A DNA stretch of 64,000 nt from Alphaproteobacteria bacterium (GTDB lineage: Bacteria > Pseudomonadota > Alphaproteobacteria > Micavibrionales > Micavibrionaceae). The stretch spans positions 62,001-126,000 of the forward strand of contig JAJFGS010000003.1 in NCBI GenBank assembly GCA_021775995.1, written 5' to 3'. A program made the translations under genes and the position numbers. A model generated the notes under the pieces. It was given only the letters and a program-made list of their open reading frames with translations. It searched no databases and was not told where the DNA came from. Shown in pieces: positions 1 to 64,000 of this stretch (positions within the stretch are counted from its first letter, which is position 1; every line of letters begins with the position of its first letter).

Positions 1-40
1 ATTTTCTAATCAACAATTACAGATAAAAAATAGCAATTAA

Positions 41-1894
41 TTATTTTTTTGTTTGTAAGGGAAGTCTTATTTTAACGGTTGTCCCTACGTTAACAGCCGA
101 TTCTATATGAAGAGTACCGCCATGAATTTCTGCAAGTTCTTTGGTGATAGCGAGACCTAGACCTGAACCTTCATATTCTCGTGTGTAATCACTTTCAGCT
201 TGTTCAAAGGGTAGGGTGATGTTGGCTAGTTTGTTTGCTGGGATACCGATACCTTCGTCGCTTATTATAATAGTTATATGATCTTCTTTTTCTATAAGTT
301 GAAGATCAATCTTACCTTTTTTATGAGAAAATTTAACAGCATTTGATAAAAGATTTAAAATCATTTGCGTAATAGCACGGCGATCGGCAGAAATTTGTAA
401 ATTCTCATTATTAATATCTACATTAATTTTTATTTCTGCATCGAGGGCACGGCCTTCCATCATATGAGCTGCCATACGAATGATTTTAGCAATATTAAAT
501 CTTTCAATGTTGAGTTCGTACTTACCGGCCTCAATTTTGGACATATCTAAAATATCGCTGATAAGATCAAGAAGATGTTCACCGCTTTCACGGATACCAC
601 CAATATATTCTAAATATTTTTCTGTGCCTATCGGGCCCAAAAGTTGTCGTTCAATCATTTCAGAAAAACCAATAATTGCATTAAGTGGTGTGCGCAATTC
701 ATGACTCATATTGGCAAGAAATTGTGTTTTTGCGGCATAGGCATGCTCTACGCTTTCTTTGGCTTTTACCAAATCTAGTTCGCGGTGTGTTGCAATCGTA
801 ATGTCTTGCATAATCCCATAAAGAGCAATGACATCATCGTCTTTATCAATTTCACAACGTCCTTCACAACGTATATATCTTAAATCACCGTCTGGTCGTG
901 TAAGGCGGAAATCCATATCGTAATCATTTTGTTCAATAATAGCGCGTTGAAATACTTGTATCATTCGGCCTGAATCACGCCGATCAATCATATTTGTTAT
1001 GCTGTCTAGGGTAGGATTAAATTTTTCTTTATCGACACCAAAAATAGAATAGAGTTGGTCTGAGAACTTTATTTTCTCTCCACCTACTTCCCATTCCCAT
1101 TGTCCTATATGGCCAATGGCTTCGGCTTCGGCTAATTTTTTCTGCTGACGTTGTGTAGATTCTTGATAGGATTTGAGAGGTGTTAGGTCACGACCAGTGC
1201 TATAAAGTTGCCCGTTAACAAATTTTTGTTTCCATTCAATCCAAAGTATATTTCCTTCTTTGCCAATACAGCGTGTTTCGATTGTAAGATGGTTTTCTAG
1301 TTTGTTTTTATTGAGTAATGAAATATTAGTTTCAAACTTATTTTGGTCATCAAAGTGAATAAGGCTAAGTAAATTTTTATTTTTTAGATCACTAATATTG
1401 TATCCAAAGATCTCTGTAAAATTTTCATTAACGGTTATAAAGTTTCCTTTGGTATCGGTAATGCTGCAGGCATCAAAAGAAAGGTCAATAAATGGTGTAG
1501 AATTTTGGTTTCGTTTTAGGTTTATTTTTTCAGTAACATATTGGCTAAGTTTTTTCTGCTCTAATATTGCTTCTGTTGAGGCAATCATAAAACGCTCACC
1601 ATTTTGCGAAGGAACCCAATCAATTTGAAAAGAAAGGCTTTGATTGCTGTTTAGTATTGTAAAGTTATTTTGGCCAACACTTATTTTATTTTTAATAGAA
1701 AAAACATTATCGATTTGATCACCTTCAATATTACCACATAGGTCTTTCAAAGATTGATTGCAAAAAATTATTTTGTGTTGTTCATCAATAATCATGCGTG
1801 GAATACGATCCTCATCGATCAGAGATGAAGTTTTAACTTTAATAGCGTTCGTATCGGGGGCTAGAGTTTGTGTTGTAGCGGATAATTTTGACAT
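41..1894 (-). CDS. PAS-domain sensor histidine kinase (cytoplasmic)
   Basis: A 617-residue histidine kinase. About three PAS-like modules (near residues 25-110, 130-240 and 255-370, the last with a PAC-like end) precede a HisKA domain with H-box FLANMSHELRTPLN and phospho-acceptor His398. The HATPase domain follows, with an N-box around N514/N518, the G1 motif DEGIG near 546 and the G2 motif GSGLGLAI near 576. I see no membrane segment or signal peptide, so it probably senses a cytoplasmic signal. The core resembles the PleC/DivJ type of alphaproteobacterial kinase. There is no receiver domain and no response regulator beside it, so the partner is encoded elsewhere. The ligand is unknown. Confidence 0.93.
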   Translation of the reverse strand: MSKLSATTQTLAPDTNAIKVKTSSLIDEDRIPRMIIDEQHKIIFCNQSLKDLCGNIEGDQIDNVFSIKNKISVGQNNFTILNSNQSLSFQIDWVPSQNGERFMIASTEAILEQKKLSQYVTEKINLKRNQNSTPFIDLSFDACSITDTKGNFITVNENFTEIFGYNISDLKNKNLLSLIHFDDQNKFETNISLLNKNKLENHLTIETRCIGKEGNILWIEWKQKFVNGQLYSTGRDLTPLKSYQESTQRQQKKLAEAEAIGHIGQWEWEVGGEKIKFSDQLYSIFGVDKEKFNPTLDSITNMIDRRDSGRMIQVFQRAIIEQNDYDMDFRLTRPDGDLRYIRCEGRCEIDKDDDVIALYGIMQDITIATHRELDLVKAKESVEHAYAAKTQFLANMSHELRTPLNAIIGFSEMIERQLLGPIGTEKYLEYIGGIRESGEHLLDLISDILDMSKIEAGKYELNIERFNIAKIIRMAAHMMEGRALDAEIKINVDINNENLQISADRRAITQMILNLLSNAVKFSHKKGKIDLQLIEKEDHITIIISDEGIGIPANKLANITLPFEQAESDYTREYEGSGLGLAITKELAEIHGGTLHIESAVNVGTTVKIRLPLQTKK

Positions 1895-1953
1895 TTAAGA
1901 ATCACCAAATCGTTATAGCTGATAACATAATATAAAAATAAGACTCTGAATAC

Positions 1954-1985
1954 AAAAAAAGAGCCACTTGGTTATCAAGTGGCTC
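1954..1985 (-). terminator. rho-independent terminator after the redoxin gene
   Basis: A perfect 10-bp stem (GAGCCACTTG / CAAGTGGCTC) with a 5-nt loop. Read on the minus strand it is followed by seven T, 27 bases past the redoxin stop codon. It should end leftward transcription of the thiol-redox cluster before the sensor kinase. Confidence 0.88.
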
Positions 1986-2011
1986 TGTAACCCATTGTAT
2001 AATAATGGTTT

Positions 2012-2620
2012 TTAGTATTTAACGCCGCAACCATATGGTTTTGTACTTGCTACTTTTATGGGCTCACCAGCTTCTAAACTGGATAGAGCGGCTGTAATGT
2101 AATTCGTTGCACCTTCTATTGAGGAGGACTTAAAGCTGGAATTACTATCAATTGCGCCTGCATACACTAATGTTCCCTCTTTATTAATCACAAACATATG
2201 CGGTGTTGTTTTGGCATCATAAAGTTTACCAATCTCGCCCGATTTATCTAAAATACGTGCTGTTGCGTGCGCGCCAACATCTTCAATAATTTCATTGGCC
2301 TCTTCTGAGGTAACACTACCTTGTTTACCTTCAGCGGATGAAACGATAGTAAGCCAAATTGTTCCGCCACTGGTTGCTTCTTTTTGAATTTTTTGCATGT
2401 TACCAGCTCCATAATGTTTTACCACAAATGGACATTCATGATTTGACCATTCTAAAACGACATTTTTGCCTCGAAAATCTCTTAAAGAACGCTCAACGCC
2501 ATTTGTGTCAACGGCTTTAAATTCTGGCGCAGCTTCACCGACAACAGGTGCAGCATTTGCTGATGGAAGGCAAGCGGCTAAACCGATTGCCCCTAAAATT
2601 GCGAATAATGAAAGTTTCAT
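2012..2620 (-). CDS. exported redoxin (thioredoxin-fold) protein
   Basis: A 202-residue AhpC/TSA-redoxin-like protein. The N-terminus is an export signal. It carries a possible lipobox LAAC (Cys17), and also an ANA-A site suitable for signal peptidase I, so lipid attachment is uncertain. The redoxin fold starts with VVGEAAPEF, and the active-site region reads HECPFVVKHY with one cysteine (Cys63) rather than CXXC. That suggests a peroxiredoxin-like or thiol-binding role rather than a classic thioredoxin. The C-terminus KPYGCGVKY is typical of this redoxin subgroup. It is last in a leftward group with a DsbD-type reductase and a secreted thioredoxin, which may recycle it. The substrate is unknown. 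Confidence 0.85.
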   Translation of the reverse strand: MKLSLFAILGAIGLAACLPSANAAPVVGEAAPEFKAVDTNGVERSLRDFRGKNVVLEWSNHECPFVVKHYGAGNMQKIQKEATSGGTIWLTIVSSAEGKQGSVTSEEANEIIEDVGAHATARILDKSGEIGKLYDAKTTPHMFVINKEGTLVYAGAIDSNSSFKSSSIEGATNYITAALSSLEAGEPIKVASTKPYGCGVKY

Positions 2621-2652
2621 ATTTTCCTCTTTTGTTTTAGTTGGTGTTAATC

Positions 2653-4761
2653 TTATTGAACTGTGTTTTTAATAAGATTAACGGTTAAAATTTGTGGCAA
2701 AAGCACAGGGCTTGGCCGTTCTCCATTTTGAACATCACGTGCGCCATAATAAACATATAAGGGCACGCCCTGACGGCCAAAAGAATTCAGATATTGTGTA
2801 ATTTCAGGATTTTGGTTTGTCCAATCACCTTTTAAGTATTGGATATTTTTTTCTGCAAAAATGTTTTGTACTTCTTGCGTTTTAATGGCAACGCGTTCAT
2901 TTATTTTACAGGTAATACACCATGCAGCTGTCATGTTTGTAAAAATAGGGTCGTTTCCCTTTAAAAGTTCTGATAATTTCTGAGCATTATAAACTTGCTC
3001 GTTTTGAGTATTGGGGCTTGTTACTTGCATTTCTGTTTTTAACAATAATGGCGTGGCTATCACAAAAATAATAGCTAATCCTAATAGCATAAGGCTTATA
3101 AGTCTGACCAAACCTTGCTTGGGAATGACACGCCATAACCAAATGATAAAAACGATAGCAACCATAGAGGATAGAATGCACAAGACACTTAATGATCCAG
3201 CTTGTTGTGATAAAACCCAAATAAGAAACGCAGCTGTTAAAAACATTGGGAAGGATAAAAATTGTTTGAATGTTTCCATCCATGCTCCAGGTTTAGGAAG
3301 TTTGGTGCGTAAGGATGGAATGAAGCACAGTGCGAGATAAGGTAGAGCCAAACCAAAGCCTAAGGCCAGAAAAATGAGTATTGCCGAAAATGCGCTTTGC
3401 GTTAGAGCATAGCCCATGGCGGCTCCCATAAATGGTGCTGTACATGGTGTCGCAACTAAAGTAGCTAGAACACCTGTAAAAAAAGCCCCTTTGTTACCTG
3501 ATTGACTGGCAAGTTTTTGTCCTGCATTGGTAAACCCAATTTTAAATTCAAAAAATCCCGATAGATTTAACCCTATGATGAAGACAAGATAAGCAAGCAA
3601 GCTAATAACAATGGGGCTTTGAAGTTGAAAGCCCCAACCAATCTGCGCGCCTGCTGTTTTTAAACCAATTAAAATTGCCGCAATAAGACCAAAGCTGATC
3701 AATATACCAGCGGTATAGCTTAAACCATAAAGACGTGCTTTTTCTTCTTCTTTTCCGCTTAATTGAACAAGGCTTAATGCTTTCATAGAAAGGACAGGAA
3801 AGACGCAAGGCATTAAATTTAAAATTATTCCGCCCAAGAGAGCAAATAAGAAAGCTTTAGTGAATGTAAGTTGGTTTTCTACAGTATTGTTTGTTAATTC
3901 GTTGGTAGGGTCTGTTGTAGCGGTAGTCGATTTATTGAGTGAAGGTAGGGCAGTTAGACTATAAGCATTTCTCTTGTCATTTATAATAAATGAAAACTCT
4001 TTTATTTTTGATAAACTACGATCACCACGTTTTTGAGTGATGCGATATCCATCATTTGTTATTTTAACTTTAGCGTTAGCATTGTTGTCAATTAAACCCC
4101 ATTCTTCAGGGGCAATATAAACGTTTTTTTGGTTAAAGCTTGTTTCTTTCCCTATTATATCAATAATAAAATTTTCACCTTCTTCGTAAAAAAACGATTC
4201 CTGATTTAAGGTAACGGGGATCTTACTTTTTGCGGTTTCAATTAAATTTTTATTTGCAGTTTCGTCACCGTTTAACGTGATTTGAATATCGTGCGTTTCG
4301 GGAATGCAAATATCATGACAGACCAGTAAGTTTGCTTTACCTTTTATTGTAATGGGATTTGTTGAAATATTTTTTGGGATATTTAGGTTTTGTAAAAGAA
4401 CAACCTTTTTTTCGTACCCGTAATTAGTTAATTCCCCAAATTTAATTTTTTGTGGAGTTGGCCATTCAAGGTTACCTACGTGATAGTTTTTAGGTAAATT
4501 CCACTCTACTTCAAATGGCAACCCAGAGTCTCCAGGATTGAGCCAATAAGTGTGCCAATCGGGGTATATTGTTTGTTCAATAGCTAGGCGAATAGTTTCC
4601 CCACCAATAATATTTGTTTTATCGGCAAAGATTTTTACAGATACATATTTATAGGGTTCATTGTCATTTAATGACTCTGCTTTAGCAGAATAAGAAAAAC
4701 CAATCAGTGTGAAAACGATTATAAATGTGAAGTAGAATTTAAATAAGTTTTTTTTAAGCAT
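2653..4761 (-). CDS. dsbD: DsbD/ScsB-type protein-disulfide reductase
   Basis: A 702-residue membrane electron carrier that moves reducing power from cytoplasmic thioredoxin to periplasmic thiol proteins. A signal peptide (about 1-28) leads to an N-terminal periplasmic domain with a CHDIC pair (Cys149/Cys152). The eight-helix DsbD core spans about 300-575, with its two redox cysteines in LMPCVFP (Cys319) and ATPCTAP (Cys440). A C-terminal thioredoxin domain has WCITC (Cys615/Cys618). The long N-terminal domain with DWHTYWLNPGDSG is closer to the ScsB branch than to E. coli DsbD. All six redox cysteines are present. The two flanking exported thioredoxin-fold proteins are likely clients. Confidence 0.92.
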   Translation of the reverse strand: MLKKNLFKFYFTFIIVFTLIGFSYSAKAESLNDNEPYKYVSVKIFADKTNIIGGETIRLAIEQTIYPDWHTYWLNPGDSGLPFEVEWNLPKNYHVGNLEWPTPQKIKFGELTNYGYEKKVVLLQNLNIPKNISTNPITIKGKANLLVCHDICIPETHDIQITLNGDETANKNLIETAKSKIPVTLNQESFFYEEGENFIIDIIGKETSFNQKNVYIAPEEWGLIDNNANAKVKITNDGYRITQKRGDRSLSKIKEFSFIINDKRNAYSLTALPSLNKSTTATTDPTNELTNNTVENQLTFTKAFLFALLGGIILNLMPCVFPVLSMKALSLVQLSGKEEEKARLYGLSYTAGILISFGLIAAILIGLKTAGAQIGWGFQLQSPIVISLLAYLVFIIGLNLSGFFEFKIGFTNAGQKLASQSGNKGAFFTGVLATLVATPCTAPFMGAAMGYALTQSAFSAILIFLALGFGLALPYLALCFIPSLRTKLPKPGAWMETFKQFLSFPMFLTAAFLIWVLSQQAGSLSVLCILSSMVAIVFIIWLWRVIPKQGLVRLISLMLLGLAIIFVIATPLLLKTEMQVTSPNTQNEQVYNAQKLSELLKGNDPIFTNMTAAWCITCKINERVAIKTQEVQNIFAEKNIQYLKGDWTNQNPEITQYLNSFGRQGVPLYVYYGARDVQNGERPSPVLLPQILTVNLIKNTVQ

Positions 4762-4795
4762 GGCGGTTTTTCTACGTAATGATTAAACAGGTAAA

Positions 4796-5206
4796 TTATG
4801 ATGCATTTGCAATGGCTGTTGCTAACTTAGCGGCAATGTCTGCAGTATTATGATCAACTTTTAGCATATCAACAACCTCACTTTTTTCATTAACTAAAAC
4901 AACGAATCCAGTTTTTGCGCCATATTTTTGTAGAATATTATCAACGCCTTTTTCAGTAGCCAAAGTTTTAGTCTTTTTAATAGATTCTTTATTTGTGAAG
5001 TCAAATTTTATCATGGTGATTTTGTCTTGATTAATAATCTGCTTTGCTTCTGCTATACGTGGGCCAAGAATTTTACAAGAACCACAACTATCAGAATGGA
5101 AAGCAACAACTTTGATAACGGGTGTTGTTTCATTTTCGAGTGCTTGAGCGTTTAGCGGGAATGCTATTAGTAGAGCAAATGCCGCAAAAAAGAGTGAAAA
5201 TTTCAT
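4796..5206 (-). CDS. secreted thioredoxin-like protein (CGSC)
   Basis: A 136-residue protein with a cleavable signal peptide (about 1-22, NAQA) and a compact thioredoxin fold containing CGSC at 41-44. A clear Shine-Dalgarno AAGGAG precedes the ATG. It is the first gene of the leftward thiol-redox group and lies 34 bp before dsbD. It is probably a periplasmic thiol reductant fed by DsbD; the client is not evident. The CGSC active site differs from the CGPC of cytoplasmic thioredoxin. Confidence 0.85.
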   Translation of the reverse strand: MKFSLFFAAFALLIAFPLNAQALENETTPVIKVVAFHSDSCGSCKILGPRIAEAKQIINQDKITMIKFDFTNKESIKKTKTLATEKGVDNILQKYGAKTGFVVLVNEKSEVVDMLKVDHNTADIAAKLATAIANAS

Positions 5207-5556
5207 TGGTTTCTCCTTAAGATTAAAATTTTATGGTTTGTTATATGTATTTTCGTGTATTTATTAGGCATTGTTACATGTTAAACCCTTTGAAAATAAT
5301 GTTTTTATGATTTTCAATCAATTAATGTTGTGCTGTTTTAGAGGAAAAAGCGAATGATGTACCTGATAGGCTTGAAAAAGTTATCAAAAAATAGAGTATA
5401 AAGTAAAAATTATCAGGAATTTCTTTGTTTTTTAAGAGAATTTAGCTAAATTGATTAAATTGAAAAACTTTGAAAATTCCTTAAATTTGCCATTTTCAAC
5501 ACTTAATAAATCATGACATTCATTTTATGACTAAAATCTATTAGAGGATACTGCCC
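5207..5556. other. 350-bp divergent intergenic region
   Basis: AT-rich spacer between the leftward thioredoxin gene and the rightward IalB-like gene, so it must hold both promoters. I see no convincing -35/-10 pair, operator or RNA gene. A short TTGAAAA direct repeat occurs near 5460-5475, and short ORFs in it are too small to support. Confidence 0.5.
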
Positions 5557-6072
5557 ATGGTTCGCTTTTTATCTTTATCATTATTAACGGTTATTGCCAT
5601 AACTTTTGCATCGAGTCGTGTTGAGGCTTCTAAACCCAACCTTTTAGGGACTTTTGGTCAATGGCGCGCTTACAGCTTTACGGAAAACGGCAATAAGGTT
5701 TGTTATATGGCATCTGAACCAAAAACAAAGGTTGGCAATTATACGAGCCGTGATGATGTTTTTGCGCTCATTACCCATCGACCTGCTGAAAAAACAAAGG
5801 ATGTTTTTAGTTATATTACTGGATATCCCTATAAATCAGGTAGTGAGGTGACAATAAAGGCCAATGGTAGTAATTATAAATTATTCACTCAAGATGAAAC
5901 CGCTTGGGCAGCTGATGCTGCTGCTGATAGTGCTTTAGTAAATGCTATTAAAAGTGGGTCAACTATGGTTGTAAAGGGTGTTTCCCAGCGTGGAACTCTT
6001 ACAACGGACACTTTTAGCTTGAGTGGTTCAAGTAAAGCCTATAATACCATCTCCCAAGAGTGTGGGCTGTAG
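5557..6072 (+). CDS. IalB-family secreted protein
   Basis: A 171-residue protein with a signal peptide (about 1-24). It follows the invasion-associated locus B pattern: an early W and Cys49, then ITHRPAEK, the GYPYKSGSEV block, LFTQDETAWA, a KGVSQRGT motif and a late Cys169 that probably pairs with Cys49. In Bartonella this family is linked to host-cell invasion, but it is widespread in free-living alphaproteobacteria with no known function, so no invasion role is claimed. It stands alone, with its own upstream region and a palindrome after it. Confidence 0.88.
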   Translation: MVRFLSLSLLTVIAITFASSRVEASKPNLLGTFGQWRAYSFTENGNKVCYMASEPKTKVGNYTSRDDVFALITHRPAEKTKDVFSYITGYPYKSGSEVTIKANGSNYKLFTQDETAWAADAAADSALVNAIKSGSTMVVKGVSQRGTLTTDTFSLSGSSKAYNTISQECGL

Positions 6073-6151
6073 GTATAGTCTTAGGTAAAAATAGATAAAA
6101 TTAAATATTATATAAAAGGGTTATTAAGAATTATGTGAAATAGTTAGGGAG

Positions 6152-6173
6152 AACGGATAAAATTTTATCCGTT
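6152..6173. repeat. 22-bp perfect palindrome
   Basis: Half-site AACGGATAAAA is followed at once by its exact reverse complement, with no loop. It lies 80 bp after the IalB-like stop and 68 bp before the M23 gene. No run of T follows on either strand, so an operator is at least as likely as a terminator. Confidence 0.6.
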
Positions 6174-6240
6174 GATCAATTAGTCATTTTCTATTTATCA
6201 AATCTCTTTAAACGTCCATAATAATAATTCGAGCTTTGCT

Positions 6241-7764
6241 ATGAACAAAAAACAAAGAACTAATTTAGAAATATCTGCACAACGACTTTTTGGTAACGCT
6301 TTTACAAAGCGTCTAGCCGAATACTTATATTTCATTGCAAAGTTCTTGTCTCATAAATTTCATTTAAGAAGCCGTTATGTTTTGACGAAAAAAAATAATT
6401 TGCGTTTACGTTACGTTGCCGGAGTTTCCACTTTTATGGTTGCGGCAATAATTTCATTTACGCTCACCTCACAAAATTCTGAAGGATTATCCAATCATCA
6501 CTTTGCTTCAATTGCTCCTGCTTCTGGATTTGATATTGTTACAGATTCTTTAATCAATAATGACGGTTTGCTTAATGGTGTTTCTCATGCTTCCATTATT
6601 TCTAATGGAGGCAATAAATCTTTGCCTTTAGATCGAGAAATTACGATTGTTTCGGGCGATGCACTTGGTGTTGTCATGGAAAAGCAAGGTATAGGTAGTA
6701 GTGATGCTGCGGTCATTGTTAAGGCAATGAAAGAATATTATGACCCACGTCTTATAAAGGTGGGGCAAAAGATAGATCTTCATTTTGATGAAATGAGCGG
6801 GGATGAACAGCGTTTTCGTGAAATGACGATGGAACTTGATCCTATTAAAACACTTGTCGTTGCGCGCGCTGGGGATGAATTTAAAGCCCGACTTCATGAA
6901 AAAGAAGTTAATAAAGTTATTAAAGCACAACAGGCGGAAGTAAAAGTTTCTCTCTATGGTTCTGCTTCACAAGCTGGAATTCCGCAAACCATTGTTGCAA
7001 ATGCTATTCGTATTTTTTCTTGGAATGTTGATTTTCAACGTGATATTCACCCAAATGATACACTAGAAGTTATGTATGAAAGCTATGAAACGGAAAGTGG
7101 TAATGTTTCGAAAACAGGCGACATACTTTATGCAAAGTTAAAATTAGGTAATCGTGAGATTCCACTTTACCGCTTTGAAATGTCAGATGGGCGTGTTGAT
7201 TATTTTCAGCCAGATGGACGTTCGATTAAACGCACGCTGATGAAGACACCTATTAATGGGGCGCGTATGTCATCTGGCTTTGGTAAACGCCGCCATCCTG
7301 TCCTTGGCTATACTAAAATGCACAAAGGAGTTGATTTTGCGGCTTCTCGTGGCACACCGATCTTTGCTGCTGGTGATGGTGTGATTGAGAAGGCTGGTTG
7401 GTTTAGCTCATACGGTAAATATATTCGTATCCGTCATAACTCGAAGCTAAAAACTGCTTATGCCCATATGAGCAAAATTAAACCAACGATTAAGCCAGGT
7501 CGACGTGTCAAGCAAGGGCAAGTGATTGGCTATGTCGGAACAACGGGTCGCTCTACTGGGCCACATTTACATTACGAAGTATTATCTAGAGGTAGACAAG
7601 TTAATCCACGTTCGGTTAATTTGCCGACCGGTGAAGAATTGTCAGGAAAAGAAATGGCAAATTTTAAAGCAACGGTGAATAAGATGCGTTTGAAATATGC
7701 TTCTACCATAGAAGGTACAAAAGTTGCTGATCGTAAGAGACATAGAAGAGGTTTCTTTAACTAA
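6241..7764 (+). CDS. membrane-anchored M23 peptidoglycan peptidase
   Basis: A 507-residue protein with a basic N-terminal cytoplasmic stretch, one membrane segment at about 61-82, a periplasmic region with a LysM/OapA-like part around 130-185, and a C-terminal M23 (LytM) domain at about 340-460. Metal ligands are visible: His361 and Asp365 in HKGVDF, and His442/His444 in PHLHYEV. The Zn site is therefore intact and an active DD-endopeptidase on cell-wall cross-links is likely. Its 3' end meets the SURF1 gene tail-to-tail with a two-base gap. Confidence 0.92.
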   Translation: MNKKQRTNLEISAQRLFGNAFTKRLAEYLYFIAKFLSHKFHLRSRYVLTKKNNLRLRYVAGVSTFMVAAIISFTLTSQNSEGLSNHHFASIAPASGFDIVTDSLINNDGLLNGVSHASIISNGGNKSLPLDREITIVSGDALGVVMEKQGIGSSDAAVIVKAMKEYYDPRLIKVGQKIDLHFDEMSGDEQRFREMTMELDPIKTLVVARAGDEFKARLHEKEVNKVIKAQQAEVKVSLYGSASQAGIPQTIVANAIRIFSWNVDFQRDIHPNDTLEVMYESYETESGNVSKTGDILYAKLKLGNREIPLYRFEMSDGRVDYFQPDGRSIKRTLMKTPINGARMSSGFGKRRHPVLGYTKMHKGVDFAASRGTPIFAAGDGVIEKAGWFSSYGKYIRIRHNSKLKTAYAHMSKIKPTIKPGRRVKQGQVIGYVGTTGRSTGPHLHYEVLSRGRQVNPRSVNLPTGEELSGKEMANFKATVNKMRLKYASTIEGTKVADRKRHRRGFFN

Positions 7765-7766
7765 AA

Positions 7767-8468
7767 CTAGACGTTCTTATTTTTCCAAACAAAAATTCCA
7801 CTGATTAATAAAAGTACTAAAGCCATTGTGAACCAGAATATAGCATATTGAAGATGCTTGTTTCTTGGATACCATTTTTCATTTTGTAAAATAATAGGTT
7901 TAAAATTAACCGATATGTTGCTGGCGTAGAGCATAACAGGTGCTATGGGCGTAATCTTTTTTACTTTTGCAATTTGTTTAATATCTAGTTTTGTCCATAC
8001 ATTATTGGAAGGGCTATTATCTGGTGTAAAGCTGTTCCAGTCTGGTCTTCTGAATATTCCAGTCACAGTGATATAATCTTGTGGTTGATTAGCTTTAATA
8101 GCTTCTTTTTTACTTTCTTCAACCCATCCACGGTTAACTAAAATAAACCCATTATTATTGAGTTTTAAAGGCGTTATAACTTGATATCCTATTTCACCTT
8201 TATAGGGTTTTGGACCAACAAGAATTTCTTTATCATATTCAAAATGTCCTAAAACTTGTCCAAAACGAAGTGGTAATTTTAGGTCTTCAAAAGATGAAAG
8301 ATCATCAAAATTAAACAAATTTTCTTTAGGACTTTTTTGATATTCTATATTTAACCGTGCGATGATATCTGTTTTCCATTGAAGTCGTTCCATTTGCCAA
8401 TAGCTGAGTAGTAATAAAGCAACCAAGGCGCAGCAAAAAAGTAAAAGAGATATTATTTTTTTAACCAT
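7767..8468 (-). CDS. SURF1 family cytochrome oxidase assembly protein
   Basis: A 233-residue protein with the SURF1 layout: an N-terminal membrane helix (about 5-22) followed by the SYWQMERLQWK signature, a periplasmic domain with GEIGYQVITPL and FILVNRGWV, and a C-terminal helix (about 207-228). SURF1 helps insert heme a into subunit I of aa3 oxidase. It is the last gene of the cta cluster and abuts the DUF983 gene, with start and stop codons touching. Confidence 0.93.
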   Translation of the reverse strand: MVKKIISLLLFCCALVALLLLSYWQMERLQWKTDIIARLNIEYQKSPKENLFNFDDLSSFEDLKLPLRFGQVLGHFEYDKEILVGPKPYKGEIGYQVITPLKLNNNGFILVNRGWVEESKKEAIKANQPQDYITVTGIFRRPDWNSFTPDNSPSNNVWTKLDIKQIAKVKKITPIAPVMLYASNISVNFKPIILQNEKWYPRNKHLQYAIFWFTMALVLLLISGIFVWKNKNV

Positions 8469-8828
8469 TTAATCCCAATCACTTTTTCGGTGTTTGTACT
8501 GGATATAAATAATATATGACTTAAGAGGTTTTAATGCGCCGATACAGATCGCTAAAGCAACGCTTCCCCATAATATGGCATGTACCCATAAAGGGGGGGC
8601 CGTTAAGGCTTCAAAAATGAGTGCTGCAGGGACTAATAAAAATCCTAAAACAAATATAAGAAAAACAGCTGGACCATCTGCACTATCGTTAGCGGCTAAA
8701 TCTAGCCCACAATTTTCACAAGTTTTATTTAATGTTAAATCAAAGGTAGAAGGATATAACGACCCTAGTCCACATTTAGGACATCGACAAGCGGTGCTAA
8801 TTTTTAAGTTATTAAAAAAGTTTTTCAC
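8469..8828 (-). CDS. DUF983 membrane protein
   Basis: A 119-residue protein with two zinc-ribbon-like CXXC motifs (CPKC near residue 17 and CENC near 37), then two hydrophobic segments and a charged tail. This is the DUF983 pattern, often found between ctaE and the SURF1 gene in alphaproteobacteria. It probably helps oxidase assembly, but its biochemistry is unknown. It sits 7 bp after ctaE and abuts the SURF1 gene, consistent with one transcript. Confidence 0.88.
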   Translation of the reverse strand: MKNFFNNLKISTACRCPKCGLGSLYPSTFDLTLNKTCENCGLDLAANDSADGPAVFLIFVLGFLLVPAALIFEALTAPPLWVHAILWGSVALAICIGALKPLKSYIIYIQYKHRKSDWD

Positions 8829-8835
8829 ATTTTTT

Positions 8836-9714
8836 CTAATGAGCAGAAGGGGTGCCGCCTAAGCCGCCCCACCAATAAACGGCAACGAATAAGAACAGCC
8901 AGACAACATCAACAAAATGCCAATACCATGCCGCAGCTTCAAATCCAAAATGGCTATCTTTTGTGAAATGGCCTTTCTTAGCGCGTAAATAACAGACGGC
9001 TAGAAAGATTGTTCCAACAAAAACATGAAAGCCATGAAATCCTGTTGCCATATAGAATGTTGAAGAATAAATACCTTCTTTGAAACCAAAGGCGGCGTGA
9101 GAATATTCAAAAATTTGAAAGCATAAAAAGGTAAAACCAAGCCCTACAGTGATTCCTAGAGCTTTTATAAATGATTTTTGATCACCTTCCATGATGGCGT
9201 GGTGTGCCCATGTTGTTGTACAACCAGATAATAATAAAATCATGGTCATCATTAATGGTAAATCAAAGGCGTTAATGACATGAATTTGTGGAGGTGGCCA
9301 TTGACCACTTGTATATTCTAAGCGTGAGAATAAAATTTCTTGATCAGCATAAAGGCTGGCATCAAAAAATGCCCAGAAAAATGCAACAAAGAACATAACT
9401 TCTGAAGCAATGAATAACGCCATTCCATATCTCAAACCAATTTGTGCAATTGGCGTATGTATTTTTTCTGTAACAGCCTCAAATAAGATATCCTTCCACC
9501 AGAAAAACATGACAGAAGCAACGGCTAGTAAACCTAAACCAATACCTTTAAAACCAATGGCAAACTCACCAATCTTAAGTTCATGCATATAGGCTATGGC
9601 ACCAACTGCCAACAGCATGCCAGAAAATGCTCCAATAATAGGCCATATGCTTGGACGAACTATATGATAAGGATGGGGTTTACCAGTCGTGTCATATTCA
9701 ATCTTGCTAGACAT
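8836..9714 (-). CDS. ctaE: cytochrome c oxidase subunit III
   Basis: A 292-residue polytopic protein with subunit III motifs: HPYHIVRPSIWP at the start, SEVMFFVAFFWAFF, WPPPQIHVINAFDLPL, and YWHFVDVVWLFLF near the end. It binds lipid and stabilises the aa3 core in the inner membrane. It lies between ctaG and DUF983 in the usual order. Length and motifs look normal. Confidence 0.96.
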   Translation of the reverse strand: MSSKIEYDTTGKPHPYHIVRPSIWPIIGAFSGMLLAVGAIAYMHELKIGEFAIGFKGIGLGLLAVASVMFFWWKDILFEAVTEKIHTPIAQIGLRYGMALFIASEVMFFVAFFWAFFDASLYADQEILFSRLEYTSGQWPPPQIHVINAFDLPLMMTMILLLSGCTTTWAHHAIMEGDQKSFIKALGITVGLGFTFLCFQIFEYSHAAFGFKEGIYSSTFYMATGFHGFHVFVGTIFLAVCYLRAKKGHFTKDSHFGFEAAAWYWHFVDVVWLFLFVAVYWWGGLGGTPSAH

Positions 9715-9766
9715 TTAGAAATATCCTTAAAAAATTAATTAAAAATTTCAGTGTTTTATAAACAAA

Positions 9767-10339
9767 TCATTCAGCATTATAAAACTCTTCCATAGCGCTA
9801 TCAAGCTCCTTTGAGTCACTTTTGAAAAAACTATAGGATAATGTGATGGTTTTTACGTCATCCATGTTTTTATCCTTAATAATGGAAGGATCAACGTAAA
9901 AAACGACGGGCATATCCATGGCTTGATTGGGTTGCAGTGTTTGGCTATCAAAACAAAAACACTGAATTTTTTGGAAGTATTTTCCAGCTTTGGCAGGGGT
10001 AACATTATAAACCGCCGTTCCAATACTAGGATATCTCCCCAAATTTTTTGCTTTAAAAGAGATAAGACTTTGTTGACCTATTTTGAGTTTAATTTTCCGT
10101 ACTTCAGGTTCAAATTTCCAATTAAGATCTCTGTTGGTATCTCCATTAAAATGTATGGTGACCTCACGGTCTAAGATTTCATTATCAGAAGGGGGGGCTT
10201 TTGAAACTTGAGTCGTGCCGCCAAATCCTGTAACGCGGCAAAAAGCGTCATAAAGTGGTACAGAAGCAAAGGCCAACCCAACCATGAACACTGCTATGCC
10301 TAAGACAGATAACAGTGTTTTGGTGTTTTTATCCGCCAT
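9767..10339 (-). CDS. ctaG: Cox11/CtaG copper chaperone for oxidase CuB
   Basis: A 190-residue protein with one N-terminal membrane helix (about 9-30) containing SVPLYDAFCRVTGFGGT, and a periplasmic beta domain with the copper motif QCFCF and the sequence MPVVFYVDP. Cox11 delivers copper to the CuB site of subunit I. Its start overlaps the end of the small upstream membrane gene by 11 bases, suggesting translational coupling. Confidence 0.95.
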   Translation of the reverse strand: MADKNTKTLLSVLGIAVFMVGLAFASVPLYDAFCRVTGFGGTTQVSKAPPSDNEILDREVTIHFNGDTNRDLNWKFEPEVRKIKLKIGQQSLISFKAKNLGRYPSIGTAVYNVTPAKAGKYFQKIQCFCFDSQTLQPNQAMDMPVVFYVDPSIIKDKNMDDVKTITLSYSFFKSDSKELDSAMEEFYNAE

Positions 10340-10451
10340 TGCTCACTTTTATCACAGTAACAATCCAGATAATGGCAACCCATATGGCTATAAGGGCTAG
10401 GATTGTCAGGTTTTTCTTCTTCTTTGTTTTATGTAATTCTTCGATTGGCAT
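10329..10451 (-). CDS. CoxF-like 40-aa membrane peptide
   Basis: An unusually short gene read from ATG at 10451 to TAA at 10329. The product starts MPIEELHKTKKKKN and continues into one hydrophobic helix (about residues 15-33). A good ribosome site, AAAGGAA, lies 7 bases before the ATG. It starts 19 bases after ctaB ends and overlaps ctaG by 11 bases. Tiny single-helix proteins at exactly this point are common in alphaproteobacterial cta operons (often called CoxF). The basic N-terminus predicts an N-in orientation. Function unknown. Confidence 0.8.
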   Translation of the reverse strand: MPIEELHKTKKKKNLTILALIAIWVAIIWIVTVIKVSNGG

Positions 10452-10469
10452 GCTAAATTTCCTTTATGG

Positions 10470-11366
10470 CTAAACCTTATCAATCATGAGGGCAAGAAAC
10501 AGGGCAAATAGATAAAATACTGAATAGCCAAACATTAATTTAGCTGACTTATAAGTCTTGTCAAACATAACGCGTACGTTGGTATATATAAAGAACAGGC
10601 TTAAAACGCTCGCGGAAATTAAATACCCTGTCCCCGATATATTCAAAAAGTATGGAGAAATTGAAATGGGCAATATGATAAGGGAATATACCATCATTTG
10701 TATTTTTGTATGACGTTCGCCATGTGTAACAGGAAGCATGGGTACCTTGGCTCGTTTATAATCTTCATTGGCAAAGAGAGCGAGTGCCCAGAAATGTGGT
10801 GGGGTCCAAAAGAAAATAATAGCGAATAGGGCAATAGGGGCCAAAGTTATATCACCTGTGACGGCGGCCCAACCAATCATTGGTGGAAAAGCGCCTGCTG
10901 CGCCACCAATCACAATATTTTGCGGTGTTGAGCGTTTGAGCCACATGGTATAGATGAATACGTAAAAAACGTTAGCAAAAGCTAATAAACCAGCTGCAAC
11001 CCAGTTTAGGGCAACGCCCATCATCATGACTGAAAGAACACTTAAAACAATGCCAAAGCTTAAGGCTTCGTCTGAATGCATTTTATTGAGAGGAAGAGGG
11101 CGGTTTTGTGTACGTTTCATGACGGCATCAATATCACGGTCAAACCACATATTGATGGCTCCTGCCGCACCTGCATTGATTGCCAAACAGACGATAGCAA
11201 CAATGGCTAGAACAGGGTGTAGATCTGCCGCGTTTGGTGCAACCCAAAGACCAGCAAAGCCAGTAAAGACGACCAAGCTCATGACTTTTGGTTTTAGCAA
11301 CGCAAAATAGTCAGAAACACTGGCTTCTGCTGTAGAAAACTCTGCTACTGTTTCGATATTGCTCAT
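10470..11366 (-). CDS. ctaB: protoheme IX farnesyltransferase (heme O synthase)
   Basis: A 298-residue UbiA-superfamily membrane enzyme that adds farnesyl to heme b, giving heme O. The first Asp-rich motif is NMWFDRDIDAVMKRTQNRPLP and the second region includes HFWALALFANEDYKRAKVPMLP. It has about nine hydrophobic segments. It precedes the CoxF-like and ctaG genes as expected. Heme A synthase (ctaA) is not in the window. Confidence 0.96.
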   Translation of the reverse strand: MSNIETVAEFSTAEASVSDYFALLKPKVMSLVVFTGFAGLWVAPNAADLHPVLAIVAIVCLAINAGAAGAINMWFDRDIDAVMKRTQNRPLPLNKMHSDEALSFGIVLSVLSVMMMGVALNWVAAGLLAFANVFYVFIYTMWLKRSTPQNIVIGGAAGAFPPMIGWAAVTGDITLAPIALFAIIFFWTPPHFWALALFANEDYKRAKVPMLPVTHGERHTKIQMMVYSLIILPISISPYFLNISGTGYLISASVLSLFFIYTNVRVMFDKTYKSAKLMFGYSVFYLFALFLALMIDKV

Positions 11367-11418
11367 GTCATTCTTTTACGCTGATGTATCTAAAATGGAA
11401 AGCCCAAAATAAAAAAGC

Positions 11419-12963
11419 TTAATGCTTCAAAATACGAGAAATCGTTTCTTCGTCAATTGCTTTACAGGAAACAACGCTCTTTTGAATTTCTGTCATGAAT
11501 TTATCTTTGTTTTCTTTGGAAGAAAATTCAAACCCCATCAGGGCACGACCAATGGTCTCACCAGAGTAGGCATAGTTAAAATAACAAATACTGGCATAAG
11601 TAGAAATTTGGCGTAAGAAATCGCGCAAAGCCCCTTTTCTTTCAGGAAACCGTACGTTTAAAAATACAGGATATTTGAATAGAGCAGGGTTGTAGTTAAT
11701 TATTTTATATCGAATATCTGCATCTAACGTAATATCAGAAAAATTAATTCCAGCTTCATTCAAGCTTGCTTCTAAAACATTGAACTCGTCTTCTTTGGCA
11801 TCGACGGCAATAGTTTGCCACGCTTTGCTCTCATGAATTTTACCATACATAAATTCAGAAACACTCAAATCAATAAAATGTGCTTCCAGAACTTTGAGGA
11901 GTGAACCTTCACATTCGGGCAATTCCAAACGATAATAACGACGGCGATGTGCACCAATGGCTGATTTACCTGCGATTAACGCAAGTTTACTAAAATCCAT
12001 ATTGGCGCCGCATAAGATAGTCAGAATTTTTTTACCTTTTAATTCTTTGGCATGGGTTTCTTTATATTGATTAAGACCAGCCAATCCCATAGCCCCACTT
12101 GGCTCAGGAATAATTCTTTTGGCCTCCCAAAGCTGTTGAATAGCGGCAGAGACCTCTTCATTCGTTACTGTTAAAAATTCGTCAATCGTTTGTTTACAAA
12201 TTTCAAACGTTAAATCGCCAGGGCGTGTGACTGCCGTACCATCGCAAAATGTATCAACAGTATTTAAAGTTACAATTTCACCGTTTGTTACTGATTGCCC
12301 CATGCAGGACTGATCGACACCTTCAACACCAATGACTTTTATATCAGGCCAGTTCTTTTTTAACCACGCAGAAACGGCGCCTGCCATACCGCCACCGCCA
12401 ATTTGTAAGAAGGCATAATCAAAAGCCCCAGAATTATTTAGTTCGCTATCATTGATGATTTCATCAGCAATCATGGCTTGTCCTGCCATTGTATAAAGAT
12501 CATCAAAAGGGTGTATGTATGTATATCCGGTTTCTTTGATGTATGCTTTTGCCGCATCACCTGCTTCATTGTACGTATCACCCTTTAAAATTAATTCCAC
12601 ATTGTCACCACCATGATGTTGCACGGCCTCTTGTTTCATCACCGGTGCGGCTAATGGCATAAATATTTTCGCTTTAAGACCTAATTTATGGGCGGCAAGG
12701 GCTACGCCTTGTGCATGATTACCTGCGCTAGCGGCAACAATCGTGTCACTGCCACCGTTGTTGTGATGGTTTAGTACGGCATTATATCCACCACGCCATT
12801 TATAGGCATTAATGGGGCCTAAATCTTCCCGCTTGATATAGACAGTAAAATCCTCACTGCTAAGCTGTACGTGTTCTAATGGCGTAGGCTCGCCTACCGC
12901 ATAAATAACTTCACGCGCTTTGGGAATCTCATCATATAGCTGTTCTAAGATATCTTTTGTCAT
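11419..12963 (-). CDS. ilvA: threonine ammonia-lyase, biosynthetic type
   Basis: A 514-residue PLP enzyme converting threonine to 2-oxobutanoate, the first step of isoleucine synthesis. PLP lysine is probably Lys55 (INAYKWRGG; the usual form is SFKLRG), and a glycine loop GGGGMAGAV binds the phosphate. The C-terminal third (about 330-514) has two ACT-like halves, so it is the feedback-regulated long form, the same length as E. coli IlvA. It sits between ctaD and ctaB, splitting a normally contiguous oxidase cluster, and its start is 16 bases after a terminator hairpin. Confidence 0.93.
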   Translation of the reverse strand: MTKDILEQLYDEIPKAREVIYAVGEPTPLEHVQLSSEDFTVYIKREDLGPINAYKWRGGYNAVLNHHNNGGSDTIVAASAGNHAQGVALAAHKLGLKAKIFMPLAAPVMKQEAVQHHGGDNVELILKGDTYNEAGDAAKAYIKETGYTYIHPFDDLYTMAGQAMIADEIINDSELNNSGAFDYAFLQIGGGGMAGAVSAWLKKNWPDIKVIGVEGVDQSCMGQSVTNGEIVTLNTVDTFCDGTAVTRPGDLTFEICKQTIDEFLTVTNEEVSAAIQQLWEAKRIIPEPSGAMGLAGLNQYKETHAKELKGKKILTILCGANMDFSKLALIAGKSAIGAHRRRYYRLELPECEGSLLKVLEAHFIDLSVSEFMYGKIHESKAWQTIAVDAKEDEFNVLEASLNEAGINFSDITLDADIRYKIINYNPALFKYPVFLNVRFPERKGALRDFLRQISTYASICYFNYAYSGETIGRALMGFEFSSKENKDKFMTEIQKSVVSCKAIDEETISRILKH

Positions 12964-12978
12964 TCTGGTTTTTCTAAG

Positions 12979-13007
12979 AAAAAAGCCCCTACATACATAA
13001 GGGCTTT
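12979..13007 (-). terminator. terminator or attenuator between ctaD and ilvA
   Basis: On the minus strand, AAAGCCCT and AGGGGCTTT form a stem with a loop of about 9 nt, followed by a run of T. It lies 28 bp after the ctaD stop and 16 bp before the ilvA start. It should stop most ctaCD transcripts, so ilvA needs read-through or a promoter inside this region. Confidence 0.75.
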
Positions 13008-13034
13008 ATATCATTAATTTTTTAAATCCCAAGC

Positions 13035-15541
<2,507 letters not shown>

Positions 15542-15574
15542 ATTTCTTCTGGTGATTATTCTAAATATTGTTAA

Positions 15575-15591
15575 GAATACTATACGTATTC
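15575..15591. promoter_or_regulatory. inverted repeat in the ctaC promoter region
   Basis: GAATAC, five bases, then GTATTC: a 17-bp interrupted palindrome 34-50 bp upstream of the ctaC start codon, in the 132-bp gap to the divergent MAPEG-like gene. It could be an operator for the oxidase cluster; I do not recognise the regulator. Confidence 0.4.
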
Positions 15592-15673
15592 CACCCTTTT
15601 TTATAGAGAAATTTTTGACATTGAAAGGGAAAAATATGACTATAACCGAACAATTTACTTCAAAGGAGAAATA

Positions 15674-16030
15674 TTGATGGTTATTACTCTTTATGCTGGA
15701 ATTTTAGGCCTGATTTATATTGCTCTCAGCATTTTTGTGATTCAAGGGCACTTTAAGCATCAAGTTGATATAGGTGATGGCGGACAGGACAATTTTATTG
15801 AATATGTGCTTTTTGCCCTTATTTTAATATTTTTAGTAGAGCAAGAAGGAGTTTCCGAAATTATAATTCACCTTTTAGGGGTGGCATTAATTTTGGGATG
15901 TATAATCCATTCTATAGGTCTTTATCATAAGTTTGGGACGTTAATTCGCAGATCTAGTGGAGTGATATTAACATTTTTTGTGATAATTATTGCGGCATTT
16001 TTATGCCTTAAAGCTTATTTTATTTTTTAA
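15674..16030 (+). CDS. MAPEG-like four-helix membrane protein
   Basis: A 118-residue protein with four hydrophobic helices. The pattern VDIGDGG, then NFIEYVLFALILIFLVEQ, then HLLGVALILGCIIHSIGL fits the MAPEG family (membrane-associated proteins in eicosanoid and glutathione metabolism; YecN-like in bacteria). Between GDGG and NFIEY the usual stretch of about nine residues ending in a basic R-H is missing, so the active-site loop may be altered. Ribosome site AAAGGAG precedes the ATG. Its end overlaps the convergent rsmE gene by four bases. Substrate unknown. Confidence 0.65.
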   Translation: MMVITLYAGILGLIYIALSIFVIQGHFKHQVDIGDGGQDNFIEYVLFALILIFLVEQEGVSEIIIHLLGVALILGCIIHSIGLYHKFGTLIRRSSGVILTFFVIIIAAFLCLKAYFIF

Positions 16031-16731
16031 AGTGTTAATATGGTCAGTGCTTTTAGTGCTGCTGTTTCACTGCGCAAAATTTGATCCCCTAAAGTTATAA
16101 CCATCGCTTTTTGGGCTATGTTTTCTTTTTCTTCTGCCGTAAAACCGCCTTCAGGGCCAATAAGAACCGCAACATCTTTTGCAATATTTTTAAGTGGTTG
16201 GCCTTCGTATCGTTCTAAACACGCCAGCAGTTTTATATTGGTTGGCCAATCTTTTAATATCTGATCTAGTTTTTTTAAAGGGTGAAGTATTGGAATTTCA
16301 AAACGTTCGCACTGTTCTGCTGCTTCAAAAATTTGTTTTGTAATGCGATCTTCCTTTATTTTTCTAATCTCTGTATTTTGTGTCAGTACAGGATGAAAGT
16401 CACTTACGCCCAATTCAACGGCTTTTTCAATGAGCCAATCCATACGATTTTTTTTGATAGGAGCAAATAATAAATGGACTTTTTTAATGTTCGTTGGTTG
16501 TTTAGCTAGTTGTTCTTGTAAAAGAGCTTTGCCAGCTTTTTTGTTCAAATTTTGTAATGATCCAAGCCATTCGCCATCTTTACCATTAAATAACCTTACT
16601 GAGTCTCCATTACTACGGCGAAGAACATTGTGTAAATAATGCGCTTGCCCTGCGTCTAAGGCTATGACACCCTTATGTATAAGAGCTGATGGTGTATACA
16701 GCCTTGGCAATTTAAAACTTTCGTCATTCAT
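16027..16731 (-). CDS. rsmE: 16S rRNA (uracil-1498-N3)-methyltransferase
   Basis: A 234-residue SPOUT methyltransferase that modifies U1498 of 16S rRNA with SAM. The C-terminal knot has the RsmE signatures IGPEGGFTAEE and LGDQILRSETAA. I chose ATG 16731 (MNDESFKLPRLY) over 16749, because the family starts with this RLY block and the longer start would overlap ubiA. Only 16 bases separate it from the divergent ubiA start. Confidence 0.93.
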   Translation of the reverse strand: MNDESFKLPRLYTPSALIHKGVIALDAGQAHYLHNVLRRSNGDSVRLFNGKDGEWLGSLQNLNKKAGKALLQEQLAKQPTNIKKVHLLFAPIKKNRMDWLIEKAVELGVSDFHPVLTQNTEIRKIKEDRITKQIFEAAEQCERFEIPILHPLKKLDQILKDWPTNIKLLACLERYEGQPLKNIAKDVAVLIGPEGGFTAEEKENIAQKAMVITLGDQILRSETAALKALTILTL

Positions 16732-16747
16732 AACTATACTCAACCAC

Positions 16748-17734
16748 ATGACTCATACAGATATCAAGACTGAAGGTTGGATTTCAAAATTACCAGCGTT
16801 TTGGCAACCATATGCGTTATTAATGCGGCTTGATCGCCCCATTGGTTGGTGGCTTCTTTTGTTGCCAGGTTGGTGGGGTATATTGCTTGGGGCGAATGGC
16901 GTTCAGGGAATGATTTTATCAGATATTCGTTTATTGGTATTATTTTTAATTGGCGCGATTATTATGCGGGGTGCTGGGTGTATTATAAATGATCTATGGG
17001 ATCGTGATTTAGACAAACAAGTTGAACGAACAAAAATGCGGCCATTGGCAAGTGGTCAGGTTTCAGTGTTTGGTGCAGTTATATTTCTTAGTTATCTTAT
17101 ATTCACCGCTTTTATCATTTTATTAATGACATCATATATCACCATTGTTCTAGGGGTCTTGTCACTTTTCTTTGTTGCGGTTTATCCATTGATGAAGCGT
17201 ATTACATGGTGGCCGCAGGCATTTTTAGGATTAACTTTTAATTTTGGTGCTTTGATGGGATGGAGCGCTTCCACGCATGATTTAAGAGTGGAGGCCTTGG
17301 TACTATACGCTGCAGGTTTCTTTTGGACGTTAGGGTATGACACAATTTATGCTCATCAAGATAAGGATGACGATGAAATTATAGGTATCAAATCAACGGC
17401 ACTTCTTTTTGGAAAGCGTAGTAAATTTTGGGTAGGTCTATTCTATATAATAACTGTGATGTTATTGGCGTTTTCTTTTTTCTTGGCAGATTCGGGACTT
17501 ATTACATTTATCCTTTTGGTTTTACCCGCAATTCATTTTTATCATCAGCTTAGAGATTGGGATATGGATGATCCTGAAAACTCGCTTTTGATTTTCAAAT
17601 CAAATCGTAACTTTGGATTGTTTGTTCTTTTGGCCATTGCATTTTCGCAAGTTATGCCAGAATTCGATTTGGACTCTTTCTTATCACATTTTAATTTCGT
17701 TAATGGTGATGGTGATGATGCGCTGCTAGACTAA
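16748..17734 (+). CDS. ubiA: 4-hydroxybenzoate polyprenyltransferase
   Basis: A 328-residue membrane prenyltransferase of ubiquinone synthesis. First Asp motif is NDLWDRDLDKQVERTKMRPL; the second lies in YDTIYAHQDKDDDE. It starts at ATG 16748 (MTHTDIK), which fits the family N-terminus better than the upstream ATG 16664 inside rsmE. The last 20 or so residues (ending NGDGDDALLD) extend past the usual fold, and the DNA for them is antisense to the His tail of the small ORF 17700-17909. Confidence 0.94.
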   Translation: MTHTDIKTEGWISKLPAFWQPYALLMRLDRPIGWWLLLLPGWWGILLGANGVQGMILSDIRLLVLFLIGAIIMRGAGCIINDLWDRDLDKQVERTKMRPLASGQVSVFGAVIFLSYLIFTAFIILLMTSYITIVLGVLSLFFVAVYPLMKRITWWPQAFLGLTFNFGALMGWSASTHDLRVEALVLYAAGFFWTLGYDTIYAHQDKDDDEIIGIKSTALLFGKRSKFWVGLFYIITVMLLAFSFFLADSGLITFILLVLPAIHFYHQLRDWDMDDPENSLLIFKSNRNFGLFVLLAIAFSQVMPEFDLDSFLSHFNFVNGDGDDALLD

Positions 17735-17909
17735 CCCATTCTCCGTATGAAATTGCGGAGTGAGCTTCGTCACTACACTTGTCATATTCTACCGTTCGAT
17801 CTTCATTGCTGCTATCGGTTTGTTCAGAATCATCGTCAGGCTTATTGTTCTTGTCTGCTCGAGCGAAGCTGTTGAATGAAAGGTGAAGATTGATATATAT
17901 GAGGCGCAT
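17700..17909 (-). CDS. small His-tailed acidic ORF behind a Fur box
   Basis: A 69-residue ORF that I do not recognise. It begins MRLIYINLHLSFNSFARA, which could be a short, weak signal peptide, then is rich in Asp, Glu, Ser and Asn, has one Cys near residue 45, and ends AAHHHHHH-stop. The six terminal histidines come from DNA antisense to the last codons of ubiA (35-bp overlap). A 16/19 match to the Fur box lies 17 bases before the ATG. No strong Shine-Dalgarno is visible. It may be an iron- or metal-responsive small protein, or the transcript may act instead as a Fur-controlled antisense RNA to ubiA. Reality of the protein is unproven. Confidence 0.45.
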   Translation of the reverse strand: MRLIYINLHLSFNSFARADKNNKPDDDSEQTDSSNEDRTVEYDKCSDEAHSAISYGEWVSLAAHHHHHH

Positions 17910-17925
17910 TTCGAGATCTTTTATT

Positions 17926-17944
17926 GAGAATGATTATCATCATC
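17926..17944 (-). promoter_or_regulatory. Fur box
   Basis: GAGAATGATTATCATCATC matches the classical 19-bp Fur consensus at 16 of 19 positions. It lies between the ends of two genes (ubiA and the NAD-GDH gene), so the only start it can control is the small leftward ORF at 17909 or a non-coding RNA. A possible -35, TTGATA on the minus strand, is at 17962-17967. Confidence 0.65.
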
Positions 17945-18009
17945 ATTTAAAAAATCTAAAATATCAAGAGGTTTTTACGATTTAAATCTTATTTTTTTAA
18001 AGAAGAGGG

Positions 18010-21000
18010 TTATCCCCCATATAGATTTCTTAATCTCTGTTCTGCAATAATTAACATAGAGAAATCAATATTGGCAGAGCGTCGATATTCATTGAAAAGC
18101 GGTTCTAGTAATTTTGCCTGTGCGCCACGATTACTAATCCATGATTGAAGAACGCTTTTGCATCCAATGCAACCAATATCATTTTTACTTTTTTTCTTAC
18201 CTTGTGTTATTTCGCTACCCATATCTTTTAAGATGCGAACTGTCAGTCCTGCTTGGCATGTATAAAGCTGATCTATAATGCCTTCTAATGCTTGGCTGGA
18301 CCATTCGCTTTCAGCTGGTAAGTGGCGTGCTTTTTGACGCATCCAATCAAGGTGAAAGTAGTCACCCAGTTCAAAATAAACACGTGCTGTAATGGCAATT
18401 TCAAATTTATAATCTACGGAAATACGAATAATATCACAGGCCGATCCTAAAATAGGCATAAGCGAAATATCATGCGCTAATTTTTTTGAGAGTCCATTTT
18501 CAATACCATTGTCGGTGATTTGCTTGATTTTATTAAGAAGTTCTTTTGGAACAACTGTTTCCATGTGGTTTTTAACAGTATCAATGCCACCTTGAAAGGC
18601 TTGAATATCACGGTTAATATCCAACTTTCGTCCATAACGTGTCAGGAACCATGTAACTGCTCGTTCAACCATGCGTGCTGTTTCTGATAAGGCTTTTAAT
18701 TGTACCATCGCAGGCACTGTACCATCTAATGATTCAATATCATTCCAGGTTTGCCTTAGATTGAATGCTTCACGGACTATGATATAGGCTTTGGCGACTT
18801 CTTCTGCGCTGGCACCACAATTATTCATACGATCGCGAATGAAGTCTGGCCCCATACGATTGACAATGCCGTTCGCTAATGATGTTGCAATGATTTGATT
18901 TCTAAGGCGGTGATTTAAGATTTCTGTTTTATATTTAACTCTTAGTTGTGGTGGAAAATATCTTATAAGACGTTCTTCCATTGCTTTTGTTTCAACGATA
19001 TCACTATCGAGTAATAATTGTGTGTAACAAATTTTAGCATAAGATTGTAAGACGCTTAATTCAGGTCTGGTAAGTCCTTGACCTATACGACTACGTTTTT
19101 CAATTTCGAATCGTTTTGGTAGTCTTTCTAGCGTTCGGCTTAAACCGACTTTTTCTTTTAAGAAATCCATAAGGTACCCATGAGATTCTACATTTTTAGC
19201 AGCTTGAAGCTCCATGAGGCTGATGCCCTGTGCCTGTTGATAATTCCCACGTAATATATGTTTGGATACGTCTTCTGTCATAGCTTCGAGAAGCTTGTTT
19301 CGTTTTTTAATGTCCATGTTGTATTTAGATTTACGTATGACATCATTAAGAAGAATTTTGATATTAACTTCATCATCAGAACAGGCGACTCCGCCCGCAT
19401 TATCAATGTAATCGGCGTTGAGAGAGCCGCCATTTTTAGCATACTCAATTCTTGCGAGCTGCGTCATAGCAAGGTTGGCACCTTCACCTATAATTTTTGC
19501 TCGAATTGCAGGGGCATTAATGCGTAAAGCATCGCTACCTTTATCACCAACATCGGAATCGGTTTCTTGCACTGCTTTAATGTATGTACCAATACCGCCA
19601 AACCATAATAGATCTGTTCGTGTTTTTAACATCGTGCGGATTAATTGATTAGGTGATATCTTATCTTCAGTGATATCAAAACGTTTTTTGATTTCGGATG
19701 TCAGGGTGAGACTTTTTTCGCTTCGTGAGAAAATACGACCGCCTTTAGATAGTAGTTTTTTATTGTAATCGCCCCATCCTTTTACTCCATTAAAAAGACG
19801 TAGGCGTTCTTTAAAAGTGGCTTTTGCATTTGGGTTAGGATCACAGAATATATGAAGATGGTTAAAGGCTCCAATAAGACATATATGTTCGGATAACAAC
19901 ATTCCGTTTCCAAACACGTCTCCACTCATGTCACCAACGCCGATAACGTCAAAATCTTGGGTTTGAGTATCAAAGTTAATTTCGTGGAAATGACGCTTTA
20001 CGGATTCCCATGCTCCACGCGCTGTAATACCCATGGCTTTATGATCATATCCAACCGAGCCGCCAGAAGCAAAAGCATCTCCTAACCAAAAATTATATTC
20101 ATCAGATAAAGCATTGGCAATATCAGAAAAAGTTGCTGTTCCTTTATCTGCGGCGACAACAAGATAGGGATCTTCTTCATCGTATAGAACAACATTATTA
20201 GGATGAATAATTTTTGTTCCTTTACGGTTATCGGTAATATCTAAAAGACCACGTATAAAGGTTTGATAACAAGCTATACCTTCTTCACGTATGGCATTTC
20301 GATCTCCATTTGGTGGAGGATTTTTGACCACAAAGCCGCCTTTTGCACCCATTGGGACGATGACTGCATTTTTAACTTGCTGTGCTTTCATTAGCCAAAG
20401 TATTTCAGTACGAAAATCTTCATGACGATCAGACCACCTTAAACCCCCACGGGCAATTTTATCTGCTCTTAGGTGCACACCCTCTACTCTTGCTGAATAC
20501 ACAAAAATTTCGCGATAGGGCTTAGGTTCTGGTAGATCATTGATTTGAGAACTATCTAATTTGAAAGATAAGTAATTTTTATAATTTCCATTTTCGTCTT
20601 TTTGGAAAAAGTTTGTTCTTAATGTTGCACATAAAATATTTATGATGCTGCGGAAAATACGGTCATGATCTAAAGAATCAACTTTTTCTAATGAATGGTA
20701 AATCGCTTTTTTACGTTCTTCTTTCTTTTTGCCAGATAGTTTTTTTAAATTAGGATCAAACATATCTTTAAAGAAAATTACAATTGCTTTTGCAATATCT
20801 GGGTGGCTTGTAATAGCACTTTCAATGTAGGGCAAACTAAAGGCAGATCCTGTTTGTCTTAAGTAGTGCGTAAAGGCACGCAATATAGCAATATCTTGCC
20901 ATGGCATTTGTGAATAGAAGGACAGCATATTAAGGCTATCATTTTCCATCTCAAGACCCCATGTTTTCTTGAAAACATCTTCAAAAGATTCTTTGGCTGA

Positions 21001-22869
21001 ATCAACATCAACTTGTTTATTTTGGAAGCTAGGCTCAAGTAGAAAATCATGAATCCAAATTTTATGTTTGTAATCTGCAGGTGTTACTCCAGATGGAAGT
21101 TCAGTAATAACATGGATTCCCATATTTTCCATGATTGGCAGAACATCAGAAAGAGCGATCGGTTTTTTAGAACGATATAGTTTAAGTCTTATTTCTTTAT
21201 TATCGCCATTCTTTTGTTCATAAAGTTCGATATCAATATTGTCACCATCAATAATATTATTGACTTTTTTCATATCCAGCACTGCTTGAGTAGAAGTGTA
21301 ATGTTCTTTGTAACTGATTGAAAAGGCATCGCCATATCTTTGAATTAAGGAAGCGGCTTGGTCTGGGTCTTCTATAGTATCTTCAATTGTATCACGGAGC
21401 TTATCCGCCCAATTGCGCCCAGCTTCTATTAATTTTTTTTCTAAATCATCATTGTTAATTTTGGGCGTTTTTTTCAAGGTATTGGTATCAATTAAAAACA
21501 AGACACGTGATAAAGGAGAATCGTCTTGCGAAACTTTATGATTAGAGCAAATGCCACCTAAGGACTTTTCGAGTACGTGTTGTAATTTAAGGCGTAACTG
21601 CGTTTCGTAGCGTTCTTTAGGAACGTAAACCAGACAAGAAATATACCTTCCAAAAGGATCTGGGCGCGTATAAAGTGCGATACGTGGCTTTTCTTGGAGA
21701 CGTAAAATACTGATAGCATGATCAAGCAATAATTGATCGGGCATTTGTAGTATTTCGTCGCGTGGATACTTTTCTAATATGTGCCTAATTGTTTTATGAT
21801 TATGCGAAGCATTTTTAAATTTTGATTTTTTAATAACATTTTCTGCCTTCATTCTTATATAAGGAATATTCATTACGCTACGCGAATAGGTAACAGAAGT
21901 AAAAAGTCCGATGAATAAGATTTCACCACTGACCTCACCATTCTTATTATATTTTTTAACTGTAATAGCATCTAAAGGAACACGGCGATGAACAGTAGAG
22001 CGCTTATTAACTTTAGAAACAGTTAATGGTTCTTGTTGGAAGCGCAATTTTTGCTGTTTTTCGGTTAAGTTTGTTTGTACTTCATTAACATAGACGGGTC
22101 GAACCTCGTCTGCGAGTAAACCAAGGCTTGAGCTTTTAATAACCTTGCTTTTGAGTTGGCCATTTGATTTTGAAAAAGAATATTCACGGCATCCTAATAA
22201 TGTAAAATTATCATCGTGTAAATAATCTAGGAAATCTTGATATTCTTTGACAGTTGCATCAGAATATTTGGCTGGTGCCGTTTTTAAGGTAGATTTAGCG
22301 TCTTTTAACTTTAGTTTAATTTTCGCCCAATCCTTATTTGCAAATTTGGTATCAATAAGAACTTGGTTTAATTGTTTTTTTAATTTTTTTGCCTGTTGAT
22401 TGCTAATTGCACGGTTTAATTCTACATGGATATGTGATTGTCCTTTGGTTTTGCCTTTTGTTATATTAGGAGAGAACTTGGTAACGTTGCCTTTGCTGTC
22501 ATGTGTGATGTGAAGGATGGGGTGGATAAAGACAGAAATTTGATAACCGTGACGGATAATTTCGGCGACAACTGAATCAACTAAAAATGCCATATCGTCG
22601 TTGACAATATCAATGACTGTTTGGCCTGCGTCCCATCCTTCGACTTTACGAGTAGGTGTGGAAATTGAAATAGCTGGTTTGCCACCAAATTTTCTTGATT
22701 TGCTTAATTCAAGATGGTTCTGTGCTGTATAAGCTAAATTCTCTGGCGCCATCATCTCGTAATCTTCTTTGGGAACATTCGTGTAGAATGTTTTGAAAAA
22801 AGTTCTATAATTATTGGAGTTTTTGCTTGATGGGCTTTTTTGCGTTTTGGTTAAAGGCGATTGGGACAT
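18010..22869 (-). CDS. large NAD-specific glutamate dehydrogenase
   Basis: A 1619-residue enzyme of the ~180-kDa NAD-GDH class, which oxidises glutamate to 2-oxoglutarate and ammonium. The long N-terminal regulatory part (about 1-720) contains ACT-like regions. The catalytic core carries GGLRWSDRHEDFRTE and the lysine block MGAKGGFV, then GDMSGDVFGNGML and IGEGANLAM in the NAD domain. A long C-terminal helical region follows. Length is normal for alphaproteobacteria. It feeds amino-acid carbon into the TCA cycle. It is monocistronic here. Confidence 0.95.
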   Translation of the reverse strand: MSQSPLTKTQKSPSSKNSNNYRTFFKTFYTNVPKEDYEMMAPENLAYTAQNHLELSKSRKFGGKPAISISTPTRKVEGWDAGQTVIDIVNDDMAFLVDSVVAEIIRHGYQISVFIHPILHITHDSKGNVTKFSPNITKGKTKGQSHIHVELNRAISNQQAKKLKKQLNQVLIDTKFANKDWAKIKLKLKDAKSTLKTAPAKYSDATVKEYQDFLDYLHDDNFTLLGCREYSFSKSNGQLKSKVIKSSSLGLLADEVRPVYVNEVQTNLTEKQQKLRFQQEPLTVSKVNKRSTVHRRVPLDAITVKKYNKNGEVSGEILFIGLFTSVTYSRSVMNIPYIRMKAENVIKKSKFKNASHNHKTIRHILEKYPRDEILQMPDQLLLDHAISILRLQEKPRIALYTRPDPFGRYISCLVYVPKERYETQLRLKLQHVLEKSLGGICSNHKVSQDDSPLSRVLFLIDTNTLKKTPKINNDDLEKKLIEAGRNWADKLRDTIEDTIEDPDQAASLIQRYGDAFSISYKEHYTSTQAVLDMKKVNNIIDGDNIDIELYEQKNGDNKEIRLKLYRSKKPIALSDVLPIMENMGIHVITELPSGVTPADYKHKIWIHDFLLEPSFQNKQVDVDSAKESFEDVFKKTWGLEMENDSLNMLSFYSQMPWQDIAILRAFTHYLRQTGSAFSLPYIESAITSHPDIAKAIVIFFKDMFDPNLKKLSGKKKEERKKAIYHSLEKVDSLDHDRIFRSIINILCATLRTNFFQKDENGNYKNYLSFKLDSSQINDLPEPKPYREIFVYSARVEGVHLRADKIARGGLRWSDRHEDFRTEILWLMKAQQVKNAVIVPMGAKGGFVVKNPPPNGDRNAIREEGIACYQTFIRGLLDITDNRKGTKIIHPNNVVLYDEEDPYLVVAADKGTATFSDIANALSDEYNFWLGDAFASGGSVGYDHKAMGITARGAWESVKRHFHEINFDTQTQDFDVIGVGDMSGDVFGNGMLLSEHICLIGAFNHLHIFCDPNPNAKATFKERLRLFNGVKGWGDYNKKLLSKGGRIFSRSEKSLTLTSEIKKRFDITEDKISPNQLIRTMLKTRTDLLWFGGIGTYIKAVQETDSDVGDKGSDALRINAPAIRAKIIGEGANLAMTQLARIEYAKNGGSLNADYIDNAGGVACSDDEVNIKILLNDVIRKSKYNMDIKKRNKLLEAMTEDVSKHILRGNYQQAQGISLMELQAAKNVESHGYLMDFLKEKVGLSRTLERLPKRFEIEKRSRIGQGLTRPELSVLQSYAKICYTQLLLDSDIVETKAMEERLIRYFPPQLRVKYKTEILNHRLRNQIIATSLANGIVNRMGPDFIRDRMNNCGASAEEVAKAYIIVREAFNLRQTWNDIESLDGTVPAMVQLKALSETARMVERAVTWFLTRYGRKLDINRDIQAFQGGIDTVKNHMETVVPKELLNKIKQITDNGIENGLSKKLAHDISLMPILGSACDIIRISVDYKFEIAITARVYFELGDYFHLDWMRQKARHLPAESEWSSQALEGIIDQLYTCQAGLTVRILKDMGSEITQGKKKSKNDIGCIGCKSVLQSWISNRGAQAKLLEPLFNEYRRSANIDFSMLIIAEQRLRNLYGG

Positions 22870-22919
22870 TGAAAATCATCCATTATGGTGAATAATTGTT
22901 ATACTTAAGCGTATGATGA

Positions 22920-23221
22920 GATTTTCTGCAAGCCAAGTCTAGTCTTTTCAATCAATATATTGTGGGGACAGCAGAGCTGATAGCGTCTCTTTTGCTTTTG
23001 GTAGGCCGTATGACCCCTTTTAAATGGCTAAATCCTTTGGGTGCCTTAGTGGCATTAGAGGTAATAACTGGTGGTCATATTTTTTTCATCTTTTTACGCC
23101 ATTGGGTATAGAAGTGCAAGGCGATGGCGGTGTGTTGTTTGGTATGGCAGTTGGCATATGGTTCTCGGCCCTTATCTTGATTTATAAAGGTCAAAAAATA
23201 CTCTGCGCATGCAATAAATAA
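22920..23221 (+). pseudogene. decayed DoxX-like membrane protein gene
   Basis: Two reading frames together make a DoxX-like four-helix protein. The first (22920-23108) reads LFNQYIVGTAELIASLLLLVG and onward to GGHIFF. The second continues HLFTPLGIEVQGDGG, then FSALILIYKG, to the stop at 23221. The switch is a -1 step at a T7 run (23080-23086). There is also no start codon in the first frame, because an in-frame TGA at 22917 closes it. The HL..LGIEVQGDGG block is a DoxX hallmark. Both defects point to a broken gene rather than a sequencing slip. Confidence 0.65.
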
Positions 23222-23232
23222 ACTTATTGTAC

Positions 23233-24159
23233 TTATACGCCACCAAGATCAATAACAAGACGTCGGGAATTCCCTGTGATACTTTTCAGGTCAGCTTTAT
23301 AAACAACTTTTGCATTACGTTTGAGTTGTAGAATCATTATATAACCCTTTTCTGATGATTCTACGCGGTAAGACGAAATAAAGTTAGACTTAGAAAAAGT
23401 TTTTGACGTTCCTGTCGTCCACCCTGCTTGTGGTAATTCTATAATCGCGATATTTTCATTATTATCTATATCAATATTGAAGCTAGTTTTGCTACTAGCA
23501 TCCATCACAATACGGGTTCTATTAGGATGCTCACCCACCCGAACATCGAAAACGCTGGCTACACCGTTTCCGATGTTCGGGGGTGATTTCTTTTGGTAAG
23601 TCTGTACAGGCGGTTTTGCTGTTGCAGGGGTTACCGTTGGTTTTTTAGGGCGTTTCGCAGTATTTTTAGGCGCAGCCGCAAAGCCTACCGCTCCTGATGG
23701 TGGAGTTCTTTTGGTTTTACGCATAGTAGAGAAAGTTGTGCCGCCATCATTATTTAGTGTCTTTAATTCTTTTATAAGCCCTTGTATTTCACCTTCTAAG
23801 GCGGTTAAACGCCGAATGGAAGGTTGCGCTTGATCAAATTCATTACGCATATCTTGAACGGCGCGCTCCAGACGATCCATGCGTTCACTGTCACTACGCA
23901 GATTTTTGCCAAACATATTTTTTGGATTAAACCCACGTTTAGGATTCCTTTTTTCTTTGGTGTAAGAAATTTCATCTTTCATGGTTTCTTCAGTATTTTC
24001 ATCATCATCACCGAAACCAGGAAGGTCAGGGAGGTCGGGGAGGTCAAATCCACTACAGCCATTGAGTGCTAAAATGGCACATAACAACACAAGGCACGAA
24101 AACCGTTTTAAGGGTAAACACGCAATAGTGAATTTTCCATATTTTTTATTTTCGGTCAT
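23233..24159 (-). CDS. AMIN-domain lipoprotein with coiled coil
   Basis: A probable lipoprotein of 308 residues from ATG 24159; an upstream ATG at 24189 is possible, and neither has a clear ribosome site. The signal sequence ends in a lipobox, ALNGC. Next come a repeated LPDLPDLPGF stretch, an acidic segment, a heptad-like region (about 95-145), a Lys/Pro/Thr linker, and a C-terminal AMIN-like beta domain (about 200-308: VFDVRVGEHPNRTRIVMD at its start, RRLVIDLGG at its end). AMIN domains bind peptidoglycan or outer-membrane secretins, so a cell-envelope role is inferred. No enzyme domain is fused. Confidence 0.7.
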   Translation of the reverse strand: MTENKKYGKFTIACLPLKRFSCLVLLCAILALNGCSGFDLPDLPDLPGFGDDDENTEETMKDEISYTKEKRNPKRGFNPKNMFGKNLRSDSERMDRLERAVQDMRNEFDQAQPSIRRLTALEGEIQGLIKELKTLNNDGGTTFSTMRKTKRTPPSGAVGFAAAPKNTAKRPKKPTVTPATAKPPVQTYQKKSPPNIGNGVASVFDVRVGEHPNRTRIVMDASSKTSFNIDIDNNENIAIIELPQAGWTTGTSKTFSKSNFISSYRVESSEKGYIMILQLKRNAKVVYKADLKSITGNSRRLVIDLGGV

Positions 24160-24306
24160 ATATAGCCAGACTGAAAAAGTTGGTACCATTACAAATGGTA
24201 GAGAGTTAACTTTAAAGGGGCAATATGGGCTTGATTTCTTTACAAAGTTTTCAACAGCTACTTTAAAACTTATACACAGAGTTATAAACTTTTGACGCCA
24301 GATATT

Positions 24307-24828
24307 TTAATTAAATGACAAGTTATTTTTACCATAATAGTCATCCCAATTATCTTTTGACCCTATAATTTTTTCTAGCAATATTAAATCAGAGGTTAGG
24401 ATATATGTTTCAGGCAGTTGTATGGTTCCATAAATATCTTTTGATATGGACTTATCTGGATCCAATCCAATGATAAAGTTATTGGGGATGTTACTCGTTG
24501 TTTTAGACAAAAAACGTTGAATATCCTTACTTTTATCGTTAACCGCTATAGCGATAATAGTGACTTTTTCAGGTTCAGACTCGGCTAAATTAATTAATTT
24601 AGGTAATTCTTCAATACAGGGGGCGCACCATGTCGCCCAAAAATGTAGTAAGATAGGCTGTCCTTCAAAATCAGATAAAGAATGTTCCGTATTTTTTATA
24701 CTCTGAAATTCAAAATTAGAAACTTTTTCAGGATTAAGTGAATTTTTAGCAATTTTCTTATTTGAAGAATATGTCCACATTCCTGTAGCAATAATAATTA
24801 ATAATAAAACTAAAATATTTTTATTCAT
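24307..24828 (-). CDS. ResA/TlpA-like membrane thioredoxin for cytochrome c maturation
   Basis: A 173-residue thioredoxin with an N-terminal anchor (about 2-20) and a periplasmic TlpA/ResA-type domain: the active site is FWATWCAPCIEELP, and a cis-Pro follows in QLPETY. ATG 24828 overlaps the ccsA stop in an ATGA, so it is coupled to ccsA; the ATG at 24861 is less likely. Its position with ccsA and ccsB indicates that it reduces the CXXCH cysteines of apocytochrome c in System II. Electrons probably come from the DsbD-type protein in this window. Confidence 0.88.
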   Translation of the reverse strand: MNKNILVLLLIIIATGMWTYSSNKKIAKNSLNPEKVSNFEFQSIKNTEHSLSDFEGQPILLHFWATWCAPCIEELPKLINLAESEPEKVTIIAIAVNDKSKDIQRFLSKTTSNIPNNFIIGLDPDKSISKDIYGTIQLPETYILTSDLILLEKIIGSKDNWDDYYGKNNLSFN

Positions 24829-26528
24829 GATGTTATGGCTTTCTGGCGTATTAAAATCCATAACCCGCTAATAATTAAAAACTCTATTGTACAAAATACG
24901 CTAATGCCAAGGGCAACGCCTGTAATAAATCCATAGGAGTGAAGTCCAACATTTAATAGATTTATACCAAACCATGACAGGACGACAATAATTGATAAAA
25001 AGGCAGAGCCTACAATAAATCCAGTTTCGCTTATATGTTGGCTAATGCGCCCATGTAATAGCCAGATCAACCATAAAACAATTAACAGAGCGCCATTTTC
25101 TTTAGGATCCCATCCCCAAAAACGACCCCATGATTGATCGGCCCATATACCGCCTAATATTGTGCCAATGGCTGTAAAAAGCAAAGACAGAATGATAAGT
25201 GTCTTTATGGCGTTTTTAAATTGTTTTAACAATGCTTGCTGGTATGGTGCCCAAATTTTTAAGGCAAGATAATAATGAGAAACCATTGCCGTGATAAAAC
25301 AAACGGCATATCCGATAGTGATACAAATAACATGCGTTAACAGCCAGAAATTTGTATTTAAGACGGCAACTAAAGTATTCATTGTATCATCACCAGAAAA
25401 GCTTTTTGCTGTTAACAAAAGTAATGTGCCTAAAACACTTCCCAGTAATAATCCTGTTTGGTTTTTATACTTTTTTTCTAGTAATAAACAGCCAGAGACA
25501 CATATAAATGAAACAAAAATTATTGATTCATAAAGTGTTCCAACGGGTGCGCGTTCCAAAATATATATGCGTAAGATAATATCTAAACCATTGGCTATCA
25601 GGCCAGTGAATAACGCCATATATGCTACGTTTTGAAAGATGTTTTTTTCAAATATATTTTTGAAAATCAACAGGAAAAAGCTAAGTAAATACAGGATTAC
25701 AGCAATCGTTAAAAGTTTTAAAGTGTTGTATAAATGTTCCGTTTTTAATCTTGTTGTTATAAGAGAAGAGGGAAAATTATTTAAAGAATTGTTCCAAAGA
25801 ATTTGATCATTATCACGGTAGGAATTTGCCAACATTTCCCAGTTTTTTAAATACGTTAAATTTTTATCAGTAATTTCTTTTTCTTTTATGACTTGCCATG
25901 GGGAAATCCATTCCCCATTAAAATTATTCCATTCAGCGGGTATAATTCGAAAGTAAAAATTATTACTTGTTGCTGCTTCAATTAATTTTATTGCATTAGA
26001 TCTTTTTTTATCTTTGAGTGATAAATAGTTTTGATTTTCTTCGGTGCCAATATTGAGGGGAAGTAGCCCTGTTAAAGACCTTAACAATTGAGCGTGAATA
26101 CCAGCATTATTGTATAAATCAATTAATTCCCGTTGTTCAGCAGTCCATTTTTGAGCGTTGGATTTCAAAAGCGTATCAATAATCTCTCTTTTCTTATCTA
26201 AGACAGGTACAATTTCTATATATGAATAAAGTTTATTTTTATTTTCTGTTAATCCATATTGTTCAAAATTTCTTACTTTAAAAACAGGTTTGTTTACCGC
26301 CTCGTCTGGAGAAAATAAAACTTCAGCCAGCCATTGTTCGGCTGTTTGGCCATTTATATTTTGATGCCCAGAAATCTTTTTTAAATGAACTCGTGCGAAG
26401 CTATCTATTGGTTTTAAACGTCCCTCATGAAGAATTGGTAATTTTGACCATTGATTTAAATTAACATTCGTTTGTGCGATAGCGGGAAACGATAAAAATA
26501 TAAAAATAATAAAAAATATTTTAGACAT
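24825..26528 (-). CDS. ccsA: System II heme-handling protein CcsA/ResC
   Basis: A 567-residue protein with a signal peptide (about 1-18), a periplasmic domain to about residue 250 (starting WSKLPILHEGRLKPIDSFAR), then about eight membrane helices. The tryptophan-rich heme motif is WGRFWGWDPKENGAL, with conserved His residues around it (as in LTHVICIT and GLHSYGF). It belongs to the CcmF/CcsA heme-handling family. The long N-terminal domain is more like CcsA proteins of Bacteroidetes and Epsilonproteobacteria than the short plastid form. It overlaps ccsB by eight bases. Confidence 0.92.
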   Translation of the reverse strand: MSKIFFIIFIFLSFPAIAQTNVNLNQWSKLPILHEGRLKPIDSFARVHLKKISGHQNINGQTAEQWLAEVLFSPDEAVNKPVFKVRNFEQYGLTENKNKLYSYIEIVPVLDKKREIIDTLLKSNAQKWTAEQRELIDLYNNAGIHAQLLRSLTGLLPLNIGTEENQNYLSLKDKKRSNAIKLIEAATSNNFYFRIIPAEWNNFNGEWISPWQVIKEKEITDKNLTYLKNWEMLANSYRDNDQILWNNSLNNFPSSLITTRLKTEHLYNTLKLLTIAVILYLLSFFLLIFKNIFEKNIFQNVAYMALFTGLIANGLDIILRIYILERAPVGTLYESIIFVSFICVSGCLLLEKKYKNQTGLLLGSVLGTLLLLTAKSFSGDDTMNTLVAVLNTNFWLLTHVICITIGYAVCFITAMVSHYYLALKIWAPYQQALLKQFKNAIKTLIILSLLFTAIGTILGGIWADQSWGRFWGWDPKENGALLIVLWLIWLLHGRISQHISETGFIVGSAFLSIIVVLSWFGINLLNVGLHSYGFITGVALGISVFCTIEFLIISGLWILIRQKAITS

Positions 26529-27627
26529 CTTCTATTCTCCGTGATTGCATATGAATTATAAGATGTATCAATAATCCTAAAAAAATTATAAGCGTTGATA
26601 TATAGGGAAAGGCGCGCCCTACATTTTGTACAACGCTTAATACGGTGACTTCTATATCGGGGCGTTGTTCAAATGAAGATTGATAAAAAGTATATCCCTT
26701 GTACCGTAAGGGTTTGTTCATACTAATGGTGGCAGGCCATGAAATTTTACCGTCGTGAATAATTAGGTCGGATTCAAATTCTTTTGCTTTGTCGGTGCCA
26801 GGATAATTAATTTTTCTAAAATCTTTTAAAGTTATTGAGAAGGGGAGAGGTTGTGATTTTCTTTTTAAACTAATTTCTAATGTGCCAAACACTGGATTTT
26901 TTGGTATATCTTCCATTAGAATATAAGTGCCAGAATTTTTACTATTGTTTAAATCATTAACATCTAAGATGGCACCAGAAAAATTTGCTTCTTTTTGTTT
27001 TTCTTCCGGAATGGGATAAAGCTCCATATTCACCGCCAAGCCTTGTAAATTTTTATAAATGCCTGACGGGGCACGGGCACCGCAATTGTCACATTTTTCT
27101 AATATTTGTATTTTAAGGTTAGAAATTTCAATTTCACTACCTTGACGAAGATCATTAAAATTGAATGATTGGATAATGTTATCTTTGTTTTTAAATTCTA
27201 TAATACGTTCATAATAATCTGAAATTACATTAATATTGCGTCCTTCAGGAATAATTATGAAGCTTTCTTTACTGAGTGCAGATGTGATAATGCCACCCAA
27301 TAGTAAAAGCAAAATGCCCAGATGCGTTAATATTGTTCCTGCTTTTTGTCGGTTCCACGGACTGTAGAAAACAAACTTGATAATTAATGCAGTAAAAATG
27401 AGACCTATTGTTGTTAAACCGCCAGGGGTAGGGACAGGACCAAGCCATAAAATGATTGAGCTAAAGTATTTATGGGTTGCGTCATATATACCCAGTTCTT
27501 TTTGACTGATTGTACCCATAACAACTAAAAACATCAGCCAGGGTAGGCTATAGAACAAAATATCAGGTTTAGAAAAAAACAAACCAATCTTGCGACATTT
27601 TTGTATGTAGGGGGTTAATAAACGCAT
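26521..27627 (-). CDS. ccsB: System II cytochrome c biogenesis protein CcsB/ResB
   Basis: A 368-residue ResB-family protein. It has three N-terminal hydrophobic segments (about 25-42, 60-82, 95-118), a large periplasmic domain, and a final helix (about 340-360). Typical features are the early ...GTISQ segment and the late GYTFYQSSFEQRP. It forms the cytochrome c synthetase with CcsA. A CDNC pair near residue 175 lies in the periplasmic domain. Most alphaproteobacteria use Ccm (System I) instead. Confidence 0.91.
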   Translation of the reverse strand: MRLLTPYIQKCRKIGLFFSKPDILFYSLPWLMFLVVMGTISQKELGIYDATHKYFSSIILWLGPVPTPGGLTTIGLIFTALIIKFVFYSPWNRQKAGTILTHLGILLLLLGGIITSALSKESFIIIPEGRNINVISDYYERIIEFKNKDNIIQSFNFNDLRQGSEIEISNLKIQILEKCDNCGARAPSGIYKNLQGLAVNMELYPIPEEKQKEANFSGAILDVNDLNNSKNSGTYILMEDIPKNPVFGTLEISLKRKSQPLPFSITLKDFRKINYPGTDKAKEFESDLIIHDGKISWPATISMNKPLRYKGYTFYQSSFEQRPDIEVTVLSVVQNVGRAFPYISTLIIFLGLLIHLIIHMQSRRIEDV

Positions 27628-27689
27628 GCTCGCTATTTAAAACGAAATGAGGGGGACTTCAATCATAATCGGTGATAACAGGCGCCGTT

Positions 27690-28055
27690 TTAGCTTTGAT
27701 ATTGAGCTAAGGCATCATTAGAGCGTCTTTGACGCTCCATCATCATTTTGATTAAGGCTCGGATCATCGGGTCACATAGGCGGATTTTAACATCAAGGAT
27801 GTCCGGGGTGATTTTGATAACGGTTGTTTCTTCCATCGCCGTCACGGTGGCGCCATAGTCTGATCCTTTAAATAGCGCCGTTTCACCAAAAATTTGATCG
27901 ACCTCTAATTGAGCCAGTTCAACAGTTTTACCGTCTTTTTCAATGGTGACTTTGACGCGGCCAGCTTCTATTAAAAAGGCTTCCATTGCTGGCTCACCTT
28001 GTTCAATGATGATGCGACCTTCTGGAAATATAAATGTTTCAAATGAATCAGTCAT
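27690..28055 (-). CDS. stand-alone cyclic-nucleotide-binding domain protein
   Basis: A 121-residue protein consisting of one CRP-like effector domain: FPEGRIIIEQGEPAMEAFLI at the start and the phosphate-binding-cassette region FGETALFKGSDYGATVTA, with Glu present but TA..R altered. No DNA-binding HTH or kinase is attached. It may be a small sensor acting on a partner. It lies between rimK and ccsB on the same strand with short gaps, so it may share their transcript. Confidence 0.85.
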   Translation of the reverse strand: MTDSFETFIFPEGRIIIEQGEPAMEAFLIEAGRVKVTIEKDGKTVELAQLEVDQIFGETALFKGSDYGATVTAMEETTVIKITPDILDVKIRLCDPMIRALIKMMMERQRRSNDALAQYQS

Positions 28056-28103
28056 AATATAAGGATAATATCAGGTTAAGGGTTAGTCTATTCTTTTATT
28101 TTC

Positions 28104-28991
28104 TCACTTTTTTGTTTTTGTATGTTTTTCAATGTGTTCAATCATTAAGCCTGCAATATCTTTTTGAGTGGCACCTTCAACAGCTTCTAAACCAGGGGAA
28201 GAATTAATCTCTAAAACCATCGGTCCGTTGACGGAGCGAATAATATCAACACCAGCGACTTTTAATTCCATGGCCTTGGCGGCTTTAATTGCCATTTTAC
28301 GCTCTTCAGGACTTATTTTGACTTTATGACCCGTTCCACCCAGATGGATGTTTGCACGAAACTCACCTTCGGCGGCATGACGCTCCATGGCGGCAACGAC
28401 TTTATCACCAATGACAAAACATCTTAAGTCAACGCCTTTTGATTCGGCAATAAATTCTTGAACCAGAATATTGGCTTTTAAACTTTTAAACGCGTTGACC
28501 ACACTTTCTGCGGCCTTATTGGTATTGGCTAAAACGACTCCAACGCCTTGTGTTCCTTCCAATAATTTTATAATAACAGGTGCGCCACCGACTAATTTAA
28601 CCATATCTTTAGTATCTAAGGGGGAGTCCGCAAATGCTGTTTTGGGTATATTAATATCTTTACCGCATAGAATTTGTAGTGTTCTTAATTTATCGCGGGA
28701 TCTCCCAATTGCCACGGGGCCATTTAATAAATAACTTTTCTGTGCGCTAAACTGCCGCAAAACCGCTGTGCCATAAAATGTTGCTGCGGGGCGGATGCGT
28801 GGAATAACAGCATCAAAACCTTTTAAAATTTTGCCCCCTCTATAATGAATTTCTGGTTTGCTAGCTGTTATGTCCATATAGCAATTTTTTATTGCAATGA
28901 AGTGCATATCATGGCCGCGATCGGTTCCGGCTTGCATAAGCCGTTTATTTGAATAAAGTTCAGGGTTTGAAGCAAGCACAGCAATACGCAT
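28104..28991 (-). CDS. rimK: RimK-family ATP-grasp glutamate ligase
   Basis: A 295-residue ATP-grasp ligase of the RimK family, which adds glutamates to the C-terminus of ribosomal protein S6. Motifs: [12 protein letters not shown] (P-loop-like ATP grasp), [14 protein letters not shown], and the metal-binding end [11 protein letters not shown]. It pairs with the adjacent RimB-type gene, and the two are known to co-occur. Substrate is inferred from the family. Confidence 0.92.
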
Positions 28992-29006
28992 TAGGTTTTT
29001 TCTTTT

Positions 29007-29498
29007 CTATTTTATTGAGAGATAAAGGTCTTTAGCATTTTTTGGTTTGCCTGCGATATAACTTTTTGTAACATCAATCATAAATTTTCCAGCAATTAGG
29101 GCATCTTTTCCCAAAAGCATTCGATATGTCATGCCATAACGTGTTGTCAATGTCATATCAGAGGTAAATAGGGTATTACCTATTTTAAATGTTGTTTCAA
29201 TCACATATCGCTTTTCACGTTCCCCATTAGAGCTGGTAATAAAACGTCGATCTTTTATTTTTGCTTCACAATAAGAAGTAATGTCAGAGTTTTTTTGGAT
29301 AGGGTGAACTATAAACTTGATATAGTCCTCTCCATTTTTTTTAAAAACTTCAATATTGTCCGCATGTAGGGCAGATGTTTTTGCACCTGTGTCAATCTTG
29401 GCCTTAATGGCGGGAATGCCTAATTTATCAAGTGCGCACCATTCCCGCCACCCGATAAGCATTTTTTCTTTTTTTGTAATTTTTTTTAAATTTAACAT
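29007..29498 (-). CDS. rimB: RimB-type retropepsin-like protein
   Basis: A 163-residue protein of the family annotated as putative ATP-dependent zinc protease or RimB: IGWREWCALDKLGIPAIKAK, then the aspartic-protease triad DTGAKTSALHA, and MLLGKDALI near the end. RimB is reported to trim the glutamate tails added by RimK. An internal ATG at residue 13 (29462) is an alternative start. It lies between rimK (15-bp gap) and the peptidase gene (8-bp gap). Confidence 0.88.
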   Translation of the reverse strand: MLNLKKITKKEKMLIGWREWCALDKLGIPAIKAKIDTGAKTSALHADNIEVFKKNGEDYIKFIVHPIQKNSDITSYCEAKIKDRRFITSSNGEREKRYVIETTFKIGNTLFTSDMTLTTRYGMTYRMLLGKDALIAGKFMIDVTKSYIAGKPKNAKDLYLSIK

Positions 29499-29506
29499 TT
29501 TTTAAT

Positions 29507-30550
29507 TTACGTCACAATTTTTTCATTCACTAATATATTCTGTAATAAAGAATAATATTGCTCAATACAACCACGGCTCGTTGTTTCATGGCTTGTATGG
29601 TATTCGGTTGTTGGTATTTGTACTGTCGTTCCAGACCACCGACCTTTAGAATTTTGAATAATACGTCCTAATTCTGTTGAACCCAATCCAGATTCTGGTG
29701 CCCCTAAGGCTGTTAAATATTCATCTTTAAATTGGAATGGAATTAATTTATCTACACATCGTTGTTTTATTTTTGCAGTTAGGGTTTTATCAAAAATTGC
29801 ACTTTTATCTCTATTTCTTAATATAATACACCCTCCTTCAACAGGTGCTGACTCACGATAGGGACTTGTATCAATGATAATCAATTCTTTTGTTTCGATA
29901 TTATAAAGCTTTAGCCAATCTGTAATATGAATCCAGCTTTTACCAATTTCTTCTTCGCAGGTTAATAATGCTGTTCCTTGAAAACCATTTTGAAACAACG
30001 CATAAATAACCCCTAAGGAAACGACATTATCAATTTGTCCTTTGAGATGTACTCCATCTGAAATTGCTGTTCTGGCGTAACCTAACGGAATATTAGCAGG
30101 CATTGGCTCCATGCCTTCAACCTTAAAGATACAATTACCATCAATCATATCAGGGCCAGCGCAAGATATTTTACCTGCGCCTAATTTTTCACCTGTTTCT
30201 GGATCGTAGGCAATAACGTTTTCTCCATTAAAACGCTCACCAATGGCTTCCAGCATTTTGTGTGTGGGTGTGTCATCTGCCTCATATTTTTTTTCTTTAA
30301 TATATTCTGCGGCATATCCGTAATGTCCATTACCCATGCTAATCAGACCATGACGGTCAATATGAGCAGAAATAATAGTGGAGTGAGGTTCAGAACCTGA
30401 AATTTCTAAAATACCACTATGTTCTTTGATACCAAGACCCAGTTTTTCAAAATCATTTTTTAGAAACGCCACAAAATGCTTTTCATGACCTACAACCGAA
30501 GGTACAGCCAAGTATTCTATGGTTTTAGCAAAAACGGTATCGTAGGGCAT
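29507..30550 (-). CDS. M42-like metallo-aminopeptidase
   Basis: A 347-residue co-catalytic metallopeptidase of the M20/M42 clan. Metal and catalytic residues line up as HID (SAHIDRHG), the bridging Asp in GQIDNVV, Glu-Glu in CEEEIG, Asp in IDTSPYRES, and a final His in TEYHTSHE. It probably removes N-terminal residues from peptides. It heads the leftward group with rimB and rimK; whether it works with them is unknown. Confidence 0.85.
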   Translation of the reverse strand: MPYDTVFAKTIEYLAVPSVVGHEKHFVAFLKNDFEKLGLGIKEHSGILEISGSEPHSTIISAHIDRHGLISMGNGHYGYAAEYIKEKKYEADDTPTHKMLEAIGERFNGENVIAYDPETGEKLGAGKISCAGPDMIDGNCIFKVEGMEPMPANIPLGYARTAISDGVHLKGQIDNVVSLGVIYALFQNGFQGTALLTCEEEIGKSWIHITDWLKLYNIETKELIIIDTSPYRESAPVEGGCIILRNRDKSAIFDKTLTAKIKQRCVDKLIPFQFKDEYLTALGAPESGLGSTELGRIIQNSKGRWSGTTVQIPTTEYHTSHETTSRGCIEQYYSLLQNILVNEKIVT

Positions 30551-30673
30551 GGCTAAGCCTGTTTATTTCTATAAAATGTTTGTAATGTAACTCTAGTTAT
30601 GTTATTAATGCATAACTTAACCATAATAAATTATATTATACGGTAATAGGGCTAATCGAGAAAGGAGCTAAAC

Positions 30674-30772
30674 ATGGCTTATTTGATTGGCAGTATCTTT
30701 GTAATATTTGTGTTGGTGCTTATGGATACTATTAAAAGCAGGCGTACACACAAAGGGCATTGGCCTAATTAA
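30674..30772 (+). CDS. 32-aa single-helix membrane peptide
   Basis: A short ORF beginning MAYLIGSIFVIFVLVLMDTI and ending with a basic tail (KSRRTHKGHWPN). An ideal ribosome site, AAAGGAG, lies 6 bases before the ATG, which is the main reason to call it. One helix of about 17 residues, with the positive charges after it, predicts N-out. It stands alone between the peptidase gene and the SRP RNA. No family recognised. Confidence 0.55.
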   Translation: MAYLIGSIFVIFVLVLMDTIKSRRTHKGHWPN

Positions 30773-30834
30773 TGGTATAATTATTTGGCATATTTTGTGA
30801 CTTGAAATTATTATCAAAACACCCTAGAGATAGC

Positions 30835-30935
30835 GGTGGAAGATCGGCGCGGGCGTAGCGTCATTGGACCCGGTCAGGTCTGAGAAGAAGCAGCCGCAGA
30901 TGAATTTGCTATGGGTCGCTGTCCGGTCTTCCACT
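30835..30935 (+). ncRNA. ffs: small SRP RNA (4.5S)
   Basis: About 100 nt. The apical domain has GGTCAGGTCTGAGAAGAAGC, close to the conserved GGUCAGG...GAAGCAGCC of the SRP domain IV loop, and the return strand is GGGTCGCTGTCC. The ends pair as GTGGAAGA (30836-30843) with TCTTCCAC (30927-30934). It lies just upstream of dnaX, its usual place in many alphaproteobacteria. It binds Ffh in co-translational targeting. Ends are estimated to within a few bases. Confidence 0.9.
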
Positions 30936-31050
30936 TTCTTGAAAATTGATCGTGTCTGCAAGCTGAAGAATGCCTTTTTATTTGGGTTTTATTTCGCATA
31001 ACCCCTTGTAAGTACTTGCCGCCCCTTTGGAATCATACTAAATCTAGGGT

Positions 31051-32790
31051 ATGTCTGAATCCCAAGAAGAAAAACAAGTTCCATATCGCGTTTTGGCGCG
31101 TAAATATCGCCCTCAAAATTTTGATGATCTTATTGGTCAAGATGCGCTGGTGCGTACGCTCAAAAATGCTATTGAATCAGGTCGTATTGCCCACGCATTT
31201 ATGCTGACAGGTATTCGTGGGGTTGGAAAGACAACAACGGCACGTATTATTGCTAAGGCTTTAAATTATACAGGGGCGGATGGTACTGCTGGACCAACGA
31301 CAGGTCCAACTAATGATTGCGAAACTTGTCGTGCCATTGCAGAAGATCGTCACCCTGATATTATGGAGATGGATGCTGCTAGCCGTACAGGGATTGATGA
31401 TATTCGTGAAATTCTTGATGGCGTGCGTTATGCACCGACTTCTGCACGATACAAAATCTATATTATAGATGAGGTGCATATGTTGTCTAAGGCGGCGTTT
31501 AATGCCCTTCTTAAGACGTTAGAAGAGCCGCCCGAACATGTAAAATTTATTTTTGCGACGACAGAAATTCGTAAAGTGCCGATTACGGTATTATCGCGTT
31601 GCCAACGTTTTGATCTTCGCCGTATTGATACAGATGTTTTAAGTGATTATTACGGTAAAATTGCTGAATGGGAAAAAGTTAAAGTTGAAGAAGAGGCTCT
31701 TAATTTAATTGCACGTGCTGCTGATGGTTCTGTGCGCGATGGTTTAAGTCTGCTTGATCAAGCCATTGCATTAGAGCATAGCAATGTAACAGGAGAGCAA
31801 GTCAAAAATATGCTAGGGCTTGCTGATCGTGCGCTTATCTTAGATGTTCTCGAAAATGTGATGAAAGGCAAACCTGCCGACGCTCTTAATATCATGGATG
31901 ATTTATATAAAAAGGGTGCTGATCCAACAGTCGTGATTCAGGATATGCTGGATTTATCCCATATATTAACAAAGCATCGTGCGCTTCCTCAAAATAAAGA
32001 TGCCAGCTTAATGCCAAAAGGTGAGCAAGAGCGTTTAGAAAATTTGGCAGATAGTCTTTCTATGCCAACCTTAGGTCGTACGTGGCAAATTTTATTAAAA
32101 GGTTTGGGGGAAGTGAATAGTGCGCCAAATTCGCAAAAGGCCGCTGAAATGGTGGTTATTCGTCTTGCTTATGCTGCCGATCTTCCTGACCCTGCGGATT
32201 TAGTGAAGAAACTTAAAAACGGGGCGGCAAATAATATAATACCGCCGAGTGCTGCAAACAATGCGGCTTCTAACCAAAGTGGGGCGGCGAACACAGTTGC
32301 TATTAATGCCACACCAATAAAAGATAAGCCACAAATTGAAGAGCAGCAGGAACCATTACAAGCTCAATCTCAAACAATGGCTAAACTTCAACCGCTTGAA
32401 ACACAAAATGATATTACTAATTTTAAGATTCAAACGATGGGTGATGTGGTTCAGGTTCTCGAAAATACGGGTGCTATGGTACTTGCCACTCATGTATCAA
32501 TGTATGCGCACCCTGTTAAAATTAAAGACAATACAATAGAGTTTCGTCCTGCAGAGAATGCGCCGCCGCGTTTATCACAGGATTTATCACAAAGTTTAAA
32601 GGCCGCAACAGGTGAACGTTGGATTGTCTCAATTTCTGATCAAATAGGCGAACCAACTTTGGCGCAAATAGCTGATAAAGTTGAAGCTGACTTACGCGCT
32701 GACATTTTAGTACAGCCTTTGATAAAAAATATTGTAAATTTATTCCCGAATGCAGAGTTAAAAGAGATAACAAAGAAAGACAAAAAATGA
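31051..32790 (+). CDS. dnaX: DNA polymerase III subunit tau/gamma
   Basis: A 579-residue clamp-loader subunit. AAA+ motifs: Walker A GIRGVGKTT (about 54-62), Walker B IYIIDEVHML, and the LLKTLEEPPEHVKFI and TTEIRKVP blocks. The zinc module keeps only a CETC pair. A low-complexity linker rich in Ala, Asn and Gln (about 390-450) leads to the tau-specific C-terminal domain. No obvious A-rich frameshift site for a separate gamma. The ATG of ybaB overlaps its stop. Confidence 0.96.
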   Translation: MSESQEEKQVPYRVLARKYRPQNFDDLIGQDALVRTLKNAIESGRIAHAFMLTGIRGVGKTTTARIIAKALNYTGADGTAGPTTGPTNDCETCRAIAEDRHPDIMEMDAASRTGIDDIREILDGVRYAPTSARYKIYIIDEVHMLSKAAFNALLKTLEEPPEHVKFIFATTEIRKVPITVLSRCQRFDLRRIDTDVLSDYYGKIAEWEKVKVEEEALNLIARAADGSVRDGLSLLDQAIALEHSNVTGEQVKNMLGLADRALILDVLENVMKGKPADALNIMDDLYKKGADPTVVIQDMLDLSHILTKHRALPQNKDASLMPKGEQERLENLADSLSMPTLGRTWQILLKGLGEVNSAPNSQKAAEMVVIRLAYAADLPDPADLVKKLKNGAANNIIPPSAANNAASNQSGAANTVAINATPIKDKPQIEEQQEPLQAQSQTMAKLQPLETQNDITNFKIQTMGDVVQVLENTGAMVLATHVSMYAHPVKIKDNTIEFRPAENAPPRLSQDLSQSLKAATGERWIVSISDQIGEPTLAQIADKVEADLRADILVQPLIKNIVNLFPNAELKEITKKDKK

Positions 32791-33107
32791 ATATCCAACA
32801 AATGATGCAACAAGCAAAAGTTATGCAGGAAAAAATGCAGACTATGCAGGAAAAATTAGGCGACGTTGTTGTTGAAGGTCAAGCAGGTGGTGGTTTAGTA
32901 AAGGTTTCTTCAACATGTAAAGGTGATGTGCGGTCTATTGCCCTTGATGAGTCTCTTATTGTTCCTGCTGAAAAAGAAGTTCTTGAAGATCTTATTAAGG
33001 CCGCTCTAAATGATGTTAAATCAAAAGCGGATGAAACATTGGCTGAAGAAACTCAAAAAATGATGGATGAGCTTGGTTTGCCTGCTGGCACGCAGCTACC
33101 ATTTTGA
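32787..33107 (+). CDS. ybaB: YbaB/EbfC nucleoid-associated protein
   Basis: A 106-residue DNA-binding protein: N-terminal helix MNIQQMMQQAKVMQEKMQ, central VEGQAGGGLVKVS, and a C-terminal helix with AALNDVKSKADE. It forms a dimer that binds and bridges DNA. It overlaps dnaX by four bases (ATGA). recR, its usual next gene, is absent and a permease gene follows. Confidence 0.95.
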   Translation: MNIQQMMQQAKVMQEKMQTMQEKLGDVVVEGQAGGGLVKVSSTCKGDVRSIALDESLIVPAEKEVLEDLIKAALNDVKSKADETLAEETQKMMDELGLPAGTQLPF

Positions 33108-33120
33108 TTTATAGATTCCA

Positions 33121-34296
33121 ATGAATGCTACATTAACTCAAATAGCAGAAAATAAAAATAAAATCGCGTTACGGGGTGGTATTTTATTATCCATTCTTGT
33201 CGTTTGTCTTTTCCCAGAGGAACAAACACGTATTACATCACGCGTGGCTCTTTCCAGTGCTTATGTAAGTGTGAGTACGTTTGTTGCTTTTACACTCGCT
33301 CTTTTTTATGCGTTAGAACATTTATTAAAAATGGATACGGACCATCTGCTTGGAAAATATCCACGCTGGCATATTCCAATAGCAGCTTTTATGGGGGCAT
33401 TACCAGGGTGCGGTGGTGCTATTATTGTAATGACACAATATGTTAGTGGGCGTTTAGGGTTTGGCTCTATGGTTGCGGTTTTAACGTCAACGATGGGCGA
33501 TGCTGCTTTTTTATTAATAGCACGTGAACCTAAAACCGCGCTTCTGGTTTATGTTATTTCTTTATCTGTTGGAATTGTTACGGGCTATATCGTTGAGAAA
33601 ATTCATGGTCGTAATTTTTTACGCAAAGAACAGCAGACTAAAAAAGAATTTATGGCACATACCGAGATGCCGAATGTTTTGAATTTTTTGCAGTATCCTT
33701 GGGCCTTGTTAATGCTGCCTGGTTTTGCTTTGGGTCTCGCCAATGCGTTCCAAATTGATTCAGATTTATGGTTCGGAAGTTTCAGTGTGTACGAACCTAC
33801 CTTATGGATTGGTTTTTACGGGGCTTTGCTGTCGGTGGTCATGTGGGCATTTAACCCTAACTCTGGGCCAAGCATTGTGAACCTATCAGGTAAAATGATT
33901 GAAACAAACGGTTGGAAAATTCATTTAGAACGCGTTGTTATTGATACAAACTTTGTCACTGTCTGGGTTGTTATGGCGTTTCTTATTTTTGAGCTTTTAT
34001 TACTATGGAGCGGCCTTGATTTAAAAACTGTGTTTGAAGTGTGGCAACCCATCATTCCCTTAATGGCAGTTCTTATTGGTTTCATTCCTGGTTGTGGCCC
34101 TCAAATTTTGGTAACAACGTTCTATCTTAATGGTCTTGTTCCACTTTCGGCGCAAATTGGTAATGCTATTAGTAATGATGGCGATGCATTATTCCCTGCT
34201 ATCGCGCTTGCCCCTAAAACCGCTATTTTAGCCACACTTTATACCGCTGTTCCCGCACTTCTTGTTGCTTACGGCTATTACTTTTTAATGGAATAA
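33121..34296 (+). CDS. putative ArsP_2-type metal permease
   Basis: A 391-residue polytopic membrane protein with about ten to eleven helices and two related halves. Each half has a PGCG motif: GALPGCGGAIIVMTQY in the first and GFIPGCGPQILVTTFYL in the second. This fits the ArsP_2 / putative manganese-transporter family. A duplicated PGCG could line a metal path. It lies 13 bp after ybaB, where recR is usually found. The substrate is uncertain. Confidence 0.7.
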   Translation: MNATLTQIAENKNKIALRGGILLSILVVCLFPEEQTRITSRVALSSAYVSVSTFVAFTLALFYALEHLLKMDTDHLLGKYPRWHIPIAAFMGALPGCGGAIIVMTQYVSGRLGFGSMVAVLTSTMGDAAFLLIAREPKTALLVYVISLSVGIVTGYIVEKIHGRNFLRKEQQTKKEFMAHTEMPNVLNFLQYPWALLMLPGFALGLANAFQIDSDLWFGSFSVYEPTLWIGFYGALLSVVMWAFNPNSGPSIVNLSGKMIETNGWKIHLERVVIDTNFVTVWVVMAFLIFELLLLWSGLDLKTVFEVWQPIIPLMAVLIGFIPGCGPQILVTTFYLNGLVPLSAQIGNAISNDGDALFPAIALAPKTAILATLYTAVPALLVAYGYYFLME

Positions 34297-34297
34297 C

Positions 34298-35086
34298 ATG
34301 AAACTTGTTACTTGGAATATTAATTCTGTTCGTCTTCGTGCGCCGATTGTTGTGCAACTGATGCGTGAAGAAAAACCAGATATTATCTGTCTGCAAGAAA
34401 CAAAAACGTTGAATGAATTTTTTCCGCATGAAGTTTTTGAAGCTGAAGGGTATAAACATATTCATATTACAGGTATGAAAAGTTATAATGGCGTTTGTAT
34501 GCTATCGCGCTTACCGTTTAAAAAAACTAATATTTATAATCGTGTTGGTAAAGAAGATTGCCGTCATATTTCCGCAAGCTTCAAAGAATTTGATCTGCAT
34601 AATTTATATATTCCAGCGGGTGGGGACGAGCCTGATAGAAAAATAAATGAAAAATTTGGTCATAAGCTTGATTTTGTTACTGAAATGACAAAGTTCTTTT
34701 CTAAAAACTATACGCCAAAGAAACCTGTTATTACTGTTGGTGATTTTAACATTGCGCCGCGTGAACACGATGTTTGGTCGTCTAAACAGCTTCAAAAAGT
34801 AGTGTCACATACTCCGATTGAACTCAAACATTTAGCAAAAATGTATGCTTCACTTGATTGGAAAGATGCCATTCGTCACTTCGTGCCCGATGAGGAAAAA
34901 TGCTATAGCTGGTGGTCATATAGAAACCGTGATTGGAAAAAATCAAATCGTGGCCGTAGGCTTGATCATATTTGGGTAACGCCGCCTTTGGCTAAAAAAC
35001 TGAAAAGCTATAAGATTTTAAACCATTATCGTGATTTTGAAAAACCATCGGATCATGTTCCTGTACTTATTGAGTTAAAAAAATAG
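34298..35086 (+). CDS. xthA: exodeoxyribonuclease III
   Basis: A 262-residue Mg-dependent AP endonuclease and 3' exonuclease of the ExoIII/APE1 family: WNINSVRLR, CLQETK (catalytic Glu), the GDFNIAP motif, and the C-terminal RLDHIWVT and DFEKPSDHVPV with catalytic Asp-His. It repairs abasic sites in base excision repair. It starts one base after the permease stop. Confidence 0.96.
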   Translation: MKLVTWNINSVRLRAPIVVQLMREEKPDIICLQETKTLNEFFPHEVFEAEGYKHIHITGMKSYNGVCMLSRLPFKKTNIYNRVGKEDCRHISASFKEFDLHNLYIPAGGDEPDRKINEKFGHKLDFVTEMTKFFSKNYTPKKPVITVGDFNIAPREHDVWSSKQLQKVVSHTPIELKHLAKMYASLDWKDAIRHFVPDEEKCYSWWSYRNRDWKKSNRGRRLDHIWVTPPLAKKLKSYKILNHYRDFEKPSDHVPVLIELKK

Positions 35087-35135
35087 TCTAATTCTTTCTA
35101 TCTGCCAGTGGGTATTTTTTAACGGTGTTTAAATA

Positions 35136-36935
35136 TTACTGCGTTGCGTAATCGTATAGATTTGAGATATCATCTGTATCTAATACGGAATCAAATCCTT
35201 CAACATTCCCTATACGACCACCAAAACTGAATGATCCATTTAATGAGCCTATGTATGTTTTTGCGGTGAAAGATATGGTGTCGGTGATATGTGATATATC
35301 TTTTGTACCACCCTCTTGAACCTTATCGACAAACAACTTCATTTCGTCGGCTGTTCTATCAACCGTCAAAGCAAAGTGATACCAAGTGTTTAATTCTAAA
35401 CCGCCACTCGTACTGCTAATGTTTTGACTATTTTGCGAAGCATCTTTTATAGTCACCACAAAACGTCCATCAACTCCCGGGTCGTTCTGTATGATATTAA
35501 TCCAAATTTGGTCATTCGGGTTTTTGTTCGCTACAAATACCGTACCATTACCATCAAATGCCGTGGGATACACATAGCCTGAAATAGAGAAAGAACCTGT
35601 GCCTAAATCTAACGAGTCAAATTGTAAGACATCATTGGAGTTGTCATACGTTAGATAAGGGTCAGAGCCATCACCAGCAGGTTTTTTGGTAGTGGTGGTT
35701 TGTACGGCATCACCCAGTCCTACCGTCTCATTATCCCAACTTTCGGCAAATCCAGTATCCGTACTATCATCAACTGTTGCGAGTGTTGGTTTGTGGAAGG
35801 CAAATATATTGTTTGCCATATCAGCAGGGTCAGTAATAGCCGAAGTAGGGGTTTCGCTTTCTACATTAGAAGCAACTCCAACACCTGCCGCATTAACGGG
35901 AATGACAATAAAATCATATAGTTCATCAGGCGTTAACCCTGTAACATTGACCTGTGTGGCTGTACCGATACCATCATAAAATTCGGTGTATTCGCTATCG
36001 GCATCCAATTTATATTTAACAATATAATTAACAATGGGTGAGCTATTGGCGGCAGGGGCTGTCCAATCTAATTGAATTTCTGTCCCTGATATTACCGTGG
36101 CGGCTAAGTCATCCACCGCATCAGGGGCGGACATACCCAAAGAACCAGATAACGCCGTTTTATACGCAGTATAATATCTTGAACCCAGTTCGCGTTGCCC
36201 CGTCGCATCAAAATGCGACAAGAAAGTTGGCTCAACGCTTACATTGTCAGAGGAAGCAAAACCAGCATAAGGTTGATTGGTTGCTATGTCGTGAAAAACG
36301 TTTCGCATAGACGTAGGGCTAGGTGCTATAACACCACCTTCTTGTGACAAGTCTCCATGTATCCAAGGGGTGGTATTATTTGCAAGAGTAACTTCGTCCC
36401 TAACTCGTGAACAATGATTATATAAATGATTGCCGTATAATTCGATTGTCATTCCAGCATTTGCTTCACCTTGATGACGTAAGAATGAATGTATTGCTAC
36501 TGTACCAAGTGCCCCCGCTAATTCACCCGCTTTATTAACGCGGGCAATCATTTCTTCGGTTAAGCCACCACCTTCTTCCCATCCATTTGTAAATCCACTC
36601 GAACCTTTAGCACAAGGTACAAGAATAATAATACTATTAGGGTTGTCTGCTAGAACCTGCTTGGCATAGGTCATACCCATACCAATGGCGTTGGCGGGTT
36701 GAGCATAATGGTCTAATTGGTCAGTGGCGAGAATTAAAGTCTCGACGCTAACATCTGTTCCTGTTCTTGATAGCTGTAATATATTGGCATCTGTTGCGTC
36801 GAGTACCGCATTATAAGGCGTACCGTATCCTTCCATATTAGATTGACCATCAAGGGGAATGATAAGGTAATCATAGATAAGTGTTATGTTTGAAGATGAA
36901 GATGGCGATAATCCACGCCCTAGATTAATAAGCAT
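35136..36935 (-). CDS. SASA-type esterase fused to FN3 and LamG-like domains
   Basis: A 599-residue modular protein. First comes a sialate-O-acetylesterase-like SGNH domain (about 22-262) with the catalytic GQSNMEG (Ser32), a RHQGE block (about 153-157), and SHFDATGQ (catalytic Asp/His region near 241). A fibronectin-III domain follows at about 270-365 and a LamG/ConA-like jelly roll at about 380-597. No signal peptide is seen. The start MLINLGRGLSP and this architecture resemble phage tail or gene-transfer-agent fibre proteins. Its neighbours are housekeeping genes, so it is an orphan. Confidence 0.82.
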   Translation of the reverse strand: MLINLGRGLSPSSSSNITLIYDYLIIPLDGQSNMEGYGTPYNAVLDATDANILQLSRTGTDVSVETLILATDQLDHYAQPANAIGMGMTYAKQVLADNPNSIIILVPCAKGSSGFTNGWEEGGGLTEEMIARVNKAGELAGALGTVAIHSFLRHQGEANAGMTIELYGNHLYNHCSRVRDEVTLANNTTPWIHGDLSQEGGVIAPSPTSMRNVFHDIATNQPYAGFASSDNVSVEPTFLSHFDATGQRELGSRYYTAYKTALSGSLGMSAPDAVDDLAATVISGTEIQLDWTAPAANSSPIVNYIVKYKLDADSEYTEFYDGIGTATQVNVTGLTPDELYDFIVIPVNAAGVGVASNVESETPTSAITDPADMANNIFAFHKPTLATVDDSTDTGFAESWDNETVGLGDAVQTTTTKKPAGDGSDPYLTYDNSNDVLQFDSLDLGTGSFSISGYVYPTAFDGNGTVFVANKNPNDQIWINIIQNDPGVDGRFVVTIKDASQNSQNISSTSGGLELNTWYHFALTVDRTADEMKLFVDKVQEGGTKDISHITDTISFTAKTYIGSLNGSFSFGGRIGNVEGFDSVLDTDDISNLYDYATQ

Positions 36936-36967
36936 AAGGATGTTCCTTTTTATAATTTTTGGATAAA

Positions 36968-37001
36968 TGAAAAAACGCGCAAATCTGAGTGATTGCGCGT
37001 T
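36968..37001 (-). terminator. terminator after the DUF1223 gene
   Basis: A 9-bp perfect stem (AACGCGCAA / TTGCGCGTT) with a 10-nt loop, followed on the minus strand by a T run. It lies 69 bp past the DUF1223 stop and also insulates the esterase gene. Confidence 0.85.
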
Positions 37002-37069
37002 AAAAAAATATAATTCGGGTGTTGATAGTTAAGTTATAACAGCTTATATAGAACAAATCAAGAACATTT

Positions 37070-37801
37070 TTATCGATTTATTTGTCCTGTGGCGATGATT
37101 TCACCTGTTTTGCCGTTTTTCTGGGCTAAAATCACAAAACTTTTATTATCGGTCAATTCCGATGTGTCGTAATTCATTGTTTTTCCTGTGCCGTCCCAAC
37201 TGCCTAGGGAAATAATTTTTTGGACAGGGTTTGTGTAGTGAACACGCCGTCCTTTATTTTCACCGCTTGGAATATCTTGGGTTAGGGACTTGCCAACCAC
37301 CATTAAATTTAAAGCATAGCTATCATTACTTGGTGTTTCTGGAAGACGGATTTTTAAATTATTATCCGTTAAACTTAAATCAATAGAATTAATCCTATTG
37401 TTTTTAGCCTCATTCTGCATCGCCCATTTTATTTTACCCGCTTGTGATCCAACCATTGTCTTGCGCCCATTGATTACGATTTGTGGTGTGTAAGGGCCGC
37501 GTGATTTTAGAGTTTGCACATATTGGTGTTGGCGTTTGGTACAAAATTCTTTAGATAAGGTATCTTTCCAATGGAGATGATTCCAATAAGTAACATTACA
37601 GCTTAACGCTATAATATTTTTATTTTCTTCTGCCAATTTCCCCAATAATTTATCTGCAGGGGGGCAGGAGGAACAACTTTGCGACGTAAAGAGTTCTAAC
37701 ACGATCGGTGTGGTGCTATCGCTCACCGCATTGGCATGTTTAAGGTTGAAAACGCCAAAAATACCTGCGCTAACCACAATAAAGGTAAAAATAGTCTTCA
37801 T
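37070..37801 (-). CDS. secreted DUF1223 thioredoxin-fold protein
   Basis: A 243-residue exported protein (signal about 1-25) with the DUF1223 pattern: VLELFTSQSCSSCPPAD (CSSC pair), then YWNHLHWKDTLSKEFCTKRQHQY, and YTPQIVINGR. It has a thioredoxin-like fold with a redox-capable CXXC. Common in alphaproteobacteria, of unknown function. It has its own terminator downstream. Confidence 0.9.
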   Translation of the reverse strand: MKTIFTFIVVSAGIFGVFNLKHANAVSDSTTPIVLELFTSQSCSSCPPADKLLGKLAEENKNIIALSCNVTYWNHLHWKDTLSKEFCTKRQHQYVQTLKSRGPYTPQIVINGRKTMVGSQAGKIKWAMQNEAKNNRINSIDLSLTDNNLKIRLPETPSNDSYALNLMVVGKSLTQDIPSGENKGRRVHYTNPVQKIISLGSWDGTGKTMNYDTSELTDNKSFVILAQKNGKTGEIIATGQINR

Positions 37802-37948
37802 TTTTATTTCCTTTTTCTCTTTAAAACATCCCTGTTTAAAACAAATTCGTCCTATTTTATAGCATAGTTACCTTTTACCCCACAAATACATTGACATAAC
37901 CTTAAAATGGTCTTAAAGCTATCGGCGAGCAATGAAGAGGAGAATACA

Positions 37949-38269
37949 ATGAGTGTAACATTTTGGATGCCAGCAGACCTAGAAACATTAGAACGTGTAA
38001 AAGCTTTGAAAGATGCGATAAATGGTGATTGGCCTTCTCTGCTAGACGGAAGAAAGATATCTGTCGAGGCACAAACCATGTTTGCTGGTAAAGGCCCTAC
38101 AACAGTTTCTGTTGATGATGAAAATGTTTCACTATATTTCCTCGTTCACGCAGTTAGAGAAGCAGGTTTTGATGTAGAAGCAAGTGAAGATACAGAAGCT
38201 TTGGCCAACGCACGTCTTAGAAATGAAGAACCAAAGCCATCAATGGTAAGGCATTTTGTCGTTCGTTAA
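37949..38269 (+). CDS. uncharacterised small protein
   Basis: A 106-residue soluble acidic protein from ATG 37949 (MSVTFWMPADLE), preceded by a strong ribosome site (GAGGAG); the upstream ATG at 37907 has none. It contains SVDDENVSLYFLVHAVREAGFD and ends SMVRHFVVR. No domain recognised, no signal peptide or membrane segment. It is convergent with typA, 12 bases apart. Confidence 0.7.
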   Translation: MSVTFWMPADLETLERVKALKDAINGDWPSLLDGRKISVEAQTMFAGKGPTTVSVDDENVSLYFLVHAVREAGFDVEASEDTEALANARLRNEEPKPSMVRHFVVR

Positions 38270-38281
38270 CTTCAGCAGCTT

Positions 38282-40114
38282 TTAACCCTTCGCTGCTTTA
38301 CGAGAAGCAGACTTACGGTCTGTTTCTTTTAAGTGTACTTTACGAAGGCGTAAGCTCTGAGGCGTCACTTCTACCAACTCGTCGTCATTAATGTACGCAA
38401 TCATTTCTTCTAGGCTCATACGTTTTGGTGCTGTAATTTTCACCGCTTCATCCGTACCAGAGGCACGAACATTTGTTAGTTGTTTTCCTTTAAGGATATT
38501 CACTTCTAAATCATTGTCACGATTATGCTCGCCAATAATCATACCTTCATAAACTTTTTCCTGATGGTCAACCATCATGATTCCACGGTCTTGTAAGTTG
38601 AAAATGGCATAAGCGACGGCTTCACCTGTTCCATTGGAAATCAGCGCACCATTACGACGTCCGCCAATATCGCCTTTATAAGGGCCGTAAGAATCAAAAA
38701 TACGGTTCATTAAACCGGTTCCACGTGTGTCCGTTAAAAATTGTGATTGATATCCAATCAAACTACGCGAAGGCGCAAGGAAAATAACACGTGTACGACC
38801 CACACCTGATGGGCGCATGTCTGTCATTTCTGCTTTACGCTGTGTCATTTTTTCAACAACTGATCCTGAGAACTCATCATCAACATCGACGGTAACTTCT
38901 TCGTATGGTTCTGTCCGTTGTCCGTTTTCATCTGTCTTATAAATCACGCGTGGGCGCGACACTGTCATCTCGAATCCTTCACGGCGCATTGTTTCAATCA
39001 AAACACCCAATTGCAATTCACCACGCCCTGCCAATTCAAAAGCATCTTTACCAGCAGACTCGCTGACTTTAATCGCAACGTTTGTTTCTGCTTCGGCCAA
39101 AAGACGGTCGCGGATCATTGTTGAGGTAAGTTTTTTACCTTCTTGTCCTGCATAGGGACTGTCATTCACTGTAATAGTTACTGCCATTGTTGGCGGGTCA
39201 ACAGGATCAGATGGAACTGGTGTGGTAACAGACGGGTCACAAATTGTATCGGCAACGGATGTCTTTGCCATTCCTGCGATACAAACAATGTCACCGGCAA
39301 CGGCTTCTTCTACTGGTTCACGGTCAATACCGTTAAACGCCATTAATTTTGTAAGACGGAAAGTTTCTACTGTTTTACCATCCAATGAAATTGCTTTTAC
39401 AGACATATTCACTTTGGCTTTACCTGAATATATTTTACCAGTCAGTGTGCGACCTAAATAAGTGTCTGCACCAAGCAAAGTTGAAAGCATTGTAAATGGC
39501 GCTGTTGTATCAACATCTGGCGCAGGAACATGTTTTAAAACTAATTCCAATAGCGGGTGCAGGTTATCACGTGGGCCATCAAGTTCGGGTGTGCACCATC
39601 CGTCACGACCAGAAGCATAAAGTACTGGGAAATCAAGTTGCTCATCGGTTGCATCAAGCGATGCAAACAGATCAAAAACTTCATTGAGAACTTCATCAGG
39701 ACGTGAATCTGAACGGTCAATCTTATTGATAAGAACGACAGGACGCATACCAAGTTTAAGCGCTTTACCCAAAACGAATTTTGTTTGTGGTAATGGACCT
39801 TCAGCAGAATCCGTTAAAAGAATAACGCCATCACACATACTTAAGACACGTTCAACCTCACCACCAAAATCGGCATGGCCTGGTGTGTCAATAATATTGA
39901 TGCGTGTACCTTCCCAATCAACAGAAGTACATTTGGCTAAAATTGTAATGCCGCGCTCTTTTTCCAAATCATTGGAATCCATGACACGTTCATCAACTTG
40001 TTGATTATCGCGGAATGACCCACTTTGTTGTAAAATGGAATCGATCAAGGTTGTCTTGCCATGGTCAACGTGGGCAATAATCGCAATATTGCGAATGTCT
40101 TTAGGGTCTCTCAT
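38282..40114 (-). CDS. typA: ribosome-associated GTPase TypA/BipA
   Basis: A 610-residue translational GTPase. G1 is AHVDHGKTT, G2 RGITI, G3 DTPGHADF, G4 NKID. EF-G-like domains III and V and the BipA C-terminal domain follow. It binds the ribosome and assists 50S assembly and stress adaptation. I start at ATG 40114 (MRDPKDIRNIAI) with GAGAAT ahead, not the long frame from 40198, which would add 28 unlike-family residues. Confidence 0.95.
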   Translation of the reverse strand: MRDPKDIRNIAIIAHVDHGKTTLIDSILQQSGSFRDNQQVDERVMDSNDLEKERGITILAKCTSVDWEGTRINIIDTPGHADFGGEVERVLSMCDGVILLTDSAEGPLPQTKFVLGKALKLGMRPVVLINKIDRSDSRPDEVLNEVFDLFASLDATDEQLDFPVLYASGRDGWCTPELDGPRDNLHPLLELVLKHVPAPDVDTTAPFTMLSTLLGADTYLGRTLTGKIYSGKAKVNMSVKAISLDGKTVETFRLTKLMAFNGIDREPVEEAVAGDIVCIAGMAKTSVADTICDPSVTTPVPSDPVDPPTMAVTITVNDSPYAGQEGKKLTSTMIRDRLLAEAETNVAIKVSESAGKDAFELAGRGELQLGVLIETMRREGFEMTVSRPRVIYKTDENGQRTEPYEEVTVDVDDEFSGSVVEKMTQRKAEMTDMRPSGVGRTRVIFLAPSRSLIGYQSQFLTDTRGTGLMNRIFDSYGPYKGDIGGRRNGALISNGTGEAVAYAIFNLQDRGIMMVDHQEKVYEGMIIGEHNRDNDLEVNILKGKQLTNVRASGTDEAVKITAPKRMSLEEMIAYINDDELVEVTPQSLRLRKVHLKETDRKSASRKAAKG

Positions 40115-40224
40115 ATTATTCTCTTTATATTTAACTTCAATGGCAGGGTTTATAGGGTTTCGGCGGAAATAGCTAGCAAAAAAGCAGCCTTTTCTCACTT
40201 GCGGGCATTAGGGCTTTTAATAAG

Positions 40225-40389
40225 CTAAAAATCAGTACAACGGCCGTCTTTTTCCCAATCTCCATAGCGTGTTGGATCAGGGCCATTTTGACCACCATAT
40301 TCGTCATTTTTTTGATTAAGCTCTTTGGCTTTATCTTTGTGCTTTTTTGCAGTTTCTGGTGTTTCAGGGCTTGGTTTTTTCTTGTTCAT
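40225..40389 (-). CDS. SDHAF4-like succinate dehydrogenase assembly factor (DUF1674)
   Basis: A 54-residue protein, highly charged, with the diagnostic C-terminus GPDPTRYGDWEKDGRCTDF. This is DUF1674/SDHAF4, which binds flavinylated SdhA during complex II assembly. ATG 40389 gives the normal length. It lies after typA on the opposite side of the chorismate mutase start. Confidence 0.88.
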   Translation of the reverse strand: MNKKKPSPETPETAKKHKDKAKELNQKNDEYGGQNGPDPTRYGDWEKDGRCTDF

Positions 40390-40429
40390 ATCTAACCATA
40401 TCCTCATGTTTTAGTCGTTTCAATTCATT

Positions 40430-40497
40430 TTGTGACTAGGCGCAAGCGACGACAGGTAGTATAAGGCTACCTTAGGAGCGTGGCAACAACGTCACAA
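40430..40497 (+). other. possible structured leader before chorismate mutase
   Basis: Outer arms TTGTGAC (40430-40436) and GTCACAA (40491-40497) enclose an inner hairpin, AGGTAG / CTACCT (40454-40459, 40467-40472). The far arm ends 18 bases before the chorismate mutase ATG. It could be a leader RNA structure or chance pairing. Confidence 0.3.
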
Positions 40498-40515
40498 CAT
40501 TAATTGGGATGACTA

Positions 40516-40797
40516 ATGACTGAAATATTAAAGCCTTTGCGAATAAAAATCGACTCTTTAGATGAACAGCTTGTAAAATTGTTGGTCGAGCGTGAAAAAA
40601 TTGTTCATCAGGTTGCGGCGATAAAGGAAGAGCAGGGAATTCCTGTTGTTATACCTGAACGCATTGATGAGGTTATCGATCAGGCTGGTATAAAAGCCAA
40701 GGAGCTTGGTGGAACAGAAAATTATATGCGCCAAATATATAAACGTATTGTCGAGCTTTCTTGCGATCTCGAAAATGACTTTATAGATAAGGCATAA
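40516..40797 (+). CDS. chorismate mutase (AroQ type)
   Basis: A 93-residue all-helical chorismate mutase converting chorismate to prephenate for Phe and Tyr. Conserved pieces: LRIKIDSLDEQLVKLLVERE (with the catalytic Arg and the D-LL-R pattern), KEEQGIPVVIPER, and the ending helix YKRIVELSCDLE. It is a single-domain enzyme, not fused. It precedes rsmB by three bases, so the two are one transcript. Confidence 0.92.
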   Translation: MTEILKPLRIKIDSLDEQLVKLLVEREKIVHQVAAIKEEQGIPVVIPERIDEVIDQAGIKAKELGGTENYMRQIYKRIVELSCDLENDFIDKA

Positions 40798-40800
40798 TTA

Positions 40801-42111
40801 ATGTCCGAAGATAACGGTCTTTATACCCGTCAAGTTGCCTATAAAATTTTGGTCGAAGTTTTAGGACAACGAAACCCACTTGATCAAACGCTGGCACGCC
40901 ATAAAGAATTTAACACGTTAGAAGGGCGAGAACGTAATCTTGCTCGCATGATTGTGGCGACTGTTTTGCGCCGTAAAAATCAAATGGATAAGTTGATTGT
41001 GCAGGCGCAAGATAAAAAACAAGAACTTCATCCGTCTTCAATTTACTATGTTTTATATATCGGTGTTGCCCAATTATTATTTATGGATGTGCCTGATCAT
41101 GCCGCCGTTGACGTTACGGTTCGTTTGGCTGAAGCAGAAAAAATGGAACGTCAAAAGGGTTTAATTAACGCCCTTCTTCGCCGTATTGGGCGTGAGGGTA
41201 AAGAGTGGCTTGCCGCAATGGATGAAGTGCAAACTACAATTCCACAATGGCTTTTGGAACAATGGGTCAAAGATTACGGTTTAGCTGAGGCTGCGACGAT
41301 AAGCGCTGCTTCTTTAAAGGAAGCTTATATTGATATCACGTTAAAAGAGAGTAAGCCTCATTGGCCTGAAACATTGGAAGGGGGTATTCTTCCGACTGGA
41401 TCTTTGCGTTTAAAGGGTAGTGGTAACGTGATGGAGCTTGAAGGTTTTAAAGAAGGGGACTGGTGGGTTCAAGATGCATCCGCAGCAATTCCTGCTCAAC
41501 TCTTTGGTGATTTGAACGGTAAAACGGTCGTTGATCTTTGCGCCGCACCTGGTGGTAAAACATCGCAACTTGCCGCACAACATGCCCAAGTGATTGCGTT
41601 GGATCGTTCTGCCAAACGGATGGATCGTTTAACTGAAAATATGACACGGCTTGGTTTTAAACAACGTGTTGAAATTGCCATTGGTGATGGTGCCCTTTGG
41701 TTGCCAACCGAACCTGTTGATGCTGTGTTACTAGATGCGCCTTGTTCGGCTACGGGGACTATTCGTCGTCATCCAGACGTCATGCATCTAAAAAACTCGC
41801 AAGATATTCATCGGTTGAACGACCTTCAAACACGTTTGTTAGAAAATGTTGCGAAGATGCTGAAGCCTGACGGTACGCTAATTTACTGCACCTGCTCTTT
41901 ACAAAAAATTGAAGGGGAACAGCAAGTGGATCAATTTTTGGCCAATAATGCAGATTTTACCCGTAAGCCTATTGTGGCCGATGAAATTGGCGGTTTAAGC
42001 GAACTTATTACAAAAGATGGCGACCTTCGTATTTTGCCTTATCATCTCGCCGACCAAGGTGGTATGGATGGCTTCTATGTCGCGCGGTTGGTTAAAAATT
42101 TAGCATCCTGA
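40801..42111 (+). CDS. rsmB: RsmB/NOP-family rRNA m5C methyltransferase
   Basis: A 436-residue protein with an N-terminal NusB-like domain (RQVAYKILVEVL onward) and a C-terminal SAM methyltransferase: DLCAAPGGKTSQLA, LDAPCSATGTIRRHPD, and the catalytic cysteine in IYCTCSLQKIEGE. It methylates C967 of 16S rRNA in E. coli. The stop codon is inside a palindromic repeat. Confidence 0.95.
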   Translation: MSEDNGLYTRQVAYKILVEVLGQRNPLDQTLARHKEFNTLEGRERNLARMIVATVLRRKNQMDKLIVQAQDKKQELHPSSIYYVLYIGVAQLLFMDVPDHAAVDVTVRLAEAEKMERQKGLINALLRRIGREGKEWLAAMDEVQTTIPQWLLEQWVKDYGLAEAATISAASLKEAYIDITLKESKPHWPETLEGGILPTGSLRLKGSGNVMELEGFKEGDWWVQDASAAIPAQLFGDLNGKTVVDLCAAPGGKTSQLAAQHAQVIALDRSAKRMDRLTENMTRLGFKQRVEIAIGDGALWLPTEPVDAVLLDAPCSATGTIRRHPDVMHLKNSQDIHRLNDLQTRLLENVAKMLKPDGTLIYCTCSLQKIEGEQQVDQFLANNADFTRKPIVADEIGGLSELITKDGDLRILPYHLADQGGMDGFYVARLVKNLAS

Positions 42112-42166
42112 CGAAAGTCAGGATCCAGATAATCAGAAGTGGATCCCAAATCAAGTTTGGGATGCT
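42103..42166. repeat. tandem palindromic repeat pair
   Basis: Two perfect hairpins 18 bases apart: ATCCTGAC/GTCAGGAT around GAAA (42105-42124), and ATCCCAAA/TTTGGGAT around TCAAG (42143-42163). Similar GGATCCCAAA...TTTGGGAT units are scattered in many alphaproteobacterial genomes. The first overlaps the rsmB stop. It may also act as a processing or termination signal. Confidence 0.7.
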
Positions 42167-42320
42167 ATGACTACATATATCTTGGTGTCTTTGTGCCTTG
42201 GTGGTTCAATTTTCTTAAGACTAATATTTGCACTGTGGATAAAATCTCTGTACTATAGGGTATATAAGGATTCTCCTTATAGATTTTACACCAATTAGCT
42301 TATGAGGAACTGAGTTTACC

Positions 42321-42977
42321 ATGGCCCAGAACATAAAAATTGCACCCTCAATTCTATCTGCTGACTTTGGTCATTTGGCCGATGAAGTCGCCGCCGTTGA
42401 TGCCGCTGGGGCAGATTATATACATATTGATGTGATGGACGGGCATTTTGTCCCTAATATTTCCTTTGGCGCACCGGTGATGAAGCATGTACGCGCTGTT
42501 TCCAAAAAGATTTTCGATGTTCATTTAATGATTGCACCCTGTGATCCGTACCTAAAAGACTTTGCTGATGCTGGGGCTGATATTATTACAATTCATGCCG
42601 AGGCGGGGCCGCACATTCATCGCTCGCTTCAACAAATACGTGCCTTGGGTAAAAAGGCTGGTATTGCGCTTAATCCTGCAACACCGACAGATTTTTTGGA
42701 CTGTATCATTGATGATGTTGATCTCATTCTCTGCATGACGGTGAATCCTGGTTTTGGCGGGCAGAGCTTCATTCCTGTGCTTGATAAAATTGCCGATATT
42801 CGTAAACGCATAGATAAAACGGGTCGTGACATCGACTTAGAGGTTGATGGCGGTATCACCCCTGAGACAGCCAAAGATGTTATTGCCGCTGGTGCAAATG
42901 TTTTGGTAGCGGGAACGTCCGTTTTTAAAGATGGCCCAGAGGGCTATGCTAAAAATATTGCGGCGTTGAGAGGATAA
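42321..42977 (+). CDS. rpe: ribulose-phosphate 3-epimerase
   Basis: A 218-residue TIM-barrel epimerase of the pentose phosphate pathway. Catalytic and metal residues: [29 protein letters not shown] and EVDGGI. Normal length. The heparinase-like gene starts three bases after it. Confidence 0.96.
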
Positions 42978-42980
42978 AAA

Positions 42981-44633
42981 TTGTCTCTGCTTCATTCGGT
43001 TCAAACAACGGTTATTAAAAAAATACGTACTCATGCAGGACGTTTAACCTATAACTCTCCTTTATATAATTGGAGCTTGGGCGGCACTGTCCCTCATAAA
43101 CTTTTATTTAGTCCTTGTGATCTTTGGGCAGGGGATGCGGATAATGCGCGCTGGCTGATTCACTCTGGGGCTTTTACCATCGAAGGGGACAGGCTCGAAC
43201 TTCATAATGCGAATTGGAACCCCCAAGATGCAGGTGAAAATTGGATCGCCCATATTAATAGTTTTGATTGGATACGTGATCTTCGCGCTCTTGGTGGTGA
43301 TGCTGGACGTAAATCTGCAAGAAAAATGATTGAAAATTGGATTCACAATCACCAAAGCTGGGATGAAGTGACATGGCGTTCTGATTTGGTTGGTCGCCGT
43401 TTGGGCAATTGGTTGGCGGGGTACGATTTTTTTGGTGAAAGCGCAGATGAGCGTTTTCAAGAGTTATTTTTAGATTCTGTTGTAAGGCAGTTGCGTCATT
43501 TAGGGCACGCCTTACCGGGTATGCTTTCTGGCTTACCACTTCTTTACGCTATTAAAGGGTTGGCTTACGGTGGATTGACTTTAGAAGGTCGTGAAAATTA
43601 CTTAGAACAAGCTTTAAATTTACTCGATGATCAAATTGATAAACAAATTTTAAGCGATGGTGGGCATGTCACCCGCAATCCTCAATCCCTGATGGAAACA
43701 ATACGTATTTTGATTGATATTCGCGCCGCTCTTCGTCAGGGCGGTTATCCGAGTATTGTTAAAATTCAACATGGCTTAGATCGCGCTGTTCCGGCTCTTC
43801 GTTTTTTCCGTCATGGTGATGGGGCGTTTGCACTTTTTAATAACTGTCAAGAAAGCACAGTAGAAAAAATTAAAAATGCGGTGATGCAGGCTTCAAGCCG
43901 TGCCCGCACTTTAAATTCACTCCCTCATTCAGGGTATGAGCGCGTATCAATGGGGCGCTCGCTTTTAATTGCTGATGTGGGTAAACCTCCATCATGGCCG
44001 CATGATCAGAATGCTCATATTGCGCCGCTTTCTTTTGAATTTTCTCATGGGCGTGAACGAATTTTTGTAAATTGTGGGACGCACCCAACATGTGAAAAAT
44101 GGCAAGATGCATTGCGTTCTACACCGGCCCATAACACTTTAATTATTGATGATCGTAATATGTGTGATCTGAACAAAGATGGTTCTATGGGGCATCGTCC
44201 TAAAACAATTGTCGTGGATCGTGATGATAAGAAAGAGGTTACTCTCATTGATGCTTGCCATGATGGGTATGTACCAATCAATGGTATTACCCATCGTCGT
44301 CGTTTTTATATGGCGGATAAGGGGCATGATTTCCGTGGCGAAGATAATTTAACCTGTGCGACAGGCCTTGCTGTACCACATGATGTTGCCTTACGTTTTC
44401 ACCTTCATCCAAAGGTGATGGTGTCCTTGATTAAAGGTGGAGAAGAAGCCTTGCTACGTTTGAATAATGGCACGGGCTGGCGCTTTACGGCGCAAGGCGG
44501 TAAGTTAGAGTTAGAAAATTCTGTTTATCTTGGCGAAGGCATAAGACCGCGTAAAACCAAGCAACTCGTCATCCGTGGTAACATGACCACCGATCACGCT
44601 CAATTTAAATGGGCGTTGCAGTTGGAGAGTTAA
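42981..44633 (+). CDS. heparinase II/III family protein
   Basis: A 550-residue protein of the heparinase II/III family: an N-terminal helical toroid with a WxxxL-rich region (WLAGYDFF), and a C-terminal beta domain (SFEFSHGRERIFVNCGT, HNTLIIDD). It starts at TTG 42981, with GAGAGGA ahead and no nearby ATG. It may be a polysaccharide lyase on envelope or storage glycan. The family is often seen next to rsmB and rpe in alphaproteobacteria, followed by purH, which is missing here. Confidence 0.88.
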   Translation: MSLLHSVQTTVIKKIRTHAGRLTYNSPLYNWSLGGTVPHKLLFSPCDLWAGDADNARWLIHSGAFTIEGDRLELHNANWNPQDAGENWIAHINSFDWIRDLRALGGDAGRKSARKMIENWIHNHQSWDEVTWRSDLVGRRLGNWLAGYDFFGESADERFQELFLDSVVRQLRHLGHALPGMLSGLPLLYAIKGLAYGGLTLEGRENYLEQALNLLDDQIDKQILSDGGHVTRNPQSLMETIRILIDIRAALRQGGYPSIVKIQHGLDRAVPALRFFRHGDGAFALFNNCQESTVEKIKNAVMQASSRARTLNSLPHSGYERVSMGRSLLIADVGKPPSWPHDQNAHIAPLSFEFSHGRERIFVNCGTHPTCEKWQDALRSTPAHNTLIIDDRNMCDLNKDGSMGHRPKTIVVDRDDKKEVTLIDACHDGYVPINGITHRRRFYMADKGHDFRGEDNLTCATGLAVPHDVALRFHLHPKVMVSLIKGGEEALLRLNNGTGWRFTAQGGKLELENSVYLGEGIRPRKTKQLVIRGNMTTDHAQFKWALQLES

Positions 44634-45289
44634 GCTGCTTTTAATCTTGGTTTTGTAGATTTTTTCCAAAGAGATTCAAACTGTGCTTTATGTAGTTTTG
44701 TTATTTCTGGTTCATTCAGGATATAGATTCGGATATTTTTTGTTCCAAAAATTATCATCGCAACTTTTGATCCATAAATATAAAAGGGAACAGAAAAGAA
44801 TGAATCTTTCGGTGTCCATCGATATTCTGCATAAGCCGAACCTGGAAAATAAGTATCTCCTTCTTCAACAAGAATTTTATATTTTATTTTTGCATTTTGC
44901 ATTTTATTTATATGGCTTTCAGGAGGTGTGCTCCCAAACCCACGGATAAATTTTCTTTCATCCACATTGCTAACATAGATAAATTTTGGTTTAGATTTTT
45001 CTATTTCTTCATAAATATCTTCATAAAACTCTCTGAATCCTTTTTGTCCTGTTAAAGTTCTAATATTAGTTGAGGTTCTATAGATACTATCATTTTTGCC
45101 AAAGCCAATCCCACTATCTTCAAACGCCACTCTAATTTTTTCTAATGTCGTTTTCGTTGGTGTGCTTGTTTCATGTTCAAAGGCACTAATGGTTTGGGCA
45201 TGCATACCACATTTTTTAGCGAGCCCAGGCTGGCTCCAATTTAATAAACCACGTGCGGCACGGCATTGTGAGGGGGTTATAAAATTCAT
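44630..45289 (-). CDS. XRE regulator with TrmB/PLD-like sensor domain (copy 1)
   Basis: A 219-residue protein. Residues about 5-60 are an XRE helix-turn-helix (RAARGLLNWSQPGLAKKCGM, then TISAFEHE). The C-terminal domain (about 85-215) has KFIYVSNVDE, KIKYKILVEEGDT, EYRW and YIYGSKVAMIIF, like the sensor part of TrmB-type regulators (PLD fold). It is a tandem paralogue of the next gene upstream, with one base between them. Signal unknown. Confidence 0.8.
   Translation of the reverse strand: MNFITPSQCRAARGLLNWSQPGLAKKCGMHAQTISAFEHETSTPTKTTLEKIRVAFEDSGIGFGKNDSIYRTSTNIRTLTGQKGFREFYEDIYEEIEKSKPKFIYVSNVDERKFIRGFGSTPPESHINKMQNAKIKYKILVEEGDTYFPGSAYAEYRWTPKDSFFSVPFYIYGSKVAMIIFGTKNIRIYILNEPEITKLHKAQFESLWKKSTKPRLKAA
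45108..45289 (-). repeat. direct repeat unit A (HTH end of copy 1)
   Basis: About 182 bp encoding the start of copy 1, closely similar to 45808-45989 in copy 2, with scattered substitutions. Evidence of a tandem gene duplication with later divergence of the sensor domains. Confidence 0.75.
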
Positions 45290-45290
45290 G

Positions 45291-45989
45291 TTATGCTTTT
45301 TTCTTTTCTATTTTTTCTGTGGGTTTATACCCGGCTACATTTGGTATTGTTGTGATATCATCCCAAACAGAGTCAAACAAAAGACAAAAACTATCGTAAA
45401 TATCTTTACTATGTAAGATAAAAATTTTGACTGAATCTTTTTTAAATTTAAGGAAAGCAATTTTTTCTCCGTAACAATATATAGATTGCTCGTTAAATAT
45501 TTTTTTTGGTACCCATCTATATTCTGCATGTTTATTACCAATAAAATTTGTGTCTCCTTCTTTGCAAGTTATATGAAAAGAAAAATCATCACGAATTTTT
45601 TGCATTCTTTTTGTATGTTTTTCGTACCATTCTTCGCCTAACCATTCTATAAAATAATCAGGTCGACCATTCCACAATCTAATTTTTCCACCTCTCTCTT
45701 TTGCCTGTTTGTAAACGTCATCCATTAATAAACGAAACCCTTCTTGCCCCTCATAGGTAACAACATCAGAAATATTTGGATTAACCCCTCCCTGTTCAGT
45801 AAAAACAACGCCTGCATTTTTGAGGGCAATCCTAATCTTCTCTAATGTGGTCTTCGTTGGTGTGCCTGTCTCATGTTCAAACGCACTGATGGTTTGGACA
45901 TGCATACCACATTTTTTGGCGAGTTCAGGCTGGCTCCAATTGAGCAAACCACGTGCGGCGCGGCATTGTGAGGGAGTTATAAGGTCCAT
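45291..45989 (-). CDS. XRE regulator with TrmB/PLD-like sensor domain (copy 2)
   Basis: A 232-residue paralogue of the downstream copy. The HTH region is almost identical (about 180 bp of DNA very similar), while the sensor domain has diverged: RLWNGRPDYFIEWLG, HITCKEGDTNF, EYRWVPKK, YCYGEKIAFLKF. ATG 45989 (MDLITPSQC) is spaced five bases after GGAG; a GTG at 45995 is too close. The gene pair fills the place where purH or alr would be in related genomes. Confidence 0.8.
   Translation of the reverse strand: MDLITPSQCRAARGLLNWSQPELAKKCGMHVQTISAFEHETGTPTKTTLEKIRIALKNAGVVFTEQGGVNPNISDVVTYEGQEGFRLLMDDVYKQAKERGGKIRLWNGRPDYFIEWLGEEWYEKHTKRMQKIRDDFSFHITCKEGDTNFIGNKHAEYRWVPKKIFNEQSIYCYGEKIAFLKFKKDSVKIFILHSKDIYDSFCLLFDSVWDDITTIPNVAGYKPTEKIEKKKA
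45808..45989 (-). repeat. direct repeat unit B (HTH end of copy 2)
   Basis: The partner of 45108-45289. Long identical blocks occur, for example around CATGCATACCACATTTTTT and in the start region. Confidence 0.75.
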
Positions 45990-46124
45990 AATCACTCCAT
46001 TTTCGTATAAAATTCGGTTACAGTCTAATTTTATATAATATTATTTTGTTGCTGTATAGGCGTTGTTTTCTTAATATAGTTTCAATACTGCAAAGCATAG
46101 CAGCAATAGAAGGTGTAACTTTAC

Positions 46125-46165
46125 GATAAGCCGTTTACGATGTTCCCCACCGTAAACGGCTTATC
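46125..46165. repeat. 15-bp perfect inverted repeat
   Basis: Arms GATAAGCCGTTTACG and CGTAAACGGCTTATC around 11 nt. It lies between the leftward XRE genes and the rightward SOS promoter. No T run follows on either side, so it is not a plain terminator. Candidate operator or small structured RNA. Confidence 0.7.
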
Positions 46166-46181
46166 TATAAATTAAATAAAA

Positions 46182-46196
46182 GTTCTTGTAATGTTC
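46182..46196 (+). promoter_or_regulatory. LexA (SOS) box of alphaproteobacterial type
   Basis: GTTC TTGTAAT GTTC: a perfect match to GTTC-N7-GTTC. It ends directly before a -35 element. A third GTTC is at 46212. It should repress the rightward promoter until DNA damage. Confidence 0.75.
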
Positions 46197-46225
46197 TTGT
46201 ATTCACGTTATGTTCTTTTTATGAT
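46197..46225 (+). promoter_or_regulatory. sigma-70-type promoter behind the SOS box
   Basis: -35 TTGTAT (46197-46202), 17-bp spacer, -10 TATGAT (46220-46225). Transcription would start near 46232 and run into the small ORF at 46296 and radA. Confidence 0.6.
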
Positions 46226-46295
46226 TATTTATCTCATCAGCTCCAGTTTCATGACCTATCTTCTCTATCGCTTTGTTTAAGGCGAGGAGGGAATC

Positions 46296-46571
46296 ATGTC
46301 ATTCTATTATCGGTTCGGCATTATGACTGAAATCAAATATTCTATCATCATGGGAATGTTTTTGGCTTTGGTTGTGACAAACGAACTGATAGAAAAAATT
46401 TTTTTCAAAAAAGTAAGTCTCCTTTTCAGTATGATTTTAAATCAAAGGCTTACTTCAAAAACGAGAGCAAAATCTAGACTTACTCCCTTAAAAACCAAGT
46501 CTAGATTGTGGGAAATGGCACCCCCCCCCTCCCAAAAATACGATCAAACTGATAGGAGTGTTTATGGCTAA
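46296..46571 (+). CDS. small membrane ORF under SOS-type control
   Basis: A 91-residue ORF, not recognised. GAGGAGG sits five bases before the ATG, a strong ribosome site. Residues about 14-36 are one hydrophobic helix (YSIIMGMFLALVV) followed by KIFFKK. The rest is basic and low-complexity, with a PPP from a C9 tract (46521-46529), and overlaps radA by eight bases. Small LexA-controlled membrane peptides (such as Caulobacter SidA) block cell division, so that role is a possibility. The second half contains an inverted repeat and may not be a conserved protein part. Confidence 0.45.
   Translation: MSFYYRFGIMTEIKYSIIMGMFLALVVTNELIEKIFFKKVSLLFSMILNQRLTSKTRAKSRLTPLKTKSRLWEMAPPPSQKYDQTDRSVYG
46471..46507. 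repeat. 11-bp perfect inverted repeat before radA
   Basis: AATCTAGACTT and AAGTCTAGATT around 15 nt, followed 14 bases later by a C9 homopolymer. Together they sit in the 95 bases before radA and may form an RNA structure in its leader. Confidence 0.6.
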
Positions 46572-47964
46572 ATCATCAAGACAATATCATTGCCAATCTT
46601 GCGGTGCGGTGACATCCAAATGGTCGGGAAAATGTGAGTCCTGCAATGAATGGAATACCATTACCGAAGAAATAGTTGAGTCCTCTGCGCCTAAAGGGTT
46701 GGGTAATAAACGCAAAGGTAATTCTATTAATTTTGTCCCGTTAAAAGACAACACATCCGAGAAAAAACCCCGTCATGTGACGGGGTTGGCGGAATTTGAT
46801 CGTGTTACTGGTGGCGGTCTTGTGAACGGTTCTGCGCTGCTTATCGGCGGTGACCCTGGGATTGGTAAATCGACGCTTCTTTTGCAAGTGGTCTGCAAGC
46901 TCGCTTTGTCTGGTAAGAAATGTCTTTATGTGTCGGGAGAGGAGGCGGTTGACCAAGTTCGCCTTCGTGCGCAACGTTTGGGGCTGGATAATGCGCCAGT
47001 GGAGCTCGCCTCTGCGACCTCTGTCCGTGATATCATCGCCAGTGTTGATGATTCCGCCAGTGCGCCAGATATTCTCGTGATTGATTCCATTCAAACCATG
47101 TATGTAGATACAGTTGAAAGTGCGCCAGGGACGGTGACTCAAGTTAGAACATCCGCGCAAGAACTCATCCGTGTTGCTAAACGTCGGGGCATTTGCATTC
47201 TCTTTGTGGGTCATGTCACCAAAGATGGACAAATTGCGGGGCCGCGTGTTCTTGAGCATTTGGTGGATGCCGTTCTTTATTTTGAAGGGGATAGGGGACA
47301 TCAATTCCGAATTCTACGCACCGTTAAAAATCGTTTTGGCCCTACTGATGAAATTGGTGTTTTTGAAATGGCACAGGAGGGGCTGGTTGAGGTGGCTAAT
47401 CCATCTGAGCTGTTTTTAGCGCAACGTCAGGAACATGTTGCGGGTAGTGCGGTGCTTGCTGGTCTGGAAGGGACACGTCCTGTTTTGGTCGAGGTACAGG
47501 CTTTGGTTGCGCCATCTGCGCTGGGTAATCCGCGCCGCGCCGTCATTGGCTGGGATTCAAATCGTTTGGCTATGGTTTTGGCCGTATTAGAGGCTCGGTG
47601 TGGTGTTACGCTTTCTGATTGTGATATTTTCCTAAATATTGCTGGTGGTATCCGTATTTCTGAACCTGCTGCGGACTTGGCGGTGGCAGCGGCTCTCATC
47701 AGTTCTCAGACAGGAAAGCCTGTTCAAGGTAATACAGTATTTTTTGGGGAGGTTGGGTTATCAGGGGAAATACGAACCGTATCCCAACCTGATGTCCGTA
47801 TTAAAGAAGCCGCTAAGTTAGGTTTTGAGCAAGCGATGATTCCTGCCCCTCCAAAACGTAAGAATAAAGAGGGCAAAAAGGGCGGTTATCCCTTAACTGT
47901 TCGCCAGATAGACCATCTTGATGATTTGGTATCTCTTTTTTCTACTCAATTGCGGGCGGCATAA
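46564..47964 (+). CDS. radA: DNA repair protein RadA/Sms
   Basis: A 466-residue RecA-like ATPase that helps branch migration in recombination. Zinc finger C10-C13-C24-C27, Walker A GGDPGIGKST, the RadA motif KNRFG, and a Lon-like C-terminal domain. ATG 46564 follows AGGAG; a GTG at 46558 overlaps it. It sits downstream of a LexA-type box, unusual for radA. Confidence 0.96.
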   Translation: MAKSSRQYHCQSCGAVTSKWSGKCESCNEWNTITEEIVESSAPKGLGNKRKGNSINFVPLKDNTSEKKPRHVTGLAEFDRVTGGGLVNGSALLIGGDPGIGKSTLLLQVVCKLALSGKKCLYVSGEEAVDQVRLRAQRLGLDNAPVELASATSVRDIIASVDDSASAPDILVIDSIQTMYVDTVESAPGTVTQVRTSAQELIRVAKRRGICILFVGHVTKDGQIAGPRVLEHLVDAVLYFEGDRGHQFRILRTVKNRFGPTDEIGVFEMAQEGLVEVANPSELFLAQRQEHVAGSAVLAGLEGTRPVLVEVQALVAPSALGNPRRAVIGWDSNRLAMVLAVLEARCGVTLSDCDIFLNIAGGIRISEPAADLAVAAALISSQTGKPVQGNTVFFGEVGLSGEIRTVSQPDVRIKEAAKLGFEQAMIPAPPKRKNKEGKKGGYPLTVRQIDHLDDLVSLFSTQLRAA

Positions 47965-48008
47965 ACTAAATGCTTGTAATAACGCACTAAATTCCGTAAA
48001 AGTAGCCC

Positions 48009-48719
48009 ATGATTATTGATATTGTTGTCGGAGCGGTGGTGCTCATTTCCGCTATAATTTCTTTTCTTCGTGGTTTTATCCGCGAAGTCCTTACAATTGC
48101 TGGCGTTGTTGCTGGATTTTTTACAGCAGTTTTCTTCGGTCCAAAATTATCACCTACTTTTGATAAGTGGCTGGATGTTAATGAAGATCCTGAAAAAATT
48201 GAGAAGCTATTCGATATTATTCCTATGAATATTGTGGCTGATGTTTGTGCCTACGCTGCGATTTTTATTGCTGTTGTTATTATTGTTTCGGTTATTAGTC
48301 ATTTTACGGCAAGTGCAGCAAAAGTACTTGGCTTAGGGCCGATTGATCGTACTCTCGGTGTTATATTTGGTATTGTTCGTGCCATTATTCTACTCAGCTT
48401 ACTTTATCTTCCTTTTCATTTATTGATGGAACAAGAATCTAAAACAGAATTTTTTGCCAATAGTAAAACACATTATTATATTGAGAAAACCTCGGCGTAC
48501 ATTGCAACATTTCTTCCATCATCTGATGACGTAAAAGACAAGGCTAATGATGCATCAGTAAATACCATTAAGCAAAAACTTTTAGAAAATGATTTTCTTG
48601 AAGATAAGAAGAACAAGTCAGAAAACAAACCTACAGAAACTAAACCAGAAACAGGTTATAAAGAAGAACAACGTGATCAACTTGAAAATCTTTTTGAAAA
48701 ACCGGCCCTTGATGAATAA
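48009..48719 (+). CDS. cvpA: CvpA family membrane protein
   Basis: A 236-residue protein with four N-terminal hydrophobic segments (the IIDIVVGAVVLISAIISFLRG start is typical) and a charged C-terminal tail rich in Lys and Glu. The family is named for colicin V production and now linked to envelope stress. It is next to purF, its usual partner. Confidence 0.9.
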   Translation: MIIDIVVGAVVLISAIISFLRGFIREVLTIAGVVAGFFTAVFFGPKLSPTFDKWLDVNEDPEKIEKLFDIIPMNIVADVCAYAAIFIAVVIIVSVISHFTASAAKVLGLGPIDRTLGVIFGIVRAIILLSLLYLPFHLLMEQESKTEFFANSKTHYYIEKTSAYIATFLPSSDDVKDKANDASVNTIKQKLLENDFLEDKKNKSENKPTETKPETGYKEEQRDQLENLFEKPALDE

Positions 48720-48731
48720 AAGAGAAAAATT

Positions 48732-50249
48732 ATGTGCGGTATAGTTGGGATATTTGGACATCAACCGGTTAATCAAGACATTTATGATGCATTAACCGTC
48801 TTACAACATCGCGGGCAAGATGCCGCAGGTATAGCGACGGAAGACAACGGAAAATTTTATCTTAGAAAAAGTAATGGTTTAGTGCGTGATGTATTTCATA
48901 CGCGCCATATGAAAGAACTTTGCGGTAATATTGGAATTGGCCATGTGCGCTACCCTACGGCAGGCAGTGCTTCTAATACTGAATCGCAACCTTTATACGT
49001 GAATTCTCCTTATGGAATTGTTCTGTCGCATAATGGCAATTTGACGAACCATGAACAGCTTGCGCAAGAGTTGTTTGAAGCCGATCACCGCCATTTAAAT
49101 ACAAATTCAGATTCTGAAGTACTTTTAAATATTTTGGCACATGAGCTTCAATCTCAGAATAAGTTTAATTTAAAAAAAGAAGATATCTTTTCTGCGGTTG
49201 AAGGATTACATAAACGTTGTCGTGGGGCTTATGCCGTTGTAGTAAACATTGCTGGGCATGGACTTGTCGGGTTTAGAGATCCTAACGGTATACGCCCTCT
49301 TATTTATGGGGAACGTAAAACAGAAGATGGTAAAACCGAATATATGATGGCTTCTGAAAGCGTAGCCCTTGATGCACTTGGCTTTGAAATTGTTCGTGAT
49401 TTAGGGCCAGGTGAAATTATTTATATTGATGGAAATGGTAATCAATCATCGCATCTTCCTAAAATGAAACGCGAATTTACGCCGTGTATTTTTGAACTTG
49501 TTTATTTTGCTCGTCCAGATTCTATTATTGATGGAAGCTCTGTTTATAAAGCACGCGTTCGTATGGGAGAATATTTGGCCGATAAAATTTTACGTGAATG
49601 GCCAGATCATGATATTGACGTTGTGATTGCAATTCCGGAATCAAGTCGTCCTAGTGCTATGGAACTTGCTGTTCGTCTGGGTATAAAGTATCGCGAAGGT
49701 TTTGTTAAAAATCGTTATATTGGTCGTACATTTATTATGCCAGGCCAAGTGGAGCGTAAAAAATCAGTTAAACAAAAACTCAATCCGCTTGAATTAGAGT
49801 TTAAAGATAAAAATGTTTTACTTGTTGATGATTCAATAGTTCGTGGTACGACCAGTCAACAAATTGTTGATATGGCACGTAAAGCTGGAGCTAAAAAAGT
49901 ATATTTTGCTTCTGCGGCACCACCAATTCGTTATCCTAACGTTTATGGCATCGATATGCCCGTTAAGTCAGAGCTTGTTGCCCATGATAAAACAGAAAAA
50001 GAAATTGAAAAAGAAATTGGAGCAGACAGATTGTTTTTCCAAGATTTAAAAGATTTAATCCGTGCTGTTGTCCCTAGTGATGAAGTGGTTGACCAACATA
50101 AATTTGATTGTTCTGTTTTTAACGGAAAATATATAACGGGCGATATTGATGAAGCATACCTTAATCATATAGAAGGACTTCGAAATGATAAGGCCAAAAA
50201 CGGAAATGATAATAAAGTTGAACTGACAGATGTCAGTGAAAATTTTTAA
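48732..50249 (+). CDS. purF: amidophosphoribosyltransferase
   Basis: A 505-residue enzyme, first committed step of purine synthesis. Nucleophile Cys2 in [10 protein letters not shown]; glutaminase motif [14 protein letters not shown] site [13 protein letters not shown] in the phosphoribosyl domain. The 12-bp gap after cvpA supports one transcript. Confidence 0.97.
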
Positions 50250-50260
50250 GAGCTAGCTAT

Positions 50261-50974
50261 ATGTCTAAGATAGATTTAACAGGAAAAATTGCCCTTATTA
50301 CAGGTGCCTCAAAAGGTATTGGGGCTTCTATAGCCAAGGCTTATGCTAAAGCTGGCGCGCATGTTATTCTTATAGCGCGAAATAAATCTGCACTTGAAAA
50401 AATTGATGATGAAATTCGTGCAATAGGGGGGCAGGCTACCCTTATGCCGTTTGATTTAATGAAGCTTGATGATTTAGAAAAACTAGGACAGATTTTATAT
50501 CAAAAATTTGGCAAGCTTGATATTTTTGTTGGAAATGCTGGATTATTAGGAACATTAGGGCCTTTACCGCAAATAAGTACGCGTGAATTTCAACATGTCA
50601 TGGATGTAAATTTAAATGCAAATTTCAGGTTAATAAAAACGCTTGATCCCTTACTTCAAAAATCAGAAGCAGGTCGGGTTATTTTTGTTTCTACCAGTAA
50701 GGGCGTTGTAAAAGGTCGTGCTTATTGGGGAACATACTCTATTTCAAAGGCGGCGTTGGAATCTATGGCGCGTGTTTATGCCGCTGAAAATGAACAAAGT
50801 AATTTACGGGTGAATATTATTGATCCCGGTGCTGTCCGCACAGATATGCGTGCCTCGGCTATGCCCGGAGAAGATCCTATGACTCTGCCTGCACCGGAAG
50901 ATATTACAGCTCTGTTTCTTGATTTGGCTTCTTCTAATTGTGTACAACATGGTGAAATTATAAGAATAGAATAA
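50261..50974 (+). CDS. short-chain dehydrogenase/reductase
   Basis: A 237-residue SDR: NAD(P) motif TGASKGIG near 17-24, NAG in VGNAGLLG, and a catalytic Ser-Tyr-Lys (FVSTS, YSISK). It starts 11 bp after purF, as often in alphaproteobacteria. The substrate is unknown. Confidence 0.9.
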   Translation: MSKIDLTGKIALITGASKGIGASIAKAYAKAGAHVILIARNKSALEKIDDEIRAIGGQATLMPFDLMKLDDLEKLGQILYQKFGKLDIFVGNAGLLGTLGPLPQISTREFQHVMDVNLNANFRLIKTLDPLLQKSEAGRVIFVSTSKGVVKGRAYWGTYSISKAALESMARVYAAENEQSNLRVNIIDPGAVRTDMRASAMPGEDPMTLPAPEDITALFLDLASSNCVQHGEIIRIE

Positions 50975-50996
50975 ATTTTAATTTGAGGAGAAAGCT

Positions 50997-52424
50997 ATGG
51001 ATTATTGGACTGCTTTTTTAATTATTTGGATGGTTTCTCCGTTTATTTTTACTATCGTGTTTATTAAATTATTCAAAAAATTCAAATTCATTTCTAATGA
51101 ATTTGAAGAGATGAGTAACAAAAATGATTCTAAAATCTCATTGGTAGGTAGAATTAAAGAACTCAAAAAAGAATTGGAGGGTCTAAGAAAAAAGTCTGAA
51201 GAATTGGAGGATTTAAGAGACAAATATGCTCCTATTATTTCAATAGAAGATGAAGCAAAAGTGCTTCAAAAAGAATTAAAGGAAATTCAGAGTAAAATAG
51301 AAGGGGTTCGTTCTGATTATAGTGAGAAACGTCAAAAGTTAGATGAATTAAGAAAAGAGGTTGCAATTTATAATGAGCGTCTATCTTTTGTAGAGCTTGG
51401 TATTTATGAACCACACTTTGAGTTTAATGATAGCGAAGAGTATAGGGACAAAATAAAAGAAATTAGAGAGAATCAGAAGAAAATGGTTTCTGATAAAAAA
51501 TCAGCTATTTGCCCCTCTGACTGGACTGTTGACGGTAGTCGATCTAAAGGTCAAACAATGGTTAATAGGCAGGTACGCCTGACCATGCGGGCATTCAATA
51601 ATGAATGTGAGGCGGCTATAGCAAATACACGGTGGAATAATGTTGTTGCGATGGAAAAACGCATTCTTAATTCTGCAAAACAAATAAATAGCTCTAATTC
51701 TTCAATGAATTTAAGTGTGAATGAAGACTATATTGTTCTCAAAATTGACGAGTTACATGCAACTCATGAGTATCGTGAACGTCTAAAATTAGAAAAAGAA
51801 GAGCGTACTGAGTTAGCACGAGCTGATCGAGAAGAGAAAAAATTATTAGCAGAAGCTGTTGCAGCCGAAAAAGAAGAGAAAAAATATCAGTTGTTGCTTG
51901 AAAAAGCGCGTAAAGAAGTAGGTATTGATGAGTCTAAGATTGCTGAACTTGAAGCGGCGTTAGAGGCCGCACAAGCGATAAGTGAGCGGGCGAGAGCAAT
52001 GGCTGAAATGACGAAGTCTGGCTATGTTTATATTATTTCGAATATAGGCTCTTTTGGTGAAGACATTGTCAAAATTGGCCTAACTAGAAGGTTAGAGCCC
52101 GATGACCGTGTAAAAGAACTTGGTGATGCTAGTGTTCCATTTGGATTTGATACGCATGCTATGATTTATTCTGATGAGGCACCCGCTTTAGAATCGGCGT
52201 TACATAGGGAGTTTGAAGAGTATCGTGTTAATGTTACAAACACACGTAAGGAATTTTTTCGTGTTAGTTTAAAGCAGGTTGAAGATGCTGTGAAAAATTT
52301 GGCACCAGAGGCGAGTTTCTTTAAGGATCGTGAAGCACAAGAATGGTATGAAACGTTAGCACGCCGAAATGAATTTTTGGCACAAGAAAAAGATTCTGCT
52401 AATGATTTTCCTGAAGCCATATAG
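50997..52424 (+). CDS. membrane DUF4041 / GIY-YIG nuclease (SNIPE-like)
   Basis: A 475-residue protein: one N-terminal membrane helix (about 5-24), a long coiled coil (about 34-130), a DUF4041 region (about 125-270, with FVELGIYEPHFEF and TMRAFNNECEAAI), a second charged coiled coil (about 260-340) and a C-terminal T5orf172/GIY-YIG nuclease domain (about 342-435: GYVYI and KIGLT, then ALHREF and EFFRV). This layout matches the SNIPE anti-phage family, reported to cut phage DNA at the membrane during injection. It has a good ribosome site, GAGGAGA, and sits 22 bp after the SDR gene, convergent with rplQ. Phage defence is inferred from the family. Confidence 0.85.
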   Translation: MDYWTAFLIIWMVSPFIFTIVFIKLFKKFKFISNEFEEMSNKNDSKISLVGRIKELKKELEGLRKKSEELEDLRDKYAPIISIEDEAKVLQKELKEIQSKIEGVRSDYSEKRQKLDELRKEVAIYNERLSFVELGIYEPHFEFNDSEEYRDKIKEIRENQKKMVSDKKSAICPSDWTVDGSRSKGQTMVNRQVRLTMRAFNNECEAAIANTRWNNVVAMEKRILNSAKQINSSNSSMNLSVNEDYIVLKIDELHATHEYRERLKLEKEERTELARADREEKKLLAEAVAAEKEEKKYQLLLEKARKEVGIDESKIAELEAALEAAQAISERARAMAEMTKSGYVYIISNIGSFGEDIVKIGLTRRLEPDDRVKELGDASVPFGFDTHAMIYSDEAPALESALHREFEEYRVNVTNTRKEFFRVSLKQVEDAVKNLAPEASFFKDREAQEWYETLARRNEFLAQEKDSANDFPEAI

Positions 52425-52426
52425 GC

Positions 52427-52456
52427 ATAAAAAAACGGACTGAAAAGCCCGCTTTA
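52427..52456 (-). terminator. terminator of the alpha ribosomal operon
   Basis: On the minus strand, a GCGGGC / GTCCGT stem (two G-U pairs) is followed by seven T, 23 bp past the rplQ stop. Confidence 0.7.
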
Positions 52457-52478
52457 ATAAATATTATAGAAGTTATTG

Positions 52479-52949
52479 TTAAGCAACAGCGGCTTTTTTC
52501 TTTTTTGGTGCTGCTTTTTCTTCAATTTCTTCTTCGATGATTTCATCTTCATTATCAAAGATAGAACCACTATCTAGACCTTTGGCACTCTCATCACGAT
52601 CAACAAGCTCAACAACAGCCATTGGCGCATTGTCACCATAACGGAAGCCAGCTTTCATGATACGGATATAACCGCCTTCACGAGTTTTGTAACGCTCACC
52701 AAGTGTATCAAAAAGCTTTCTAATTTGGCTTTGATCACGCATACGGCTCATTGCAATACGCTCATTGGCAAGACCGCCTTTTTTACCTAGCGTAATTAAT
52801 CTTTCCACGAAGGGACGTAGATCTTTTGCTTTAGGCAAGGTCGTCGTAATTTGCTCATGCTTTACAAGAGCCGCCGCCATGTTAGCAAACATCGCCTGAC
52901 GGTGAGGAGAGGTTCTGTTTAATTTTCTTTGTTTGATGCCGTGTTTCAT
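52479..52949 (-). CDS. rplQ: 50S ribosomal protein L17
   Basis: A 156-residue protein starting with the typical [20 protein letters not shown]. Residues about 116-156 are an acidic then lysine/alanine-rich tail beyond the core. It follows rpoA with a 121-bp gap. Confidence 0.97.
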
Positions 52950-53070
52950 TTTTAGTCATCCATTTTTATTCTCTGACGTCGTTATTCACTCCTCAGGTAG
53001 TAAATCTACCCATCATCGTTCATGCCTAGTCAGAAAATAAAGCTGAACGACTAAAAGTGTTTATTGAAGA

Positions 53071-54093
53071 TTATGCACTAAAAGGGTCGTCCAGTTTCTT
53101 TGCTAGTTCTTCAATATTTTCTGGTGGCCATCCTTCAACCTGCATACCCAAATGGATACCCATGTTGGTTAGGACTTCCTTAATTTCGTTCAATGATTTA
53201 CGACCGAAATTTGGCGTACGGAGCATATCGCTTTCGCTTTTTTGAACCAGATCACCGATGTAAATAATGTTGTCATTTTTCAAGCAATTTGCTGAACGAA
53301 CTGACAACTCTAATTCTTCAACTTTACGAAGAAGGTTACGGTTGAATGGTAACTCATCCGCTTCGTCTTTTTCAGACGCTGTTTCAGGCTCGTCAAAGTT
53401 AACAAATACTTGCAATTGATCTTGTAAGATGCGTGCGGCAAATGCGACTGAATCTTCTGGTGAAATAACGCCATTTGTTTCAATTTGAAGAGTTAGTTTA
53501 TCGTAGTCTGTAATTTGCCCAACGCGTGTATCTTCAACTTCATAAGAAACCTTACGTACTGGAGAGAAAACACTATCAACAGGGATAAGACCAACAGGGC
53601 ATTCTTCAGGACGGTTTTGAGCCGCAGGACGATAGCCTTTACCTGTATTCACTGTCATTTCCATGTTTAATTTAGCACCTTTATCAAGGGTACAAATCAC
53701 AAGGTCTGGGTTCATAATTTCAATGTCTGCACCCGCTTCAATCATACCTGCAGTTACCTCGCAAGGACCTTCAGCATTAAGACGCATTTTTTTAGGGCCT
53801 TCAACATGCATACGAACCGCAATCGCTTTAACATTCAATACGATATCGGTTACATCTTCGCGAACACCTTCGATAGAAGAGAATTCATGCAAAACGCCAT
53901 CAATTTGGATTGCTGTAACAGCAGCTCCTTGTAGAGATGATAAGAGAATACGACGAAGTGCATTTCCTAATGTTAAACCAAAACCACGTTCTAATGGTTC
54001 TGCAATAATTTTGCCGTTAACTTGTGAGTTAGATCCGTGACCAACTTCTACTTTTGAAGGTTTAATCAATTCTTGCCAATTTTTGTATATCAA
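53071..54093 (-). CDS. rpoA: RNA polymerase subunit alpha
   Basis: A 340-residue subunit. The N-terminal dimerisation domain includes [23 protein letters not shown]; the C-terminal domain (about 265-330) includes the [20 protein letters not shown]-binding region. Between rpsK and rplQ as usual. Confidence 0.98.
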
Positions 54094-54135
54094 AGTCTTA
54101 TCCTTTCAAACTTGTGAAATCTTACTTCTAATTAA

Positions 54136-54528
54136 TTACACGCGACGACGTTTTGGTGGGCGTGCGCCATTATGTGGAATAGGGGTAATATCTTTAATAG
54201 ATTTAATCGTAAATCCAATAGAGCTTAAAGCACGAAGAGCTGACTCACGACCTGAACCAGGCCCTTTTACTTTTACATCTAATTCTTTCATACCATGTTC
54301 TTGCGCTTTACGACCTGCGTCCTCGGCGGCCATTTGTGCGGCATATGGTGTTGATTTACGAGAACCTTTAAAACCCATCATTCCTGCAGAAGACCATGAA
54401 ACTGCGTTTCCTTGGGCATCTGTAATTGTGATGATTGTGTTATTAAAGCTAGAATTTACATGGGCTTCGCCGGACGTAATATTCTTTTTAACTTTTTTCT
54501 TTGCTACTTTAGCTGATGGTTTTGCCAT
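54136..54528 (-). CDS. rpsK: 30S ribosomal protein S11
   Basis: A 130-residue protein: [33 protein letters not shown], and the ending [10 protein letters not shown]. 25 bp after rpsM. Confidence 0.98.
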
Positions 54529-54553
54529 GATTTTGTTCCTTTTCGTCTAGCCG

Positions 54554-54934
54554 TTATTTACCAACCGGCTTTTTACCAGCGATTGGTTTGGCCGGACCTT
54601 TACGGGTACGGGCATTTGTTTTTGTTCTTTGTCCACGAACAGGTAGGTGTTTACGGTGACGTAAGCCACGGTAACAAGCCATATCCATTAAACGTTTAAT
54701 GTTCATAGAAACTTCACGGCGAAGGTCACCTTCGATTTTATATTTGTCTGAATCAACTTCAGTACGAATTTGGTTTAGCTCATCTTCACTAAGCTCATTC
54801 ATTCTGCGTGTTGGGTCAATTCCGGTTGTGGCACAGATATCATGAGAAAATTTACGGCCAATACCATAAATTGACGTTAATGCGATCCATACTGGCTTAC
54901 GGTCAGGGACGTTTACACCTGCGATACGGGCCAT
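54554..54934 (-). CDS. rpsM: 30S ribosomal protein S13
   Basis: A 126-residue protein: [49 protein letters not shown]-type C-terminus. 175 bp after adk, a gap long enough for its own promoter or an autoregulatory leader. Confidence 0.98.
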
Positions 54935-55109
54935 GTTTGCTCCTTTTCAAAGTTTGATCATTTCAATCAGAACCGTAATGCCGGTTCCTTAACCACCAAA
55001 ACCCTAATATTTCCGTGCTTTTGATAAGCACTGCAAACTAGCTAGAGGCTTCAGATTGGCCGCATTATAGGAATTATGCCTTATAAGTCAATAGCTATTT
55101 TAGGGTAAT

Positions 55110-55691
55110 TTAAGCGGCAATATCATCCGCTAGAATAGCTTCAACCTGCATGGTTACTTCTTCTACGGGGCGCATACCGTCAATGGTGATGACTGCCTCT
55201 TGTGCCTGGTAATAGGGTAAGACAACAGCAGAATAGTCTCTATATTGTTCTAAACGTACTTTCATAGCGTCCACGGTATCATCGGAACGGCCTTCTTCAA
55301 TTGCTCGTTTTTTAATGCGCTCTAAAAGAGCCTCGTCATCGACCTGAAGCTCAAGGACAAGATTAATTTTTTCTCCACGTTCTTTTAGCATAGTATCAAG
55401 AGCCTGCGCTTGTGTGTTGGTACGGGGAAAGCCGTCAAAGATGAAGCCTTTGGCCTGTGGATTTTTTTCCATGTTATCGGCAATCATGCCAATCACAATT
55501 TCATCAGAAACCAGTTTTCCTGCATCCATAATTTCTTTAGCTTGTTTGCCTAGAGTTGTGCCTTCAGCAATTTGCGCGCGCAGCATATCACCCGTAGAAA
55601 GCTGCTTTAAACCATATTTTGTTTCTATAATTTTGGCTTGCGTGCCTTTACCTGCGGCAGGGGGACCAAAGAAAATTACATTAAAAGACAT
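55110..55691 (-). CDS. adk: adenylate kinase (short form)
   Basis: A 193-residue enzyme: P-loop GPPAAGKGTQA, DGFPRT motif, and no long zinc LID, so it is the short alphaproteobacterial type. It starts 12 bp after secY, the usual secY-adk coupling. Confidence 0.97.
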   Translation of the reverse strand: MSFNVIFFGPPAAGKGTQAKIIETKYGLKQLSTGDMLRAQIAEGTTLGKQAKEIMDAGKLVSDEIVIGMIADNMEKNPQAKGFIFDGFPRTNTQAQALDTMLKERGEKINLVLELQVDDEALLERIKKRAIEEGRSDDTVDAMKVRLEQYRDYSAVVLPYYQAQEAVITIDGMRPVEEVTMQVEAILADDIAA

Positions 55692-55703
55692 GATGAATCC
55701 TTT

Positions 55704-57059
55704 TTATCTTCTACGTTGTCTGCCAGTTCCACGTAACTTAGATTTCTTGATTAAACCTTCATATTGATGAGCAATCAAATGGGAATGGATTTGCGCTACT
55801 GTATCCATTGTAACTGTCACAACAATAAGCAGTGATGTTCCACCAAAATAAAACGGCATACTATATTTTGAAATCATAAATTCAGGCAATAAACAGATAA
55901 AGACCAGATAAAATCCTCCAACAGTTGTAATGCGCGTTAGAACATAATCAAGGTAATCTGACGTACTTTTGCCAGGTCGCATACCAGGAACAAAGCCACC
56001 ATGTTTTTGTAGCATATCTGCATTTTCTTCTGGATTGAAAACAATTGCCGTATAGAAAAAAGCAAAGAACATAATTAGACCACCGTATAACAGCATATAG
56101 ATAGGCTGTCCGTGTTGAAGGTAACGGGCAATAGAGGCTGTGAAATCTCCGCCATCAGCACCGCTAAAACCAACAATTGTTAAAGGAAGCAACAATAAAG
56201 ATGATGCGAAGATTGGCGGAATAACGCCAGAAGTGTTTAGTTTTAAAGGGATATGATTTTGTTGTCCCATTTGCATCTGATTGCCTTGTTGACGTTTAGG
56301 GTATTGTACAACAACACGGCGTTGAGCGCGTTCAAAGTAAACAATTATAACGATAACACCAACAATCATAGCGACCAAAGCAAGCAGTTCAATCAAGTTA
56401 AACTGGCCTTGACGACCAAGCTCCAAGGTTGAAGCAATAGCACGTGGTAGTTCCGCAACAATACCAGCAAAGATAATAAGAGAGATACCATTTCCGATAC
56501 CGCGTTGTGTGATTTGTTCGCCGAGCCACATCAAGAAAATAGTACCACCAACAATTGTAATAACGGTTGAGGCACGGAAGAAAAGACCAGGGTCAATAAC
56601 AGCGGCACCAGCAGAGCTTTGCATGCCTTCAAGTCCAACAGCCAAACCGTAAGCTTGTACAGATGCTAACAACACCGTTAAGTAACGCGTGTACTGGTTG
56701 ATTTTCATACGACCAGATTCACCTTCTTTTTTAAGTTTTTCAAGATTGGGAGACATAGCAGCGGCTAGCTGCATGATAATAGAAGCCGAAATATAAGGCA
56801 TGATGTTCAGCGCAAAAATTGTCATACGAGATAACGCACCACCAGAGAACATGTTCAGCATGTCCAAAATACCGCCACCTTTTTGGGAATAGATTTCTTT
56901 CCAGATGATAGGGTCAATGCCAGGTACAGGGATATAAGTTCCTAAACGATAGATAACAAGCGCACCGACAACGAATAAAATTCGTTGCTTAAGCTCGGTT
57001 GCTTTTGAGAAGGCTCCCCAGTTTGCATTCTTTGCAAGTTGTTCAACAGCTGATGACAT
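55704..57059 (-). CDS. secY: preprotein translocase SecY
   Basis: A 451-residue ten-helix channel protein: LGTYIPVPGIDP near the start, the KKEGESGRMKINQYTRY loop, and GMRPGKSTSDYLDYVLTRIT. It is not preceded by rplO, as it usually is, but by panB. Confidence 0.97.
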   Translation of the reverse strand: MSSAVEQLAKNANWGAFSKATELKQRILFVVGALVIYRLGTYIPVPGIDPIIWKEIYSQKGGGILDMLNMFSGGALSRMTIFALNIMPYISASIIMQLAAAMSPNLEKLKKEGESGRMKINQYTRYLTVLLASVQAYGLAVGLEGMQSSAGAAVIDPGLFFRASTVITIVGGTIFLMWLGEQITQRGIGNGISLIIFAGIVAELPRAIASTLELGRQGQFNLIELLALVAMIVGVIVIIVYFERAQRRVVVQYPKRQQGNQMQMGQQNHIPLKLNTSGVIPPIFASSLLLLPLTIVGFSGADGGDFTASIARYLQHGQPIYMLLYGGLIMFFAFFYTAIVFNPEENADMLQKHGGFVPGMRPGKSTSDYLDYVLTRITTVGGFYLVFICLLPEFMISKYSMPFYFGGTSLLIVVTVTMDTVAQIHSHLIAHQYEGLIKKSKLRGTGRQRRR

Positions 57060-57137
57060 TTAAAAACCCTTTTGTTAGTCAGAAAGTAGGAAAGTAGTAA
57101 GAATATATAGATAATTAGAATGAACTAGACAAGAACC

Positions 57138-57956
57138 TTATGAAGCCTTTTTTAATTCATTCTGCTTTTTGGCCTTATATGTGTTTTCAGCCGCAGGAAA
57201 AGCCCGGGATTGCACATCACTGACATACTGTTTGATAGATTGCTCAATCTGTTGTCCAATATTTGCATATTGTTTCACAAATTTGGGTGAACGGCCTAAA
57301 GATAGACCTAACATATCCTCACTCACTAATATTTGGCCATCACACACATTGGATGCTCCAATACCAATGGTGGGAATATTAACCGATGCTGTAATGGCTG
57401 CGGCTAGAGGTTCAGGGACAGCTTCAATCACTATGCCAAAGGCACCTGCCTCTTCAACAGCCTTTGCATCATTCATTAAGGCTTTGGCTTCGGACTCAAT
57501 TCGACCCTGTACTTTATAGTCCTTAATATCGTTAACAGATTGTGGAAGCAGGCCAATATGTCCCATAATGGGAATATCGTTACTGGTTAAATATTGGATT
57601 GTAGAGGCTTGGTCTTTGCCGCCTTCAAGTTTAATGCCATCACAACCCGTTTTATCCATAATAATTTGTGCATTTTTAAGTGCTTCAACAGCATCATTTT
57701 CGTATGATCCATAAGGCATATCAACAATTACAAAGGCTTTTTGAGCAGTTTTAGAAACAGCGTGGCCATGACGTACCATCATTTCCATATCTGCCTTTTG
57801 TGTACTGTCTTCGCCGTAAAGAACCATAGAAACGCTATCTCCTACCAAGACAAGGTCACAATGCTTATCCATTATTGCCATCATGGGTGCTGTGTAAGCC
57901 GTTAGACAGACAAGCGGCGTTGGCGAGTTTTGCAGGTCTGAAATCGTTTTCTTCAT
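57138..57956 (-). CDS. panB: 3-methyl-2-oxobutanoate hydroxymethyltransferase
   Basis: A 272-residue TIM-barrel enzyme, first step of pantothenate synthesis: VCLTAYTAPMMA, LVGDSVSMVLYG, KLEGG, and GHIGLLPQS. It lies directly upstream of secY on the same strand (78-bp gap), so the spc operon is cut at this point. Confidence 0.95.
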   Translation of the reverse strand: MKKTISDLQNSPTPLVCLTAYTAPMMAIMDKHCDLVLVGDSVSMVLYGEDSTQKADMEMMVRHGHAVSKTAQKAFVIVDMPYGSYENDAVEALKNAQIIMDKTGCDGIKLEGGKDQASTIQYLTSNDIPIMGHIGLLPQSVNDIKDYKVQGRIESEAKALMNDAKAVEEAGAFGIVIEAVPEPLAAAITASVNIPTIGIGASNVCDGQILVSEDMLGLSLGRSPKFVKQYANIGQQIEQSIKQYVSDVQSRAFPAAENTYKAKKQNELKKAS

Positions 57957-58066
57957 ACTTATGAGAAATAAGGGGAATAGCGGTAAAAATCAATGAAAAT
58001 ATACTGTCTTAATTCTGACCAATTTCAGACTTGAGCTTGCCGTACTTTGTTATTAGATTCCTCGCT

Positions 58067-59494
58067 ATGATGATTAAAGCCTTAAAAATATTTTCAGTCT
58101 TACTTGTTTTAATTGGTTTAGGTGCTTTTGCGCCTGAAGCTTACACGCAAAGCCGTCAGGTTCCTGATAATCGTGAACAAGTTACGCTTTCATATTCACC
58201 ATTGGTAAAACAAGTATCTCCCGCTGTTGTTAATATTTATACGAAGCGTGTCGTAACGCGAAGCGTTAGCCCATTTGGTGAAGATCCATTTTTTGAACAA
58301 TTTTTTGGTGGAAATTTTAGAGGTTTAAACCGTCAACAGATTGAAAGTTCACTTGGGACAGGTCTAATTGTTGATGCTGAAGGAGTTCTTGTAACGAATG
58401 CCCATGTTGTGAAAGGGGCGCAAGAAATTTCCGTAGTTTTAAATGATGGTCGTGAGTTTGATGCAAAAATTTCGCTATCTGACGAGAAAACAGACTTAGC
58501 AATTTTACGCGTTGATACAAAAGGTGAGCGCCTACCTTCTGCACGTCTTAAGCCAAGTGAAAATTTAGAAGTTGGTGATATTGTCTTAGCCATTGGTAAT
58601 CCATTTGGTGTTGGGCAGACGGTTACAAGTGGAATTGTCTCTGCGTTGGCACGATCTTCATTAAACATAAATGACTTTAACTTTTTTATCCAAACAGATG
58701 CGGCTATTAATCCAGGAAACTCTGGCGGGCCGCTGGTCGCCATGGATGGCAGTGTCATTGGCTTGAATACAGCGATATATTCTCGCTCAGGTGGTTCATT
58801 GGGCATTGGCTTTGCTATACCTTCTGAGATGGTACAATCAGTCATTGCAGCTGAAAAATCTGGGGCAACCAATGCGGGGGCAGTGCGTCCTTGGATTGGT
58901 GTGAATGGACAAGCTGTTACGCGTGATATTGCATCGTCCTTAGATTTAGATAAAGCATTGGGTGTTTTGGTTTCATCTCTTCATAAAGCAAGCCCTGCTC
59001 AAAAGGCAGGGCTAAAAGTGGGTGATGTAATCACAGCCATTAATGGCCGTATTGTTAATGACCCCGCAGAGATGAAATTTCGTTTGGCAACTGTGCCTTT
59101 AGGAGAAAAGGCTGACTTGGATGTTATTCGACGTGGCAAAGTAATTACTTTACGAATGGAAGCGATGCAACCACCTGAAAATCCGCCGCGTCAAGCAACC
59201 AAGATAGAAGGGGCTAACCCGTTAAATGGTGTAACAGTGGGAAATTTAAATCCGCGTGTGGGTGTTGAGCTAGGATTAAATACAGATAGAGAAGCCATCG
59301 TTGTTTTAGAAGTTAGTCGTAAAACGCGAGCACGTCGTATTGTGAGTGTTGGTGATGTCATTCTTGCCATTAATGACGTTAAGATTTCAAGCATCAAGGG
59401 CTTACAAAAAGAGCTTGTTAACGCTAAAAACAAAGATGCTTTTGGTATTACTGTCGAGCGTAATGGCCATCAAAATCGCATTGTTATAAGATAA
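58067..59494 (+). CDS. DegP/HtrA-type periplasmic serine protease
   Basis: A 475-residue protease from ATG 58067, with a signal peptide ending near EAYTQS. The triad is present: NAHVV (His), TDLAIL (Asp), GNSGGPL (Ser). Two PDZ domains follow (about 270-360 and 385-470). It degrades or refolds damaged periplasmic proteins. The longer frame starts at TTG 58031 and lacks support. Confidence 0.94.
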   Translation: MMIKALKIFSVLLVLIGLGAFAPEAYTQSRQVPDNREQVTLSYSPLVKQVSPAVVNIYTKRVVTRSVSPFGEDPFFEQFFGGNFRGLNRQQIESSLGTGLIVDAEGVLVTNAHVVKGAQEISVVLNDGREFDAKISLSDEKTDLAILRVDTKGERLPSARLKPSENLEVGDIVLAIGNPFGVGQTVTSGIVSALARSSLNINDFNFFIQTDAAINPGNSGGPLVAMDGSVIGLNTAIYSRSGGSLGIGFAIPSEMVQSVIAAEKSGATNAGAVRPWIGVNGQAVTRDIASSLDLDKALGVLVSSLHKASPAQKAGLKVGDVITAINGRIVNDPAEMKFRLATVPLGEKADLDVIRRGKVITLRMEAMQPPENPPRQATKIEGANPLNGVTVGNLNPRVGVELGLNTDREAIVVLEVSRKTRARRIVSVGDVILAINDVKISSIKGLQKELVNAKNKDAFGITVERNGHQNRIVIR

Positions 59495-59534
59495 ACGCTT
59501 GGCTTTATAATAAAGAGCCTTTAATTTACTATTT

Positions 59535-60842
59535 ATGAGCTCTAGTCTTTTTCAAGCAGCCAATATGGAATCGGACGCGCCGCGTCCGTTGGCTGATCGT
59601 TTACGGCCTAAAGCTTTAGAAGAAATTGCAGGTCAAGACCATTTGGTTGGGGAAGCAGGGCAATTAACCCGTATGTTGGACGTCAAACGCCTATCTTCTC
59701 TTGTATTTTGGGGAACACCAGGATGTGGCAAAACCACTATTGCTCGTATTTTAGCCGATCATACAGATTATCATTTTGAACAGCTTTCAGCGATATTTTC
59801 TGGTGTTGGGGATCTTAAAAAAGTTTTTGAGGCTGCGCGGGCACGAAGACAATCAGGGCAGGGTACATTATTATTTGTAGATGAAATTCATCGTTTTAAT
59901 AAATCGCAACAAGATGCTTTTTTACCTGTCATGGAGGACGGCACAATTATTTTGATTGGTGCCACAACTGAAAACCCATCTTTTGAATTAAATGCCGCGT
60001 TACTTTCTCGTTGCCAAGTTATGGTTTTAAAACGTCTTGATGATGATGCGTTGGAAAAATTGTTAGTGCGTGCTGAAAAGGAAATCAGTCATGATTTATC
60101 TTTGACTAAGGATGCAAGGCAGACATTAAAAGCTTTAGCAGATGGGGATGGACGATATTTGCTAACAATGGTTGAACAAATTGCTGAAGAAGAAACAATA
60201 TTAGACAGTGAATCATTAAGTGAAATTCTACAACGTCGTGCACCTGTTTATGATAAAGGGGATGACAGCCATTATAATTTAATAAGTGCGCTCCATAAAT
60301 CAGTTCGTGGATCGGACGTAGACGCTGCTCTCTATTGGTTTGCGCGGATGCTGGAGGGTGGAGAAGACCCAAAATATTTGGCACGACGCTTTACCCGTAT
60401 GGCAGTGGAAGATATTGGTTTGGCAGACCCGGCTGCTTTAACGCAATGTACTGCGGCATGGGAAACGTATGAACGTTTAGGTTCACCAGAGGGGGAACTT
60501 GCGTTGGCGCAAGCCTTAATCTATCTTGCCACGGCACCTAAATCGAATGCGGGTTACGTTGCTTATAATCAGGCGGTGAGTGCAGCAAGAAAAACAGGGT
60601 CATTAATGCCACCTGCTCATATTTTAAATGCGCCTACATCGATGATGAAAGATTTGGGTTATGGTGCTGGATATGAGTATGATCCTGATACAGTGAATGG
60701 TTTTTCGGGACAAAATTATTTTCCTGATGACATGCAACGACAAAATTTTTATGAGCCTGTTGAGCGAGGGTTTGAACGCGATATAAAAAAGCGCCTCGAT
60801 TATTGGGCAAAGTTAAGACAAAAGAAAGCAGCAAACACATGA
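59535..60842 (+). CDS. rarA: replication-associated recombination protein RarA
   Basis: A 435-residue AAA+ ATPase (MgsA/RarA): FWGTPGCGKTT Walker A, LLFVDEIHRFNKSQQD Walker B region, and the C-terminal YLARRFTRMAVEDIG block. It acts at stalled forks. Its stop overlaps the crcB start (ATGA). Confidence 0.95.
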   Translation: MSSSLFQAANMESDAPRPLADRLRPKALEEIAGQDHLVGEAGQLTRMLDVKRLSSLVFWGTPGCGKTTIARILADHTDYHFEQLSAIFSGVGDLKKVFEAARARRQSGQGTLLFVDEIHRFNKSQQDAFLPVMEDGTIILIGATTENPSFELNAALLSRCQVMVLKRLDDDALEKLLVRAEKEISHDLSLTKDARQTLKALADGDGRYLLTMVEQIAEEETILDSESLSEILQRRAPVYDKGDDSHYNLISALHKSVRGSDVDAALYWFARMLEGGEDPKYLARRFTRMAVEDIGLADPAALTQCTAAWETYERLGSPEGELALAQALIYLATAPKSNAGYVAYNQAVSAARKTGSLMPPAHILNAPTSMMKDLGYGAGYEYDPDTVNGFSGQNYFPDDMQRQNFYEPVERGFERDIKKRLDYWAKLRQKKAANT

Positions 60843-61219
60843 ATATGATTTTAGCAATCGCCGCTGGTGGTGCGATTGGATCAGTGTTACGTCATTTTGT
60901 TGGAATGATAACACTCAATTTTTTTGGCCCTAATTTTCCATGGGGCACAATAACGGTTAATGTTATTGGTTCTTTTGTTATGGGGGTGTTGGTTACCTAT
61001 CTTGCATTAAATTGGAGTCCATCGCAGGAAATTCGGGCTTTCTTGACGGTTGGTTTGTTAGGCGGATTTACAACTTTTTCAGCTTTTTCACTTGATGTTA
61101 TAACATTGTGGGAGCGTGGTGCTTCTATGGCCGCTATGGGATATATAATGGCCTCAATTATTCTTTCAATTTTTGCACTTATGATAGGCATGATGATTAT
61201 TCGGGCGGTTTTATCATGA
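60839..61219 (+). CDS. crcB: fluoride exporter CrcB
   Basis: A 126-residue four-helix fluoride channel: PWGTITVNVIGSFVMG and GLLGGFTTFSAFS. ATG 60839 overlaps the rarA stop; the frame's earlier ATG is inside rarA. No fluoride riboswitch seen in front, as expected for an internal gene. Confidence 0.94.
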   Translation: MNMILAIAAGGAIGSVLRHFVGMITLNFFGPNFPWGTITVNVIGSFVMGVLVTYLALNWSPSQEIRAFLTVGLLGGFTTFSAFSLDVITLWERGASMAAMGYIMASIILSIFALMIGMMIIRAVLS

Positions 61220-62196
61220 GTGGGGTTTATCATATTGAAGTGTCAGAAGATGAGGATGGGCAACGCCTTGACCGTTTTTTGCAGAAACACTTAAGGGGTA
61301 CACCTTTTGGTTTGTTACAAAAATTAATGCGAAGTGGGCAGATACGTATTGATAGTAAACGTGTAAAAGCTGCTACACGAATTGCCGTAGGGCAATCTGT
61401 TCGTATTCCACCGATGGAAGATAAAAAACATGAAGAAAAAGAAGGTATCAGTGAACACGATGCTGCTTTTATTCAATCTCTCGTTATTTATAATGATGGC
61501 GATATTATTGCGCTGAATAAACCCGCAGGTATTGCAACGCAAGGCGGTACAAATATTAATCGTCATATTGATGGTATGTTGGATGCGTTGGTAGAAAAGG
61601 ATGGCGTACGTCCACGACTTGTCCATCGTTTAGATAAAGATACATCTGGCGTTTTATTGTTGGCGGGATCATCAAACATGGCACGGGACATGGGAAAAAT
61701 TTTTCAAGGTCGAGAAATTCGTAAAATTTATTGGGCCTTAACTGTACCCGCCCCTGAAATGAATAATGGTGAAATTCGTGCGCCTATACTTAAGGCTGGT
61801 GGTATGGGTAATGAAAAAATGGTGGTTGATGCGGAAGATGGTTTACGTTCATCAACACTTTTTGATGTTGTTGAGCGTGCACATAAACAACTAGCTTTTG
61901 TTGCATTTTGGCCCAGAACTGGCCGCACCCATCAAATTCGCGTTCATGCCGCACATATGGGTTGCCCTATTTTAGGCGATGGTAAATATGGTGGGCAGGA
62001 GGCCTTTTTGGAAGGCATGGATCATGTTAAGCGTGTCCATCTTCATGCCCATTCTATTCGATTTAAACACCCAAAAACGAAGAAAATAATTGAAATTCAA
62101 GCACCATTGGCAGACGATTTAAAAGAAAGTTGGAAATCTTTCGGCTTTGATGTTAATTCAAATTACAATGCGTTTGACGATATTAAAAAGGTTTAA
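61216..62196 (+). CDS. rluC: RluC/RluD-family pseudouridine synthase
   Basis: A 326-residue enzyme with an N-terminal S4 domain (DGQRLDRFLQKHL) and a catalytic domain with RLVHRLDKDTSGVLLLA (the catalytic Asp) and GRTHQIRVHAAHMGCPILGD. It modifies 23S rRNA; RluC or RluD role is not certain. ATG 61216 overlaps the crcB stop (ATGA). Confidence 0.93.
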   Translation: MSGVYHIEVSEDEDGQRLDRFLQKHLRGTPFGLLQKLMRSGQIRIDSKRVKAATRIAVGQSVRIPPMEDKKHEEKEGISEHDAAFIQSLVIYNDGDIIALNKPAGIATQGGTNINRHIDGMLDALVEKDGVRPRLVHRLDKDTSGVLLLAGSSNMARDMGKIFQGREIRKIYWALTVPAPEMNNGEIRAPILKAGGMGNEKMVVDAEDGLRSSTLFDVVERAHKQLAFVAFWPRTGRTHQIRVHAAHMGCPILGDGKYGGQEAFLEGMDHVKRVHLHAHSIRFKHPKTKKIIEIQAPLADDLKESWKSFGFDVNSNYNAFDDIKKV

Positions 62197-62197
62197 A

Positions 62198-62983
62198 ATG
62201 TCTGAAGAGAAAAGAGTTTGCCGTCGTAAATTAATGAAATTAATTTTTTTTCGTATTCCTGTAATCCTTATGATTATTAGCGCTATTTTAATTGCAGCTT
62301 TAAAATTAGTTGAGCGTTACCCAAATCCGTTAAGACAAGGATTTGAAGAATATCTATCAAAAGCTACCAATCGAAATGCAACAATAGGTACATTAGAAGA
62401 AATAAAGTTTTTTCCAAATTTTGTGATTGATGCACGTGACGTTACTATTCATAATTTACACAATGCAGCAGTTATTGATTTAGAAATTGAAAAAATTAAT
62501 ATTAACTCTCCATTTTCAAGTATGTTTTTTAATAGTAAAAAAATTAATAGTTTTTTTCTTGAAAATTTACACGCAAATGCGGGTATGATTGGACCAAAGG
62601 AAATATTTGTTTCATCATCAGAAATAATTAATAAAAATGGTCCGGATCAGTACGGATCATTTTTAGTTGTAAATGGCACCTACGGCGGCAAAAAAGTGTA
62701 TTTTGAAGCTGAATTAGAAGCAGGAAAATATAACTATTCTGTACCTTCAAAGGTCCCGTTTTCCTTACAAATAGGTCAATATCAAGTTAATGCTACTTTG
62801 AATAAAAATTTTACGAGTGTAAGGCTTGAAAACACTGTATTTTCAAAAAGCGCAACAAAGTCTAAGGCAAAAGAATATAATTTAGTCCAGAAAAGTAAAT
62901 ATCAATTAGATAATCCATTGAGTTGTGTTTGGACTGAAGAAAAATTAGATAGTTGTGATAAATATTTAGAGAATGAGAACTAA
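62198..62983 (+). CDS. AsmA-like membrane-anchored protein
   Basis: A 261-residue protein with one membrane helix (about 15-34) after a basic N-terminus, then a periplasmic domain. NATIGTLEEIKFFPNFVIDARDVTIHN resembles the N-terminal unit of AsmA-type proteins, but it is much shorter. One base after rluC, so same transcript. Function unknown. Confidence 0.6.
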   Translation: MSEEKRVCRRKLMKLIFFRIPVILMIISAILIAALKLVERYPNPLRQGFEEYLSKATNRNATIGTLEEIKFFPNFVIDARDVTIHNLHNAAVIDLEIEKININSPFSSMFFNSKKINSFFLENLHANAGMIGPKEIFVSSSEIINKNGPDQYGSFLVVNGTYGGKKVYFEAELEAGKYNYSVPSKVPFSLQIGQYQVNATLNKNFTSVRLENTVFSKSATKSKAKEYNLVQKSKYQLDNPLSCVWTEEKLDSCDKYLENEN

Positions 62984-62987
62984 GATT

Positions 62988-63701
62988 ATGATGAAGCGTT
63001 TTTACAAATTGGTTTCCCACAAAAAAACAAATGATGGTTATGTTATTCAACTAGACGGTAAGGCGGTTAGTACGTCATTAGGTCAAGATTTATTAGCACC
63101 AACTAAAAGTTTAGCAGATGCTATTGTTTTGGAATGGGCAGAGCAAGAAGAAAAAGTTAAACCTGAAACTATGCCTTTAACACAAATTTTGACAACATCA
63201 ATTGATAAGATTCGTGATCGAGAAGCCATAACCCAAAGTTGTATGCGTTACTTAGATACAGATTTAATATGTTATTGGGCTAAGGAGCCAGAATCCATAG
63301 CAAAGCTGCATAAAGAAGTATGGGGGCAGTGGGTTAAATGGTTTGAAAATCATTTTGAAGTGTCACTTTATACAACAAAAAATATAGATGCCATTAAACA
63401 GGATGAGGGCACCCATAAACGTGTTTGGAATTATATTGAAAGTTTAGACGACGCTTATTTTACAGTGCTTCATATTATGATGTCATTAAGTGGATCGCTT
63501 GTTTTAGCTCTCGCTTTTTCAGAAGGTGAAATAGAGCCACAGGAGATTTTTGAAGCGAGTTATTTAGAAGAACTGTACCGTGGTGAAGTTTATAATGAAG
63601 AATTGCATGGTGCGGCACCTAATGATGAAGCGGAGCGCGAAGCTTTCAAGCGCGATGCTAAAGCATGTAAAAAGTTTCTTGAACTTGCCAATGATTATTA
63701 A
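62988..63701 (+). CDS. ATP12 family F1-ATPase chaperone
   Basis: A 237-residue ATP12-type assembly factor for the F1 alpha subunit: YVIQLDGKAVST, EWAEQEEKVKPETMPLTQI, DLICYWA and the late LEELYRGEVYNEELHG. ATG 62988 starts the MMKRFYKLV sequence. Characteristic of alphaproteobacteria and mitochondria. Confidence 0.92.
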   Translation: MMKRFYKLVSHKKTNDGYVIQLDGKAVSTSLGQDLLAPTKSLADAIVLEWAEQEEKVKPETMPLTQILTTSIDKIRDREAITQSCMRYLDTDLICYWAKEPESIAKLHKEVWGQWVKWFENHFEVSLYTTKNIDAIKQDEGTHKRVWNYIESLDDAYFTVLHIMMSLSGSLVLALAFSEGEIEPQEIFEASYLEELYRGEVYNEELHGAAPNDEAEREAFKRDAKACKKFLELANDY

Positions 63702-63703
63702 TA

Positions 63704-64000
63704 ATGAACATTCCTGATGATGGTTTAATAATAGGTTCGGATAATAAATCACGTTGTTGGTGGCATGGTGATATTGATGAATATATCAAATATCATGACG
63801 AAGAGTGGGGATGCCCTGTTAATAGCGATAGGCAGTTATTTGAAAAAATAATCTTAGAAGGATTTCAATCGGGCTTAAGTTGGCTGACAATTCTACGAAA
63901 GCGAGAAAATTTTAGAAATGCCTTTGATAATTTTAATTATAAAAAAATTGTAAAATACTCCGATACAGATATTGAACGACTTGTTAAAGATGTTGGAATT
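63704..64000 (+). CDS. tag: DNA-3-methyladenine glycosylase I (partial)
   Basis: The 5' 99 codons of tag, cut by the window edge. Visible: SRCWWHGDIDEYIKYHDEEWG, the zinc/active-site start, and GFQSGLSWLTILRKRENFR. It removes 3-methyladenine from DNA. It starts two bases after the ATP12 gene. Confidence 0.93.
   Translation, partial: MNIPDDGLIIGSDNKSRCWWHGDIDEYIKYHDEEWGCPVNSDRQLFEKIILEGFQSGLSWLTILRKRENFRNAFDNFNYKKIVKYSDTDIERLVKDVGI

Follow-up and report, generated by a model that had tools for sequence, protein, structure and literature searches.

A probable Fur operator and an orphan small ORF between the convergent ubiA and glutamate dehydrogenase genes of an uncultured alphaproteobacterium

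The ferric uptake regulator Fur acts at a 19-bp operator, the consensus of which we take to be GATAATGATTATCATTATC, and this sequence was used as the scoring reference. The preliminary description of the locus analyzed here also drew on a second kind of system, an iron-responsive RNA like RyhB. The nearest alphaproteobacterial iron-starvation sRNA that we met is RusT of Caulobacter, a trans-acting RNA that works with Hfq and is controlled by NtrYX and not directly by Fur (PMC11005374). A literature search on Fur and antisense together with ubiA or ubiquinone found no matching paper.

The window, a 64-kb stretch of DNA, belongs to the 2.0-Mb genome (15 contigs) of an uncultured bacterium (G000). 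The relatives of its ubiA are alphaproteobacterial MAGs, part of them named Micavibrio sp. ubiA, encoding a UbiA prenyltransferase, occupies 16748..17734 on the + strand (start codon judged from the sequence), and the gene for an NAD-specific glutamate dehydrogenase (gdh) faces it at 18010..22869 on the - strand. Their convergent ends enclose a 275-bp spacer (17735..18009), and a Fur-like 19-mer, GAGAATGATTATCATCATC, lies within it at 17926-17944, as the preliminary description had reported. Comparison with GATAATGATTATCATTATC gave 17/19 matching positions on the + strand and 16/19 on the - strand; the 16 positions counted earlier hold for the - strand only. The consensus scan did not reveal any other site of at least 15/19 in the window. 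An order-3 simulation of 4 Mb contained 1.25 sites per Mb at ≥16/19 and none at ≥17, and dinucleotide shuffles of 17690-18009 never reached 17/19 (0/2000; maximum 15), which places the match beyond chance.

A DNA search of the genus with the site gave, among the matches examined, six boxes of 16-17/19 elsewhere in five genomes: G004 (L136, 16/19), G001 (L138, 17), G006 (L148, 17, and L248, 16), G002 (L149, 16) and G007 (L144/L253, two boxes of 16). All six are intergenic, and a second box or half-box lies close to four of them. The remaining examined matches scored at most 15/19, L145 and L141 among them lying within ORFs. A 16-nt core, GAGAATGATTATCATT, is identical across the five congener boxes used for a weight matrix, and the site in the window equals it except for the last base. 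The matrix gave 17926-17944 a score of 29.2, compared with 13.1 for the runner-up across 864 kb of this genome; the higher score is inflated, because the boxes making up the matrix were found by their likeness to this very site. The intergenic positions of the congener boxes and the presence of an FTR1 gene behind one of them are free of this bias. The L149 box precedes the gene for an FTR1 iron permease (Pfam E 5.6e-33), with 19 nt from box to ATG. The L248 box precedes the gene for a 468-aa outer-membrane-like protein that begins like a signal sequence; its neighbor is a Dps-like gene (both assignments made by eye from the sequence). The boxes of L136, L138 and L148 stand 42-60 nt ahead of a conserved small protein. 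At L253 (G007:C72, 651-707), the two 16/19 boxes are 38 nt apart and have no obvious target gene. Because the site shares its form with six intergenic boxes of the genus, and its core recurs 19 nt before the iron gene FTR1, 17926-17944 is probably a genuine Fur operator.

The small protein behind three of the boxes (L136:1579-1785, L148:1561-1740 and L138:1168-1437, the last on the - strand) has 59-89 aa and contains the core RPxLxxLxIMxGxLxGGG..P..R.AYW. Its members are mutually 47-54% identical across 39-58 residues, and no match was found in Pfam or NCBIfam. Their boxes are strong and mostly paired, and in two of these genomes greA is found close by. The protein is possibly an unnamed member of the Fur regulon, and the operators that it and FTR1 carry would point to a compact Fur regulon in this uncultured genus. 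Since the operators at FTR1 and at the small protein are near-identical, the function of the latter becomes testable.

The genome of the window encodes one Fur-family protein; its best PDB matches are named ferric uptake regulation protein, and it scores below the NCBIfam Fur cut-off (96.9 of 146 bits). With one mismatch allowed, the core occurs at 24 places in the whole genome, 22 of them inside ORFs, one without an ORF near and one being 17926-17944, where "inside" refers to mechanical ORFs drawn from the first possible start and one place (L205) falls in the first codons, maybe upstream of the true start. These 24 places included no second intergenic operator of the same core. In 464 kb, intergenic Fur-like sites of at least 14 were not enriched (10, compared with a control mean of 5.3; 9/60 controls as high). 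A search of 864 kb (43% of the genome) did not recover FTR1, greA or the small protein, and no TonB plug domain turned up in the whole genome at E 1e-5 (the control gave a signal in 3/14). The lack of a TonB plug is unusual beside a Fur protein, and the FTR1-type uptake of a congener suggests another iron route. If Fur uses such boxes here, 17926-17944 may be one of very few, because the genome scans gave no further intergenic operator, FTR1 or small protein.

The only start near enough to be a target of the site is that of a leftward ORF at 17909..17700 (- strand), which begins with ATG, comprises 69 codons, and encodes an acidic product with one Cys and a C-terminal HHHHHH. In these respects the preliminary description was accurate, as it was in deriving the six His codons (17703..17720) from the strand opposite to the GAT/GGT run of the last ubiA codons. 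When the region was shuffled, ORFs of at least 69 codons arose on some strand in 5.4% of 2000 cases and on the minus strand in 2.7%. From 17721 to 17909, the frame is the sole stop-free frame of six. Its codon score exceeds that of 99.1% of shuffles and falls within the lowest 5.9% of real gene fragments, that is, codon use is moderately coding-like. On its own, the evidence for the ORF is weaker than that for the site. Searches did not reveal any significant match among 37 relatives, any match in phages, plasmids, IMG/VR, Pfam or NCBIfam, or any match besides itself among 385 genomes of the class at a threshold of E 0.02. Among 142 genomes of the order, two matches besides itself were obtained, in G070 (E 4.2e-4) and G097 (E 0.003); the latter is antisense to an RND-type gene and contains a stop, and was rejected. 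Found in no relative examined, the ORF is an orphan as far as these genomes go.

On the minus strand, TTGATA is followed by 17 nt, the box, 16 nt and the ATG, compared with TTGATT, 19 nt, the box, 19 nt and the ATG at FTR1 of G002; the box-to-start spacing thus resembles that of a presumptive iron-uptake gene. In three congener promoters, TTGAC stands about 13-14 nt ahead of the box. A possible leftward promoter, TTGATA-17-GATGAT (17939..17967, - strand; 9/12), is weak and overlaps the operator. A promoter scan of 17500-18200 gave 4 promoter-like sites compared with 2.1 (sd 1.5) expected, which is not above chance, and no clear ribosome-binding site was visible by eye ahead of the ORF.

Since the box is probably a real operator, a leftward small gene under Fur control is the natural reading, and because the ORF offers the sole start within reach, we tentatively favor a young Fur-repressed small gene over any other single reading. 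In this reading the genome's Fur protein works through the 19-mer, and metal-loaded Fur, when bound there, would cover a leftward promoter. Under scarcity of iron (or manganese), Fur would leave, and a short transcript encoding the 69-aa ORF would be made. Its translation would give an acidic small protein with a His tail predicted to bind metal, the tail arising where the ORF extends across the complement of the ubiA end. The unit would be young, lying in a spacer that is owned by the species and missing from its congeners.

Comparison with the nine other genomes of the genus, the nearest of which has 77-78% identity in UbiA, showed ubiA with a facing gdh in 9/9, and the spacer, site and ORF at the ubiA-gdh junction in 0/9. 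On the sequence side, this is the pattern that the preliminary description had named as speaking against its proposal. The best Fur-like 19-mer near the junction reached 12-13/19 in 9/9 congeners, and the site is not conserved at the orthologous place. In eight of the nine, the two genes share 4-50 nt at their ends; the ninth (G003) has a spacer of 1073 bp that is unrelated to the one analyzed here and holds an unrelated leftward ORF. By this comparison, the arrangement of spacer, site and ORF is species-specific. Overlapping ubiA and gdh ends were seen at L119, L120, L090, L122, L123, L124, L091 and L125, and in several of these the UbiA C-terminus PHIGF is therefore written by the antisense of the gdh end.

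A convergent gdh was seen at 34 of 37 whole-genome ubiA loci (L089-L125). Leaving this genome aside, the gap is 163-1073 bp in 13/33 loci and ≤57 bp, overlaps counted, in 20/33, some gaps being approximate because the ubiA stops of L095, L096 and L111 are read through or uncertain. The junction is thus variable within the family, and the gaps mostly hold unrelated orphan ORFs on either strand; among 12 gap proteins, only the pair from L094 and L096 shows signs of relatedness (E 7e-6 and 7e-4). Several origins of the spacer and ORF were considered and rejected. None of the 12 gap proteins, taken as possible sources of a remnant, matched the ORF better than shuffles (36-271/300 as good). The region 17690-18015 has no second copy in the genome, just short matches from E 0.16, and its 11-nt inverted arms, present in 13% of shuffles, do not indicate a mobile element. 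Nor do we claim that the former overlap was duplicated, as 13.4% of shuffles attained the alignment score of 10, and matches of 29-34 nt to phage DNA (E 0.03) were taken as chance.

A more specific course of events, which we consider unlikely, is that the gene was born within this species: the spacer would have gained an operator and an open frame, His6 would have been recruited from the antisense of ubiA, and the product would be a microprotein that binds metal and is repressed by iron, its transcript reaching over the ubiA end as well. If the young Fur-repressed small gene is real, it would plainly exemplify how a long-established regulator takes control of a newly arisen gene within a single species, the metal-binding tail being derived from the strand opposite a neighboring gene.

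Next after a young small gene, and possible though less probable, is a relic or stray operator, that is, a real Fur operator that arrived with the rearrangement behind the spacer or was left over from it, with nothing useful to control any longer and an incidental ORF beside it. The gaps of 163-1073 bp in 13/33 family loci show that insertions are tolerated at this junction, the ORF has no relatives, and the box pair of G007 likewise lacks a clear target gene. The open, moderately coding-like frame and a start spacing like that of FTR1 in G002 argue against an operator without function.

Improbable in our view is pure chance, in which both the resemblance of the 19-mer to a Fur box and the open frame of the ORF would be accidents of an AT-rich spacer. 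Four distinct places in the whole genome are within three mismatches of the consensus, 17926-17944 among them; the other three, at ≥16/19, all lie within long ORFs and fit the simulated density, and no Fur regulon is visible in the sampled part of the genome. Accident would nevertheless have to account for a score of 17/19 that local shuffling never produced, and for a core identical to the congener operators over 16-18 nt.

We give still less credence to the coding-like frame being a decayed fragment of prpD (2-methylcitrate dehydratase), from its N-terminal part. Outside its own genome, the ORF is matched best by the PrpD N-terminus of G070 (47%, residues 16-62, E 4.2e-4); six further PrpD N-termini beat 300/300 shuffles and a seventh 297/300, in a comparison that left out L165 and L182 (no frame) and in which L179 was probably read in a neighboring gene. 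A profile built without G070 placed the ORF first of 958 window peptides (E 0.08). Against this, the similarity is not significant given the genomes searched (142, and 385, the latter without a match besides the ORF itself), the ORF matches nothing in Pfam or NCBIfam, PrpD is absent from this genome, and the ORF does not retain the residues that form the hydrophobic core of the PrpD N-terminus. Of 19 other proteins compared with the ORF, 18 were unremarkable and L177 stood out (2/300 shuffles as good). With about 500 genomes searched, the likeness to PrpD is a lead, no more.

In the window, Rfam gave a single match over threshold, a bacterial small SRP RNA at 30838-30935 (+ strand); a match to JA02 (27 of 49 bits) was taken as chance. 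The preliminary description had left the choice between a metal-responsive small protein, which the congener-like operator favors, and a Fur-controlled antisense RNA on the ubiA mRNA, sparing iron as RyhB does; position and direction permit the latter, and weak leftward promoter-like hexamers overlap the operator, but it is a weak idea and very improbable, given that the spacer has no terminator (the sole terminator-like sequence within 17500-18200 lies where gdh ends, on the upstream side of the operator), the RNA fold does not surpass that of shuffles (z +0.88; 159/200 as good), no Rfam family exceeds its threshold here, the congeners retain ubiA without spacer, site or ORF, and UbiA is not known to be an iron enzyme.

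Set beside known systems, a young Fur-repressed small gene at this locus would have partial counterparts. RyhB and RusT are iron-responsive RNAs, the kind earlier proposed; the ubiA locus is unlike them in lacking structure, terminator and conservation. With the PrpD N-terminus the ORF shares a weak collinear similarity over residues 16-62, and differs in being without overall significance and without the catalytic part. The conserved small protein of the genus is likewise a small ORF behind a strong box, but the 69-aa ORF does not contain the RPxLxxLxIMxGxLxGGG core, and in direct comparison shuffles were often as good (117/200 for L136, 152/200 for L148); none were for L138 (0/200), where the 24 aligned residues lie outside the family core. 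The site itself differs from the Fur boxes of the genus in being set between two convergent genes, ahead of an ORF without relatives, and resembles them in its 17/19 consensus positions and in its core, which it has in common with the congener boxes, one of them ahead of FTR1. The switch is of an already known kind.
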